DNA from: Rhabditophanes sp. KR3021
Taxonomy: Eukaryota > Nematoda > Chromadorea > Rhabditida > Alloionematidae
Direction of reading: 5' to 3'
DNA: 64,000 bases
Assembly: GCA_963281155.1 (NCBI GenBank)
Contig: CAUJLY010000004.1
Span: 372,001 to 436,000 of the forward strand
Numbering within the stretch: the first letter of the stretch is position 1; every line of letters begins with the position of its first letter. Both the position numbers and the translations under genes were made by a program. The notes beneath the pieces were generated by a model, which did no database searches, was not told where the DNA came from, and saw nothing but the letters and a program-made list of their open reading frames with translations. Below are positions 1-64,000 of the stretch, piece by piece.

Positions 1-71
1 AATTCAATTTATATTACTCAAGCCAATATCTCCACAACCTAACCCACTTTTAAACCACCCAATAAACATAC

Positions 72-246
72 CATCAAATCTTCTTTGGCACAAGATAGCA
101 TCAGGACTTCTGGAATTGCCACCTTCTCCGCCTTTCTTAAACGAACTTTCGACTTCCTTCTCCATAAACAAAGGTAGACTCCTGCCAGGAGCTTTCCTCG
201 GATCTCTGGGCCATTTCGCCAGAAGACGCAAGTAATTTTTGTACAT
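72..246 (-). CDS. UQCC2/Mnf1-like complex III assembly factor, first exon (partial)
   Basis: The reading frame starts at the ATG at 246 and encodes about 58 residues before a good donor (GTATGT) at 71. The rest of the gene lies beyond the left edge. The pattern Tyr-Leu-x-Leu-x-x-x-Trp-Pro-x-Asp-x-x-Lys, then Gly-Arg-x-Leu and a Phe-Lys-Lys-Gly turn, matches the N-terminus of UQCC2 (Mnf1), a small mitochondrial matrix protein that helps make cytochrome b for respiratory complex III. The match rests on remembered family sequence over roughly 40 residues, so it is moderate. If translation ran past the donor, the extra residues would not resemble the family, which supports a splice there. Confidence 0.5.
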
Positions 247-443
247 ATCACTAGTACTAAATAGATAGACAAGGCCACTTAGTTAGCCTAAAATTGGTAC
301 AAAGCTTTTTGTTGTTACGTCTTATCACGAAATGGATTCAAATGTTAAGATGTTTAAAGATAAAGAAAGAAAGATAAGAAAATGACATTTTATATAATAT
401 AATGTTTATGATGGATCTTTCATTGCTTTAATTGCATCTAAAA

Positions 444-1850
444 ATGCTTTTTAATTATTGTGGGAGTTTTGTGGTTTTATTGTGTCTAGGACAAGTTACT
501 CTCCAAGCAGATTCTGACGGGAAGGAGTTTATTTTGGCTTTTTCTTACCCGGATGGCCCAGCTTTGTCTAATTTAGCTACTGCCAGTCTTGTCATCATCC
601 CTAATCAAGTTGATACGTCATGTTTGATCACTTATACAGACCCCGAAACGTTAGTCATCACTTCGCTTACAACCAAAGCAAATTATTCAAAAGTCAACGA
701 AATCCAATTGGCCGTAGATAAGGTAGTAGCTTTAATTACGATTCCAGCAGATGATTCAGACTCGACTATCTTGCCGGATCCAAGGATTTTTGTAACTTGC
801 CAAGCCACAGTCAAACTAATTGCCAATCTCAACGACCCTTTCAATGGGTGGGGTGATACCTTCCTAGTTCCTTCAACGAAATCAGCCGGCACCGATTATG
901 TCTTTGAATTTCCACCTTCAGCGGGAACATCTATAGGTTACTTCCTCGTATTACCATTAATTCAAAAGGAATGGAATTACCTGGATGCCCATGTCTACTA
1001 TGATGGTGTTGAAGAATGGTTTAATTGGTGGCAATATGATACGACTCAAGGTGCCTTCCAAGTTGTTTACACGGCTAAGCCACAAGTAGCAGCGACACAT
1101 GTAATCAGTGTCGTTATAAGGTCCACTTTTCCTGTCATGGTCTCATTGGTTTCCCCATTTGCGTCCATCGACAAACAAACTCCCAAACTTGACTATGCTA
1201 CTTATATGCCGTTGCCTGTTAATACTTATAAATGCGTTAATGGTACTGAAGATGTTAAAGTTACCGCTACAACTTATACTTCCAATTTGTATATTGCCTC
1301 TGGTGGTGGATTTTGTAACGAAACATTTAATCTAAATATTTATTCAGATGACCAAACATTAGATGGATCTATGCATGAAGTTGATAATATAGGTTCCAAT
1401 CAAATTAATACAACAAAATCAACCTTTGTTGGTGTTTCTTCAAATTCAGACAGCTTAAGAGCTACCAAATTCAGTGGATTCAAACATGATCTAAACGATG
1501 CCAATTATTTCGGCTCTACTTTGACATACCTTCCTTCATTAACAGAATATCTTAATGAAACAAGCCAATTTTTTGCACTCTCCACCAAATGTCACCTCGA
1601 AGTAACAACCGAACAAACATCCACTATCGAAAGCCAACTTTTAATCGACTCTACTCCTCTACAAAAGCTGCCTCACTCAATAACACCAATCTCCCTACCA
1701 AAATACTCTTACCTTTCCATCGACATTCAAATCAAATCATATGGAATTCACACCATCTCCTTATCTGCTCCTTACGCGGCAACGATCATATGTCCTGATG
1801 GGCTTTACAATGTTAAAAGCTATTTAATTGGATTTAATATACACAAGTAG
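444..1850 (+). CDS. Secreted IgGFc-binding-domain-like protein
   Basis: Single-exon frame of 468 residues. The frame is open a little further upstream, but the first ATG is at 444 and gives a clear signal peptide (MLFNYCGSFVVLLCLGQ...), so I chose it. The mature part begins with a Gly-Lys-Glu-Phe-Ile-Leu-Ala-Phe strand followed about 110 residues later by a Gly-Thr-Asp-Tyr-Val-Phe motif. This is the layout of the N-terminal domain of IgGFc-binding-like proteins, which are found singly in nematode secreted proteins. Several Asn-x-Ser/Thr sites and few cysteines are present. There is no transmembrane segment or GPI-like tail, so it is probably extracellular. A specific function cannot be read from the sequence. 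The gene converges on TFIP11, with only about 140 bp between the two stop codons. Confidence 0.6.
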   Translation: MLFNYCGSFVVLLCLGQVTLQADSDGKEFILAFSYPDGPALSNLATASLVIIPNQVDTSCLITYTDPETLVITSLTTKANYSKVNEIQLAVDKVVALITIPADDSDSTILPDPRIFVTCQATVKLIANLNDPFNGWGDTFLVPSTKSAGTDYVFEFPPSAGTSIGYFLVLPLIQKEWNYLDAHVYYDGVEEWFNWWQYDTTQGAFQVVYTAKPQVAATHVISVVIRSTFPVMVSLVSPFASIDKQTPKLDYATYMPLPVNTYKCVNGTEDVKVTATTYTSNLYIASGGGFCNETFNLNIYSDDQTLDGSMHEVDNIGSNQINTTKSTFVGVSSNSDSLRATKFSGFKHDLNDANYFGSTLTYLPSLTEYLNETSQFFALSTKCHLEVTTEQTSTIESQLLIDSTPLQKLPHSITPISLPKYSYLSIDIQIKSYGIHTISLSAPYAATIICPDGLYNVKSYLIGFNIHK

Positions 1851-1993
1851 TAATAAATATTTTATATAACAAAAAATGTTCTAATTAAAAAGAGCAGATA
1901 AAGGTAGGTAATACCTGTTTGGGGTTAGTTGATTTGGGTTAGTAAGATTTAGCACGGGATTTGATTTTTTTACCAGTTGATTGCCAATACATT

Positions 1994-3715
1994 TCAACGG
2001 TTGGATTGATTTTGTGAGTAGAAACTTTCCATAAGGAAAAGGATCTTGCAAAATTCGGATCTAATAAGCGGATCATTGACAAGACTAGTCGGCACCATTT
2101 GCCTTACAAAAACATAATAATGAGCAACATGTTCAACTCCGTATTCTTGTGACTGAAGGATGTTCTTGACCACTTCCCTGATTTTAGGAAACAAGGCATT
2201 GACGAAGATGTTGACGATCTTGTCTTCTCCAATCAGATCTCTCCACTTGACAACCATACCAATTTCAGGGGTCGTTGCATTTTCAATAGGCGAGATATTC
2301 ATATTTTTGACGAACGCTTCTAACTTCCCAACTATATTTTCCATAACAAAAGCATTGAACATTTTTAAAGGCAGAATCCTTTTGATCATCTTCATTACAT
2401 TAAGGCCCGATGAATCAAGGGGTGTCCATGCATTCATAGCTTGTTTCATTTTTTGCTTCACTACATATTGTTCTGCCAGTAGGTAATCTCCATAAAATTT
2501 AATGAATGGCAAGAACCACTTTTCCAAGTCAGATATACTCGTCCGTGGGTCCCATCTTTCAAGTTCCACCTTGATTTTTGGTTGAATGAGCTTGTCGAAG
2601 ATGTAGGCATGGAACCATTCAGGAAAGATTTCATTGAAGTCATCTCTGAACTCAAAGAATTGAGTATAATCAGTCGACACATCCCAATTGATTACAGATC
2701 GTTGACAGGGAAAGTAGAAGGTATGGAAGAGAAACTTGTCGAAAGTTCCTAAGTCTGAGGACTTTTTGAGTTTGTGGTATTCAGAGGGTGGCCATTCTTT
2801 TTGACTTTCTTGGAACAGAATTGCCTTTGCTAATAAGATATCTGATTTGGGACAGGAAACATTTCCGTTCAAATGTTGGTTCTTCCCACAATAATTTTGA
2901 AATATATTCCACCTCCCATACTTGCCAGCAAAAAGCTTATGCAGCAAAGGAAGAAAAATGGAGTCTCGAATGTTATTCAAGTAGCAAAAGTTAGGCAATT
3001 CGATAAGGATTGAACTACAAATCTTCTCCAGGCCCTCAATACTGTTCCAATCCTTTTGATCTCCAAACATACTAAAAAATTTATCGAACTCCCCCACTTC
3101 GGCAACATCAGCTTTGGTAATGTTCTCGTAGTACTGAATTTGTCCTCTGAGATTGGCGATGTTTTTCTCGGTGGCATAGATTTGTTCCATATTCTTGTCT
3201 AGGGTCTCATTGCCAGTGGAAGGCATCTGTTGGAGACCATCTGATGCTCTGATAAATCGCGCCCCAACACCCGTCATATCCAAGATCTCCATTCCTGGCT
3301 TGGTGGATTCAGTGATTTGGGACCAACTGTCTGAATACACGAACTCTGGCCTCTTTTCGGTTTGTTTTCCACCTCGATGTTTGTTCCCATCGAGGCCCGA
3401 ACTCGACAGAGGCTCCAAAGGAGTTCCGAAACGAATAAAGCCAGGTTCCAATTTACTCTTCTCACCTGTTCCTGACTCACCGCCGTACCCAATTGCACCA
3501 CGGCCTTCTCTGAGAGTTGCTTGGATCGGTTCCACAATACCTTGTTGTCGGGCTCCCAAACCTTTCGTCTTGTCGAAGCCCATTTTTGACATAATGTTGA
3601 GGATAGTCGGATTGGAGGCGATAACCGATTGGTTCACGTTCGTCTTCCCGCCCGTAGCGGGCCTTTTTTTCGCAAAAGGATTCCCAAACGGTTTCAACAA
3701 TTCTTCGTCGTCCAT
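1994..3715 (-). CDS. TFIP11: Tuftelin-interacting protein 11 (G-patch splicing factor)
   Basis: A 573-residue single-exon frame. Near the N-terminus is a G-patch (Met-Gly-Phe-Asp-Lys-Thr-Lys-Gly-Leu-Gly at about residues 45-55, then a Gly-rich tail). The rest is a GCFC-type helical domain with Trp-Asp-Pro-Arg-Thr and Trp-x-Pro-Leu-Asp-Ser-Ser motifs as in TFIP11/STIP-1/Ntr1. This family activates the DEAH helicase that dismantles the intron-lariat spliceosome in the nucleus. Known animal homologues are about 830 aa; this one stops early in the C-terminal part, so a further exon may be missed or the tail is lost. A 3' splice site (ttttacttttacag) lies 5 nt before the ATG, suggesting a trans-splice acceptor. 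The same-strand gene ends 162 bp upstream (see the operon finding). Confidence 0.85.
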   Translation of the reverse strand: MDDEELLKPFGNPFAKKRPATGGKTNVNQSVIASNPTILNIMSKMGFDKTKGLGARQQGIVEPIQATLREGRGAIGYGGESGTGEKSKLEPGFIRFGTPLEPLSSSGLDGNKHRGGKQTEKRPEFVYSDSWSQITESTKPGMEILDMTGVGARFIRASDGLQQMPSTGNETLDKNMEQIYATEKNIANLRGQIQYYENITKADVAEVGEFDKFFSMFGDQKDWNSIEGLEKICSSILIELPNFCYLNNIRDSIFLPLLHKLFAGKYGRWNIFQNYCGKNQHLNGNVSCPKSDILLAKAILFQESQKEWPPSEYHKLKKSSDLGTFDKFLFHTFYFPCQRSVINWDVSTDYTQFFEFRDDFNEIFPEWFHAYIFDKLIQPKIKVELERWDPRTSISDLEKWFLPFIKFYGDYLLAEQYVVKQKMKQAMNAWTPLDSSGLNVMKMIKRILPLKMFNAFVMENIVGKLEAFVKNMNISPIENATTPEIGMVVKWRDLIGEDKIVNIFVNALFPKIREVVKNILQSQEYGVEHVAHYYVFVRQMVPTSLVNDPLIRSEFCKILFLMESFYSQNQSNR

Positions 3716-3720
3716 TTTAT

Positions 3721-3740
3721 CTGTAAAAGTAAAAGTTAGT
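3721..3740 (-). promoter_or_regulatory. Probable trans-splice acceptor of the TFIP11 message
   Basis: On the minus strand a pyrimidine-rich tract ends in TTTTACAG, and the ATG of TFIP11 follows 5 nt later. No cis exon is apparent in the 160 bp back to the preceding gene, so an outron with spliced-leader addition is the simplest reading. A 5' UTR intron is the alternative. Confidence 0.45.
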
Positions 3741-3877
3741 CAAAGCAAAGAAAGAAGTCAATTAAATATTAAAATGGCCTTTAAACCAATAAACACGGCA
3801 AAGAACTTTGACAAAAAGTTTTATTTTATCAAGTATTTTAATTAAAAAGAACCCAAAATGAAATGGTTGAGGTGTGA

Positions 3878-4609
3878 TTAGATGTATAAAAACAATTTAT
3901 ACAGTATAAATATAGCTACGCCGTACGCACACACGAAGAACGTGACTGTGAGGCTTTTGGAGCAGATGGCGATGATTCGGGGAGGTCTTTTGGTGGTCAG
4001 TACAGCACATTTGACTGTATTAATCATCTTCTCCTTGTCAACTCTCATCTTTGGTGGGGGTCGTCTGCGGACGGTGCTCTTGTAAATATCCTTCTCCAAG
4101 GATTCTCTGAGATTCAGGAAACGACCGTGTGGTTGATTCATGGACTCATTTGGGGTAATTTTGAAGCTGGTGTCTTTGAAAGGATCCATATAAGCAGGGG
4201 TGACTCCAACACTGAAGTGACTGAATTCGTTGTTCCCTAGTCCCCACTTTTTCATAGGCATTTGACTGCTCTTACGAGTTGGAGTGGTCTGGAGGTGCTG
4301 GTTGACGTGTGGTGAGTTTCCTTGCGAAACAGCCGTTGAATTAAGAGGAACTGCTGCCGGCAGTTGGGGAGAGTCAGTGGTGGTTGGGTGGCTTATTAGG
4401 TTATTCTTTTGACGGAGTGGCGTGGTCCGGAAGAGGCTATTTTCAGTATCATTGTGCAACTAAAATGCGATCTTAGATTATGATTAAGGAAACACACTTA
4501 CGTTGCCATCAATTTCAGCATACCCTAACAAGGCTTTTCGTCTTTTGTCATGAGCGGTCTTCGAGATGTGATAGAGAGCTGGGGGTATGGCCTGCTCTTG
4601 AGAATCCAT
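3878..4609 (-). CDS. Uncharacterised tail-anchored membrane protein
   Basis: Two exons on the minus strand: 4609..4502 (ATG at 4609, 36 residues) and 4459..3878, joined in phase 0 across a 42-nt GTAAGT...TTTTAG intron, giving 229 residues. I do not recognise the family. The middle is low-complexity, rich in Ser, Thr, Pro and Asn. A basic region (Arg-Arg-Arg-Pro-Pro-Pro-Lys) sits about 60 residues from the end, and the last 25 residues form one hydrophobic helix with a 1-2 residue tail. That topology is of a tail-anchored protein with its bulk in the cytoplasm or nucleoplasm; there is no signal peptide. A nuclear-envelope or ER location is possible but not shown. The gene lies directly upstream of TFIP11 on the same strand. 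An AATAAA about 45 nt past the stop could form its 3' end. Confidence 0.7.
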
Positions 4610-4759
4610 TTTGTATAAACTAATAATGTACGATGATGATCTAATCGTATTTCAAAAAGCTGCCCCTCTTGGGATGTCGTTTTATGTTTGGTGGTCTCGA
4701 CACGACGTCATTTTGACTGGGGTTTGTTGCCGCATTTTTACTTCCTTATACTAACAACT

Positions 4760-5187
4760 ATGTTTAAGCCACATGTTTACCATTGCTATCCATTCCAAAT
4801 CGAAGGTTCGCGGGCATTCCAGACTACCTCTTTCAACCACAAGCTCATTATGAGTTAAAAAGCAACAAAGATAATACCATCAAATACCACACAACCTTTC
4901 GAGGGAAACTTTTAGTGGGAAGAGACATCATTTTTAAGAAATCTCTCATCTACACTAACGAAAAGGATCTCACCAAAGCAAAGCCAATCGAGCAGATAGT
5001 CTTTTGGAGTTACCCTGAAACCGAAGCACACCACCCTATTCTGGACAAGATCTTGTCAGTTTCCCACTATGCTGCTTTTATCCAAAAGGAATCCTCTCTT
5101 TATGAGAGAGTAAAGAAGACAGAGGTCGGGGAAGACGGTGATTATATTAACATCATCAGAGACTTGCTGAACCCGTCGGAAAACTAA
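4760..5187 (+). CDS. RNase H2 subunit C-like, with apparent frameshift near 4800-4830
   Basis: The ATG at 4760 opens a short frame reading Val-Tyr-His-Cys-Tyr-Pro-Phe-Gln-Ile-Glu-Gly, which resembles the conserved 'H-L-L-P-C-x-V/I-x-x-D-G' start of RNase H2 subunit C. One base out of phase the frame continues with a Phe-x-Pro segment, then Phe-Arg-Gly-Lys-Leu-Leu-Val-Gly (the family 'F-R-G-R-x-L-x-G' motif), to a stop at 5185-5187. The downstream frame has no ATG of its own. One missing base near 4810-4825 would join the two. No plausible intron explains the shift; the only local GT..AG pair leaves 17 nt. RNASEH2C is a non-catalytic subunit of the nuclear enzyme that removes ribonucleotides from DNA. 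The cause could be a sequence error or a real lesion. Confidence 0.5.
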
Positions 5188-5444
5188 ATGTGGTAAAGAT
5201 ACACAGCCATTTGGAACCCACGGGCACATCAAATGCCAAACTACATACTACTACACCTAACACCAATCCCAACCACCTCTCAAAACCGAAGCCAACTATA
5301 TTCTCCAAAGACCTTAGTGTGTGAACAACCATCAATAAATTTACCTGCTTCGAGCCCCATTATAATTTATTATGTATACTTTATGTTATATGGCATCGAT
5401 AAAAGTATTGTACACAAAGTATAAATATATTTAAATAGTAGGAG

Positions 5445-5587
5445 ACTTTTGTTAGAAAGTCGTTTGTTGAGGAGTCATTTTGGCGGAGTGAGCTCTTGGC
5501 ATTTCGTTGCTTTGGTGAAGGTTTCAAGGTGGGCCTTTGCTTGATGGTTCTAGTAACGCCGGAGTCAGACTTGTTTTCCTCTAACAA
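5445..5587 (-). CDS. Possible small coding exon, unrecognised
   Basis: The minus strand is open here with a basic, Ser/Lys/Pro-rich reading (Glu-Glu-Asn-Lys-Ser-Asp-Ser... Arg-Pro-Thr-Leu-Lys-Pro-Ser-Pro-Lys-Gln-Arg) and coding-like third-position use up to about 5445. It has no ATG and no clear partner exon. A TTGTTAG just upstream could be a 3' splice site. It is either the last exon of a small gene or chance. Confidence 0.2.
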
Positions 5588-5639
5588 GTTGTTTGAAGAT
5601 GGTTGTTAAATAGCGAATAAATTGACACCATTTAAATTG

Positions 5640-6300
5640 TCTTATTCAAATTTTATTAATTGTATGTAAAAAGTTGTTCCGGATACTGTCTTTCAGTGTA
5701 CCTTTGGACCTCATAAGTCAATAATAATATAATTTTGCCATTACTCCCAATCCGTCTATTTAACAAACAATAGTATGTATATCAATGGTTCTTCTTTGCA
5801 TTAAAATGTTCTTCGAAAACATCATTTATACAAAAAGCTACACACCATTATCAAAAAGACTCAACTTCATATTCATTTCACAGCCATATAATAATGATTC
5901 AGCATTAAAACGATTAAAATCTCCTTATCACAATTACACCCTATTAAAGTTTGATCCCAATATGATCCCCAAATATGATAACTGAATTATATCGTTCTTT
6001 GCATAAACCTCCCCAAATAAGTGTCCAAAGACGGCCACAAAGCAGGCACAAACGCAACATAATTGTTGGCTGACTCATTTCTTGAACCAGCACAAAGTTC
6101 AATCAAATCAGTGCACTCAAGAAACATTGAAAATGACATCCCAATCTTTCTTTGTACTAAAAAATTGCAAAAAAGAATTTTTTACTCTTAATAGTTACAA
6201 AACCAACACACATTTCTTTACCACACCCCACAATTTTGTTATTACTTTGTGACAAGAAGGCCGAGACACTTCGACACATACACAAGATGTGGTGTTTGTT
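5640..6300. other. Intergenic, no gene seen
   Basis: AT-rich sequence with only short frames that lack codon bias or recognisable motifs. It separates the RNase H2C-like gene from the GST promoter. Confidence 0.5.
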
Positions 6301-6305
6301 GTTGG

Positions 6306-6318
6306 GAATGTTCTAGAA
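6306..6318 (+). promoter_or_regulatory. Perfect three-unit heat-shock element upstream of the GST gene
   Basis: The 13 bases read GAA-TG-TTC-TA-GAA, three alternating nGAAn units with correct 2-nt spacing, the HSF1 binding consensus. It lies 132-144 bp upstream of the GST ATG and about 50 bp upstream of the TATA box. Confidence 0.6.
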
Positions 6319-6369
6319 AGTTAGATAGTCATAGTTTGTTTATCATTACAAATAAAAGTATACTTCCAC

Positions 6370-6377
6370 TATAAATA
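6370..6377 (+). promoter_or_regulatory. TATA box of the GST gene
   Basis: TATAAATA, 73 bp upstream of the GST ATG and downstream of the heat-shock element; position and sequence fit a core promoter. Confidence 0.55.
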
Positions 6378-6449
6378 GCACATACTTTTGGAAGGGAAAT
6401 CATTTTACATATTCGCTTTTTGCTTATACATAAATACTCTTATACAAAA

Positions 6450-7101
6450 ATGGTTGGCAAGATTACATTGACTTATTTCGATGGGATGGGCCGTGCTGAG
6501 GTAAGTTTCGATTAAGACAACGATTATTAAATGGTGTGTATAGGTCACTCGTATCCTTCTTCACTATGGAGGACTTCAATTTGAGGATGTACGAATTTCG
6601 TTTGAACAATGGGCTGCAATCAAAGACAAACAACCATTCAAACAACTTCCAGTCCTCGACATCGATGGTCATAAACTGGCCCAATCTAGAGCCTTCGAAC
6701 AACTCCTCGCCTCCAGATTCCATCTTGTGGGCAAAAGCGACATCGAAACAGCCCTCAACCAACAATACATCCTTGCCATCGATGACGTCGCCGCCAACTC
6801 CAAAGGAATCTTCTTCGAAAAAGACCCAGAAAAGAAAAAGGCTCTCACCAAAACTTATCTCGACTCCCACGTCAAGCCATTCCTCGCCCTTGTCGAAGGT
6901 TTCATCACCAAGAATGGCCATGGCCACTTAGTCGGATCTACCCTCTCCTACGCCGACATTGCCCTCTTCCAGTTTTTGTGGGCAATCGTCAACAAAGAAC
7001 ACGTCGTTCTGGAAGGAACTGTCAAGGCATTGTATGACAAAGTCAACAATGAACCAAAAATTCAAAAATACCTCCAATCTAGACCAGATTGTGCTTTTTA
7101 A
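6450..7101 (+). CDS. Sigma-class glutathione S-transferase
   Basis: Exons 6450..6500 and 6544..7101, phase 0, with a 43-nt intron; 202 residues, the normal GST length. The N-terminal thioredoxin-like domain starts Lys-Ile-Thr-Leu-Thr-Tyr-Phe-Asp-Gly-Met-Gly-Arg-Ala-Glu; Tyr9 is in the place of the catalytic glutathione-activating tyrosine. Leu-Pro-Val-Leu-Asp-Ile-Asp-Gly and Gln-Ser-Arg-Ala are the cis-proline and glutathione-binding motifs. The C-terminal all-helical domain ends with the usual 'L-S-Y-A-D-I-A' N-cap box. Sigma GSTs (including prostaglandin D synthases) are the expanded GST class in nematodes and act in the cytosol on lipid peroxides and electrophiles. A heat-shock element and TATA box upstream suggest stress induction. 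Confidence 0.9.
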
Positions 7102-7216
7102 CTTGCCTAATTCATTAGCTTTTGTTGCCTTCACAAATAAAAGTCTTTTTATAAATGTTTTTATTTATTACATACATACCAAAAACATAACACAATCGAC
7201 AGGTCTTGTTATTTTG

Positions 7217-8572
7217 TTATCTGAAAGTATATAAGTAGATGGGGTTGTGGTAAAGAAAAGTTACCCAGAAGTACGTGCCTGACACAGGATCTCCCAGGTA
7301 CTTGCCAGTCTCAGTAGTCAAAAAGTCAGTGAAGGAAGTGTAGTTTCCATGCAAATCTTTATGAGTAAGGGGATGTCTTCTGGTGATAGCTTTTTTGGTC
7401 TTGAAAACCAAGACAATGTAAAGTTTTCTGATTTGCTTGGAGAAAGGTTTGTCGTTGGAGATGGTGACGACACGGTTGATGGATCTGAAGAAAGCTCCCT
7501 CGTCCCATGATGGGATGGTCAAGTCGACGATACGTGACAACGTCGAAGGTCTATTGTAATACAAATTCATTGCTTCTGGATTGCCGTGCGGGTTGTATAA
7601 GACCAAGATGTGGTGGAAGTATCCGGGGAATTGGTCGTGCAGGAGGACGATTTGTTTCAGGAAGACAGGTTCTCGCAGCTTGAAAGGAATCATCGAAAAG
7701 TGGTCTCCTGTCCTGATTTCAGGGAGTGGCTGTTGCGAAGGAGTATACTCATTCAAAATACAATAGTCGATCCCAGAAGAGGGTGCCGTCGGTATGATGG
7801 AAGGGGACAAGGAAGTCACATAAAAGACTGGCATCGACAAATTGCCGGAATATTTATTAATCGGTACTCTGGTCTCGTAAAAAACTAAATCAAATTAAGG
7901 TCATCTTTCATATATCTTCTTACCATTCGCAAAGTCGTCGAGTGTCGTTTGTTTGCAACACAGATATTTGTGTTCAGCGACAGTTAATTGAGCATTCACC
8001 GCCTCCTCACAAGCATATCTAAATAGATTGATACATTTAATTAAGATGAATTTTTAATCAAACCCTGATGGACAGCTTTCTTTGTCCTCCTGCTCACATA
8101 GGAGGACATTGGGAAGGTCGTATGAACTTCCACCATAAGGACATATTGGCTTGACCTGTGCCTTGTCGGAGGGTGGTTGGGTCAAGTCTTGACTTAGGTC
8201 GGAGCAACAGCGGTAGGTTCCGTTCTTTGAAAGGATACAGACAGGATTACGGCCCGTGCATTCAATAGGGTCTTCGGGCGAGCAAGGAATACCCGACTCT
8301 TCATATTCTGAGCATTTGGCAAAAGAAGTCAATATGTTGTTTGTATGAGTTTGCCAAGGATAAGGACACACAGGTTCTTCATACTCTACCTCCTCTGACT
8401 CCACAACCTCCTCTTCCACCGAACCACCCCCCTCTTCCGAACCTTCTTCCTCGGAGGGTGCCAAAGTCGTGGTCACCTTTTTCTTCTTGCCACTCTTCTT
8501 CTTGCCCTCGGTTCCATCCATCCAAATTAGCAACACCACCAACAATACCACCAACACACCATATACTCTCAT
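7217..8572 (-). CDS. Secreted lustrin-type cysteine-rich protein A
   Basis: Three exons on the minus strand: 8572..8064, 8018..7924, 7884..7217, with phases consistent throughout (423 residues). The ATG at 8572 is chosen because it begins a signal peptide (MRVYGVLVVLLVVLL). A Lys- and then Glu-rich linker follows, then two cysteine modules of the type Cys-Pro...Pro-Cys-Ser-Pro...Cys-Thr-Gly-Arg-Asn-Pro...Cys-Cys and Cys-Pro-Tyr-Gly...Cys-Pro-Ser-Gly-Tyr-x-Cys...Cys-Cys, which resemble lustrin cysteine repeats of nematode extracellular proteins. The last 200 residues form a separate domain beginning at Arg-Thr-Gly-Asp-His-Phe, with a strand containing Gly-Tyr-Phe-His-His-Ile-Leu-Val; a PEBP-like fold is possible but unproven. 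The end is uncertain: a GTAACT...TTTCAG intron at about 7218-7262 could replace the last residues. Paralogue B lies head-to-head, 337 bp between the two ATGs. Confidence 0.7.
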
Positions 8573-8909
8573 AACAAAATATTTAAATAACCTCTCACCC
8601 ACAACACCGCTATATACTTATTTGATGAAGTTTCAATTAAACAAAATGACCCTAAACCAACCTCTTTTTAAGATCTAGCATCGTGACACCATCAAATCAA
8701 GCTTATTTGTCTCTACCAATAAATAATACTCCTTCATATTACCAAATTTGTACTTTTTAATTTAATTTAAACCTTGACAGACAAAGGTAACTCGTTTTTT
8801 TGGGGCGAGGGTAAGCGGCTTTGGCTGTTTAGAGAGTGTGAAAAGTCAAGGAGATTAAATATGAGCAAAGTGAGGTGTGATGGGTGTGCTATTCAGTTTG
8901 TTAATGATT
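8573..8909. promoter_or_regulatory. Shared promoter region of the divergent lustrin-type pair
   Basis: 337 bp between two divergent start codons of paralogous genes. It must hold both core promoters. AT-rich tracts are present, but I cannot assign individual factor sites. Confidence 0.4.
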
Positions 8910-11634
8910 ATGGTGAAAGGTCAGCTTGGTCTGTTTTTGATATTTGTTGGAGCTAATTTTGGCTTGTGCCAGCACCAAGTCGGCCCGCCGTCCCAGCCCG
9001 ATAGGCCAGGTAAGGTGGTTTTGTGGGAGGTTAGTTAAATGTGGGTATCATTGTTTCTTAGATTGCTCGGCTTCCTGGCAAAGTGTAGACTTGTCGTTTG
9101 TGGCTCAATTGTCGCAATGCACTGACTACGAAGAAGGAGGTGGCGTTCCATGCAGCCCAAACAATCCTACAACTTGCACTGGTCGAAACCCATTCTGTGC
9201 TCAAACCGAAGATAAAGCTAATTTTAAATGCTGCTCAGACGTCATCCAAGACTCTATCGAAATGCCCCACCTCCACCAAGATCAAATTAAACCAGTCTGT
9301 CCTAATGGAGCCATTCCTTTTAAGATGCCGCATGTTATGTTGTGTGCACCAGAGATAGTAAATATTTGCCCGACTGAGTTTACGTGTGTCGAGGCTGGCA
9401 ATGGACATTTATTGCCACCTGAGTCAAGGAGTTTGTGCTGCAAGACCACAACTTTGTACTCCTTTGCAAAGGTATTTTTGGAGTTAGGGTTGTCGCCGAG
9501 GTTGATTCCAAACCCACCCATACATGCTATTGACTATGTTACTTTGAATGTACATACTTCGGCTTTGGATCACGCTCCAGAAATTAGGACAGGTATGGGC
9601 TTCCAAACATAAACTATACCCTAATCCTCCAAATATTAAACCAAGCAATCTAAATATATTTTATTAAAACTAAACGAGGCAATCAAAAAGCATCCAAATC
9701 ATTCAAGGGTTATCTCGAGTTCGAGCATCTTTCTGGTCAAAAGATCTGCGATAGCGCAACCATTAACACTATTAAGCAAGTAGACGTCAGGCATAGAGCC
9801 CTTGCCGTCACCGCAACTAGTGACCTGATGCTTAACCTTTCCGCAAGGATATACTCCAGGTTTTGAGCATGTTCTTTGGTAGGTACTGCCAACTTGACGT
9901 AAGGAGTTTTGGCTGGATGCTTTCTGATCTTGTCCATACTCCCCAACATACAATATTCCTTTGTTGGACCTTGGATAGTTAGTGAGAATGCCATCGGCTT
10001 CTCTCGGATCGATCAGGAAATAGACGCGTATGCTTGACATTCTTCACTACCAAATCTCCACCCTTGCCCAACCTTTTAGAAGCATTGACATCGGTATCGT
10101 GGTTTAGTTCGCCAATACACACTTCTTCACATTCACGATACTTGATGTGTTTAGAACAACTACTGGCAACCAACTTGCAGTATGTACAATCCATTTCATC
10201 CGGTCATTCCTTCAGAATCAGATTCTAAAAGTGCTTTGGATGGAAACTTGAGATTGCACTTCTTACACTCAAATTTGCCTTTTTGAAATTTAGATTCAGC
10301 AAGTCTTGCCATTTTGTAGGCAACTTCTTTGCCATTAATGACTTCTCTCAGATCTTGCCCCATTTTCTTAGCCTGTCTATGGTTGAGATTGTTCACAAAA
10401 ATGGAAGAGATGCTTCCCCATTTGCAAGTTTAAAGAGTCTTCAAAAGTAGCTATAAATATTCCTTCAAGAGCATGGCAGCTTTAGAAGAATACCACATTT
10501 GTTGACTCAACTTAAAGAATTGAACTTCCACAATCTCTTCATCGCCTTGGCCTAGACACTCATCCCAACTATTGGCAATTGCTTCCTCCTTAAATGACAA
10601 AAGCCATGACTGCGTAGTTTGTAGGCTATATGTGATTTGTGAGTTCTATACCTGGCATATTCATCAGTAGCATTGAAAGCTTGACTTCACCATATTCTTT
10701 CCCATCCTTAGTCTTAATAACATAAAAGTTCATGCTTGCTACTTCATCAGCAGTCATTTTAATCACCAACTTTATTAACTGATCAACTGTATAGTCTTTT
10801 GTTAATTACCTTGCATGGTTTCTTTGAGCCTTCAGTACTATGCATGCTGCATTGGTGAAGTGATCAGACTGAGAGAAGTATACTTCGCAGTATTTATTCT
10901 TCTCACGTGTGGGGATCATTCCAAAGTGGTCAACTAAGAATATAAAAACAACCATTAGTAAACTTAATGACAATCTAAAAACATTAACAACAACAATTTT
11001 GAGAGTAACTAATATTCAAAAAAATGTAGTTTTAAAAGGAAAAGTTTGGTGTATTATTTACTTAAACGTTACCTTTAAAGAGCAATTGTTTGTGTAAATT
11101 GGATTTAACATGACATTTGTTATTAATTCCAGGGGACCATTTTGTGTTAGCTCCCTACCGACTCCTGGAGCCAGCGTACCTGAAAAAAGTGTCTCTTTAC
11201 CATGGACAAAACAACGGCTCCTACCTCCACGTCCTCCTGTTCGACCCAAACAGCCAAACTGAAACACTCCAATTTTATTACGACCGAAAATCACTTGGCA
11301 ACAAAGACATCGACCTAGACGTACCGATTCCCGACGGAGGTTTCATATCCAAAAGAATTATCAACCAAAGAACCACTGAATATCACCAAGCAAATGAACC
11401 ACCTAGTTTAAATTTCAAGCAAAATTGTAAGTCAAATAACCATACATTCATTTATGCTTTTTAGATCGAAAGATGTGGGTTGTAATGGTTTACAAGACTG
11501 TAGACCCCATCACAAGACTTTACGTTTCCGTTTCCACAGACTTCAACGCTCAATACAAAAATGCCCAGGAATTTTTAAAAAGCTCGACTGCTCAAAGACT
11601 TGGCGCACCTATTGGGGGCATACTTTTATGTTGA
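8910..11634 (+). CDS. Secreted lustrin-type cysteine-rich protein B (paralogue of A)
   Basis: Exons 8910..9009, 9062..9592, 11133..11426 and 11465..11634, phases all consistent (about 364 residues). The ATG at 8910 begins a signal peptide (MVKGQLGLFLIFVGANFGLC). The two cysteine modules and the C-terminal domain align with protein A from end to end: both have Glu-Ile-Arg-Thr-Gly-Asp-His-Phe, Leu-Cys-Cys-Lys-x-Thr-Thr-Leu and a late Arg-Lys-(Leu/Met)-(Tyr/Trp)-(Ile/Val)-Val motif. The third intron (9593-11132, 1,540 nt) interrupts exactly inside Thr-Gly-Asp, where gene A has no intron, and it contains decayed coding sequence on the other strand. Likely role: extracellular, possibly cuticle or defence related, by family only. 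Confidence 0.7.
9699..10905 (-). pseudogene. Decayed coding sequence nested in the intron of protein B
   Basis: The minus strand holds a chain of coding-like pieces in different frames: about 10905-10820, 10790-10660, 10620-10440 (ends at a stop), 10420-10196, 10194-10041 and 10040-9699. The pieces read with sensible composition, include paired cysteines (Cys-Lys-Lys-Cys at about 10270, Cys-Thr-Tyr-Cys at about 10180) and run on from one another only through shifts of frame near 10200 and 10040 and an internal stop at about 10430. The apparent gaps between the right-hand pieces are only 23-26 nt, too short for normal introns. I do not recognise the parent family. It is most simply a broken gene or element remnant inserted in the intron. 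A functional nested gene with unusual introns is less likely. Confidence 0.4.
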
Positions 11635-11639
11635 GTTTT

Positions 11640-13190
11640 GTTTGCATCACCTTTTAATGAGTTTATATTTTAGCTTACAACTGATTAAGGACGGAGAGAA
11701 GAGGTCATTTTTGGATGATTTGTGGCTTTCATTTTGGGTGTTGGAGTGGATTAAGTAATTAAAATATCCCTCCGCAACAACAATATTCATGTCCTTTTAA
11801 CTTAATAATGTTTCCCGAGAAAAAGGGCATCTCAGATTGTGACAAAGTCAAAACTTTGCCCTCAACTGCATAAATTTTGTGATGTCTATTTAAATAAAAT
11901 GATGTGATACCACCGTAAACTTTTGCTTTATGAATTTTGATGAACCACACATAGACAAGAAAGAGAAAGTAATAATTGGTGATGGGGAAAAGATGTAACT
12001 TTTGAAACAGACACTTACATACATATGGTACCAACCTTCGACTGCCCTCACCATTTCCAACCAGCTTTCCCTTTCACCCACCAAAAAAGAAATAATTAGC
12101 TCATAACCAACCCTTACTCATTCCCTTTGACGAACTTTTAATTAAACAATACCCATCTCCAATTATTATTATCTGCCCAAATCTTCTTCTTCCTCTACTA
12201 CAAACTTAAACTTAATTTAAAGGATAATGAGCCTTTAAATTCATCACCACAACCATCACAATCTTCCTTTCCAAAATCAATTTACCCTTGGGAAATCAGG
12301 TCCCACTAATAACACACACACACACACCAACCAACCAAAAAAGCCAAACTTAATTTCTTTTTAATTTGTGATTATTAAGTTTTGGTACATATATATGTCC
12401 TTTTTATAATATACACATGTATGTTGTTTGATGGATGATTTATGTTGTTGTTGTGATGGTGTCCTTTAGTGCCTTTTATGAAGAAGTTAATAGTTGCAAT
12501 ATGTTGTTGTTTGTAGTTGTTTAGATAGTCTAAAAATATTAGTTATGAGTTTGTTAATTATTGATAGAGTTAAGCGTGAGGAGCATTGATGTGCCGTGAA
12601 ATTAAATTGGATAAAATGTAATGGGGATGAAGTTTGGGGGACGAGCGTATTATTGATACCTTGTGGGGATGGAGTGGTACTGTATGTTGGGGATTTAATT
12701 AAATCTGCCAAAATGACAATAAAAAGCAATACTTACATCAATTTTTTTTATTTTGACAAATTAAAAATGTTTAATTCGAGATTTTATTGTTTTGATGGAG
12801 GCAATAATAATAATAATATGGAAGGAAAGAGCAAGATTGGATGTGTGTGTTGTCACCCGCCAACTGTCTGATTGACAACAAAATGTCTTTTAATTAATGT
12901 TTATGTAATATTAAAAAAAAAGCAAGAACCAATCACTTTTCGTATATACTCAATAGTGTCTTTAATTTATTGACATGCCATCAATGGTTTAAGGTGTTGA
13001 ATAAATTACAAATAAATCATTTTTATAATAGTCTTGTCGACGGATGTAGATGTCCAGATAAATTTAAATTCTATCTATTTTATATAATATATTTTATTTG
13101 TATCGGGAATAAGGTTTAAAGGGGGAGACACGGTTTGGCTTATTCGGGATAAATTAAGATCTGAGTTAGAGACGACACACGGTGTCACAG
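11640..13190. other. Intergenic, no gene seen
   Basis: AT-rich sequence between the lustrin-type gene and the zinc-finger gene. It includes a short AC repeat at about 12311-12330 and scattered open frames without codon bias. I see no convincing gene or RNA. Confidence 0.5.
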
Positions 13191-13194
13191 CTAT

Positions 13195-15227
<2,033 letters not shown>

Positions 15228-15299
15228 CTTCTTGGTTGGGACTATAAACAAAAAGAATATGAAGTTAAATGAGATAGTGAATGTATGTGACATCTTCTA

Positions 15300-17800
15300 G
15301 TAGCGGCCAAATGAATGGTAGGGTGAAGTGATGAAAAATGCATAACTTTACAGATTGGTTAAAATAAAAATTTATTTATCGCAAAGTGTTTTATCTATAT
15401 TAACACATATCCATATGTAATATTTTGCCACCAAAAGACAGGAGATTGTCAGAGAGTTTGTGGTAGTGAAGTGGTTGGATTTTTTGTCATCGGTGGTAAA
15501 GCGAGGGGTGGGGTAATAAATAAAAATCTATTTTGTCTGTTATTTTTCACTTCAACGCAACCTTTTTTTGCCTCCATCTGAAGAGGCAAAGAAGAGTCTC
15601 CTTTTTTAGTTTTGAATTAATTATCATTTTCTCATAAAAAATAGGCAAAAGGAGGTGAGGATGGGGAAAGCGAAGTAGAAATGAATTTGAATAATACATT
15701 ATCAGCCAAAAAAGGTCACTATAATTGTACCATAAACCACCGTAAATCTCAACAACTCTTTCATTTCAAATAAATATGATAATAGAATAGAATATTTAGA
15801 AAGAGAAAGATGAATCAATGATACCAGCTCCCGATTAAATGCTAGTTTTGTCATGATGCTGTTACCATTTTCAAATTACAATTCAAATTAGGTATAGGAT
15901 TGGCCTTTCTTTTGGTTTGTTATATCTCTACCCTCCTAAGGGACCTATTGGAGACAAGATTTGTATGGGATTCGGAAGCTTAATATTACTTTAAGATATA
16001 AGCTCATCACCACCCCATCCATATAAATATTATTATAATGTAATGATGAGTGTGTATGTAAATGTGTATTCGTGGTGAGTGTCATTCTTCTTTTTTGGTG
16101 AATGAAAAACCTATTTATCACATCATTATTACAGGGCAAAGTGATAGTTACATCTTTATCAAAAGATATACTCCACATTAACAATGAATAACTTTTTGGT
16201 TTTCAAGTCTTATAAATCGCCACAAAAATACTTTGATACCATCTTTCAACTTTAATTCCATCTTCTAATACTCCAACTTTAATACCATGTAATATTTAGT
16301 ATTATGTATATTTACGATTATGTCAAAGGGGTTGGTAGCAGCATTTTTTAAAAATTCATGAACGAATGTTTGGAGAACAAGTTTTAATATTATGAGTTAA
16401 CAAACACGCAATCCCCATCTAGTCTTGTCGTCTCCTGTGATAAATACAAATCGTCAAAGACAGGGATATCACTTATGCTGGTGGTAACACTGTTTATGTG
16501 CCATCTTATATTATTTAAAGATAATACATAAATATAGAAACTTTAGAACAAAAGACAACGATTAGGTTTATGAATGGGAGAAGCTGGTGCAAAAAATAGG
16601 ATAATAGACTTTTTGTTAAATGATATCAAGATGATCTGGGTGGTATTGATGTTTGTATAGAAGTACTTAATTTAGTTACATCCAACAGATGGTTTGATTG
16701 ACTTAGTTAATGGGGGGATTTGTACATGTCCAAATTAACAAACTAGTCATTATTAGGCAATTTAAACACTTCTGTCTTTTTGGAGTTACTTGGTGATAGC
16801 TCGTATTACATATCTTTTGTGTAAGCTAAAGTTTGAGGTTGTGTATGGCAAACAGTACACCTTTGTTGTTGTTTTTAGTTTATGGTAGGGACATGACCGG
16901 TCAAGACCTACTCTCACCAATTAATGTGCCACTTCTTTGAAATAGAATAAGAAAGCGACAAATATGATACAGTTTAAGACAAATTGGTTTCTTTATTTGA
17001 AACAATTACCAATCAAGTCAAGTTACCAGTTGAGGCATTTGATTTATACCGACTAGATGTGTCCAATTTCACACAACAACCTAAAACAACACCTTTGAAG
17101 GTGTTTTGTCCACTAAAATAAAATACAACATTTAATTGAATCTCACTTTTGATGAAAACAAGACAATTGAAGGGAAAGTCAATTATCATAGGAGTCAATT
17201 AAATTCAAAAAATGCCTGCATCACTTTCTGTCTTACTATTTGGTATATCAAATGCATGTCTTACTATTTGAATATATTAAATGTATGTCTTACTATTTGA
17301 ATATATTAAATTCATATACCAAAAGTGTGCTATTTAAATAATATAAAATAATATAAATAATCTACTGATTGCACACACCATCACTTCTAATTTAATTCAT
17401 TCATATACATCACTTCTCCTTATTGTCACCTCCAACCAAATTTATTATACAATTTAATATACACATTTGGAAATTGTGTTGGTGTGAGTGACTAATTGGT
17501 TAAGACATAAGTATATATATAGTCATAAATAAATTACCGTACTACTTCTTACTACCATCAACAATATACTAATCTCTTTCCCAACACCATACTCAAATCC
17601 CAAAACAATAAGATTATCTGTCCTCCTTTATTTAGGCCGAATAATATGATCATATTTATTATTTATTTAAAAAGAGTTGTTTTGACCAAATCCACCTACA
17701 GTAAATGGATTTGTATCCTTGTTTGGGTGAGTAAATCTAGATGGTGGCGGTGTGATTAACCAATCCCACTTTTAAATCCTCTTCTTACTTTCAAAATAAA
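15300..17800. other. Long gene-free region upstream of the Gfi1-like gene
   Basis: About 2.5 kb without a credible gene on either strand. It lies immediately 5' of a cell-fate transcription factor, so it may hold its enhancers. A small tandem repeat (17229-17313) is the only clear internal structure. Confidence 0.5.
17229..17313 (+). repeat. Three-copy tandem repeat, unit 28-29 bp
   Basis: Three adjacent copies begin TGTCTTACTATTTG at 17229, 17257 and 17286. Copies two and three differ at only a few positions; copy one has GTATATCAAATGCA in place of AATATATTAAATGT. Confidence 0.85.
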
Positions 17801-17853
17801 TTGAAAAAATAATGAAGCCACAACAACTATTTTTATTTAACAAAGTAATTAAG

Positions 17854-20800
17854 TTACAAGATAATTGCATTTTTATATGTTTCTCGGAGGATATTCTTTT
17901 GGATTTTACCCATTGTGTTGCGGGGCAGAGCATCCAAGAAGATTACTTTTTTGGGTACTTTGTAAGTGGCAAGGACATCTTTGCAATTTTTAATTATTTG
18001 ATGTTGATTCATTGCCTTGGTGGCCACAACCACAGCTAGGACAGCTTCTCCCAAATCTGGGTCCGGCACAGAGATAACAGCGCATTCGAGGACATTTTTG
18101 ATGTTCTCGATCACATCTTCTACTTCTTTTGGGTAGACATTCAAACCACCACTGATGATTAAATCCTTATTTCTGCCCATTATTTGCAAATATCCATTTT
18201 CGTCCAATCTTCCCGTGTCTCCAGTTATAAAGAAACCGTCCTCCGTAAATTCCTCCTTTGTTTTGAGGGGATTCTTCCAATACCCACCAAACATAGCATT
18301 ACTCCTAACCTCGACAACCTTATCCTTATTAATTCTAAGTTGAACTCCATCAACTGCCCGTCCAACTGTGCCACCAACTCTCTTCCCCTCAACCGGATTA
18401 GAAGCAATAACCATAGCTAAAAAGAAAAACGTAATCTAAAAGACAAATCATTCCTAACATGCCCTCACATCTGACAGCCCTAACCTTTACCATTCATCAC
18501 CAACCTACTGACACAACTAATTAGGCATATTATGGCGTTTAATTTAATTAGATGCATGGCCATACATTATATGTGGCAAATAAATAAAATATTTAATTAC
18601 TTACTTTCTGTCATTCCATAACGTTCCAAAATTTGCTTGCCTGTTTTGAGGTGGTGGAGGGTAGATTATTAAAAATAGTGGCATTTGATTTGGGATGTGT
18701 TTTTATTTTTAAGTGGTTCAATTTGAAGGGATGTTTTTGGAAGAAAGGTCTTCCGTGGGTGGGATGGCATTAGGTATTTTTTGATTTGAAGTTAAAAGAT
18801 CCAAACAAAAGCCAATGCCAGTCATGAAGAAAAGCCTAAAAAAGCCCAACTCGCATCTCACACTAACTCTACCAAAATCACAATCATCCCTCAAGATAGC
18901 AAAACTTAAAGAAGTATCAAAAAATGAACTTATTTAATCAACTTTAGATGATGACACCCTCTTAAGCCACCAATTGGCAAGACTGTCAACCAAATAATAT
19001 AAAGTCATTAATCTTCGTGGAGAATATGGGCTAGCTGTAGAAGGAAAGGTATCTTCAATTATTAAATAAGCATGCTGTTCCCAAGAAAACTAAATTTCGA
19101 AATAAGAAGGCTGGTGAGTTTGGTGATTGATTTGTGGAAAACATTGACCAAATTGGTTTTAGAAGGGCTTTTATGGGACATTAGTTATGATGGATCACCA
19201 TAAATTGCTTTCATCATTTACATGAGAGCAATGTTGTGGCGAAGAGAGGTGGAGGGAATTATGGATTGTGAAGCCTAGACAGCTTCTTGGTTTAATTATC
19301 AAATAGAATGAAGGTCAGGAGTTTTGAGTTGTGGTGAATAATAAAGCATCGGAATTCGATGGACTTATCATGATAAAGGAAGTGGCGAAGTCGAAATGAA
19401 CCGGCTTACTTCACAAAACAACCTTGATACTATATTTTGACCTAGAAGTGAGGAAATACTCGGTTTGGCAGAATGTCTGAGGATTACAATAGTTGTTGGT
19501 GGTGGGTATTTTGTCTTTGATTGGGGGATTGGTGTGTGCGGAAGAAACTAAAAATGGGCTTAGAAAGTTTGCTTAGGATTGCCCTCCCACTATTAAATGT
19601 ACCAGGAGAAGGTCGATGGCCAAGGTGGTGAACGAATTTAGATTCAATGATGATTAGTATTTTTGATCAGTCTACGCTAATTTACCTAAGTCTGAGTACA
19701 TTGCCGCTTCTGTGGTACAGACTCATTTTCCAAAGATGGTGAGAGGAATGGAGTGTGGAAGAGGATGCGAGTTGAAGTAGAAAAGGTGGAGACGGTGCGT
19801 GCTGGAAGAGATAGCAAGAACCGGAGAGTCAAATTAAGTGGTGTATTTAAGACATTCCGACATTGTCAAGAGAATCAGTGATTTCGGCATTAAACAACTT
19901 TTTAATCAAATTTCTTGTAATGTCTTTCTCATTTTTGGATAATAAACGTGTGTTGTTTAATTTACCTAAAATAAAATATGAGTTGCATAAAAAGAAATGA
20001 GACAATTGCCTGTTTTGAGGTAGAATTTATCCCAGACAGCAGAAGTCAAGGGAGCAGAACCACTGATGAAGAGGCGGATATTTTGATATGCTGAGGGTTT
20101 GAAATCCTTTGAATCAAGTAGACGGGAATAAAAGGTTGGGACACCTGACATGACACTTGCTTTGTTCATATATTTGATAGCTTTTGGTAGGTCGAATTTA
20201 GGTAGCCAGATAGCTGAAGATTGGGAAAAGAGACAACAGCTGAGTGACAGAAACATCCCATGAACATGATAAAATGGTAATGCGTGAAGTAAGACGTCAC
20301 GCGATCTAAATTGCCACAGAGATGTCAGACATTCACCTCCTTTGGTTAAGGCACCATGTGTGATCATGGCTCCCTTAGGAAGGCCAGTGGTTCCGCTTGT
20401 GTAGCAGATTGAGGCTATATCGGTCGGGGACACTGGTTCAATTGAGAAGTCGGGGGTTGTGTTGAGAGCTTCTGTTTTGAGGGTAGATTCACTGAGAATA
20501 TGAGTGATTTTGGGGAGAAATTGAATGTCCTTGTGGTGTGCAAGTGTTATGAATGCTTTAGGTTGGACATCATCAACGTAGTGATTTGTTTCTGTGGGTG
20601 TGTATGCGGGATTGACTGGCACGTAAATGGCTCCCAACCTCAAAACAGCCAAATACAAAGCTACACTATCCTCAGACTTGGTGACTCTAGCCAAGACACG
20701 GTCTCCTTTGTGGATTGCGTACTTACTATTTAACAAAGAAGCATACCTCCCTGACAACGTATCTATATCTCCATAACTCTTAACAGATTTATTCTCCAGA

Positions 20801-20889
20801 TACAACAAAGCATTCTTGGCATGGGCGGGATGAGCAAAATTAGTAGTGCTTACGAAATTAGAATTGCATCTCCTAAAAAAGATACTCAT
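17854..20889 (-). CDS. Malonyl-CoA synthetase (MatB/ACSF3 type), split by an inserted intron
   Basis: Exons 20889..20010, 18640..18605 and 18416..17854 sum to 1,479 nt, a 492-residue enzyme of normal length. It is an AMP-forming acyl-CoA synthetase: Tyr-Thr-Ser-Gly-Thr-Thr-Gly at residues 163-169, Gly-Ser-Ala-Pro-Leu, Glu-Arg-Tyr-Gly-Met-Thr-Glu, Gly-Asp-Thr-Gly, and the C-terminal Pro-Arg-Asn-Thr-Met-Gly-Lys-Ile-Gln-Lys-Asn with the catalytic lysine. The wording of these motifs follows bacterial MatB closely; ACSF3 is the usual animal counterpart. It makes malonyl-CoA from malonate for mitochondrial fatty-acid synthesis and protein malonylation. The N-terminus (MSIFFRRCNSNFVSTT) looks like a mitochondrial presequence. 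A 3' splice site ends 4 nt before the ATG. The 1,369-nt first intron has GC-AG ends and lies between direct repeats; if it is not spliced, translation stops soon after residue 294. Confidence 0.85.
18637..20021. mobile_element. 1.37-kb insert with 16-bp direct repeats inside the malonyl-CoA synthetase gene
   Basis: TTGCCTGTTTTGAGGT occurs at 18637-18652 and again at 20006-20021. Removing one copy plus the sequence between (1,369 bp) rebuilds an uninterrupted exon coding Leu-Lys-Thr-Gly-Lys-Gln-Ile-Leu-Glu-Arg-Tyr-Gly, the family sequence. The 16-bp repeat is therefore a target-site duplication or an equivalent duplication from the insertion. The insert has many stops in all frames, no obvious terminal inverted repeats, and no recognisable transposase. 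An A-rich stretch near 19970-20000 could be a decayed tail. It may be a non-autonomous element or a retrocopy. Confidence 0.75.
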
Positions 20890-20905
20890 GTTTCTAACAC
20901 AAAAA
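20890..20905 (-). promoter_or_regulatory. Probable trans-splice acceptor of the malonyl-CoA synthetase message
   Basis: On the minus strand ACTTTTTGTGTTAG ends 4 nt before the ATG. The same-strand ribophorin II gene stops about 270 bp upstream, so the pair could be an operon with spliced-leader addition here. Confidence 0.4.
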
Positions 20906-21158
20906 GTGTAATTCAATCATTAACCAATTTATTATTAAAAGATATGAGTGTCGAGAACACACGTTTTGCAATCAATAAAAAGAACAATTAACAACTTTTT
21001 GAATCAAATGTACGGTCTTTTTTAATAAAGCAAAATACATCATAGGATAAGATATAATATTTAAGATATAAATAAATAAGGGATCCTTGGACCACTATAA
21101 GAATGTAATAGGCCGTACAAGAGAAGGAAACCTTTTTTAAAGAAAACAAAAAAGTTAG

Positions 21159-22076
21159 TTATTCTTTCTTGAGACGTTGATCAGCCAAGTTTGTAAGAAG
21201 TCTGTTGCCAACGAAGAAGGCGAATGAACCGATTAGGGTTAAGTATTTGAGGCAGTCGAACATGTTGAGGGAAAACCAGAAGACTGTGTAGAGGCCCATG
21301 ATTGCGGTTAAAGAAAGTGGGAAGAGTAGGGCCCAGATAGTGCATGGAGTTGCTCTGAAGTTGATGCCAATCTTGATCCAGAGGACGAACATGAGGAGGA
21401 ATGGGGCAAGGCAGAGGACAGTGAACGTGTCTGCGTACAAGTTATTTGGTCTTTTCTCGGGTTCTTGGAAGAGATGAGTAAATTCTTTTTGGACTTCATA
21501 GTTAACTTCGAGAGATTTGCGAGCCGGCTTGAATGGCAGAGATGGTGGAGTGATTTTGATGTCGAAAGCATTGAATCTAATACCATTACTAGCTTGAGTA
21601 TCTCCAACAACAACAAATGCCTCATACAGCCCCCCAACTCCGTTAAATTGTTCCGTAAATTTGGCAATCAACACTTCGACCGAATATTCAGTCTGTCCTT
21701 TAACCTGCCCAGCAATAAAATTGACTTGATGCCCAGTTTCCTTGTGGATAAGAGTAATAAAGGCTTGCTGAACTGTCACAGGTTTGTTTCCAGCAACCTC
21801 TTTAACATTAAACTTGACTATTAGTTTCTTCTTGTCATTTGCAACCAAAACATCACTTAATTTTCCATTGTCTTTGATGGCAGTGAGGTCCATAACATCG
21901 TGCTCCTTGGCATTATATACATTGACTCTGAGTTTATCTACCTTCACTTCGTAAGTAGTGGGTTTAGAAGGTGGTGGTGTTGTTTTAGGTTGCTGAGTCG
22001 TGGCTTCGGCCTTTGTTGCTCCATGAACTAAGCAAGCTGCCAATAATAGAAAAGAAGTAATTAATGGAACCCGCAT
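21159..22076 (-). CDS. RPN2: Ribophorin II, short (Swp1-sized) oligosaccharyltransferase subunit
   Basis: Single-exon 305-residue frame. A signal peptide (MRVPLITSFLLLAACLVHG) is followed by a Thr/Pro/Lys linker, a beta-rich luminal domain and three or four C-terminal membrane helices. The C-terminus has Phe-x-His-Leu-Phe-Gln-Glu-Pro-Glu-Lys-Arg-Pro and Leu-Asn-Met-Phe-x-x-Leu-Lys-Tyr-Leu with Gly-Asn-Arg-x-Leu, diagnostic of ribophorin II/Swp1, an ER subunit of the N-glycosylation complex. Human RPN2 is about 630 aa; here the N-terminal luminal half is absent and the signal peptide leads straight into the second half, as in yeast Swp1 (about 286 aa). A TTATTTTCAG site upstream of the ATG (about 22100) suggests a 5' UTR or trans-splice acceptor. 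Confidence 0.9.
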   Translation of the reverse strand: MRVPLITSFLLLAACLVHGATKAEATTQQPKTTPPPSKPTTYEVKVDKLRVNVYNAKEHDVMDLTAIKDNGKLSDVLVANDKKKLIVKFNVKEVAGNKPVTVQQAFITLIHKETGHQVNFIAGQVKGQTEYSVEVLIAKFTEQFNGVGGLYEAFVVVGDTQASNGIRFNAFDIKITPPSLPFKPARKSLEVNYEVQKEFTHLFQEPEKRPNNLYADTFTVLCLAPFLLMFVLWIKIGINFRATPCTIWALLFPLSLTAIMGLYTVFWFSLNMFDCLKYLTLIGSFAFFVGNRLLTNLADQRLKKE

Positions 22077-22332
22077 GGTTTCTATTTTTCTTTACAAACT
22101 GAAAATAAACGCATAATTAGTGTGAACAAATAAAAAATGAAACATTATCGTACCAAATAAGTACACAAATATATACACAAACTACTCAATGCTAAAAAGC
22201 TCCAACTCAAAGCCTTCTCTTCTTGACTTGATGTTGGAGAGATGTAGTTAAAGTAGACATGGGAAATAGTTGATAATATTTTGTATACTTTTGGTTGTCA
22301 AGCTTTTTAATAGATTTGGTTGTTGATTAAAT

Positions 22333-22807
22333 ATGGCTGGGACTAAGGAGTATTATTTTGCAATCGTTGGGCATCAAGATCAACCTCTGTTTGAGTTAGA
22401 GCTCCCGTTCGTGGAAGGAAAGAAGAAACGAGAGGTGGAAGTTCGGCATTTGAATCAGTTTATTGCGCATGCTTCGCTAGATGTTATTGATGAGTATGTA
22501 AAAACGTCGCCTAACATGTATCTGAAGGTAACTTGTATTTCTTTTGATTGTAGATTTAATTATTTATTTGTAGTGTATCGATAAATTCAATGAATGGAAT
22601 ATAAGTGCCTTTGTCACTGCCTCGAGAATTCGTTTCGTCGTCCTACATACGCACAAAAATGATGATGGTATTAGGCAGTTCTTCAGTGAGATGTACGACT
22701 TATACATTAAATACTCGATGAATCCATTTTATGAGCAGGACTCGCCTATCAAAAGCTCTCAATTTGATACGAAAGCAATTTTTTTTGCAAAGAAGTTTTT
22801 GAGTTGA
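22333..22807 (+). CDS. TRAPPC2: TRAPP complex subunit 2 (sedlin)
   Basis: Exons 22333..22527 and 22574..22807, phase 0, 46-nt intron; 142 residues against about 140 in human. The longin-type fold begins with Tyr-Tyr-Phe-Ala-Ile-Val-Gly. The second exon contains Asp-Lys-Phe-Asn-Glu-Trp, Phe-Val-Thr-Ala, Phe-Phe-x-[16 protein letters not shown] and Ile-Lys-Ser-Ser-x-Phe-Asp, all hallmarks of sedlin. TRAPP is the guanine nucleotide exchange factor for Rab1/Ypt1 in ER-to-Golgi tethering. The next gene on the strand (ER mannosidase) begins 870 bp downstream. Confidence 0.93.
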
Positions 22808-22809
22808 GG

Positions 22810-23640
22810 GATCTTAGTTCAATTAACTCCATCTACGTCTGCCTTTTAATTATAATATGTTGGGAAACAACAAAGGCTTTTCTCATGTATTTTGATATGA
22901 TTTGTATAATACGATGACACGTTACAAGCACCTAATATATCGCCACTCTAACCCAGTCGTTATGAGTCTTGAGATATATTAATACCTTTACATTCTTAAC
23001 ATAAGAGAACCATTCTCCTTTTACGCATCAAATCTCTATTTAACTGTTTCATTTTATTTAATAAAGTTATCCAGTTTCATCCTCCAATCTCTCTTATTAT
23101 TTGTTAGAGCTAAATGGTGCAAAACGTCATAATATATAATTAAAAATAATAAATTAATTTACGACACTTTCTTTCTAATCATATCTTTTCCTAATCTTTC
23201 CCTACCCAAAATAGTACAGTCCACGTCCCTTAACTGATTACCGAGTAAAATAGACATTGGGAAAGAGACACTTGGGAAAATAGACCTCTGATTTGTGAAA
23301 GTTGTAGTACTAAATGATGTATCATCAAATCTATTGCCTTTTCGGACCATAATAATACATGTGATAAAGTCTTTTATTGAGTTGTTGTTATGTTTGATGA
23401 TATTTGGTTCTGCCAAGTAAACTTTTGGCACTCTTTTTGGATAATTTATGATGATGGATCCAGATGTAATGTTTCCTTAATTTACATAATCATCAGACTG
23501 CGACTACTGGACCAAAACAATAATACTGACTCACAATTAACGCTCACCCACCCCATAAATAAAACTAAAATCTCTTGTATTGTCATCTATTTAACTTCAT
23601 TTCCACCATTATTCTTTTTTTATAATTCTTTTTTATCTAT
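22810..23640. other. Intergenic, no gene seen
   Basis: AT-rich sequence between TRAPPC2 and the mannosidase. A TTTTTATCTATAG acceptor-like site ends at about 23642, 34 bp before the mannosidase ATG, consistent with trans-splicing or a 5' UTR intron. Confidence 0.45.
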
Positions 23641-23676
23641 AGGCGCCCTCACCACTAAACAATCCTTCTACCCAGA

Positions 23677-25411
23677 ATGCTGTCTAACATTTTAACACGA
23701 CCTCAAGATGAACAACTGCTGCCATTTGTGATAAAAGATGCCTCCCCACCAAAAAGCAATTTCATTCGCACCACTAAGCTGCTGAGAATGTGGCGTTCTA
23801 TGCATAGATTGCAAAAGCTTGCTGTGTTGGCGGTAGTGGCGCTTACTTTGTATATTTGGACTATTTCGTATGGAAGTGAAAGTTTGTTAAAGGAGCAATT
23901 TAGGCCTGAGGTTGAGGCTAATAAGGTTTCGGTGCCTGATTTTGAGGACGTTGAGGGGGTAAAGGTTGAGGAGGCGACAGGACATAAAGTTACTTTTAAT
24001 GGTTAGTTTGTGTTTATTTGGTTGGTATTAATCATATTTTTTAGAACCTTCAAATCCGAAATCAAAGGCAGTTCGAGAGGCATTTAAATTTGCGTGGAAA
24101 AACTATAAAAAATACGCTTGGGGACATGACCATTTAAAGCCTATTTCGAAAAAATCCGCAGACTGGTTTTCACTGGGGCTAACAATTACTGACTCAATAG
24201 ACACAATATTAATAATGAATTTAGCGGAAGAGTATGAAGAGGCAAGGGAGTATGTTAAACTATCATTAAGTTTCAACCACGACCAGAAAGTGAATTTGTT
24301 TGAAACATCCATCCGAGTTTTGGGAGGAATGCTGAGTGCTTATCATTTAACAGGCGATGAATTGTATAAAGAAAAGGCAACGGAGTTAGGAAGTAAACTG
24401 TTGGGCGCTTTTGAACATTCCAAGACGCCTATTCCATTGTCAGATGTCAATTTGAAGACTAAAGATGCCGCGACCCCTTCATGGACTCCTTATTCCTCTT
24501 TATCTGAAGTAACTTCATTGCAACTCGAATTCAGAGACTTATCTCGTGTGACAGGAAACGCCACTTTCGAACAAATCACCTTCAAAGTGAACGAACACAT
24601 TCATGATCTGGGATGTAATGATATGGATGGCCTCTGCCAAATGTATATCAACCCCTTGACAGGAATCTTTGCCAAAGATGGTGCAATAACTCTGGGAGCC
24701 CGTACTGATTCATTCTACGAGTATTTATTCAAGCAATGGCTTCAAACCGGCAAATCGATTGATTTCCTAAAAGAGGACTATTTGAAAGCCGTTGAAGCAA
24801 TGAAAAAACATCTATTAAAAAGAACTAAAAATAAGAAGTTGCTTTATTTCGGTGAAATGACTTCCTCAAAGTCCTTTTACCCAAAGATGGATCATTTGGT
24901 ATGCTTTTTGGCTGGTACATTGGCACTTGGATCTAAGAATGGATTTGGGGAGGAACATATGGAACTGGCAAAGGACTTAGGTGAGACTTGTTACCAATTT
25001 TATAATAATCCAACCGGACTTGGACCTGAAATAGCTCATTTTGCGATTGATGGAGATGAGAAGAATAGTGATTTGTATGTGAAACCACTGGACGCTTATT
25101 CTTTGTTGCGACCAGAAGCAGTGGAAGCCTGGTTTTACTTGTTCCGTCTAACAGGCGACACCAAATACCAAGAGTGGGGGTGGAAAATGTTCGAAAGTAT
25201 AGAAAAATACGCAAAAGTAGAAAATGGATATTCGTCGGTCAACAACGTCAAAAAGATACCTGTCTCATACAAAGACAACATGGAGTCATTCTATCTAGCT
25301 GAAACGTTGAAATATTTGTATTTATTGTTGGAAACAGATCAAACGATACTTCCTTTGGACAAATGGGTTTTTAATACTGAAGCACATCCGCTGCCTATTT
25401 ATCAGCACTAG
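23677..25411 (+). CDS. ER class I alpha-1,2-mannosidase (GH47)
   Basis: Exons 23677..24001 and 24045..25411, phase 1; 563 residues. It is a type II membrane protein: short cytoplasmic N-terminus, one helix at about residues 46-66 (Ala-Val-Leu-Ala-Val-Val-Ala-Leu-Thr-Leu-Tyr-Ile-Trp), a stem, then the GH47 barrel. Recognisable family blocks are Ala-Trp-Gly-His-Asp, Thr-Ile-Thr-Asp-Ser-Ile-Asp-Thr, the Leu-Gly-Ala-Arg-Thr-Asp-Ser-Phe-Tyr-Glu-Tyr-Leu block, His-Leu-Val-Cys-Phe, and Leu-Arg-Pro-Glu-Ala-Val-Glu-Ala. The GH47 enzyme trims Man9 glycans in the ER/Golgi and times glycoprotein folding or degradation. Size and the single catalytic domain fit MAN1B1 or a Golgi mannosidase I; I cannot separate these by eye. 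Confidence 0.92.
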
Positions 25412-25840
25412 GATGGGTTCATATTATTGTAGTTATTGTGATAAATAATAAAACGGTGATTATTGTATAGCCACACTCGTTCTTTTGATGTAATGCAATT
25501 CATCATATAAAACTAAACTTATAAAAATATCAAGTCATTTAAACAATGACGACATTCATTTTGTTCATAGCCTAATCTTTTGCTCATCTTTTAAAATAAA
25601 CATATTTTTTGGCATTTTCGCTTTACGAAAAAAAAGAAATATTAAGATATTAAGTGTCTAAAGTTATGATGTTAAAATAACTCTATTTGTTAGTTAATAA
25701 TGTTTTACATAAGAAATATTTACAGTAGACAGTTTACATATTTTATTTGTTTTATAAAATAAATTATATTATTATTATTTATGATTAGTTTATAATCATT
25801 AGGATCGGAATAAGGTTAATATTTAAATTATATAACAATT
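25412..25840. other. Intergenic, AT-rich
   Basis: An AATAAA at about 25445 is probably the mannosidase polyadenylation signal. The rest is AT-rich and without a gene. Confidence 0.45.
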
Positions 25841-26925
25841 AGCTTTGAGTGAAAATTGGGGATAATTATTTTTCAATTGCTTTTGATGAATGGTCAAAAA
25901 ACACGACCCAGATTATTTCGATTGTTATAAAGTATTCAGATGAATTTAAATCACAATCTTTTGTTCTTGGCTTCGATAGGATTATTAAAACAAGAGGATC
26001 AGTCGATGTTGCTTCTCCAATAACTTCATTTTTAAATAAATTAGGATTTAATACTAGCAAAATATACAGCGTCCCCAGCGATGGAGCTCTATCTGCGAGA
26101 AGATCTGTAGCTAGTTTAATGAATAATGGTAACTTTAACTTATATTATTTAATGTTATTTCAGACGCTCAACCAACATTTCATTGTATTGCACATCGTTT
26201 GCAGTTCGCTATTAAAAAATCTATTACAACAGAAAATGTAACAAATATATTAAACAAAGCTCGAAAAGTTACAAAACATTTTGCCCAATCTCCAAAAAAT
26301 CATAGAAATTTTGAAACTACTCCAGACATTAATATTCGTTGGAATAGCAATCTTATAATGCTACGAAACGTTTTTATTAGTAGAGAATGCCTGAAAGATT
26401 ATTTTCTCAAACATGACAGTCTTAATATTTCTTTTACTAATACTGAATTTGAAAAAAATCAATGAAATTGTGAAAGTATTGAAAGTCTTAGAAAAATCAA
26501 CTGCTTTTTCAGTTTAAGATTAATTAAGTTAAGTAAATTATATCGTCGATTATTGAATGATTCCAAAGAACTTGATAATTTAAATTTATCCCACTCAATG
26601 TCAAATACTCTTAGATCTTCTTCGAAATATAATTTAAATAAATGATTATTTCTTTGAAAAATATGCCTATTATTCAAAAAGCTACTATTCTTGATCTAGC
26701 AACTTATTCAAAAAAGGACTATATACGCAAACTGAATGGATAAATGTTTTTAATTCTTTTGAGTTAGAAACAAATGAATCAAACACAGATGATTATGTCA
26801 TGATAAATGATGCTTCAAGGTGTTCAACTTTTTACAACTTTATGAAAGAAATTAATTTAGAATTTGAAGAGTTTTGGAAAACTTCATCATTCTTTCCTAC
26901 TCTAAATTTTGTCAGATTTTTGTAA
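25840..26925 (+). pseudogene. Decayed hAT-family transposase
   Basis: Translated pieces in shifting frames follow the hAT transposase order: Phe-Asp-Glu-Trp-Ser (about 25880), Ser-Asp-Gly-Ala-Leu-Ser (about 26080), His-Cys-Ile-Ala-His-Arg-Leu-Gln (about 26185), Ile-Arg-Trp-Asn-Ser-Asn (about 26335), and a C-terminal fragment with Phe-Pro-Thr-Leu-Asn near 26900. Stops and frame changes interrupt it at 26125-26180, after 26460 and near 26650-26750. The N-terminal BED finger is not visible and I found no convincing terminal inverted repeats, so it is a fragment. Confidence 0.65.
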
Positions 26926-26929
26926 TGAA

Positions 26930-27720
26930 AATTAAATTTTAATTATTTTTTAATAAAAAGGTATTATTTTAACAAAAATATAAATCGGTGTAATGAAAAC
27001 CTACAACAATTATACCGGTATCGGTAAGGGGGTATGAACCCAACCTTACTTATAAATGAAGAGAAGCATATTAGTTTGGTAAGGGCAGAATTGACGAGGA
27101 AGCCAAAACCACCGACTTTTTTGAAAGAACCGAAGAAGCAGGATACATATACACGAACTATCAATTTGATTACATATTGAGCGGCTCATAGCATCATGTA
27201 TGCATCGATATTTTTGTCATCATTTTTAGTCAGTTTTTCTAGATCAAGCCAATCGTGTATGCACATGTACTTGTGTATGTACAACTTTATAATTCACACA
27301 CTACTCAAATGCCTATTATACAACTGAGCGTTTAACCAGGTGGTTTTCATATTTGAACGCAGCATTACCTTTAACTATCTAGTTGTCAGTATGGCTGATT
27401 ATTTCAAAATATTAATTAAGAAAGAAGATCGATAAGATGAAACGTTATACCTGTCATACTTGTTTCTATTCTATGCCAGACAATTAAACCAAGAATGTTC
27501 TACCTTTTATGATGTCATCAAAACGCTAAGACTTAGGTAAGATAAAACTTTTCCCAATAAAAAAAAACTTTTGGGAACATGTTGTAACTAGTATTTAAGT
27601 GGTTACCTTTTATAAATAAGCTCACTTTTATATTTTGATTTGGCCGTGATGTCTCTTTATATGTAACATCAAACATATTTTTTCTTTAGTTCATTTTTAA
27701 AACTTTACTAAATTTTATTC
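26930..27720. other. Intergenic between the hAT fragment and the CENP-A-like gene
   Basis: AT-rich, with short non-coding-looking frames only. A TTTTATTCTTTTTAG site ends at 27727, ten bases before the CENP-A-like ATG, and may be a trans-splice acceptor. Confidence 0.4.
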
Positions 27721-27737
27721 TTTTTAGCACAAGAACT

Positions 27738-28310
27738 ATGAAGAAAACTGCTAGAAAAAGCACTGGAGCTCAGAGAAACTCTAATTTCCGCAACCCAACC
27801 GGGTCTGAACAAATCAATGCCAGCGGAAGAAGAATGCAGATTCGTGAAATACCAGGATCATCATCAGTTGCCACGACTACTCCACGAAGAAGAATAAGAA
27901 GGGCTTTGGAAGCTCCAGCTGTCTCCGCCACATCACACAGAAGAAGAAGATTGGAGGTTCAGGAAAAGTCAACTGACCAAGCACCATTGATTACCAAAAC
28001 ATTTGGAAGAAGAGAAAAAACAGGCTTGCAAGAGCGAAATGTACTCAAAGAAATCAGCAAGTTGCAATCAGAAACAAACCATCTGATCCCTAAAGCCCCC
28101 TTCTACCGAGTAGTCAAATCTATGATTCATAAATCTGGCGAGCGAATTTGCATGCGTATCACAAGAGATGCTATGGAGGTCCTTCATGAGGCCGCAGAAG
28201 TCTACCTCATTAATATGTTTGAAGATGCTAATTTATTAGCTGTCCATTCCAAACGAGTCACAGTTATGGATCGAGACATAACCCTTTGGAAGAAGCTCAA
28301 GCGTCAATAA
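27738..28310 (+). CDS. CENP-A-like centromeric histone H3 variant
   Basis: Single exon, 190 residues. The first about 110 residues are a long, Arg/Lys/Ser-rich tail without the conserved H3 tail. The remainder is an H3 histone fold: Lys-Ala-Pro-Phe-Tyr-Arg-Val-Val-Lys (H3: 'K-L-P-F-Q-R-L-V-R'), Ala-Met-Glu-Val-Leu-His-Glu-Ala-Ala-Glu-Val-Tyr-Leu, Phe-Glu-Asp-Ala-Asn-Leu-Leu-Ala-Val-His-Ser-Lys-Arg-Val-Thr-Val-Met-Asp-Arg-Asp-Ile. Divergence, the unrelated tail and absence of the canonical tail lysine contexts identify a centromeric variant (CENP-A/HCP-3) rather than H3.3. Such proteins replace H3 in nucleosomes that found the kinetochore. A 3' splice site lies just upstream of the ATG. Confidence 0.88.
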   Translation: MKKTARKSTGAQRNSNFRNPTGSEQINASGRRMQIREIPGSSSVATTTPRRRIRRALEAPAVSATSHRRRRLEVQEKSTDQAPLITKTFGRREKTGLQERNVLKEISKLQSETNHLIPKAPFYRVVKSMIHKSGERICMRITRDAMEVLHEAAEVYLINMFEDANLLAVHSKRVTVMDRDITLWKKLKRQ

Positions 28311-28319
28311 ACTTTCAAT

Positions 28320-29990
28320 TCGTCATATATACTTTTTGGATATTTATGAATTTGCAAATTAGTGTTTTGCCTTTGTTCAATTACTTTTATAATGGGTATT
28401 TTAATAGTATTAACTTTATTGTAACTTTATTATTTTTTATAAAACGATTTAATAAATTTCTTATTACATTTAAACTGTTTTCATTAATATTTGTTACATG
28501 CTTCATTTCTACAAAGAGAGTAGCAAATTATGCCGAGCTTGTATGGTTCTATTTGTTCCTTGAATTTTCTGTTACGACAAATGTTTAAATAGCTCGGCTC
28601 GCATTTATTAAAAACAGAAGCTTCATTTCAACATTCTTTGTCGCATGAACTTTTGCATACAACAAGATAAAATTGATGCATCAGATGAAATTAGAGATAC
28701 TGAATACTCACATAAACAAAGAAACAATTGGGACTTTCACTCATTTATTTTTAAGTACAGGCTTGGACAACCAGTAGCTGGAAATTTCTTTTTATGTAGA
28801 TATACTGGTGAAATACTTTCAGATTAATTATCTAATAAAATAAAACCAAGTACGGAACATATTTTCAAAACTTTTTTTCTTGTATAATTGCTTTGCCGGC
28901 GGTTTTTTTCACGTAAAGGCATTTTGATATAATAACTGTTTTTCAAGAAACTTCTTTTTTTTACCATTACACAAAAATAATATTTTTTTCTTTTTTATGG
29001 TTGCACATTATTGGCTGCCCCTACAGGCAGGTCGTTTGAGCTTTTAAGTTCTGTTCTATGTCATTAAGCTTAGTTTGTCTAGCTCTACAAATTGATGCAA
29101 GGGTTTTTTTCAGAAATTCAATGTAAGTCACATTCCCAGAGGAAGTCTGGAAAAAGTCAGAATTTTTGACTTTAAACCTAGAATTTTTTAATCAAATTCC
29201 ACTCATTTAGCTCGAAAGGAAGCTATTATAATACCTAGAATATACAAAAGATATTTAATGTCTCTTTTCTGTAAGCCGTAGGAGGTGCTACAGAAATTCA
29301 CGGAAAAGAAATCTTACACACAAATTTACTAATTTACGGAATTTCTGATTTAATAGTAAGAAAATAATCGAAATCTAATGTTTTACATTAATAACTTGAA
29401 CTTGAATTTTTGTGAATAAACAATTACAATGACGTTATAAAATTAAATACCTAGTATTTAAAACATTTAGTTTGATTATCAATAAAAATACGTATATGAA
29501 GAAGCATTTTTCACGATAATTGTTTCTGGTATTGTGAATAAGCAATAAATATTTGATACATAATTGAGTGACATCATTAACTAGACTATTACTTTTCTTG
29601 GATAAATTGAAAAGTTAACTAGTTGTTCAAAGTTTGCAATACATTTAGAGTATATAGTATCCATGGCAAGAGCTACATACATAAATTGTTCATTTGTAGA
29701 AACCACAGTAATATAAAAATTGGTGTAGAAAATATAAACAGAATGATTGTAAATGAAATAAGTTAATATATAGGAAATCTAATCTTTTTAATAGTTTAAA
29801 GCAATTAAATGCAGATAATTAGGATGCAGTAAAATGATAGATTAAATTCAATAATTTAAACATTGCACTATATTATAAGCTTGCGTAGATAACATGTATT
29901 TATTATCCCCAAACTAATTTACGTGTCATCATGGATAGAATGTAAACGAAAAAGATATCTAAAATTAGTCAACGACTTTATTAGGCACCA
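28320..29990. other. AT-rich non-coding stretch with a dispersed repeat
   Basis: No credible gene; a 60-residue frame at 28645-28827 has no motif. It holds GGCTGCCCCTA near 29012-29022, which looks like one end of a hAT element, and an 18-bp sequence (29328-29345) repeated exactly at 61533-61550. Confidence 0.4.
29328..29345 (+). repeat. Dispersed repeat copy 1 (18-bp exact core)
   Basis: ACTAATTTACGGAATTTC, identical to 61533-61550. The 30-40 bp upstream of both cores also share ATCTTAC followed by an A-rich stretch, suggesting copies of one short element. Confidence 0.5.
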
Positions 29991-29996
29991 AAGTTA

Positions 29997-32258
29997 TTAG
30001 ATTTCATCAACTGCCGGTATTTTGGGCACTTTTTCAATTAAATCTGCCAACAGTTTATTTTTCATAACTTTTTGATCACTAATTATTTCTTGATTAGTGG
30101 TACCTTGAAAAACAATCTTTGGTATGAGAGATTTTTTATCAAATAATTGTATGTTTTCTGGAGGGTTTGGAATTGGCTCTAGGACTATATGCGAATCTCT
30201 TTCTTTTAACTGTGGTTCTGCAAATGATTTTACATCATCTTTTGTAATTTCCGAATCTCTTACTATTGTAGTCTCTTTTTCCTCAAGTGGATTACCAGCA
30301 GATGCCATCATTTCTTGTTCCACAATTGACACCATTCCCGAATGCGGAGAAGTCGGAATAGAAAGTTGACTCATTGTGGGTGACACAGTTCTATAAATGT
30401 CCATCTCATCCATCAAAGAATTCATACTCTCGCAACTACTAACATTGCTAGCTTTCATTTTACTAAACGACGTTAAGAACGAATTTCTATCTCTATCATC
30501 CGATATTAAGATGGGCGAATGATCAGACAAATGATTTAATGTATTTTTTCGACTTTTCCTCCGTACTTCTTTTCCTGGTTTTAAATGTTTGACCGTTGCA
30601 TTTATTATGTCATTCTTTTCTTCATCCATTTTAAGTTGATGTGCATGGCGTCTTGTTTCTTCTTCCTTTTCGATAGCTTCACATCTCACCTTACTATCTG
30701 GCTCAATCGTGCAAATTTCCATACATATCCTTTCCATCGGTGCAACTTCAGCTCTTCTCACACGTTTTTCATTCACCGTATACACTACTGACGTCAAATA
30801 ACTTAAAAATGGTCTTAATTTTTGGGAGGTGACACAGATATTTCGAATGTAATCGGCCAGAGATAAACACGTATCAAGCTTACACCTAAAAGTTGACTGT
30901 TCTCTTCTCACATTATCCAATCGAGTCTGCCATATTTGACGTAAAATAGATTGATGGTCTTGAATAAGCGACAAATGATTGTCTATTTTTGACTTTAGAT
31001 TTTCACACCCTTCAATTAATAGATTTACTTGGTCACTGCTAATAAGACATCGTCTTTTTGTTATATCACATTGAGCCTCTTGCAACTTCTGAGATATATT
31101 AGCTGATTCTATTGAAAAAGCTCGAAGTGGAAATTCTATTTTTTGAAGCAATTCAACACTATCAGTAGGCGAGCAATTAATCATCTGTGTATGGAGTGGT
31201 GTATTTGACGAGGGTGCAAGAATAGGAAAGTCCATTTCAGGATCAGGTGGTTGACTATGTATTGAGGTGTCATTGCATAAGCCTGCCAATTTTATGCTCG
31301 TATCAGTTGACAGATCACCGGTAAAGTCAAGCTTTTCAATCTCATAAGCTGATGTCTTTTGAAATTTATTTTTTATTTGTTCGTATAATCTGAGAAAGTC
31401 AATCTTTGACACGTACGAGCAAAACATAGATGCTGATAATAAATTTTGCCTGATAGGAAATTGGATTAAAACTAAATTTGTTATTTGCCGTTTAATGGCC
31501 TCTTCCTTTACTGTTTTTTCATTTTGCAGTTGGTCCAAGATGAGCTCCCTCTTCTCATTAATTGTTTCAATAATCTTTTCGAATTCAAGGTTAACACTTT
31601 TGGTGGAAGTTTTTAAATTTTCATTCAACTCTAGCAAAACCCTTTTCCTCATATCAATGTGTTCTTTCAGTTCCTCCTGCAGATGTTTAATTAGCTGTGA
31701 TGCTTGGGACACTTTATCAATACAGATGTTGTGTGCTGTATCTATATTAACTAATTGATTCCTCTGATCTTGCGGAGTTTCGTTAAAGCAGCCGATGCAT
31801 AGTAGATTTAGCGTGTCTAAATTGTACAAAATGTACGCTTCCCCATGCCTTTTGCAGCAAACTTCACCCTTCACACTACCACGTTCCTCCAACAATACAA
31901 TAACATGCTTACAAAATATTTTGGCTTGGTGAGTAACCATTCGACACAAATTACACAGTGGAAGGTAACATGTTTCACAAAAATACATTGGGGCATTTAC
32001 ACTGTCACAATTGCCACAAATATCTGTCTTGTCTTTGGAACTTTCGATTATATAAGAGAGAACAGCATCTTCATACGGAGGTTTGTCGCTTCTTTTCTTG
32101 CATAATGGACACGTATTTGGGGCTTCGGTTGAGATACTACATTTTTGACACAAAGAATGACTGCAATTAGAATACGTCCTAGGTTGAACCATATCCGCCT
32201 TGCACCACGGGCATTGCAAAGGTGACAAATCATCTAACAAATAATTATTCGCTTCCAT
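29997..32258 (-). CDS. RNF207-like RING/B-box protein
   Basis: Single exon. The frame is open to 32309, but the first ATG is at 32258 (MEANNYLL), giving 753 residues. Order of parts: C3HC4 RING (Cys-Pro-Trp-Cys... Cys-Pro-Leu-Cys, about residues 16-60), a B-box-like zinc region (Cys-Gly-Asn-Cys... Tyr-Phe-Cys-Glu-Thr-Cys-Tyr-Leu-Pro-Leu-Cys... His), a second cysteine cluster (Leu-Leu-Cys-Ile-Gly-Cys-Phe), a long coiled coil, and a Ser-rich tail. The spacing and words such as Pro-Leu-Cys-x-x-Cys-Arg-x-x-Thr-His-x-Ala-x-x-Phe-x-x-His match RNF207, a TRIM-like protein linked in vertebrates to the hERG channel and Hsp70. The E3 ligase role is inferred from the RING. TMED10 stops 315 bp upstream on the same strand. 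Confidence 0.75.
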   Translation of the reverse strand: MEANNYLLDDLSPLQCPWCKADMVQPRTYSNCSHSLCQKCSISTEAPNTCPLCKKRSDKPPYEDAVLSYIIESSKDKTDICGNCDSVNAPMYFCETCYLPLCNLCRMVTHQAKIFCKHVIVLLEERGSVKGEVCCKRHGEAYILYNLDTLNLLCIGCFNETPQDQRNQLVNIDTAHNICIDKVSQASQLIKHLQEELKEHIDMRKRVLLELNENLKTSTKSVNLEFEKIIETINEKRELILDQLQNEKTVKEEAIKRQITNLVLIQFPIRQNLLSASMFCSYVSKIDFLRLYEQIKNKFQKTSAYEIEKLDFTGDLSTDTSIKLAGLCNDTSIHSQPPDPEMDFPILAPSSNTPLHTQMINCSPTDSVELLQKIEFPLRAFSIESANISQKLQEAQCDITKRRCLISSDQVNLLIEGCENLKSKIDNHLSLIQDHQSILRQIWQTRLDNVRREQSTFRCKLDTCLSLADYIRNICVTSQKLRPFLSYLTSVVYTVNEKRVRRAEVAPMERICMEICTIEPDSKVRCEAIEKEEETRRHAHQLKMDEEKNDIINATVKHLKPGKEVRRKSRKNTLNHLSDHSPILISDDRDRNSFLTSFSKMKASNVSSCESMNSLMDEMDIYRTVSPTMSQLSIPTSPHSGMVSIVEQEMMASAGNPLEEKETTIVRDSEITKDDVKSFAEPQLKERDSHIVLEPIPNPPENIQLFDKKSLIPKIVFQGTTNQEIISDQKVMKNKLLADLIEKVPKIPAVDEI

Positions 32259-32572
32259 AATCAATTCAAAATATATAACTTCACATAAAATCACTTTATT
32301 TGTAGACAAAAATATATCGCAATAGGTAAATAATCTTTATTAACAAATGCAAGGCCCCAAACAACAAGCTTAAAAGTGGTCTAAATCAAAGCTCGACAAC
32401 TAAGTTGCGATCACCGCTTACGACAACTTAGTATTTGCGTCCTGACACATCAACCAATACTCTTTATTATTAACACATATAAAATGAAACATTATTTAAA
32501 AACTATTTAGGTAACATGATATAGATAATAAATTAAAAACAGGGCTTAATAATTATATTTTTATGAAATAGT

Positions 32573-33256
32573 TTAGTCAATAAGTTTCTTGGTTTTGAAA
32601 AAACGGCGAAGGTATAAGACTTGCCAAAATGAAAGACCAATCAAGCACAACATTGAAAAAATTGATAAATAAAGGACACGGCTGTTTGTCGACTCATTCG
32701 TATTCCTCATCTCCTCTTCCTTCGAACGCATAAAGGCAAAGTCTTGCACCACTGATTCGGCAATATCTTCCAGACGTCTTAGTTCAACTTCGAGTGGCTT
32801 TAGTTTTTCAGCCTTGGCCAGGTCATCATAATTCTTGGCTTCTACTCCGTGTTTCATGGAAAGGAATACTTCGCGATCTTGTTTGTTTGGAGTATTTTCA
32901 GGGACATGAGAATAAATACAAATTTCAAAGATATCATACTCATCTGCCGTGAAAGCAAATTTACCATTAGATTCGACAAAGTTTTCGCGTTTGGACAATG
33001 TATGGCCTCTTGTATCAGTTACCTATAACATATTATTGTATTATTATTTGATGACGCAAATTAGTTATAAACATACATGAACGCTAGCAGTGTATCCAAA
33101 AGCCTCCGTCAACGTGTATTCACCCGTAACTACAACATTCTTGTGAATTTCTTCCTTTAGACACCTCTTTTCATTTGGTTTGAGGTGGAAACGAATTCCA
33201 CTACAATACGTAGCAAATACAGACAGAATTAGAAAAATTGAAACAAACTTCGTCAT
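32573..33256 (-). CDS. TMED10: p24-delta/TMED10 cargo receptor
   Basis: Exons 33256..33077 and 33022..32573, phase 0; 209 residues (human about 219). Signal peptide ([20 protein letters not shown]), GOLD domain beginning Ile-Arg-Phe-His-Leu-x-Pro with paired cysteines, a coiled coil (Leu-Glu-Val-Glu-Leu-Arg-Arg-Leu-Glu), one membrane helix, and the cytoplasmic tail [13 protein letters not shown]. The Phe-Phe and Lys-Lys signals bind COPII and COPI. TMED10 cycles between ER and Golgi and loads GPI-anchored and other cargo. Confidence 0.93.
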
Positions 33257-33669
33257 TTTTAATTGGTGCCTACCAAATTATATAAATTGTTTGTTATCAA
33301 ATAATGACTATGCTACGTCAACACAACTGTCCAAAAGTTTCTTCTTAGGATTATATTTTGGTACACGCTTTATTAACGGCCCCTAAATAATGACAACCAC
33401 ACTAGTAAAATAAAAACAAAATCACAATAAACGGAAAGAAAGGGGATGTGAATGAGTAGAATGTCTTTATTATGAATAATATTAGTATTGTACTTATGTT
33501 AAAATAGTTCAATTACCTACTGCCTTCCTATCATCATTTAAAGAACATGCAAGTTTTCTCAAACTCAGACTCAACCATCACCTTCTCTCATTTTGAACCA
33601 GACACCAAGCCTTCACCTAACAACATACAGGAAACTGATAGCTGAAAGGGTTCTTTTTCCTTCTCACTC

Positions 33670-34425
33670 ATCATTGGCACTGCCTTTAACAAGTTTAGTC
33701 AATTGGAGGGCAAAGACTTCCTTTTCCCAATCATAAGCATCTGTAAACTTGCTTCTATCTTCCCATTAACCTTTTCATTCTCCTAAGCAGGAAAGCATAG
33801 TCTGGTCTGGTGTAGTGGTCTAGAGTCAAGATATAATTGCAACACACAACAAATTCAGTCCGCTCCGCCCAATCGTCACCTTGATATTCCTGACTTCCTC
33901 CTTTGCCAATCCAACATTGCATGGCAGTGGTCTCCTAAACTCAGAACAAATGAACATCAAAGAAATCAAGTCGTCGTTTGGGTCTTCTGATACCTAATTT
34001 CCCCAGTGATTGAAAAGTACCCACGAGAAGGCCGAAGTCAATGACGTGCACACATTTGCCTGAAATCAGTACATTTCCAAAGCATACTATTTGATAGACT
34101 TACTGACTTGAAATGGCGATGAATAAAACCAATTTGATGGATCTGCTTCAATGCATCAACTCCTTGAATGGCAACTCGTACGATAGTAGAAATTGAGGCA
34201 TTTTTGTGGCAAATACGAAATAGTTGACCTAAAGAAGGTCCTAGAAGTGCCATTATAAGGTAAAGACAGCGAGTAGTACGTCCACTACAAATCAAGTTAG
34301 GTACCATGGGAGGGTGATTGAATCGCCTCAGAGGTACCACTTCCATCTGCAACCCATTGCCCTCAGACGAATGGATTCAGCTTTGAGAGTAGCAATGGCT
34401 ATCTTCACAAGCATAAACTAAAATG
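33670..34425 (-). pseudogene. Broken CK1/TTBK-family kinase
   Basis: The minus strand reads like a nematode casein-kinase-1-type domain in pieces. There is an Ala-Thr-Leu-Lys-Ala-Glu-Ser segment (the VAIK-like region of this family), then one base out of phase Leu-Ile-Met-Ala-Leu-Leu-Gly-Pro-Ser-Leu-Gly, and Gly-Phe-Ile-His-Arg-His-Phe-Lys where the catalytic loop should be His-Arg-Asp-Leu-Lys. A GTAAGT...TTTCAG intron then leads to Val-Ile-Asp-Phe-Gly-Leu (DFG present). Further downstream there are stops, and only a Tyr-Asp-Trp-Glu tail motif is recognisable. The frameshift near 34340, loss of the catalytic Asp and downstream stops argue for a dead copy of a large, rapidly duplicating nematode family. 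Confidence 0.6.
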
Positions 34426-34656
34426 CTAATTTATTCAAACTAAAATTGCTTGTGGACATGCCTGCTCCACTACAACCACTTGCTAATCTTTTGATGATCC
34501 CGTATTCGTTTATGCCCTCTCCCCAACTCACCACGCCCTTCCTCCACCTCAACATCGTGATCACAAAAAATGAAACTATTTAAAGGTATCTGTTTATTTA
34601 GATAAGAGAAATTAGAATTTACATATTACATTTTTAAATTTAGAATATAGGCCTGC

Positions 34657-35855
34657 TTATTTTTTGTAAAGATTATCCAGGCGACTCATTAAATCATCGA
34701 AGTTGTCACTGCCATCATCTGGTTTGGCTGGTGGAGGTGTAGGTATGTTGTGGTCGTGACTTGCCGTCCCAAAATTTGTAGGAGGTGTTGGGAAGGTGAT
34801 GGAGTCAAAGTCGAAAGCTGGTGGTGGCGCTTCGACTTTCGGTGGAGTGATGTCGTATGTTGGTGGGACATCGTAGATGTGTGGGTCAACTGGTGGTGAT
34901 TTCGGCATCTTGTTTGTGGGGGGAGCAGCAGGGGCAGGAAAGTCCAAGAATGAATTTGAGGAAGGGGCGGTTGGGATGATGGGGACATTGGGGATGTCCA
35001 TTCGTGGGTACGCTTGCCCTTGTGGGTACCCCATGTTCATTTGATTTTGGGAGGGAGGAACGGCTGGGTAGGGAATTTCGTAGATCGAATTGTCTGAGTC
35101 ATTCTTTAGGGCGGTGTTGTTGAAGCCGATCAAGTTTCCTCCGTCGAACATATTGCCGCCTCCATTTCCACCGTGGCCTGGACCTTTGTTGTCGTCTCTC
35201 TTGAATTCATCAAGTAAATCAAGGATCGGTTGAGTGTCGATGTCACGCATAATATTCCTATCAGGTAAAAACTCGACGCAGTAATACCTGGCTATCTCTA
35301 TCATATACTTTTCGACCAAAACTTTATCAGGAGCATTCAACGACATTTTGTCAAGCAATTTTTGAGAGACCCTGCACGGAGCTTCTAGCTGGTTTGACCT
35401 AGCTGACTCGGCAAATGGCTTTCCATACTTCCTAGCCAATTCAATGGCAATCACTTGCAACTCAGGAACATCCGACACCCTCGGAGCAGCCCAAATCAAG
35501 GAGACGATAGGTTCAGCGATCCCATCCTCGATCCCCTTCATCTGTGTGATAACACCAAACCGTGCCAACAACAAATCACAATACATCTCCAGTATCTCAT
35601 AAGCTTCCACTAAAAAATCCTCCCTAATGATGTGTTCAACCCTTATCCGTCCCCGATCATCTTTCCTAGCTAAAAGGTACCTTATTATACAAGCAAACAC
35701 AATACCTCACACTTACCAGCAATAAAGTCAGCTATTTCCTTCCTAGCCTTAAGATTAACTTCTGTCTTCTTCTTTTGCAATAGCTTCAACCTATTTACCG
35801 CCAGCCCAAGGTTGGTTTTTAGCTTCGGATATTGAGCACCCCAACTAATAGACAT
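34657..35855 (-). CDS. IST1: IST1 homologue (ESCRT-III-associated)
   Basis: Exons 35855..35717 and 35669..34657, phase 1, 47-nt intron; 383 residues. The N-terminal ESCRT-III-like helical domain has Asn-Arg-Leu-Lys-Leu-Leu-Gln-Lys-Lys-Lys-Thr-Glu, Ala-Arg-Lys-Glu-Ile-Ala-Asp, Arg-Ile-Arg-Val-Glu-His-Ile-Ile-Arg-Glu-Asp and Glu-Ile-Leu-Glu-Met-Tyr-Cys-Asp-Leu-Leu-Leu-Ala-Arg-Phe-Gly, the IST1 signature. A Pro/Asn-rich linker ends in Leu-Met-Ser-Arg-Leu-Asp-Asn-Leu-Tyr-Lys, a MIM1-type motif that binds MIT domains (VPS4, spastin). Role: regulates ESCRT-III/VPS4 in endosomal tubule fission and cytokinetic abscission. A TTTTTTTTCAG acceptor is 3 nt before the ATG. Head-to-head with BCD1 (210 bp between ATGs). 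Confidence 0.95.
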
Positions 35856-36065
35856 GTTCTGAAAAAAAAGTAAAAGAATGAGTCAAGATTGTTGAAGGGA
35901 GAGTCGTTTTATAGGACCATACCATCGATCAGGCTGTCTATTTGATGAATCATATCTTTGTTGCACATGTTTTTGTGATGACTGAAGACTCCTCGCACCA
36001 ATCTTTTTTGGATAATCGTGGCAGGATGGTTGTTTGAATTTAGCTTTTTGAATTTAGTTTGTCAA

Positions 36066-37626
36066 ATGAGTGATTGTGAGGAGATGGACCATCTACAAAC
36101 GGGTTATGTTGTTGATACTACTCAGATTAATTCTGACGCCACCACAATGCTTTCATATTCGGACGACAGCGTTAAACTTACTACTGAAGGAGAAACGACG
36201 GTCCTTCCCGCAGATGGAAATGCCACGCCACCTGCAGCCGACCGCCAACACACACCCCCAGTCCCCAATCCCTGTGACCAATGCGGCAAAGTCACCTTCA
36301 GATACCGCTGCCCAAGGTGCGAATTGAAGACGTGCTCTCTGCCATGTGTGAAGCAACACAAAGTTGATCGTAATGTAAGTTTAGACAAAAGTAATGTATT
36401 AACTTATTTTATAGTGTGATGGTATCAAAGCTCCTTTCGTGCCAATTCAAAAATTCAGCCAATTCGACGATGACAAGAGTCTCAAGGACCAGGAGTTTAT
36501 GGGTGGTCTAAAGCGGAAGCTCAATAGAGATGAGCCTGGGCATTCTAATCGCGGCAGGGGGCAACATCAGTCTAGGGAGAGGGGGTTGCAGGGTGGCGAT
36601 GCCACTGGCTCTGGGGCTCATGGAGATACTACTTCAGTGGAACCGTCCTTAAACCAATTGGATCAACGGCTTGTGTCTAGCTGTCACAAACGCAGGATCT
36701 GGATACAGGATGATGGGACGAAAAATTTTCATGGAACCAGATACGACCAATTTTCTGACTCAATGACCTGGACTATTGAAATGAAGTTTGTGGGCGAGGA
36801 AGAGGATGAAGGGGCTTGGGATCAGGAACTGACAATAGACACATCGGGAGATGTTGTTGACGAGTCAGAGAAAGGTGATGGTGGGAATGTTAAGAACACC
36901 AACCCACTCGCCGAATGCCTAATTCCGCCGGGCAATATTGCCGACCTGGTGGTGCCCATGACAGAAGAGTTGGGGGAAGATGGGCAAATTATATCAGATG
37001 AAGATGATTCACCTGATGAAATGAGTTCCAAGATTGAAGTCGGGGAGAATGTGTCGATTGGCGAGAGCACTAGCAAGCAGAGTGTCGGGGATTCTGCAGT
37101 CGTCCCAACACCACCCCCTGAAGACCCAACTACCTTCACTTACATAGCGAAAAACATCCCAGACGGCATCCGAGTCCAGACACTAATCTCCCAGTTCATC
37201 AAGCCGAAAGTATATGGAACAGTGGTTTCGAAGGACGACTTGACTCACCCAGTCATCTCAAAATTCATCAAGGATTGCTGTGGTAGTCAGCAGGGGATCC
37301 TTGTATTGATGAAAGCACCGTTCGAGGGCAAAGATCGCTACTACCAAATTGATCTGGAAAAGTCGATTGTTGACAACTTGAGGAATCGGTACTTCTACAA
37401 TGTGCCTTCCTTTATTGTTACCTTTGAGGGGATGGGGAGTAAGTTTGTTCAGTTGACGGAACAAGAGGCTCAACATGTACACGACTACTTCAAAGCCAAA
37501 CGTGCCGAAAGACACCCAGACCACGGGCGCACCTACCAACGTGGAAGCAATCGAGGTGGTGGCAGGGCAAGCTACCGGGGCAACAATCGCCGAGGGCATA
37601 ATAACTTCCGTGGACGTGGCCATTGA
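36066..37626 (+). CDS. ZNHIT6: Box C/D snoRNA protein 1 (BCD1/ZNHIT6)
   Basis: Exons 36066..36374 and 36415..37626, phase 0; 506 residues. I start at the ATG at 36066; the frame is open upstream but without ATG. A HIT-type zinc finger covers residues 70-104 (Cys-Asp-Gln-Cys... Tyr-Arg-Cys-Pro-Arg-Cys... Cys-Ser-Leu-Pro-Cys-Val-Lys-Gln-His), with its last Cys formed just after the intron. A BCD1 core follows, interrupted by an acidic Ser/Glu/Asp insert. The conserved C-terminal block has Gly-Ile-Leu-Val-Leu-Met-Lys... Arg-Tyr-Tyr-Gln-Ile-Asp... Asn-Leu-Arg-Asn. The tail is an RGG/Gly-Arg-Asn-rich stretch, likely RNA binding. BCD1 is needed for early box C/D snoRNP assembly in the nucleus. Confidence 0.88.
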
Positions 37627-37783
37627 ATATCACCCCTCCAAAAGTGTTACTAATACTTAATTTGTTATCGCTATTTTTAATTTGTTGTTACTTATTTTTT
37701 TTTAAGCTTTATTGTTATTTGCCTTTTTAATAAGAAACTTTTTTTGAACATCTTTATTTGTTGTGTAAGTTAAAATATACTAA

Positions 37784-38694
37784 TTAGCGGAAACAAGTGG
37801 CATGTCTTCCACCATCGACAGGTACAGTTGAACCAGTGATAAAACTGGCAGCCGATGAAGACAAGAAGGCAATTGTGTTGGCAACTTCGGTCGTTTCTCC
37901 AGCTCTGCCTAGGGGGTGGGTAGATTGGGAGTGGATTAGGAAAGCTTTGTAAGCTTCCTCGTCCATGCCTCCTGTCTTGTGGATGTTTGTGACGGTGACT
38001 CCTACAAAAAATAAAGTTAAGATAAAGAAACAAAAAAAGAGGTTGCCTGGATTGACGCTGTTGACTCTAACATTGTATGGAGCCAATTCAAGGGCACTGC
38101 ATCTAGTAAACTGATCCAACCCAGCTTTTGAGATGTTGTAAGCAAGTACTCCAGGAAACTAAAAGAACATTAATCGCAACAAATAACTACTTACTGATCT
38201 CATTCCATTGACACTTGACACATTCACAACATTTCCCTGGCTTAGCTTAAGCATCGGAGTTGCCAATTGAGTGAGGTAGAAGATGGCCCTGAGATTAACA
38301 TTCATCACATAGTCATAGTCTTCTAGAGTCTGAGTCTCCACAGTCCCTTTCTTGAGAAGGCCTGCATTGTTGACTAGGATGTCTAGCTTGTTGTATTTGG
38401 CTTGAACCGACTGAATCAATTTACGACAATCAGCTTCACTGGCCAAATCAGCACTCAAGGCATTGATCTGTTGCCCATCAACAGGCTCAGCAGTCAACTC
38501 AGTCTGCAAAGCAGCCAGCCTCTCCTCGTTTCTGCCGGTCAAAAAAAGCGTTGCTCCCAACTTCTTAAAAAGAATAGCTGTTTCTCTGCCAATGCCCTGC
38601 AACTTTACTTGTCAATAAAAGCAAACAAACTTACCGAAGTACATCCGGTAATCAAGGCAACCTTGCCACTCAAACTAATAATAGGAGATGACAT
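37784..38694 (-). CDS. Short-chain dehydrogenase/reductase
   Basis: Four exons: 38694..38635, 38596..38195, 38158..38047, 38001..37784; 263 residues, the usual classical SDR size. The Rossmann motif is Thr-Gly-Cys-Thr-Ser-Gly-Ile-Gly at residues 16-23; Asn-Asn-Ala-Gly and Asn-Val-Ser-Ser follow, with catalytic Tyr-Asn-Ile-Ser-Lys. A conserved Asn-Ser-Val-Asn-Pro-Gly and a C-terminal Val-Asp-Gly-Gly are also present. NAD(P)-dependent; the substrate cannot be read from the sequence. The last intron (38046-38002, 45 nt) uses a GC donor (CCAG|GCAACC), which keeps the frame through Asn-Pro-Gly-Val-Thr-Val; no GT alternative fits. Confidence 0.9.
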
Positions 38695-38699
38695 ATTGG

Positions 38700-39660
38700 G
38701 TATATCGATACAGTGGTCGTTATCACTAAAAATGATTCTGTCAAAAAGTATCGCTCTCACTCAAATCATCACCAAACACTAACTTTTCTGGGCAAGATTA
38801 AGGATGGGACAACGTACCTTTACCCGCAACTACCCCCCACACCAAAGTCGTCAACTAAGAAAAAATAATAAAAAATATAAGTTACTAATTTATTTTGGCA
38901 AACAAACAATTAAAAATAATAAAAGGACCGTATCCAAGTTGGAAGCCAATCTTTTTGCGGTAACCTAATAAACAGAATCTTGAAAGACATTTACTTTGTA
39001 ATAAAATCAAAAGACAAGTCGATGTAAGGTTCTTTATATAAAAAAAGACACAATCAAATGTATGTAATGATACCTAATAATATGTATGTTAAGGACTATG
39101 ATAGTAAAGAAAGGCATTAATTTTTACAAAATAGGCTTTTTGGAAATGAAGAAATAATAATTAAAAAAAGATAAGAGTAACGAGTGAAGAATTGTTGTAA
39201 GAATTAATTTTATATAGTAAAATGTACAAAGTATTGCTAAAAGTGATAATAGAATGAAGTGAAGAGGAAGGATGTGTTTTTGTATGATAAAAATCTAGGA
39301 ATTATTAAACTTTTCTTTCCAGGCAAAAAATAATATATTAAAGAAGTGATATATATGGTAGAATTTAAACAATTGTGCTTCTAAACTTTTCTAGTGTGGT
39401 TGCAGAGTTGAGGTTGTGGTCTGCATGGATACATTTGTCGATTAAAGCGAAGGGTTTGAAAGTATCTGCCGGTTAAATTTTGTTTCATCGTTGATTCAGA
39501 AGGGGGGAGTCACACCCAACTCGTACATGTATTTCTTTTGTCAAGGCATTACGAACATTCGAAATAATATTAAAGAAAGCTGATACACTTTTGGAGGAAG
39601 AAAAGCTCATTATTTTTTGGTTTGGCATGAGATGAGGAGTGAATTGATGGTTTGGTGTGT
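38700..39660. other. Intergenic, no gene seen
   Basis: AT-rich sequence between the SDR start and the FLYWCH 3' end. No motif-bearing frame. Confidence 0.5.
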
Positions 39661-39668
39661 ACTATCTT

Positions 39669-41211
39669 TTAACAACTTATTTCTTCGTTACTTCTTTTTC
39701 TGGAACAGGTTGGGGTGGAGCAACAGATTTTGATGGTTCTGCAACCACAGGCTTCTTCTTTCGCGTCGCTGGGTGAGGTTGACTCGCTTTTTTTGGTGTC
39801 TTCCAGGTCTATCGTTTGAGTTCCGATCGTCACTTTTGAGGGCAGTACGTTTTCGGTGGTAATGCTGCTGGTGGGAGAGGAAGATGAGTGGTCTGGTTGG
39901 GGGGAATTGTTTGCAACTACGCGAGATGAAATTCTGAAATTAAAGATCCGATAAATCATTCACATACACACAATTATAAATGTATATTTAGTTGTAGGGT
40001 TGTTGCAAAAGTATCCCAGACCGAGACAGTCTACCTTGTCCTGTCGACGTCAAAGGATAATCAAAAGTAGAACAAATGATGACTTCTACACATACGATGG
40101 TAAACTTTTTAATGGCAAAATGCCTAATTGTTTCAATCTACTTACTTGTTGAAGATGTCGGTGAGGCGATTGGCACGAATTGCCATATCAATTGAATCTT
40201 TCTTTTGTTGCAATACACTAGTAGAGAGGGGAGTAGGTCCACTGGAAGACATCAATGAAGTGGTTGAGGAGGCTGGTGTGGAGGAAGCAGTCAAACTTGC
40301 TGCGGAAGTATTCTTGCTTGATTTGGGAGTTGATGAAAGACGGGACTTGGTTGATGTTGCGGAACTGGATTCAGTTGACTTGCGGGATCTCTTGGGTGGA
40401 GGTGTCCTGATTTGGTCGAACATTTCTGTGGCGGAGGAGGATGCGGTGGGTCTAGTTGGTGCATTCGACACACCGAACACATTTGCCCCGACCATCTGAT
40501 TTAACAAGGTATTTGTGTCGAAGAATGAATTATTATTTTGGTACTGTTGGAAGGCAGCCAAATGTTTGAAGATTGGGTTGTTTGCCATGGAGTCTGCCAG
40601 GTGATTACTTGTGTCGTGCTCAGATTCTGTAGAGGTATTGCTATGAATTGGGAATGGAGTTTCTTGGTGATGTGCCGTGAGAGACATCAAACTATTCAGA
40701 GTAGGATCAGCATCTGATTTGGGTGTGTTCTTCATAATTGACTCGAGTAGCGTTGGAAAGGCTGGGTTAAGAACTTCCTTTTTGGCAGCCTTGCCGCCGC
40801 CGGAACTTTTGTAGTTTCTGAATTTAAAACCCCCATTTTCGCTACTCTTTCTCGCAATAGTAAGAGACTTCTTTAAGCTTTCTCTAGAAGTAAACACTAC
40901 CCCCTCACTCATAAACTTCTGAGCCTCCGAAATCAAGTCATTAAGGAGGGCGTCTTTGTTTGCGATGGCAGCAAGAATAAGTTGAGATTTAAAGTACTCC
41001 AGTTCGGCGATGTCATGTTCTGCCGTATGATTGTGTTCGCCCTTTGAAAGACCTTGTGAATCGTTATCCCATGTTTCAGCTCTACCCTTACACCACGATC
41101 TCGCTGAGGTCAGTTTTTTTGCGCACACACATCTCCATGTTTTAACTCCCTTTGCAGGCACTATGTGGTGTATATTGTACCGGTAACCTTCAAAGATAAG
41201 CTTTTGATTGC
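39669..41211 (-). CDS. FLYWCH zinc-finger protein (5' end not found)
   Basis: Exons 41211..40146 and 39933..39669, joined so that Asn-Lys-Ile-Ser-Ser is in frame. The first begins after a TTTTAG acceptor, so at least one upstream coding or leader exon is missing. The FLYWCH finger is Leu-Ile-Phe-Glu-Gly-Tyr-Arg-Tyr... Thr-Trp-Arg-Cys-Val-Cys... Cys-Lys-Gly-Arg-Ala... His-Asn-His, giving the F, Y, W, C, C, H, H pattern. The rest is Ser/Thr/Asn-rich with a basic Pro-Pro-Pro-Lys-Arg-Ser-Arg-Lys patch, a likely nuclear signal, and a Cys-rich end. FLYWCH factors in C. elegans (FLH-1/2/3, PEB-1) repress embryonic microRNAs or act in pharynx and moulting. Which one this matches is unclear. The 12-kb gene-free region upstream may contain its promoter and first intron. 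Confidence 0.8.
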
Positions 41212-42359
41212 CTAAAATAGTTAAAGATCATTACCAATTTGAACTACTTATTTTCGTTCGATTTGTTCTTTTTTTGGGTGATAATTTATTGTTTTTAATA
41301 CCAAACTTTGTTACTGTCATATGTTATGCACGTCGTAGGGGCATCCAATCAGCTGTTTAAATTTTTATATGCTCCAAAGATGTTGGCAAGTAAGAATAAA
41401 AAAATTGATATAAAATGTGACGAATTGCCTTTGTCAGATTGCGCACCCCTTACATTTCAACTTTTTAATAATGTGCATCAAAACAAGTTGCACTTTTATG
41501 CATTGCCATTTAGTAGGGCTGATGATGGCCGTCTATCTCATTGATTCTCCCTTTTCCGCTGGCAACACCACATATATATACTTAAATATACATAAATACG
41601 CCTATCCTGATAAACGGCAATCAAACATTTTTGATAGGCGCTATGTAAATAAATCACCACTACGCCTAAACTTTTTGTCATGAGAACAGAGAAAGAAATA
41701 TTATATACAAATATACATATGCATATATATAAATATCGTTAAGCAATGATAGCAGCAAATTCGGTTGATCGTGACAGTCCATCAAAATGTTTTCTTCATC
41801 ACCGCCATCCACCCAAAATGTTATCAAAAGAAGAGAAGAAGGGAGGACGTGTACGGCAGCTAGTCCTCTTTACACACCTTTAACGAATTGGCTTTACAAA
41901 GTCAAATATAATATACACATTTCAATTGAATGTTTGTATAAACTAATATATGGGTGATGGTGGTGTACATTTGATCACTAAAACTTTTACACACACACAT
42001 TTCTGTACCCTAACAAAGGGAGACCTGTGGGGACAACCACAAAAAAACCTAAACACATATCATTTGACAACTGAACAAATGGATACCTGTCTATTAAATA
42101 AAAATATACCTTCCCTAATTATTCAAACATCTCAATACTTTTACTTTTCTCCATTTCAATAAGGGTATTTGAAGAAGATGTCTCTTTTGAAAGCATCTCA
42201 TTTTGGGTGATGTAATTTGATGTCATTTTAGATGATTCACTCTAATTTAGTGTAATTTCACCGTCATTTAAAGTTATTTGATGTTCGTGAGGTCAGTCAT
42301 ATGGCAATTAACAGTAAAAGAAAGTAAATCCCCTCTCAATGTCCCTCGCCTTGCAACAA

Positions 42360-42371
42360 CTCGGTACCGAG
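42360..42371. repeat. Perfect 12-bp palindrome
   Basis: CTCGGTACCGAG in a GC-rich island of the gene-free region; a dimeric factor site is possible. Confidence 0.4.
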
Positions 42372-42505
42372 GGTGGGGGAGTCTTAGTGGGCCTAATGCC
42401 TCGGCTTCAGTGCTCTCCAACATTATTGTACGATAAGTACATACATTCACATATAAATATGCATTATGTTTGCTGATCAACTATACATATAAAAATAGAA
42501 TCGAC

Positions 42506-42521
42506 TGTATCTCGACAAAAC
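42506..42521 (+). repeat. 16-bp exact repeat, copy 1
   Basis: TGTATCTCGACAAAAC, same sequence and orientation as 45468-45483. The flanks diverge within a few bases, so it is not part of a larger recent duplication. Confidence 0.6.
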
Positions 42522-45467
42522 AATCATCTATATACCTCCCAGGAGCCTTTACTTTGCGATACCGCAAATCGACACATCAACAGCATACAGGCCTACTTCA
42601 CATAGGGGCCTGTTGGTTAAAATTGATGGAAACTTAAGGCCCGTTTGGATTTCGTTTTTTTGACAGTCATATCACTTTTTTATTAGCTTACCTTTGAATG
42701 AAGTTACCATGCGAGGCACGGTCGGATCATATCCTTGGAATTGGTACATTTTGGAAGGACTTTTGGAGGTGATTTATAAAGGTATCAGGTGACGAGAATT
42801 GATCACAAAATGTAGGGTCCAATTGTGGGGAAAAGTTTGTCTTAATTAAAGAATTGTAGTTTGTCTGAAAATTGAAAAGATAACAAATGTTTGAATACAA
42901 AAATAAAGAACGCCACCAGGTGTAACGCAATATAATGGCGGGGCAAAGAAGAAATGGAAGCGAATAGAGTGACGACTACAAAAAGTGGCAAGAAGCTGAT
43001 TGGCAATTACAAAGAATGAAATAAAGAGACAGGACAAAAGTTGGTACAGTCAAAATGATGATCATCACAAAAATATATTGGTCGTGTGTACAATAATCAG
43101 TCACAAAAATGATGGCGAAGGCAGGCGCGAGGCCGACTCGGCAAACAGGTCGTGTCTCTGATAAGAGGTCTGAAATGCAAACACATATACATATATCTAC
43201 ATACATACACAGGGGGCTCTTTTGAAAAAGACTGGGGGCAGGCAATATAAGAAGAGGCAAGGATCAGTATATGTCGAAGAAGAATTTATATAAATACCCT
43301 GTACCATCGTATAATATGCGTTGAGCAGCACGACACTGACAACAAATTCGAGACCACCATTTTTACCATCTTCAAATTGAAGCTAGCGCCATCTCCACCA
43401 TACGAGGGTGCCTTATCTCTCAAAAGTATGCTGCAGTTACCGCACTTATATACCACAATTACAAAAATCACCACCACCACCATTTAACCAAACTTTTGTT
43501 GTCTTGGTAACAACACTAAAAAGTCTTTTAATTTAACAAAAATGACAACAACAACCAGATCAGGTATGAGCGAATAACAAAAAATATGTTTTTTTGCCAC
43601 AACACACCTTCACCTAATCTACAACCCAACTGCCTTCTTGCCCATCTCCATTTGACTTCAACCAATCTCACCCCAAACTTGAACCTTCTTTTGCCACCAG
43701 TCTACAATTCACACCACCACCCCCAAATGGTATACGATTATCAGGTAAAGGATTGTTTAAAGTGGCAGTATGTAACTAGTTTAGGTATAAACACGGCCCG
43801 CTAGTAGTTGTGAGTGTCGGCAAATTTGTATCAAATATTGGTGGTGTGTGTGTGTTACTTCTAATTATAATTGTGATGGTGGATGGAAGTGTGATTTGTA
43901 TGGTAATCTACTAAACAGAGACAACTGAAGAAGGGATGTTTTTGTTTAAAAAGTGTCGTGTGTGACTAGTTAGCTGAGGCCGTAATGTTGTAGAGATTCA
44001 GTGAATTGAGGGTAGGTAGATGTGGTTTTGGGTGTTGGAATGTGTTTAGAAAGATGGTGTCACGGATGAGAATGGTGAAGGGAAATGTCGCGAGGAGCTG
44101 TCGTACTGTAGAACAGTCGTTTGGTCTATCGAGGGGCAAAACAGGCTTTGGAAAAAGAAGATGTAGCTAGATGATGTTGACTGGCAACATGTCAAAATAA
44201 CAAAAAAATTAACAAAAAATGAGAAAGGTTAGAGTTGAGAAGTAACAAAAATGACATGTCTTCTTGATTTGATGATGGCATTGTTTTGGTGTGGAGGTGC
44301 GGGCGCCACTTGGAACAATAGAAGTCACAAACATGGACTACATTTATAAATAATAAAGTAAAAGTGTAAAGTTACAGATTCAAATGAATGGTGTGTCTTA
44401 ATTTATATACATATTTTTACATTAAATTTAAGTATTAGGAGTGGCATTTTACAGCAAAAATAACGTCTCTCCCAAATGAACAGAAAAGGTAGGGGTGTTG
44501 TATGCGAATGCACGAAATGAATAAAGGGGTGAAGCAGAGAAGATATAGGTAGAGGCACACTGTCGCCAGGATCATTTTTTAGTATCACAATTTATATGCA
44601 ACAAAAAGCAGCAGTACTACCTATGCGGTGGACTGATATAAGAGAACACACTATCAAAGAAACTGGTTCAAGCTTTAAAATGTGTATGGGATTGGAAGTG
44701 GAGATGCAGTATTCGCAACATAACAAGTACATGATGTGTCGATCGAGAGCAACTTTGCAGTTATAGGCACTTTTTAATTGATTTAATTAAAAGACTGGCT
44801 CGGCATTACTTTTTTGATGTTCATAGTATATAAAGCATGGAAGATAGAAGGTGCACGAAGATGTGTGTGTAGGTAATTACGTTAACTTTTGTGGTTATCG
44901 GGTTTGGGATGAAATGTAATAATGGATCGAAAAAGGCGAATATACATGAGGTATATTTTGTGATTAAAAAAGCCGTACTTTGGTTTAGTTTTGATTTTTT
45001 AGTAATATAGTAGTGTAGTGTCAATTTGGAATGGCTTCGGTAGGAGTGTCGATTGTGTCGTCATTTTTAGCAAAGGTATATAAAGGTGTATGTGTGCCAA
45101 TAACATAATCGAGACAATTTGGTAAATTTAATAAACTAGATTTTAAATGAAAGCGAAGACAAGAGGGGTGTCTTTTGTTGAAATGATCATACTATTACAA
45201 ATAAATAAATTGATGTGGCCAAAAAGAGTTGGTCCAACCAATCAGAAAGGTGGAAAGAAGGCGCCTCAGTATAGATACGAATGCATATAAATATATATAA
45301 AAATGGAAATAATAATAATAAAAGGAGCGAGTGGTGGGCCTTTTTCGAGAGGCCTGTCCTCTGTATACATCTAAATATCACCATTGATATGAATGTATAA
45401 TAGTGATCGGCAAAATATAACGTTATTGTTGGCCAATATTTGCTTCGTTAGTATTGTGACGATCAAA

Positions 45468-45483
45468 TGTATCTCGACAAAAC
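45468..45483 (+). repeat. 16-bp exact repeat, copy 2
   Basis: Second copy of TGTATCTCGACAAAAC, 2.96 kb from the first. Confidence 0.6.
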
Positions 45484-48400
45484 CTCCATACAGGTCCTGG
45501 CCGGGTGCACATTTGAAAAGAGTGACTAAACAAAATAATTCAAAATGTTATCGTTGAAAGTGTGTTGTGGCGGCTTTCAATAATATGTAGAAGAATGAAA
45601 TGGGTGGTGGGTGTCGTTGTATAAAGAGAGAAGAGGTGAATCGAAAAGATATTACATAAAGTGGCGTGAGGGAGCTTATAGATTATGGGGATCGACAATT
45701 GTACTTACTAAATCTACTCTTAATTTCGATGCATAATGAGGGACTATTTATTTGTTGCGCTTTTTATTAATGCCAAATAAACAAATTTAAATTAATTGGT
45801 TGATTGGATATGCCAACTGAAAACTCACAACTTATGGTAAACTTCTCCTGCCAACTAAATAAAAGTAGTGCAAAACTAGCTATCTGTCTATTGGCATATC
45901 CGCCTTACTCTGTCATTTATTGACACATACTTAAATCTCAAAGTGTGTTGTCTGTCTGGCACGAGCTTATTCAGCTTCTTACTGTAATATGGGAAATTGT
46001 AGTTTACAATAAAAATGTATAAATTGGATGTGGCAATAAAAAGTAGACGGCACATTTGAGTTTAAATGTAGTATGATAACAAGGCAATAGACACGCATCT
46101 ACTTCAAATAATAATAGAGAGGTACATTTTTAGTGATTATGATTTGCGCCTGTGTATGATTGTTCACATAGCATCACTAATATCCAGATGATTATTTATT
46201 ATGTTTATAAAATAGGAGATGGTGTGGGGGTGTGTGTGATGATGATAATTTTAAAGTCATGAAACGCCGCGGCATTTGAAGAGAGGCGATTTTAGATTAC
46301 TTGCAGTAAGAGGTGAGTGAGTGGTTGTTAATATTTAACATAATAAATGTAATTAAAATTTAGTAGTGAATGGTAATATGATTGAGTGAGGAAAAAGAAT
46401 ATGTAGATATAATTCTGTAGACTGCGTTGAATAAACAATCGTAGAGGGAGGTTTTTGATAAACTAGAATTTGGTGATGCCGATTTTTTGTTGATGATTGT
46501 GCTTGCACCTCTCTTTTCCAAAGGCAGAGACATTACATTTTGATATATTTGTATATAATATTGTATAATGGTAGTTAGTAGATTTTAATGTTATCAAGAA
46601 GACGCATTAGTTACGCATCAGCGATAGGCGCTGATCATCGAAATTTAGTTGGTGGCACTTTTTATCGCCAAGCCATATATTGACTAGTATATTTGTAAAA
46701 AATCAAACATACATCTGTCTACATATAATACTTTGTACAGATACTAGTACGGTGGTGTAGAAGCAAATAGGAAAATGATTGTGATAAAAATGAGAATATA
46801 TTATTTTGAAGGTATAGTGCTGATAAAGGTATATATACATTTAATGGCAACGTGATAGGAATGTTAGTTATATGGGTGTTTTGTTGTGAGGCGACGCATC
46901 GACAAAAAGAGACAAACGGCAGATTGTGATAATACAGAAGAAGAAGAATAATAGTTGAATTTTTTGATGGTGGTGTTTGTTCAAGAAGCATATATAGAGA
47001 CAAAGCATGACCAAAATTTGTGATTGTTTGCGCCACGTAATAAAAATACATTTGCTGAGGCATATATTCATACATTCATGGGAATTGGTATGATTGATTG
47101 CGATTCGTATGAGGGTTTAGCTAGACAGGAATAAAATTTGTTTCAAAGTAGTCAAATACTTGGAATAGTCAAAATAGTTGCATGGCAGCACGATGAAAAA
47201 GGAATACCTTCACAAAAGGAACAACAGCTAAATAAAGGAGAGTAACAAAATGAAAAGAAACACAATTGAAAGAATCAAAGGAAACTGATTTAAACCAAAA
47301 AATAAATCAAATGAAACGAGGAAGTGGAAAGGCAATAAAAGTTGGAACAAATATGTACAACAAAGTTGACTGGTAAATTAATAAATCACCAAATGAAGAG
47401 TGAATGTATTTGTAGATGGCATCGAAGACACCACCCAATATTTGCAATGCCATTGAATGTCACTCTAAATGCGCCTCTATTGTATCTACTATTTAGTATA
47501 TTTACTTTTTTGATATTTGCAATTTTTGTTTAAACTACTTGCCCAAGCGATAGGAAGATTCGTGAATGGTAGTATAATAATGATATGTCTAATGTGAATA
47601 GGTGATTGGCCGGCACCTGATTGAAGCAATTGGGTAGTTGTACATTAAGGGCATAGGATGAAGAGGATTGATGAGTGATTAGTAATGAACATAAAAAGTA
47701 AACTGCTCGCCATAAAGAGACGTAGGCGAAGGTAGATGGTGATCTCGCTAGATCGGAGGCAACTCGTGACAGACACTCTCCTCTCCAAATGATAAAACTG
47801 TTTTGGCATGCCGTAAAGGTTAAGCTAATATGGTGATTATTGTTTAATAAATGGGCGATCAAGTCAAAATAGCGTACCATTAAAATTGTATATCATTTCC
47901 ACAAAGCCCGTTTAAATGTTAGCCAAACAAACCAGTTTTTGCCACTTCATCATCCTACATTGCAAGGTATTAACAAAGATAAAAAGAAGTTAGTTGTCGT
48001 CTACACCCTAAAAGAAGTATTTAAATATACATAAATTAAACACATACACCAAACATAATCTTAACATATATATGATTGTAAATAATTAATTAAAAGTTAC
48101 TAGTAAATTATTATTACTTGACAAAGTAATAACTTAATACCTAATTGTAGTAGTGATAACTTAAATCTAAAATGAAACTAATATGACTAATAGGTACTAT
48201 TATGTGGATCTACTTAGGGTAATCAGGTAAAAGGAAGGCATATTTTGGAATTACATATTTGATATGGCAAAGATGAAACACCCAATTGTAGGCAGAGCCT
48301 TAGGGTTGTTTTTAGGAGGAATTAAGATCTTTGTCATTTTTAAATGTTGCTTTTTAATTGGTAAATAAAATTTGGCTGGTCATGTCTCGCCGTCTGAAAT

Positions 48401-51400
48401 GTTCTAAAGTTGGTAGTTTGACAAAATGGATACAATTTGGTGAATGTATAAAAATATACCTTCGAATATTATTGAACATTTGTAAGTAGAAATGGTAAGC
48501 CAAGAGTAGTTGATCAAGGAAAATGGACTTTAAGGGGAAGGGTAGAGATTGGATGGTGATGGTCCACTGATAAGGTATCAAATGGCACAATGTTCACCAA
48601 ATACATAAACTTTTAACCATCATCTACCACATTTGTATATACAATAATGTATATTGTCCGTAGTGTTGTCTTTGATCACTTTGAAACAAAATACCACAAC
48701 TACCACTTACTAAGCTTTTGAATGCCATAGTTGGCAGGAGCGATCTATATTATTGACACACACACACAAAACCAGTTATCGTCGTTTTGTATTTATTTAT
48801 GTATTCAAAACAAATATACATGTCCTGACTAAAGCTATAATCTGTAAAAGTGGCTGTAGTGATAAAATTTTTTGCTTTAATCACTTGATCAAATGGTATA
48901 GATGGGAATATATAAGTATGAATATATGTGGATGGAAACGAAACATGTTAAGGGTACGACGTGACTAACTTTAGAAGGATTCAATTGACGTTGAATCATG
49001 TATGTTTGTATATTGACATCTAAGAGTGAAACAATTTTTCGCCAATTCATTAAAACCATTAAAATAAGAAAATAAATACATCGAATGAGATATTATTAGG
49101 CGTAAGTATACGTGCATGGAGATGGTGATAGGACGTTTGTTGCAATGTGACGGCATGGCAACCGGTTGTTACCTGGCGATGGTTGGTTATAAAAAATGTA
49201 AATAATTAAAGTTAAAGCAGTGGCGTAAGATAAGACGTTGACAAAAAGATAGTGAAGATGATGAAGGCACGGTCTTGTTCTGATATGGCGTCCATTGCAT
49301 TCAAGAGCAAACCATTCCACCATCCAAAAATGATACACTTAACCACCCAAAACTACCAATATGTTGCCTAGTATGTGATGGCGCAATTTTGGTGATATCA
49401 GTAGAGCCAGGCATCATTTTTGCGATAACGGCCTCCGCCAAACAATGGCGTCCTACTATCTGACTATGGAGAATAGAGCTGTCTTTAATCATGGAAAGGG
49501 TAATGATATTATATAATTGCATATATTTTTAGTGGTATATGATAACACAACCCCATATACATACCACCTATGCATATTCATTCATATCATATTTTGAATA
49601 CTTATTTTGAAATGGACAAATTGATCAGGCAAAAACTGTTTGATAAGAGAGAATCGTTTGGTGCCAGCACACAAACTGAACCCTCCAAACACTACAAGAC
49701 CTAGACAAAGCAAGTGATGGTAAGACAAAGACCTTACATAAGAAATAATTCACCATTCCAAATGTTATCCCACATAATAACATGGCAAATGTTCTTTGTT
49801 TTGAGGTATTGTAAAGATATAAATTTAGCAAATCAAAAAGAGGGACGCGCACACACACGTTCCCAACTAGTGTTAATGGCTTATTGTTATCTGGTAATAA
49901 AACAATTTCAAATAGACGGGCAAAATTTTTCTAAACATACTAATTGTCACTGTCTAAATAACACACATTTTATCACTCAGGTCTTTTTGAGCTAAATATT
50001 TTGGCGTACTCAAAGTTTGATTTATTCAAAAGGTAATTTAACGCATATTTTGAATATTTTTTTCATTCTCCTCTATTTTATTGCTTTAATAAAAAAGGAA
50101 AGAGAAGATTTTGGATGGACATGAAAGTGACGGCACCGGGATTATTTGATAGGCATGAAGAATGGGATGATATAAAGGTAACTGATACACTTAAATAAAT
50201 ATCAAAATGGTAGTAAAATATTATGTTGAGAGGTAGTAAAAATACAAAAAATTTATTCGATCTCTCCAATTTTAATGACAATTGTTTCAATAAAAGTATC
50301 AATTAAAATGATTAGAAGCTAGTTTGGTGAGGAATAATGGTAAGTAATATGGTGCTGTGGTTAATAAGTATTTGTTGTTGATATGTGGATAAAAGAGAAA
50401 ATGATTAAGTGTACATGAAAGTTTAGATGCAAATAAATATTCAGTTGGAATGATATAAAATTAGATATAGACCTGCGCAATTGTGCCATTATACAAGTAT
50501 GTATTTAAATAAAAAGTGTATGACTTATCAAAGACATCAGTAGTCGCCTACATGATGAAGTTTGAATAAAAGGCCGTAGGAGAAGGGTGAAAGAAACACG
50601 GCTTTGCCCAACCCATTCATGCAATTTATTCTCTTGAAATATGAAAGGCACGGTTGTGACGTTGATTTTGGATGAAGTAAAATCACTAATACAAATGACT
50701 TATATAAATCAAGGGCGCAATTCAATACTTCTTACACTCTCTCCATATATGTCTAAACAAATTGTAATTTGGACGTGTTTCTGACTTTAGAATAAAATGT
50801 GCCATCATAAAAAATGGAAGTGCCATTATTGGGTGTCATAAAAATATCATATAAATGAATTCCATCTACATACAAACTGATTTAAACTGATATCAAATAA
50901 ATATAAGGTAAAGTAAACATCCATTAACTATTTCAGTAATTACTTTGCCAACCAAATAAATGGATAATAATATTTTGAAGTTAATACATTATACTACTTG
51001 ACTTGACTTAATTTGCATTACTTAATTTTACAATCAAAATATGAGCAGCCAGTTTAAATAAATAAAGTACTTATCAAGCATATGAAAGCGTAAAGATATG
51101 ATTTGTGGGAATGGATTGTAATGATGGGCAAAAGTATAACTTAGTATGCATTATTCATCGGCACTGATACTTTACAAGCAACAATTAGGTAAAGAGTTAT
51201 TTAAATGGGTAGATGTGATTAGTATGTCTATATTTTGGCATTCTATTTGTGACTAAAAATGAGGTGTGTGTTGAGAGAGAGTGTCGCAACTCGCCACACA
51301 ATAGAGGAATCTGTAGATTTTGATGAGTACCGTTGAAATTATGCACATCTATTCTTTGCCCATGAAGGACGCCTCAAGGACATGTGTTTAAAAAGAATGA

Positions 51401-52531
51401 AGAAACAAAATGACCAAAGCTAATACGATTAGGTGTTGGAAGCAAGTTTTCTTAATTATCTACCTATATATTTGTATATATTTTTGTTTGTTGTGTGTCA
51501 TTTTTGGCGTCGATCTTTTTCATCAAACATGCAAACATCATATCAGCATATGCAATTTTAAGTAACTATTTATTTGTTGGTTGCATCAAAAAGTGCACTA
51601 CCAACAAAAACAAATTAAAGACGTGCATACCACAAAAGAACAAAAGCCGGCACCTAAATTTAAACTGAATCCCTCTGATTGATAAAGAACACATGTGTAA
51701 TGAGTGTATGGATGGTGATGATATTATTATTATTTCGATTTTACATTGGCAGGAAAATATATGATGGGTGATATACACCACACATTTTGAACAATACAAG
51801 AGACAATTATCATCTATAACATTTTTACAATGACTTTGTTAAAAATCACATAACAAGAAAGCAGTATAAAGAGTCACAAAGAAGGGTGATGGTAGTTAAA
51901 ATAGGCTAATTGTGAGATGCCACAAAAATAATATGTCAAATAAATTTATTTTTGTCGTTCATTGGAGAAGAAGGATCGTGACCCGCAAATAAATATCAAC
52001 TTTGGTCAAGATCATTGTGGCAAAATAGATATTAATATGCATAGTTAGCAAGGAATAGTAGAAAGACAAAATATAAGAAGAAAAAGTATGGAAATAAGGG
52101 GATACGAATAGAGAGGACGGCACACTAAGAAATCATTGGCACCTCGATTGTTACATATGAAGAATAAAGTGTGGTGAAGTGGATCTTTTTATGTGATTGT
52201 TAAAGAAAGTGTGGTTGGTGAAATTGAATAAACATTTTTTAAAATAAGATTACAAATGATACATTTTGTCGTTTGGTTATATAAAATATAGGCACAGGCC
52301 AGACGTATGATCAAGATATGATAAGCTTTTCTTCTTCTTGTCTTGTTTTGTTATGAAATGATGGCACATACACACCTGTGTCTGTGTTTCAGGGCACAGC
52401 GGTCTTCTTTTAATTAGGGAAAATAGTGTATGATCTTGTTTCCTTTGTCAACCACATTATTCTTGAGTTATCTCTAGTAATTTGGTTTCGAAGTATTCCT
52501 AGTCATATCTGTTACTTATTAAGCATCTATA

Positions 52532-52595
52532 ATAATGGCACTGATTATAATAAAATATAATATTATAATTTGTTTTTTGTTACTTAATGCCATAT
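52532..52595 (+). ncRNA. Weak candidate miRNA hairpin with miR-228/263-like seed
   Basis: AATGGCACTG at 52534-52543 equals the first ten bases of the miR-228/miR-263 mature sequence, on the 5' arm as in that family. TGCCAT at 52588-52593 can pair with the seed region. The rest of the mature sequence is not conserved, and the AT-rich stem has several mismatches. Confidence 0.15.
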
Positions 52596-53703
52596 TTATT
52601 TAATTCATTTAATTTATTTCCTTTATTTTGTAGTTTATGATATGACTTGAAAGTGGCAAAAATTTGTTGATTATCACATATGTGTCAGATGAAAATGTTT
52701 TGGTGGTTGTATGCCCCCATCCACTGATGAATACATCTATATGTTGCCATCTTTTGTTGGCCGTGTCTTGACAATAAGCAAATCGAAATGTAAGTATTAA
52801 TTTGATGGCAGTTTAAGTAGAACACACTTTTTAAGATCAGTGTGCTAATTGAGGCAAGGAATGTATATATTGAATGTATTTACAAGTACCAACGCTTAAC
52901 TTGATTTAATAAAGGGCATCTTGGTGGAAGTGCCGTGCCACTTTTGAATGTTGATGAAGGTTAAGTGCAATGTATGATCATTTGTGATCTGTTTATAATA
53001 TGTAGCAAATATTATTTACATATAATATTTAATTAAACAAATAAAATATCTTCATTATTTATTTAAAAAATAAAACCCAAAGTTAATGTCAAATAACAGA
53101 AGGCACGATTGTTTTTGGGTAGACAATATTTATATTCTGAAATCAAGGGGAATAAATTTTTGTTTGGCAATGATATAAATATTATGTGAAAGTGCTTGCA
53201 TTACATTAGTAAATGTTTGTGAAAGGCATCTTTTTGTTTATTAAAGGTTCATGAATAGCGGCAAAATTAGTTTAACGAAAAGGTTTTAATGATTTGATTT
53301 AAAAGAAATCAAATTTGATCATTTTTTCTGAATCTGTTTAATTTCTTTCAAATATACAGAATAATTGTCAGAAATCATATCAACTTTAAATTAAGTCTAC
53401 TTATTTTTATATTTCCTGAACAATTGATGAAATTCACTTTCATAAATAGTAAAAAATTCTTTATTACGGAATAAATAAATGCAGAAATGATGCGTATAAT
53501 ATTTGTACGTTATTTGTTTTATTAAAGAGATGTGCAAAGGTAAAAGGAAGTAATCCAAACTACAAATAATAATTAATAAGGAAATTGTCCAAAGAATCCA
53601 AACTACAAAATCTACACAAATTTGTATTTATAAAAACGATAAGATACATTATCTAACTGATTATTACTTGAGTTTTTGTATCATTTTTGTTGTTGATATC
53701 ATG

Positions 53704-54476
53704 TCATAAGGAGTAAATTTTGGTGAGGTTGGTAGGAGTTGTTGGAAAGGAACGTTCAATGTGTGGTTTTTGTTTGTTTATTAGAGGCACTGTTACCGAT
53801 TTCAAAGTTGACCCATCATCACCTTCACTTTTGCTTAATTTGTTAGTTATAGGACAGTGCATAATTAGAATCAACACAGCAAGTAATAAAATCGCCAACG
53901 GAATGAAAATATAAGGAAACTGTTTATAGTCAAATGATGAATGTTCTAGGTGGCGGATGGAGTCGGTTTTGTTATTTTGATTGGAATCGGTATTAAATTT
54001 GGTGACATTGACGGTTGCTGTAAAACATTTTGCTGTAAGGTTCACTGTCAGTGAGTCCTTGTCTGCCAAAGCTTGTAAAACATCTATTGACTCCGCAGAG
54101 CCACATGGTACATTATTATAATAGACCGGAACTCTGCTGTAAATGGATGCTGATAAAGTAATTTTAGTGGCGGCAGTATTGTTTACGATGCTTGTAAAAT
54201 TCAATTTTGATGTCTATAAAAAATAAATCAAACCAGCTAAATATTTGAACTTACTAATTTTAAATCTTTTTCTATTAAAGACTCTCTAATTTGTGTATTT
54301 ATTGGGATGGTGTCATTTAACATAAATTTGAAATAGGCAGGTGGTATCAAGTGGAATTCTATGCAACCTTCAATAAATGTTACACCAATTAAGTTGATTT
54401 GAAGGTAATAATGGTGTGAAGGCAAAATTAATTGAGTAATAAAAAATAATAATAACCAATTTAACAACATCTTCAT
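53704..54476 (-). CDS. Uncharacterised type I membrane protein
   Basis: Exons 54476..54255 and 54213..53704, phase 0, 41-nt intron; 243 residues. I take the ATG at 54476 because it starts a signal peptide (MKMLLNWLLLFFITQLILP). The frame continues upstream without ATG. The ectodomain is about 150 residues with several Asn-x-Ser/Thr sites (for example Asn-Phe-Thr, Asn-Asn-Thr, Asn-Leu-Thr) and a few cysteines. One membrane helix (Phe-Pro-Tyr-Ile-Phe-Ile-Pro-Leu-Ala-Ile-Leu-Leu-Leu) and a 50-residue Ser/Thr/Lys-rich cytoplasmic tail follow. I do not recognise the family; a nematode-restricted surface protein is likely. Confidence 0.65.
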
Positions 54477-54559
54477 AGAATGATGTATTGGAGAATACTT
54501 ACACTTTGTGAATATATAACAGGGTATTTTCGGGATAAAGGGTTTATATGGACACAAAA

Positions 54560-55860
54560 AGGGATAATATCAATGTAATAAGGTGAACAATAATGATTAA
54601 GGTACAAGGAAGGAAGTACTTGACTAAAGATGCTTTCCCAAAACGGCTGGGTTATGGAAAGGGATTAGGATTAAGGACTAACTTATTATCACACTTAGTT
54701 TTAATGTCAACTACCAACATTACTCACAATACTACCTTTTAAAGAATTGTTAATGATATATGGGCAGTATCAGTATTTCATTTACAGAAGAAATCATTAT
54801 ATGATAAAAATATTTATTAATTAAAATATATGAAATGATAACCATCCTCCGCATTTGTCAATCTTGAATGTGTGCAAGGTCGAGTTTCTTTATGAGAACA
54901 TTTGGACTCGAAACGTCATTATGTTATTCTACTGATTTGTATGGGTAGGTTGCCTTTAAAGTGTCTTTATTCTTCCTTCTTTTACGTTTCACGATTTTCT
55001 TATCTGAGATCAGACATTTATTGATTATCCTAGGCTTCTGCCTTCTTCCTCACTTTACAAATATAATAATTTAGAATTCCACTCATCGCTTTTGAATGAT
55101 ATAATCATTTTTCAATAAATACATCGATGATTATAAAAATGGATCTACATATTCATTTAAGTTCCAATAATCGTTGTAAAACGGTTTTCATGCTTACAAA
55201 TTTTAACAGATAAAAACACCAATCTTATGTTATAGAAAGCACCAAGAGCACAAACTATTTGAATTCGTCTGTGTAATATATGCCGAGTGTGACGTCTTCA
55301 CTTGTCAATTGTAGCAATTGTAGCATAATACACAATGATTTGACTTGATACTTCAAGCATATAAACCCCCAACAAACTTCAAAGAAGCGTCTTTATCAAT
55401 TGTAGTTTCAGCTAAAATAAATTTAGATAAGAAATAATGATGAGAATTATATAATTACTTAATAAACCAAAGTATTCTTTTATGAAATTTTTATATACAT
55501 TCGATGACTATTTTTCTTATGATTTTTTCGATCAAGTACTGCGAATTTTTATTCGTCTTAGGCATCTTTAATTAATAGAGAAGTCGGTGTTTATCAAAGA
55601 ATGTATAAAAAACATTTTCAAGCTTACAACGACGTTTGGAACAAACTTTACTTAGAAATTGTCATTTGAACAATTTATGATATTACAAGTGATTACAAAA
55701 TTACTACGACGATAGATCTTCCATATTTTTCTAAATATTTGTATAGTCAACCGAAAATCCATGACTATTAAGGATTGACATAATCTTTTTTACAATACAT
55801 CCTGGAAATAAAATTTGTCTACCGAAATAAGAAGAGTGCTTATTTTGTAAAACTTAAAAG
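54560..55860. other. Intergenic, no gene seen
   Basis: AT-rich. A basic reading near 55000-55060 on the minus strand (Lys-Lys-Ile-Val-Lys-Arg-Lys-Arg-Arg-Lys) is too short to call. Confidence 0.4.
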
Positions 55861-55862
55861 TG

Positions 55863-56213
55863 ATGTCATCAGAGACAATTATGAGGTGGAGAATTTGCCA
55901 AATAAAGCACGATCTTTTTACAAGCAATAATACAATGGAAATTCTATTTGATGAAATGATTAAGAATGAAATTTGGAATAAGATTGGAGAATCAGAGTTA
56001 ATGGTGAAGAAACAAAAACTTGTAAAGAATAGATACATAAGTAAGCGCTGTGAAAAAACTGTTGCTAATACCGAATCTACTATAAGAACACGTAATGGAA
56101 TAATTACGCTTGCACTATTTAGAGGCAAAATATCTGAAATAAGTAACTTTGCTAGATGTCTAGTTTCTTCTGGTTTCTCGGAATGCAAAAGCAGAACAAG
56201 TAAATTAGAGTAA
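55863..56213 (+). CDS. Unrecognised open frame, possibly a transposon fragment
   Basis: 116 residues from the ATG at 55863, with Arg-Trp-Arg-Ile-Cys-Gln-Ile-Lys and a Glu/Lys-rich middle. The opposite strand is also open, which lowers confidence. No motif is recognised. Its neighbourhood has other element-like debris (56876-56995), so it may be a transposase or host-gene fragment. Confidence 0.2.
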   Translation: MSSETIMRWRICQIKHDLFTSNNTMEILFDEMIKNEIWNKIGESELMVKKQKLVKNRYISKRCEKTVANTESTIRTRNGIITLALFRGKISEISNFARCLVSSGFSECKSRTSKLE

Positions 56214-56875
56214 AGTACAATATAGTGACTAAAAAGACACAAAAATATTTTGGTGCATGGATACTAATTTACGGTTATCAGGAATTGAATCATGCTATTG
56301 TAAGATGTCACGGCATTTTAATGATTAGGATGTAGCTTTGTTTCATACTTAGACTTGCTGATGTTTAAATAACATAAAATGTAAAAATCGGTTGCCAACA
56401 AGTTACCTTCTTCAATGATCATAAGGTATTTAAAAGTAATAAACAATAATTTATATCTTAATTTTTTTACATGTTTAAAAATGTTTCTCAATCTATATTT
56501 AACACAAACTCTGAGAAAAAGTGTATTATTTATGATTAACATTACTTATTGATAATTTATATAAGAGCTTGTGTTGCCAAATGATAATAATTTTAGATTT
56601 AAAAAGGAGTTGCATTATTACTTTCAAAACCATTTTAATGCGATTTGGCCAAAAGATTGAATTCTGTTGGTAAACAATTGCTGTCAAAGGGATGCTGCAG
56701 AATTATTTTTCCGAAAGACCATCTTTAATTGGAATTTTATTAGCCAATACTTATGGGAAAATTGGAACAATAATTAAGACTAGCCGTAAAGAGTATTTTT
56801 GTTACCCACCATCTTACTACCTTTTTAAAGTAGTATCTTAGTAGTCTTTCATACTGAATATCCTTTCTTTTGCAC

Positions 56876-56995
56876 GACGTTACTGAATGCCGAAAAACAA
56901 GTCTTGAAAACTTGTGCAGGTATTAAGGATATTCGAAAAGAATTAAACAAACTGAGTGATTATATTAAAGCAAAATATCCCATGCACAGTTGAAT
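56876..56995 (+). pseudogene. Short coding remnant
   Basis: A 38-codon stretch reads Leu-Leu-Asn-Ala-Glu-Lys-Gln-Val-Leu-Lys-Thr-Cys-Ala-Gly-Ile and ends at a stop, with no start or partner exon. It resembles debris of a larger gene or element. Confidence 0.2.
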
Positions 56996-57109
56996 TTGTG
57001 TTTAATGAACTCCCTGTTTGAAGAATATCTCTCAACAATGAACAAATAATATTTTTTGCCTAGTTTTAACTAAGTATAGGTGCTAATGTAATTAAATGGC
57101 AAAAATATT

Positions 57110-57191
57110 CGCAACCAGCAGGATTCGAACCTGCGCGGGCAAAGCCCAATTGATTTCTAATCAATCTCCTTAACCGCTCGGACATGGTTGC
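57110..57191 (-). tRNA. tRNA-Ser (anticodon AGA)
   Basis: On the minus strand the 82 bases fold as a type II tRNA. The acceptor stem GCAACCA pairs with TGGTTGC and the discriminator is G. The anticodon stem ATTGA/TCAAT carries loop TTAGAAA (anticodon AGA). The long variable arm is GGGC-TTT-GCCC, typical of tRNA-Ser, and the T arm is GCAGG-TTCGAAT-CCTGC. A run of T follows within 10 nt (57101-57105 on the plus strand as A). No intron. Confidence 0.96.
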
Positions 57192-57503
57192 TTAACGCAA
57201 TATTTTGTAAATCTTCCAACCTAATTGACAATTTCAAAATAAGGCAAATAAAGTATTAAATTAGAACATCTGTTTATTATTGGTATTTATTTGATGTTTT
57301 ATCTTGTAGCACTGGTTGCTGCTTTTAAAATGAGCTTATCAATCAAAATGCTGCTTGAAACTATTATACATTGCTTCAGACCAATACGTTTTTAATTGTC
57401 TTAGTATTCTTGCTTAAAACTAATATGCTTAGAAAGTATGTAATACTACGCCTTGATTATGTTGCTAGATGTTTTCTCAACGCCTATTTAGATTATAGAG
57501 CAC

Positions 57504-57511
57504 TATATAAA
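57504..57511 (+). promoter_or_regulatory. TATA box of the CUB-VWA gene
   Basis: TATATAAA, 42 bp upstream of the ATG at 57553; position implies a very short 5' UTR. Confidence 0.5.
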
Positions 57512-57552
57512 GCATCCATTTTAATACTTACTCATCACAATTTGTTTTGACT

Positions 57553-59046
57553 ATGAAACTCTTGTACTTTTTTATTCTATTAGCTGGCTTAGTTGAGCAA
57601 GCATCTGCTGTGTGCAAATGTACATCTTTCTCAAAGCCAACTATCCGTTCTCAATACGACTATTCAGTTCTCGTGTATCCCCGTGACGACGTTACTGAAA
57701 TGCCATGCAACCCAGTAAGATGTGTTTATACTATCCAAACGACTAAATTAGGTGGAATTAATGGCAACGTTTATTATCTTAGAAACTTTCAAAAGTCTAG
57801 AGCTACACTCAAATTTTATAATGGGAATGACCTTTCTGCTGATCCCTATTTTAAATTTGACGAAAATAGTCCAAACTCCGAATTGACTATTACTCCTTTA
57901 TCTGATGCGTCCTTTGTTACAATCGTTCTTGACGTCAATCCAGCACTACTCCAACATTTCCCGACATTTATCTTTTATGCCACAGGATTTAACGCAACGC
58001 AAAAAATCCGCCCTTCAACTACCACCACAACTCAAATTCCATCTGTCTCCACTACTCAATTTTCTCAAACCACCTTGCCAACACAACCACCAATTGTTGT
58101 TAGTAATGTGGCTGTTGCTGAAAACTACAATTTCGAGGCAGACCTTGCTCTTATTCTCGACATCAACTCAAGCAACTTTACTAAATTGTCTGACATCGCT
58201 CAACACTTAATCAACTCCATCATTATCACACCAATTGGAGACTCCCAAAATGCTCGTGTCAATTTGATTCTTTACGATAAAGGCAATCTTTATCCACATG
58301 GATGGACTCTCAATCAAAAGACCCTCAACTTAATTGCAGCAAACTTGAACAAAACATTTGACAATGACTTGAATGTTACCAATACCATCTCACTGGCACA
58401 TCTGGTTTCAGATATCTTTGAAGAGTCTAAATTAACCAGACCTAACGTGCAGCGAGTTGCTCTTTTTGTTACAGACAATCAAGATATTCAGGTCAAATCC
58501 AACTTCAATAATGAGACTTTTGCTTCGAGTAACTTCTTCGAAAAAAATGACATCCACCCCGTATTTCTTAATTTCAATGACCAGATAGATGCCACAAATG
58601 GTTATACTTTAACCAACATCCAATTCACCGGAACACAATCTAATTTAATTGTTCTCCACAATTACATTGACAATGCAGACCTCTTCAAAAATGTCTTACT
58701 CAACGGAAATGTGCTGTGCAATGCCGAACACTACTCCAACTCCATCCAAACCGACGGATTCAACAAAAGATACTGCAATAACATGCATGTTGTCACTTAT
58801 TGCGATAGAATTGACCTAACCAAGCCTATTTCAATTAACTTTAAACAAGTGGAAACACACCAAGATTCCATCTCTATCTTTGACGATAAGGATGTCATGC
58901 AAAACAGTATTTCAGACAGCAAAATTGGTAATTTCATCGTTTATGTCCAAGATTCCGCTTTTATCAAGGTTATTTTTGCCACAAACTCAAGCAATGTCTA
59001 TAAGATTCCCCGTTTCTCTTATTCAAATTGTGTTCGTAGATCTTAG
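57553..59046 (+). CDS. Secreted CUB-VWA-CUB protein
   Basis: Single exon; start at the ATG at 57553 with signal peptide MKLLYFFILLAGLVEQASA (497 residues). Residues about 20-145 form a CUB-like domain with paired cysteines. A Thr-rich, probably O-glycosylated linker follows (runs of Thr near residue 160). A VWA domain (about 195-385) begins Leu-Ala-Leu-Ile-Leu-Asp-Ile-Asn-Ser-Ser; the metal-binding motif is Asp-x-Asn-x-Ser in place of Asp-x-Ser-x-Ser, so metal binding may be weakened. A second CUB-like domain closes the protein. This order is common in nematode secreted lectin-like and defence-associated proteins. No membrane anchor. Confidence 0.75.
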   Translation: MKLLYFFILLAGLVEQASAVCKCTSFSKPTIRSQYDYSVLVYPRDDVTEMPCNPVRCVYTIQTTKLGGINGNVYYLRNFQKSRATLKFYNGNDLSADPYFKFDENSPNSELTITPLSDASFVTIVLDVNPALLQHFPTFIFYATGFNATQKIRPSTTTTTQIPSVSTTQFSQTTLPTQPPIVVSNVAVAENYNFEADLALILDINSSNFTKLSDIAQHLINSIIITPIGDSQNARVNLILYDKGNLYPHGWTLNQKTLNLIAANLNKTFDNDLNVTNTISLAHLVSDIFEESKLTRPNVQRVALFVTDNQDIQVKSNFNNETFASSNFFEKNDIHPVFLNFNDQIDATNGYTLTNIQFTGTQSNLIVLHNYIDNADLFKNVLLNGNVLCNAEHYSNSIQTDGFNKRYCNNMHVVTYCDRIDLTKPISINFKQVETHQDSISIFDDKDVMQNSISDSKIGNFIVYVQDSAFIKVIFATNSSNVYKIPRFSYSNCVRRS

Positions 59047-59391
59047 ATGCGCTTTCATTTATTTCTACTTTTTACATTTAAATAAATTATCCTTGACAAT
59101 GTTGATATTGTAAAACAATTACAAATGTTTCTGCGTACTAATAAAAGAGTTGGTATTTTAAAAAATCATTCACAATTAGTCATAATGTTTTATAATGTCC
59201 CTAAGACATTGGTAGATCAAAAAATGTGTTTATATATGTTCTCCATGCTTCTTGCTACCTATTAGATCAATCAGAACACCATATTTCACTTTAAATGGAA
59301 GCATAATAGACAATAAAAGCAAAAAATATTTCCACTAATATTTTCAAATATGTATATCAAAAATCAAATATGTTATCATTTTATTATTTAA

Positions 59392-60817
59392 TTAAGTAAT
59401 CCAATTTGTTATTATATAATTTGAGACAGCATCAAGATCTTCTTCATCAGTGCTAATGTCCAAAACTTCTTCATTTTTGTCGCACAAATCAAGTACAGGT
59501 CTTAAAGAAGTTTCATCCAAATTTATTTCAATTGAATTAAGCAAATTGGGAATAGGTTGTAAGTCTCTTGATTGAGTGATAACTTGAGCTTGTGCGGTAG
59601 TATCCATTGGCTTAACATAAGTGGTCAAAGTGATCTCGATTAGCATTATGAAATAAAACTAACGGCCATGTTGGGTAATTATCCACGCTCATTGGTAAGC
59701 ATAATGTGAATTGATAATTGTTAGTCCTAGCAAGCGGATAAAAAATTCCAAATCTCATTTTATAATAATTTCCCAGTACAGCCATATCAAAATTTGTTCC
59801 CCAACTTCTATCCTTTTCGATATAGGCTTTATGTTGTTCTAAACAATCAACAAGGTAATTTCATGATTTTCTCTAAAATGTTCTTCGTACATGACATCAC
59901 CATCAAACATATTATAATCATAAGGTATTTTTTTTCAAGTGCAATTACCATCGCCCACAATTCTGATTATTTCTGCTTTAAAGTGAAAATGTACTCCAAC
60001 ATCAATAACATTGTCATACTTGAATTTGATATGATTGCTAAACTTTTGGTTCCATATTTGATAATTTTCAATTATTGCCTAATGTAGAAAAGATAATACT
60101 TAATAAATAACGGAATTTTAAAACATACGGATTCTTTATTTTCCATAAATACAAGCAATAATTGGCTATCAATGACTTCTGAAAGCATTTCACAAGCAAA
60201 CGGAACCAGGAAGTTGTCAGAATTTCTTATTTGACTATCATATGCTTTGTTGATTATCTTTGCAGACTCCCTTTGTACCATTTCCTTCAAAAATTTAGTA
60301 AATTTTTCATTTACAGCAAATAAATAATCGTTGAAAGGTTTTTCATTTCCATTTTTACGATATGTCCTATGAACTTTTCTATTTTCTTTTTCAAAGGCTA
60401 CTAAGGCTAGAGATAAATGTTTTCTGTCATTTTCAAAATGTTCTTCCATCAAATTATAACCTACTATAATTGTTCTTAACAAATCAGCTTTAGTATCATT
60501 TCCATTATCAGCAATGAATTGTATAAGCTCTCTATTAGTAACGGAAATATCTAAATAAACTACAAGTAGAAATTTTAAATAGGTATCTTAATGGACTTAC
60601 GATGAGGCGGAATTTCGGCTGATATTTCCGGTAAATCATTTTCTCCAGATACATCCATGGGATCATCAACGTCTTTGAACTCATTTGACGAGTCAAAGTG
60701 GCAGATGTTAGATTTTGTTTTTTTGGAGCACTTACTCCTAAAGAACCAGTAGAGATATTGCTTGAACTATTCATTAGAGATCCATGATTTCTTTTGTTGT
60801 TTTTAATTTCTTTCATT
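59392..60817 (-). pseudogene. Decayed OTU-domain gene, possibly element derived
   Basis: Reading the minus strand, the pieces come in order. First, an N-terminal part from the ATG at 60817, whose continuation near 60700 (Lys-Ser-Asn-Ile-Cys-His-Phe-Asp-Ser-Ser-Asn) is in another frame. Then a 130-residue helical frame (60556-60120). Then an OTU protease domain with Val-Gly-Asp-Gly-Asn-Cys at about 59950 (catalytic Asp and Cys), Tyr-Leu-Val-Asp-Cys-Leu-Glu-Gln-His and the C-terminal Asn-Arg-Asp-His-Phe-Asp-His (catalytic His at about 59625). Last, an acidic tail ending at 59392. A stop directly follows Asn-Cys-Thr, other stops and frame changes occur near 59870 and 59610, and the block normally after the Cys is missing. 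OTU proteases remove ubiquitin; they also occur inside some transposable elements. Confidence 0.5.
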
Positions 60818-61532
60818 TTTCAATAAGTTTGATAAAATAGACTTAGGATCTCTGAAAAGTATATGAAAATTAAATACATAAACACATTTTAGAAAAAGAT
60901 CATTTGGATCTTAAAGATAATAAATTATACAGTAGTAGGAGCCTAATTAAACGAGATCGAACATAAAAATTGTATGAATTGTAGTCATGAAAATACATAC
61001 TTGGGTATAATTTAGGTTTTTATTAAAGTATCATAAGAAAGGTACAATAAGAAGCTAATTAGATAAATAGATGCATGAATTTATATATTTTTTGTGGATC
61101 GGCTACTTTGATTTTGAATTAAATTCTGCATTAGATAAGTGAGATATAATAATAGTTGATAACCCAACGTTTTGTTGCCATTTAATACGTTTGCATCTTA
61201 TCGAAAATTGTTAAATGTAAAAGGATATAAAATTAGTTCTAAGTAATAAAAACTTCAAATTCATTTTCGTTTATTATATGCAATTATGATAAAATCGGGC
61301 ATGGCTTTGAACCCACTGGGGGTAATAATTGTTCGTCTAACCCGCGCAACGGGTCAGAAAACGATGCTAGTAAAATACTGTTAGAGTATATAAAAGCTGG
61401 TGTTACAGACTAGATGGGTTAGAGAACAGACATTACAAATGTTACAAGTTATAAATTATTTGTTGCAATTTATATTCACTTTTCTACTGGCCAGGGGAGG
61501 CATTTAAATATCTTACGAAAAAAATATAACGG

Positions 61533-61550
61533 ACTAATTTACGGAATTTC
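61533..61550 (+). repeat. Dispersed repeat copy 2 (18-bp exact core)
   Basis: Exact match to 29328-29345. CAGGGGAGGC lies 45 bp upstream (61488-61497) and resembles a hAT element end. Confidence 0.5.
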
Positions 61551-61615
61551 GATACACATAATATTAAAACCCCCTACTTTAGTGCATTAATAGGACAACA
61601 ACAAGATTTGATTTA

Positions 61616-62263
61616 TATAATAAGACATTTAGAAATTATAAGACAAAAAATATTAATCGAACAATTCTCAATAATCTCATAATTTCTATCAATAGCAGCC
61701 CTTGCAATCAAAATTTCTCTTTTCTTTTCCCTAATATCAATTGTAAATCCTCGTAAAGATTTTTCTTGACTGTCCAAAGTCTGCAATTGCCTTTGCTTTT
61801 GCCGTAACTCTTCTGTATTCTTAGCTAGCTTTATTTTTTTTAATAAATTTTCTAAATATAAAGTAGAAGAAAATAGCTTGTAGTAAGGTTCAAATAAATC
61901 CCTAAGAAGAAATAATTATATCGTCTAGATAATTAGATAACACACTAAAATAATCGATAATATGTTTTATTTGATTTAAATTTAAAAAATCAGCCAATGA
62001 TAAGCTTTTGCATTTTTATAAGTGGAAAGTATTCGTTTGTTATATAATCTCTTGAAATGAAAACAAGTATTGGAAAACATATATTAATAGGACTTATTCT
62101 TGTATTCAGTTCACTACTTTATTCTCCAGTTTACGTTTCTTTTCTTCCACAACTTCATTCAATACTTTTTGATGTGTTGTTGCTGAAAAGGCCATCAGTC
62201 TTTGTTTGACTCTCTTATCAAAATATTGGAAGTGTGTCGTCGTCAAATACTCTTTTAAATTTG
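61616..62263 (-). CDS. Uncharacterised coiled-coil protein, exon pieces
   Basis: Two coding-like stretches on the minus strand. From the ATG at 62252, about 50 residues (Met-Thr-Asn-Leu-Lys-Glu-Tyr-Leu...) end in a Lys/Glu-rich helix near 62110. A second piece follows a TTTCTTCTTAG acceptor at about 61905: roughly 95 residues to a stop at about 61616, with a heptad-like Glu-Glu-Leu-Arg-Gln-Lys-Gln-Arg-Gln-Leu-Gln-Thr-Leu segment. I could not find a donor that joins them in frame, so an exon is missing or the gene is broken. It is head-to-head with the cullin-like gene. Family not recognised. Confidence 0.35.
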
Positions 62264-62512
62264 TCATCACAAGTTTCTTTTTTTAGAACTAATATTTTCT
62301 ATTAATTTCATAGTAATTTACCTTTGGCAAGATCATATTCTCTTCAATAATTAATTCAACGTTATTAGTCAATTGGCCATACATAAAACACCTGATTATA
62401 ATTACTTTCGCTAAAAATTAATCACCCTTACTATCACTATTCTATTTTTTGTGCATAAAATTGATTGATTTCCATCTATTCCAGATCCTTTTTTTATCGT
62501 CAATCTTGTAAA

Positions 62513-63482
62513 ATGCATTCTATATCCCTTACTGAAATCCAGGCAACAATCGTGGAGTTTCTGGGCAAAACATATGTCGACATCAACAAGGACAAAATTT
62601 TGACTCCAAAAGAATATGTATCCTACTACACGTAAGTAACATTTATATCAAAATATATTGCATCGATACTTTTTAGTCGCGTCTACAATTATTGCATGCC
62701 AACACCCTCAAGTACACAAGATTCTAATACAATCAACAATGGCACCACACTGCCAAATCCTGGTTCAGATGTAGTTGGTGGAGAAATGTACTACTTTATC
62801 AAAGAATGGATAGCTCATTACTTGAACCAGTTGGCGGCCAAGCTTAATGGACTTTATGGGGACGATCTGTTGAGAAGTACAATCAAATTTGGATCAACTT
62901 TTTATCGTCTTCTCTTGTCATTAATAGAATTTGCCGTGGCTTAAGCGTATGTTGGATCAATCGCAAATTAGAGGAAGGCTCTCATGATGTTCGTTTTATC
63001 ATCAATATGTTGGTTACTGAGTATAAGATTCAACTCTTCAACAAATTCTCCCCATCTCTCGTCACCACTGTCCTTCAACTCATTAATAAGGAAAGAAATA
63101 ATCAATCTATTAACTCGGGACTTATCAGTGAAACATTGCAACCTTATGTGTATATGGGGGTAACTTTAGATACCGGTGCTATTCCAAAAGTATGCCCACT
63201 AAGGACAGTACTGCTTCTACTTTCCAAAAGAAAGATGACTCAGAGAAGAATGCTAGTATTGAGTCTGCCAAGGAGTTCAACCTGGAAGAAATCATTGTCC
63301 GTATCATGAAAGCGAGAAAAGAAATGCGTCACCAACAATTGGTGTCTGATATGGGGGAAGTTGTAAAGAAGCGCTTCAAGCCTGAAATTTCTCACGTCAA
63401 AAGAAGTATTGATGTCCTCATTGAAAAGGATTATATTAAGAGAGATGCGAATGAGCGTGATCTGTACCAATACCTTGCTTGA
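62513..63482 (+). pseudogene. Truncated, frameshifted cullin-1-like gene
   Basis: Exon 62513..62631 joins 62677 in frame and reads a cullin N-terminus: Tyr-Val-Ser-Tyr-Tyr-Thr-Arg-Val-Tyr-Asn-Tyr-Cys. The frame ends at 62944, but one base over the cullin sequence continues (Lys-Tyr-Asn-Gln-Ile-Trp-Ile-Asn-Phe, then Val-Leu-Gln-Leu-Ile-Asn-Lys-Glu-Arg) to about 63190. It then jumps, again out of frame, to the C-terminal neddylation domain (Ile-Val-Arg-Ile-Met-Lys-Ala-Arg-Lys, Arg-Phe-Lys-Pro-Glu-Ile, Ile-Asp-Val-Leu-Ile-Glu-Lys-Asp-Tyr, ending Tyr-Gln-Tyr-Leu-Ala). About 450 residues of a normal 770-residue cullin, including the RING-box-binding core, are absent. It may be a dead SCF scaffold paralogue. 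A short product carrying only the Skp1-binding end is conceivable. Confidence 0.75.
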
Positions 63483-63817
63483 TTTGAGTTTTCTTTTGGT
63501 GGTGGGTGTATTTGGGTAGGGAATTGGATGTGTTGTGCCTCTACATTATTTATGATCCCTCTTTAATTAACTCCCAACAATTGCATACTTTGCGTATGGG
63601 GTGGTTCTTAATATGCATAATCATTAGTCTCGAATCAATGAATTAAATTATTTTTTGAATTTCTTTTATATTGAAATGGTTTGATGCCATTAAATTTCTT
63701 ATTAAATAAAGTTTTTGTAATTATATTTTGAAAGGATCTTTTAGGAAAATGCCAAAGTCAAGCCGTGGTCGGGACCAAAGAGTTGCTTAAATCCAATCTC
63801 GTTCTAATGAACGCCAA

Positions 63818-64000
63818 ATGATGAATATCATCCCTGCCGTCGCCAGACTGATTTCTGATCCCAAAAATGACACCCAAATGGCAGCTCAACTTCGCTTACT
63901 CCTTGACATGATTTGCGAAACAAGTGAACTAGAAATGAATCCCCATTTCTCTCCATTCATGTCGCATGTCCTCTGCGGCTTCACTCACATCAACTCCATC
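63818..64000 (+). CDS. Start of an unidentified large protein (cut by window edge)
   Basis: From the ATG at 63818 the frame is open to the window end (61 residues: Met-Met-Asn-Ile-Ile-Pro-Ala-Val-Ala-Arg-Leu-Ile-Ser-Asp-Pro...). It has an amphipathic helical repeat character like the N-termini of HEAT-repeat proteins; TRRAP/Tra1 is one possibility but weak. An earlier ATG at 63750, 4 nt after a TTTTAG acceptor, is in the same frame but meets a TAA at 63789-63791, so I do not use it. Confidence 0.45.
   Translation, partial: MMNIIPAVARLISDPKNDTQMAAQLRLLLDMICETSELEMNPHFSPFMSHVLCGFTHINSI

What the first reader, a model, noticed from the sequence alone, without database searches (positions are those of the whole stretch)
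18637..20021. Insertion with a 16-bp target duplication that supplies both splice sites of a GC-AG intron
Seen: TTGCCTGTTTTGAGGT is repeated exactly at both ends of a 1,369-bp block inside an otherwise continuous malonyl-CoA synthetase exon. On the coding strand each repeat copy contains CAG|GCAA. Using the upstream copy as a GC donor and the downstream copy as the AG acceptor removes exactly the insert, restores Leu-Lys-Thr-Gly-Lys-Gln-Ile-Leu-Glu-Arg-Tyr-Gly, and gives a 1,479-nt frame divisible by three. A GC donor of the same kind is needed in the SDR gene at 38047, so this genome appears to tolerate them. Inference: an insertion duplicated a proto-splice site and was converted into an intron at birth, as proposed for introners. 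The alternative is a recent disabling insertion.
Basis: partly seen in the sequence, partly recalled or inferred. Interest (0 to 1): 0.8.

Follow-up and report, generated by a model that had tools for sequence, protein, structure and literature searches.

The report
Mobile DNA that becomes new introns
A stretch of mobile DNA sits inside a roundworm metabolic gene in a way that should let the cell splice it out as an intron; relatives of it lie at over a hundred places in the same genome, those examined closely lie as whole introns of other genes, and some carry what looks like a gene for a DNA-cutting enzyme.

Summary
In the own genome (Rhabditophanes diutinus KR3021, a free-living nematode) relatives lie at about 123 loci or more. 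In 21 hand-curated copies the element fills an intron antisense to the host gene; the donor lies 35-43 nt before the conserved tail in 16 and at its edge in 5. In 9 of 19 spliced host peptides other than the window's a Pfam domain crosses the junction above cut-off; so does AMP-binding here. A second copy keeps an exact 16-nt duplication. Longer members carry an ORF under purifying selection, zinc finger plus LEM-3-like GIY-YIG region (weak Pfam support); the window copy has lost that part. The introner survey I read gives family medians of 30-654 nt; nuclease-bearing spliceosomal introns were reported in mirusviruses. This looks like a nuclease-encoding introner family in an animal, nearly absent from the largest contig, perhaps the X. 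No RNA was available: splicing at this GC donor is inferred.

The parts
20010..20889 (-). Exon 1 of the malonyl-CoA synthetase-like (AMP-binding) gene, up to the GC donor
   Evidence: ORF and splice scan; AMP-binding covers residues 25-347, junction at about residue 294
20006..20021 (-). Upstream target-site copy ACCTCAAAACAG|GCAA; its GC (20009-20008) is the proposed donor
18653..20005 (+). Inserted element (1353 nt), on the strand opposite to the gene; degenerate, internally deleted member of the family
   Evidence: 43 matches besides itself in the own genome, 66-79% identical; stops in all six frames
18686..18929 (+). Element 5' (head) region; 29 other head matches in the fetched regions
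   Evidence: nhmmer 142 bits
18944..19015 (+). Remnant of the N-terminal part of the element's protein
   Evidence: tblastn 54% over 24 aa, E 2.8e-4
19826..19927 (+). Remnant of the C-terminal end of the element's protein; no match to the zinc finger and nuclease core was found in the window
   Evidence: tblastn 47% over 34 aa, E 6.7e-5
19826..19971 (+). Element 3' (tail) region; holds AATAAA at 19941-19946
   Evidence: nhmmer 101 bits; sequence
19960..19971 (-). TTTTAG|GTAAAT: joined acceptor-like and donor-like motif 38 nt inside the intron, seen by eye in many copies
18637..18652 (-). Downstream target-site copy; its AG (18642-18641) is the proposed acceptor
18605..18640 (-). Rest of the interrupted exon, (Gly)LysGlnIleLeuGluArgTyrGlyMetThrGlu
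18417..18604 (-). GT-AG intron (188 nt) of the same gene
   Evidence: read from the sequence; the joined codon is Thr, as in the Parastrongyloides protein
17854..18416 (-). Last exon

Best explanation
The insert is a non-autonomous member of an introner family of R. diutinus. A copy that lacks the nuclease region inserted into an exon of the AMP-binding gene, antisense to it, and duplicated 16 bp that contained AG|GC. The upstream duplicate serves as a GC donor and the downstream one as the AG acceptor, so the whole unit is removed as a 1369-nt intron and the protein is unchanged. Longer members carry, on the strand opposite to the host gene, an ORF with a zinc finger and a LEM-3-like GIY-YIG region; that protein is the likeliest source of the break at the target. 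Shown: the repeats, the family, the agreement of element ends with splice sites in the curated copies, the antisense orientation where Pfam could judge it, purifying selection on the ORF. Inferred: splicing of this copy, nuclease activity, and the nuclease as the motor.
For: Genome hits, about 123 loci after merging. In 21 curated copies (window included) the donor lies 35-43 nt before the tail match in 16 and within 5 nt of its edge in 5; the acceptor lies 11-106 nt (18 of 21 within 70) beyond the head match. Of 19 spliced peptides other than the window's, 9 have a Pfam domain above cut-off crossing the junction (Lectin_C, E1-E2_ATPase, Lipase_GDSL, Pkinase, GDP_Man_Dehyd, Hydrolase, Xan_ur_permease, TSP_1, Mod_r), plus AMP-binding in the window. 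Flanking ORFs at 10 of the 22 other tails: Pfam hits in 9 of 10 antisense, 0 of 10 sense. In-register likeness of the two exon/intron edges exceeds re-paired edges over 20 copies: p 0.001, and 0.018 without the window. C3:4620200 has an exact 16-nt repeat at its two edges. LEM-3_GIY-YIG above cut-off in L060 and precomputed for two of five public relatives. dN/dS 0.22-0.47 in the 15 of 28 pairs with computable dS.
Against: No transcript data. The donor GCAATT and acceptor AAAACAG are weak by nematode standards (recalled). A real pair of edges ranks first among re-pairings in only 4 of 20 copies. No relative is above 79% (79% over 78 nt; best by score 73% over 186 nt), odd for a recent insertion. 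Of 19 spliced peptides, 6 had no Pfam hit, 2 had hits that stop before the junction and 2 had crossing hits below cut-off. P0007, the 307-aa protein that the window encodes, ends about 40 nt inside the insert; if it is a public gene model, annotators did not see this intron. The GIY-YIG assignment is above cut-off in 1 of 7 family ORFs scanned for it, absent from 10 further ORF pieces, the AlphaFold model is poor (pLDDT 52), and neither Foldseek nor the PDB sequence search gave a GIY-YIG nuclease.
Confidence: 0.8

Rival explanations
1. The insertion is recent and disabling (or present on one haplotype): it is a member of the family, but this copy is not spliced well enough to make the enzyme.
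For: Weak GC donor and acceptor (recalled yardstick); perfect target duplication; the 307-aa protein P0007 ends about 40 nt inside the insert.
Against: The rest of the ORF is intact; sister copies with the same layout are introns in conserved genes; a GC donor seems to be used in the neighbouring SDR gene.
Confidence: 0.13
2. The family is an ordinary transposon that tends to land inside introns that already existed.
For: In C4:2891500-2897200 two copies lie side by side in what looks like one intron.
Against: The donor keeps a fixed distance from the element tail in all 21 curated copies (35-43 nt or -5 to -2 nt); residual duplications lie in register with the splice sites.
Confidence: 0.05
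3. Splicing is two-step: the first 44 nt (GC ... TTTTAG, 20009-19966) leave first, which creates CAG|GTAAAT, and this stronger donor is then joined to the acceptor (recursive splicing). Not exclusive of the best explanation.
For: In 16 of 21 curated copies the tail with this motif starts 35-43 nt inside the intron, and in 5 its edge is itself the donor. TTTTAGGTAAATTNAACAAA with up to 1 mismatch occurs 22 times, the reversed control pattern once. Mean information 1.60 bits against 1.25 for the rest of the tail.
Against: Another 11-nt stretch of the tail reaches 1.52 bits, so the conservation is not outstanding. About 44 nt is short for an intron, though the neighbouring SDR intron seems to be 45 nt.
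Confidence: 0.15
4. The repeat is an assembly artefact.
For: None found.
Against: The published assembly is long-read plus Hi-C (PMC10676810, abstract) and the insert belongs to a family with consistent structure.
Confidence: 0.01

Closest known systems
Introners (Gozashti et al. 2022, PMC9860276; abstract, sections 7 and 8 and search passages seen)
   Same: Dispersed similar introns in different genes; splice sites partly or wholly taken from the target duplication in some families; rare GC donors tolerated (0-50% per family).
   Different: There: family median length 30-654 nt, described as evolved from non-autonomous elements, 3-9 bp duplications in previously characterised families, 7 of 8 groups aquatic. 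Here: introns of 421-2191 nt in the curated set, an ORF under selection antisense to the host gene in longer copies, 16-nt duplication, a nematode kept on plates with bacteria. 'nematod' occurs 0 times in that paper's main text.
Spliceosomal homing introns, shintrons (mirusviruses, PMC12768974; passages seen)
   Same: Spliceosomal introns that carry GIY-YIG (and other) nuclease genes; that paper says the association had not been observed until then.
   Different: There: viral genomes, preferred target genes, proposed homing into intron-free copies. Here: an animal genome, about 123 loci, many unrelated genes.
Penelope-like retroelements (recalled, not looked up)
   Same: GIY-YIG endonuclease; duplications of variable length (recalled).
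   Different: No reverse transcriptase hit in the ORFs scanned.
LEM-3/ANKLE1 nucleases (Pfam PF22945; ANKLE1 kinship recalled)
   Same: Best Pfam match of the element's nuclease-like region.
   Different: Weak match; a zinc finger precedes it; dispersed and intronic.

Membership tests
Introner | Several introns of one genome alike in sequence, with likeness ending near the exon edges | tested here: met
   21 curated copies; curated by hand, antisense arrangement assumed in the search
Introner | Host genes unrelated to each other (not paralogous introns) | tested here: met
   different Pfam families at the loci with hits (kinase domains occur twice); one duplicated pair (C3:7496500, C2:6824800) counted once in the tests
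Introner | Insertion into exons, with empty sites in relatives | not testable with these tools
   no genome of a relative is held; only protein alignment through the junction
Introner | Removed by splicing (RNA) | not testable with these tools
   no RNA data; only domain continuity
Introner with splice sites from a target duplication | Duplication at both edges that holds the splice sites | tested here: inconclusive
   window: exact 16 nt holding both sites; C3:4620200: exact 16 nt ending 3-4 nt before the sites; real pairs rank first in 4 of 20; group p 0.001, 0.018 without the window
Shintron | Spliceosomal intron encoding a homing-type nuclease | tested here: inconclusive
   LEM-3_GIY-YIG above cut-off in 1 of 7 family ORFs, just below in a second; precomputed for 2 of 5 public relatives; no hit in 10 further pieces; the window copy lacks the region
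Shintron | Homing into the same site of an intronless allele | not tested
   copies lie in many different genes, which argues against strict homing
Penelope-like element | Reverse transcriptase domain | tested here: not met
   no such Pfam hit in the 18 distinct element ORFs or pieces scanned; degenerate stretches between them were not read
Terminal-inverted-repeat transposon | Inverted repeats at both ends | tested here: not met
   none at the ends of the window insert at the search's minimum of 11 nt; other copies not searched

The most novel reading that the evidence does not exclude
An animal genome holds self-mobile spliceosomal introns: autonomous introners that encode, antisense to the host gene, a zinc-finger GIY-YIG nuclease which opens exons at AG|GY-bearing sites and leaves about 16-nt duplications that become both splice sites. 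Deleted derivatives such as the window copy are moved in trans, and the process spares the X-like chromosome, as expected if it needs chromatin open in the germline.
Probability: 0.45. Interest if true: 0.95.

Novelty: new variant of a known kind. Interest (0 to 1): 0.82.

Why it matters
How introns arise is an old open question, and nematodes are a puzzle in it: a survey of 104 nematodes reports no intron gain within the related family Strongyloididae (PMC9169325, passages seen). A culturable bacteria-feeding nematode with about a hundred introner loci, some with open ORFs, would allow intron birth to be watched and the moving enzyme to be tested. It would also carry nuclease-bearing spliceosomal introns from viruses into an animal genome.

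Tried and rejected
Processed pseudogene or SINE: rejected, no poly-A end was seen and relatives share a coding region and a tail. Ordinary transposon inside pre-existing introns: rejected as the main reading because the donor keeps a fixed distance from the element tail. Frame restoration as evidence: rejected, automatic. Fold of the nuclease ORF: model too poor; Foldseek best E 0.66 with no GIY-YIG entry among the 50 rows shown of 89; the PDB sequence search gave 2 weak rows, a DNA glycosylase/lyase and a zinc finger. Recursive splicing motif: conserved, but not clearly beyond the rest of the tail. GC donor of C2:6824800 as support: dropped, that copy looks like a decayed duplicate (frame breaks 26 codons after the junction). 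Reverse transcriptase: none in 10 further ORF pieces of the longest curated elements. Literature: the listings showed no paper on introners with GIY-YIG in nematodes; only open-licence PMC papers are held. A 2025 survey of introners by the same first author is recalled, not seen; it may list nematodes.

The automatic splice search often ranked the inner TTTTAG|GTAAAT donor or a wrong acceptor first; the 21 pairs were chosen by hand from context and only in the antisense arrangement, so they are curated, not blind. For C4:5571500 the script picked the wrong phase; the peptide scanned is the phase-1 reading. C4:4668300's 10-nt match may be partly element sequence, since other copies end in similar letters. 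The 10 of 22 loci were picked because their antisense ORF looked recognisable, which favours hits in the antisense set. The ORFs for dN/dS were picked for being open. The E-limited list was typed by hand, one entry per locus; its weakest members were not fetched.

Full report
What is there. The window is G000:C4:372001-436000 of a 44.8-Mb genome in six contigs. Contig sizes match the published R. diutinus KR3021 v.2 assembly (six scaffolds of 11.2, 9.3, 7.8, 7.5, 6.5 and 2.3 Mb; PMC10676810, section read), and ORFs of three loci (L061, L059, L062) agree with Rhabditophanes sp. KR3021 proteins P0001-P0003 over the stretches compared by eye. The gene is an AMP-binding enzyme (Pfam AMP-binding E 4e-64) whose best named relative is from Parastrongyloides, 62%. 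The 16-nt repeats are exact and at the stated places.

What the frame does and does not show. Any target duplication restores the frame when one unit is removed, so the 1479-nt reading is not evidence of splicing. About 7% of 16-mers in this exon carry AGGT or AGGC (65 of 914). Of 22 open in-frame options in the scan, only GC-AG leaves the length unchanged; one GT option adds two codons with a poor donor.

The family. A search with the insert gave 44 matches, itself included, the others 66-79% identical and mostly to its last 180 nt (40 of 44 candidates scored). Reading the flanks showed the key fact: on the opposite strand the element's 3' end lies at a 5' splice site, and for the copies then printed the 5' end lies at a 3' splice site. 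Profiles of tail and head found 45 tails and 30 heads in 43 fetched regions; two tails under 40 bits were left aside. Of the other 43 tails, 21 (window included) were given both splice sites by hand and 22 were looked at on the donor side only. In the 21, introns are 421-2191 nt, the donor is 35-43 nt before the tail match in 16 and 2-5 nt inside it in 5, and the acceptor is 11-106 nt beyond the head match, median 35.

Tests of the intron reading. For 19 curated copies other than the window (one duplicated locus left out) the joined host peptide was scanned with Pfam: in 9 a domain above cut-off crosses the junction; in 2 a sub-cut-off domain crosses it (7tm_1, IMP2_N); in 2 the domain stops short (DHHC above cut-off, acetyltransferase below); 6 have no hit. 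At 10 of the 22 other tails the antisense ORF had Pfam hits in 9 and the sense ORF in none; in three of them (CDC20-type WD40, AAA_2, dynein AAA_6) the match reaches to about the donor, while in C2:3829000 the hit lies in a neighbouring exon. Names such as ClpX, Gcn5 or ZDHHC are my reading by eye.

Target duplications. Local alignment of the two exon/intron edges, real pairs against re-paired edges, gave p 0.0003 over 20 copies and 0.0066 without the window, but only 4 of 20 real pairs rank first in their row. In register, p is 0.001, 0.018 without the window and 0.017 without both exact cases; summed matches are 97 at shift 0 against 60-85 at shifts of 1-4. The window and C3:4620200 each have an exact 16-nt repeat; C4:4668300 has 10 of 10 and C1:5341827 11 of 12. 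Most copies show none, as expected if they are old, but that is also what chance would leave.

The encoded protein. Longer copies hold an ORF with a C2H2-like finger followed by a region that Pfam assigns to LEM-3_GIY-YIG: 28.2 bits in L060 (cut-off 27), 26.9 in L061, 18.6 in L058, 16.1 in L053, no such hit in L059, L062 and L063, L062 having a sub-cut-off GIY-YIG match. Ten further pieces from the longest curated elements gave no GIY-YIG and no reverse transcriptase. In a ten-row alignment one Tyr, one Arg, one Ser and one Leu are invariant, and Tyr119/Gly121 nearly so, a pattern that fits GIY-YIG as I recall it. A protein search with one ORF listed 150 matches in the own genome, 150 of 231 candidates having been scored. 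In the public protein set the profile of seven ORFs found 5 proteins among 1516 candidates, all from Rhabditophanes sp. KR3021, two with precomputed PF22945. Nei-Gojobori dN/dS is 0.22-0.47 in the 15 of 28 pairs with computable dS; dS is high, so the values are rough. In the tail consensus the ORF end is followed by AATAAA, so the element may be its own transcription unit. The window copy keeps only N- and C-terminal remnants.

Copy number and place. Merging the hits and those with E below 1e-6 at 3 kb gives 123 loci: C1 19, C2 25, C3 40, C4 30, C5 8, C6 1. The searches score a limited number of candidates, so this is a lower bound for the strong members; the weakest protein hits were not checked one by one. 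C6 is 11.2 of 44.8 Mb. RRM domains, as a control for gene content, gave 17 of 122 matches (exon pieces, not genes) on C6 (counted). The paper says R. diutinus Chr6 is syntenic to the S. ratti X. That C6 is Chr6 is my inference from contig order and size; the same paper also speaks of a small sixth chromosome, so this is open.

Mechanism and limits. The best account is an introner whose target duplication supplies both splice sites, with a GC donor here. Splicing of this copy, exonic empty sites, nuclease activity and the nuclease as motor are inferred. The structure model was too poor to help.

Prior work. PMC9860276 (abstract, sections 7 and 8 and passages) describes introner families with median lengths of 30-654 nt, evolved from non-autonomous elements, with splice sites taken from duplications in some. 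PMC12768974 (passages) reports nuclease-bearing spliceosomal introns in mirusviruses and says this had not been observed. PMC9169325 (passages) treats nematode intron gain and loss; Rhabditophanes occurs 0 times in its main text. None of the listings showed a nematode introner family with a nuclease.

Noticed in passing
G000 contig C6 (11.2 Mb): Only 1 of 123 family loci lies on this quarter of the genome, against 17 of 122 RRM domain matches. The contig may be the X-like chromosome (inferred, open). Suggests that insertion or survival depends on germline expression.
   Followed up: partly
window about 38000-38060, minus strand: SDR gene with an apparent 45-nt intron CAG|GCAACC ... TTTGTAG; its length is divisible by three and it is open, so the frame alone would not reveal it, but the SDR motif (recalled) suggests it.
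   Followed up: partly
window 19960-19971 and many family tails: TTTTAG|GTAAAT, a back-to-back acceptor and donor; in 16 of 21 curated copies the tail bearing it starts 35-43 nt inside the intron, in 5 its edge is the donor itself. Could be a recursive splice site or the trace of intron capture by the element.
   Followed up: partly
L013 (G000:C4:2891500-2897200): Two family members lie head to tail in what looks like one intron.
   Followed up: no
L025 and L035 (C3:7496500, C2:6824800): Duplicated GDSL-lipase loci with the same introner; one has GTAAGT, the other GCAAGT and a frame that breaks 26 codons after the junction.
   Followed up: partly
P0001-P0005: Public proteins that match the element ORF bear names such as Kinesin motor domain-containing protein or 40S ribosomal protein S25; annotation of this genome near introners needs care.
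   Followed up: no
L059 and similar ORFs: Upstream of the zinc finger some copies have a stretch (ALGMEYCISYSNPEFAN...) that looks by eye like a second, degenerate GIY-YIG end; not tested.
   Followed up: no
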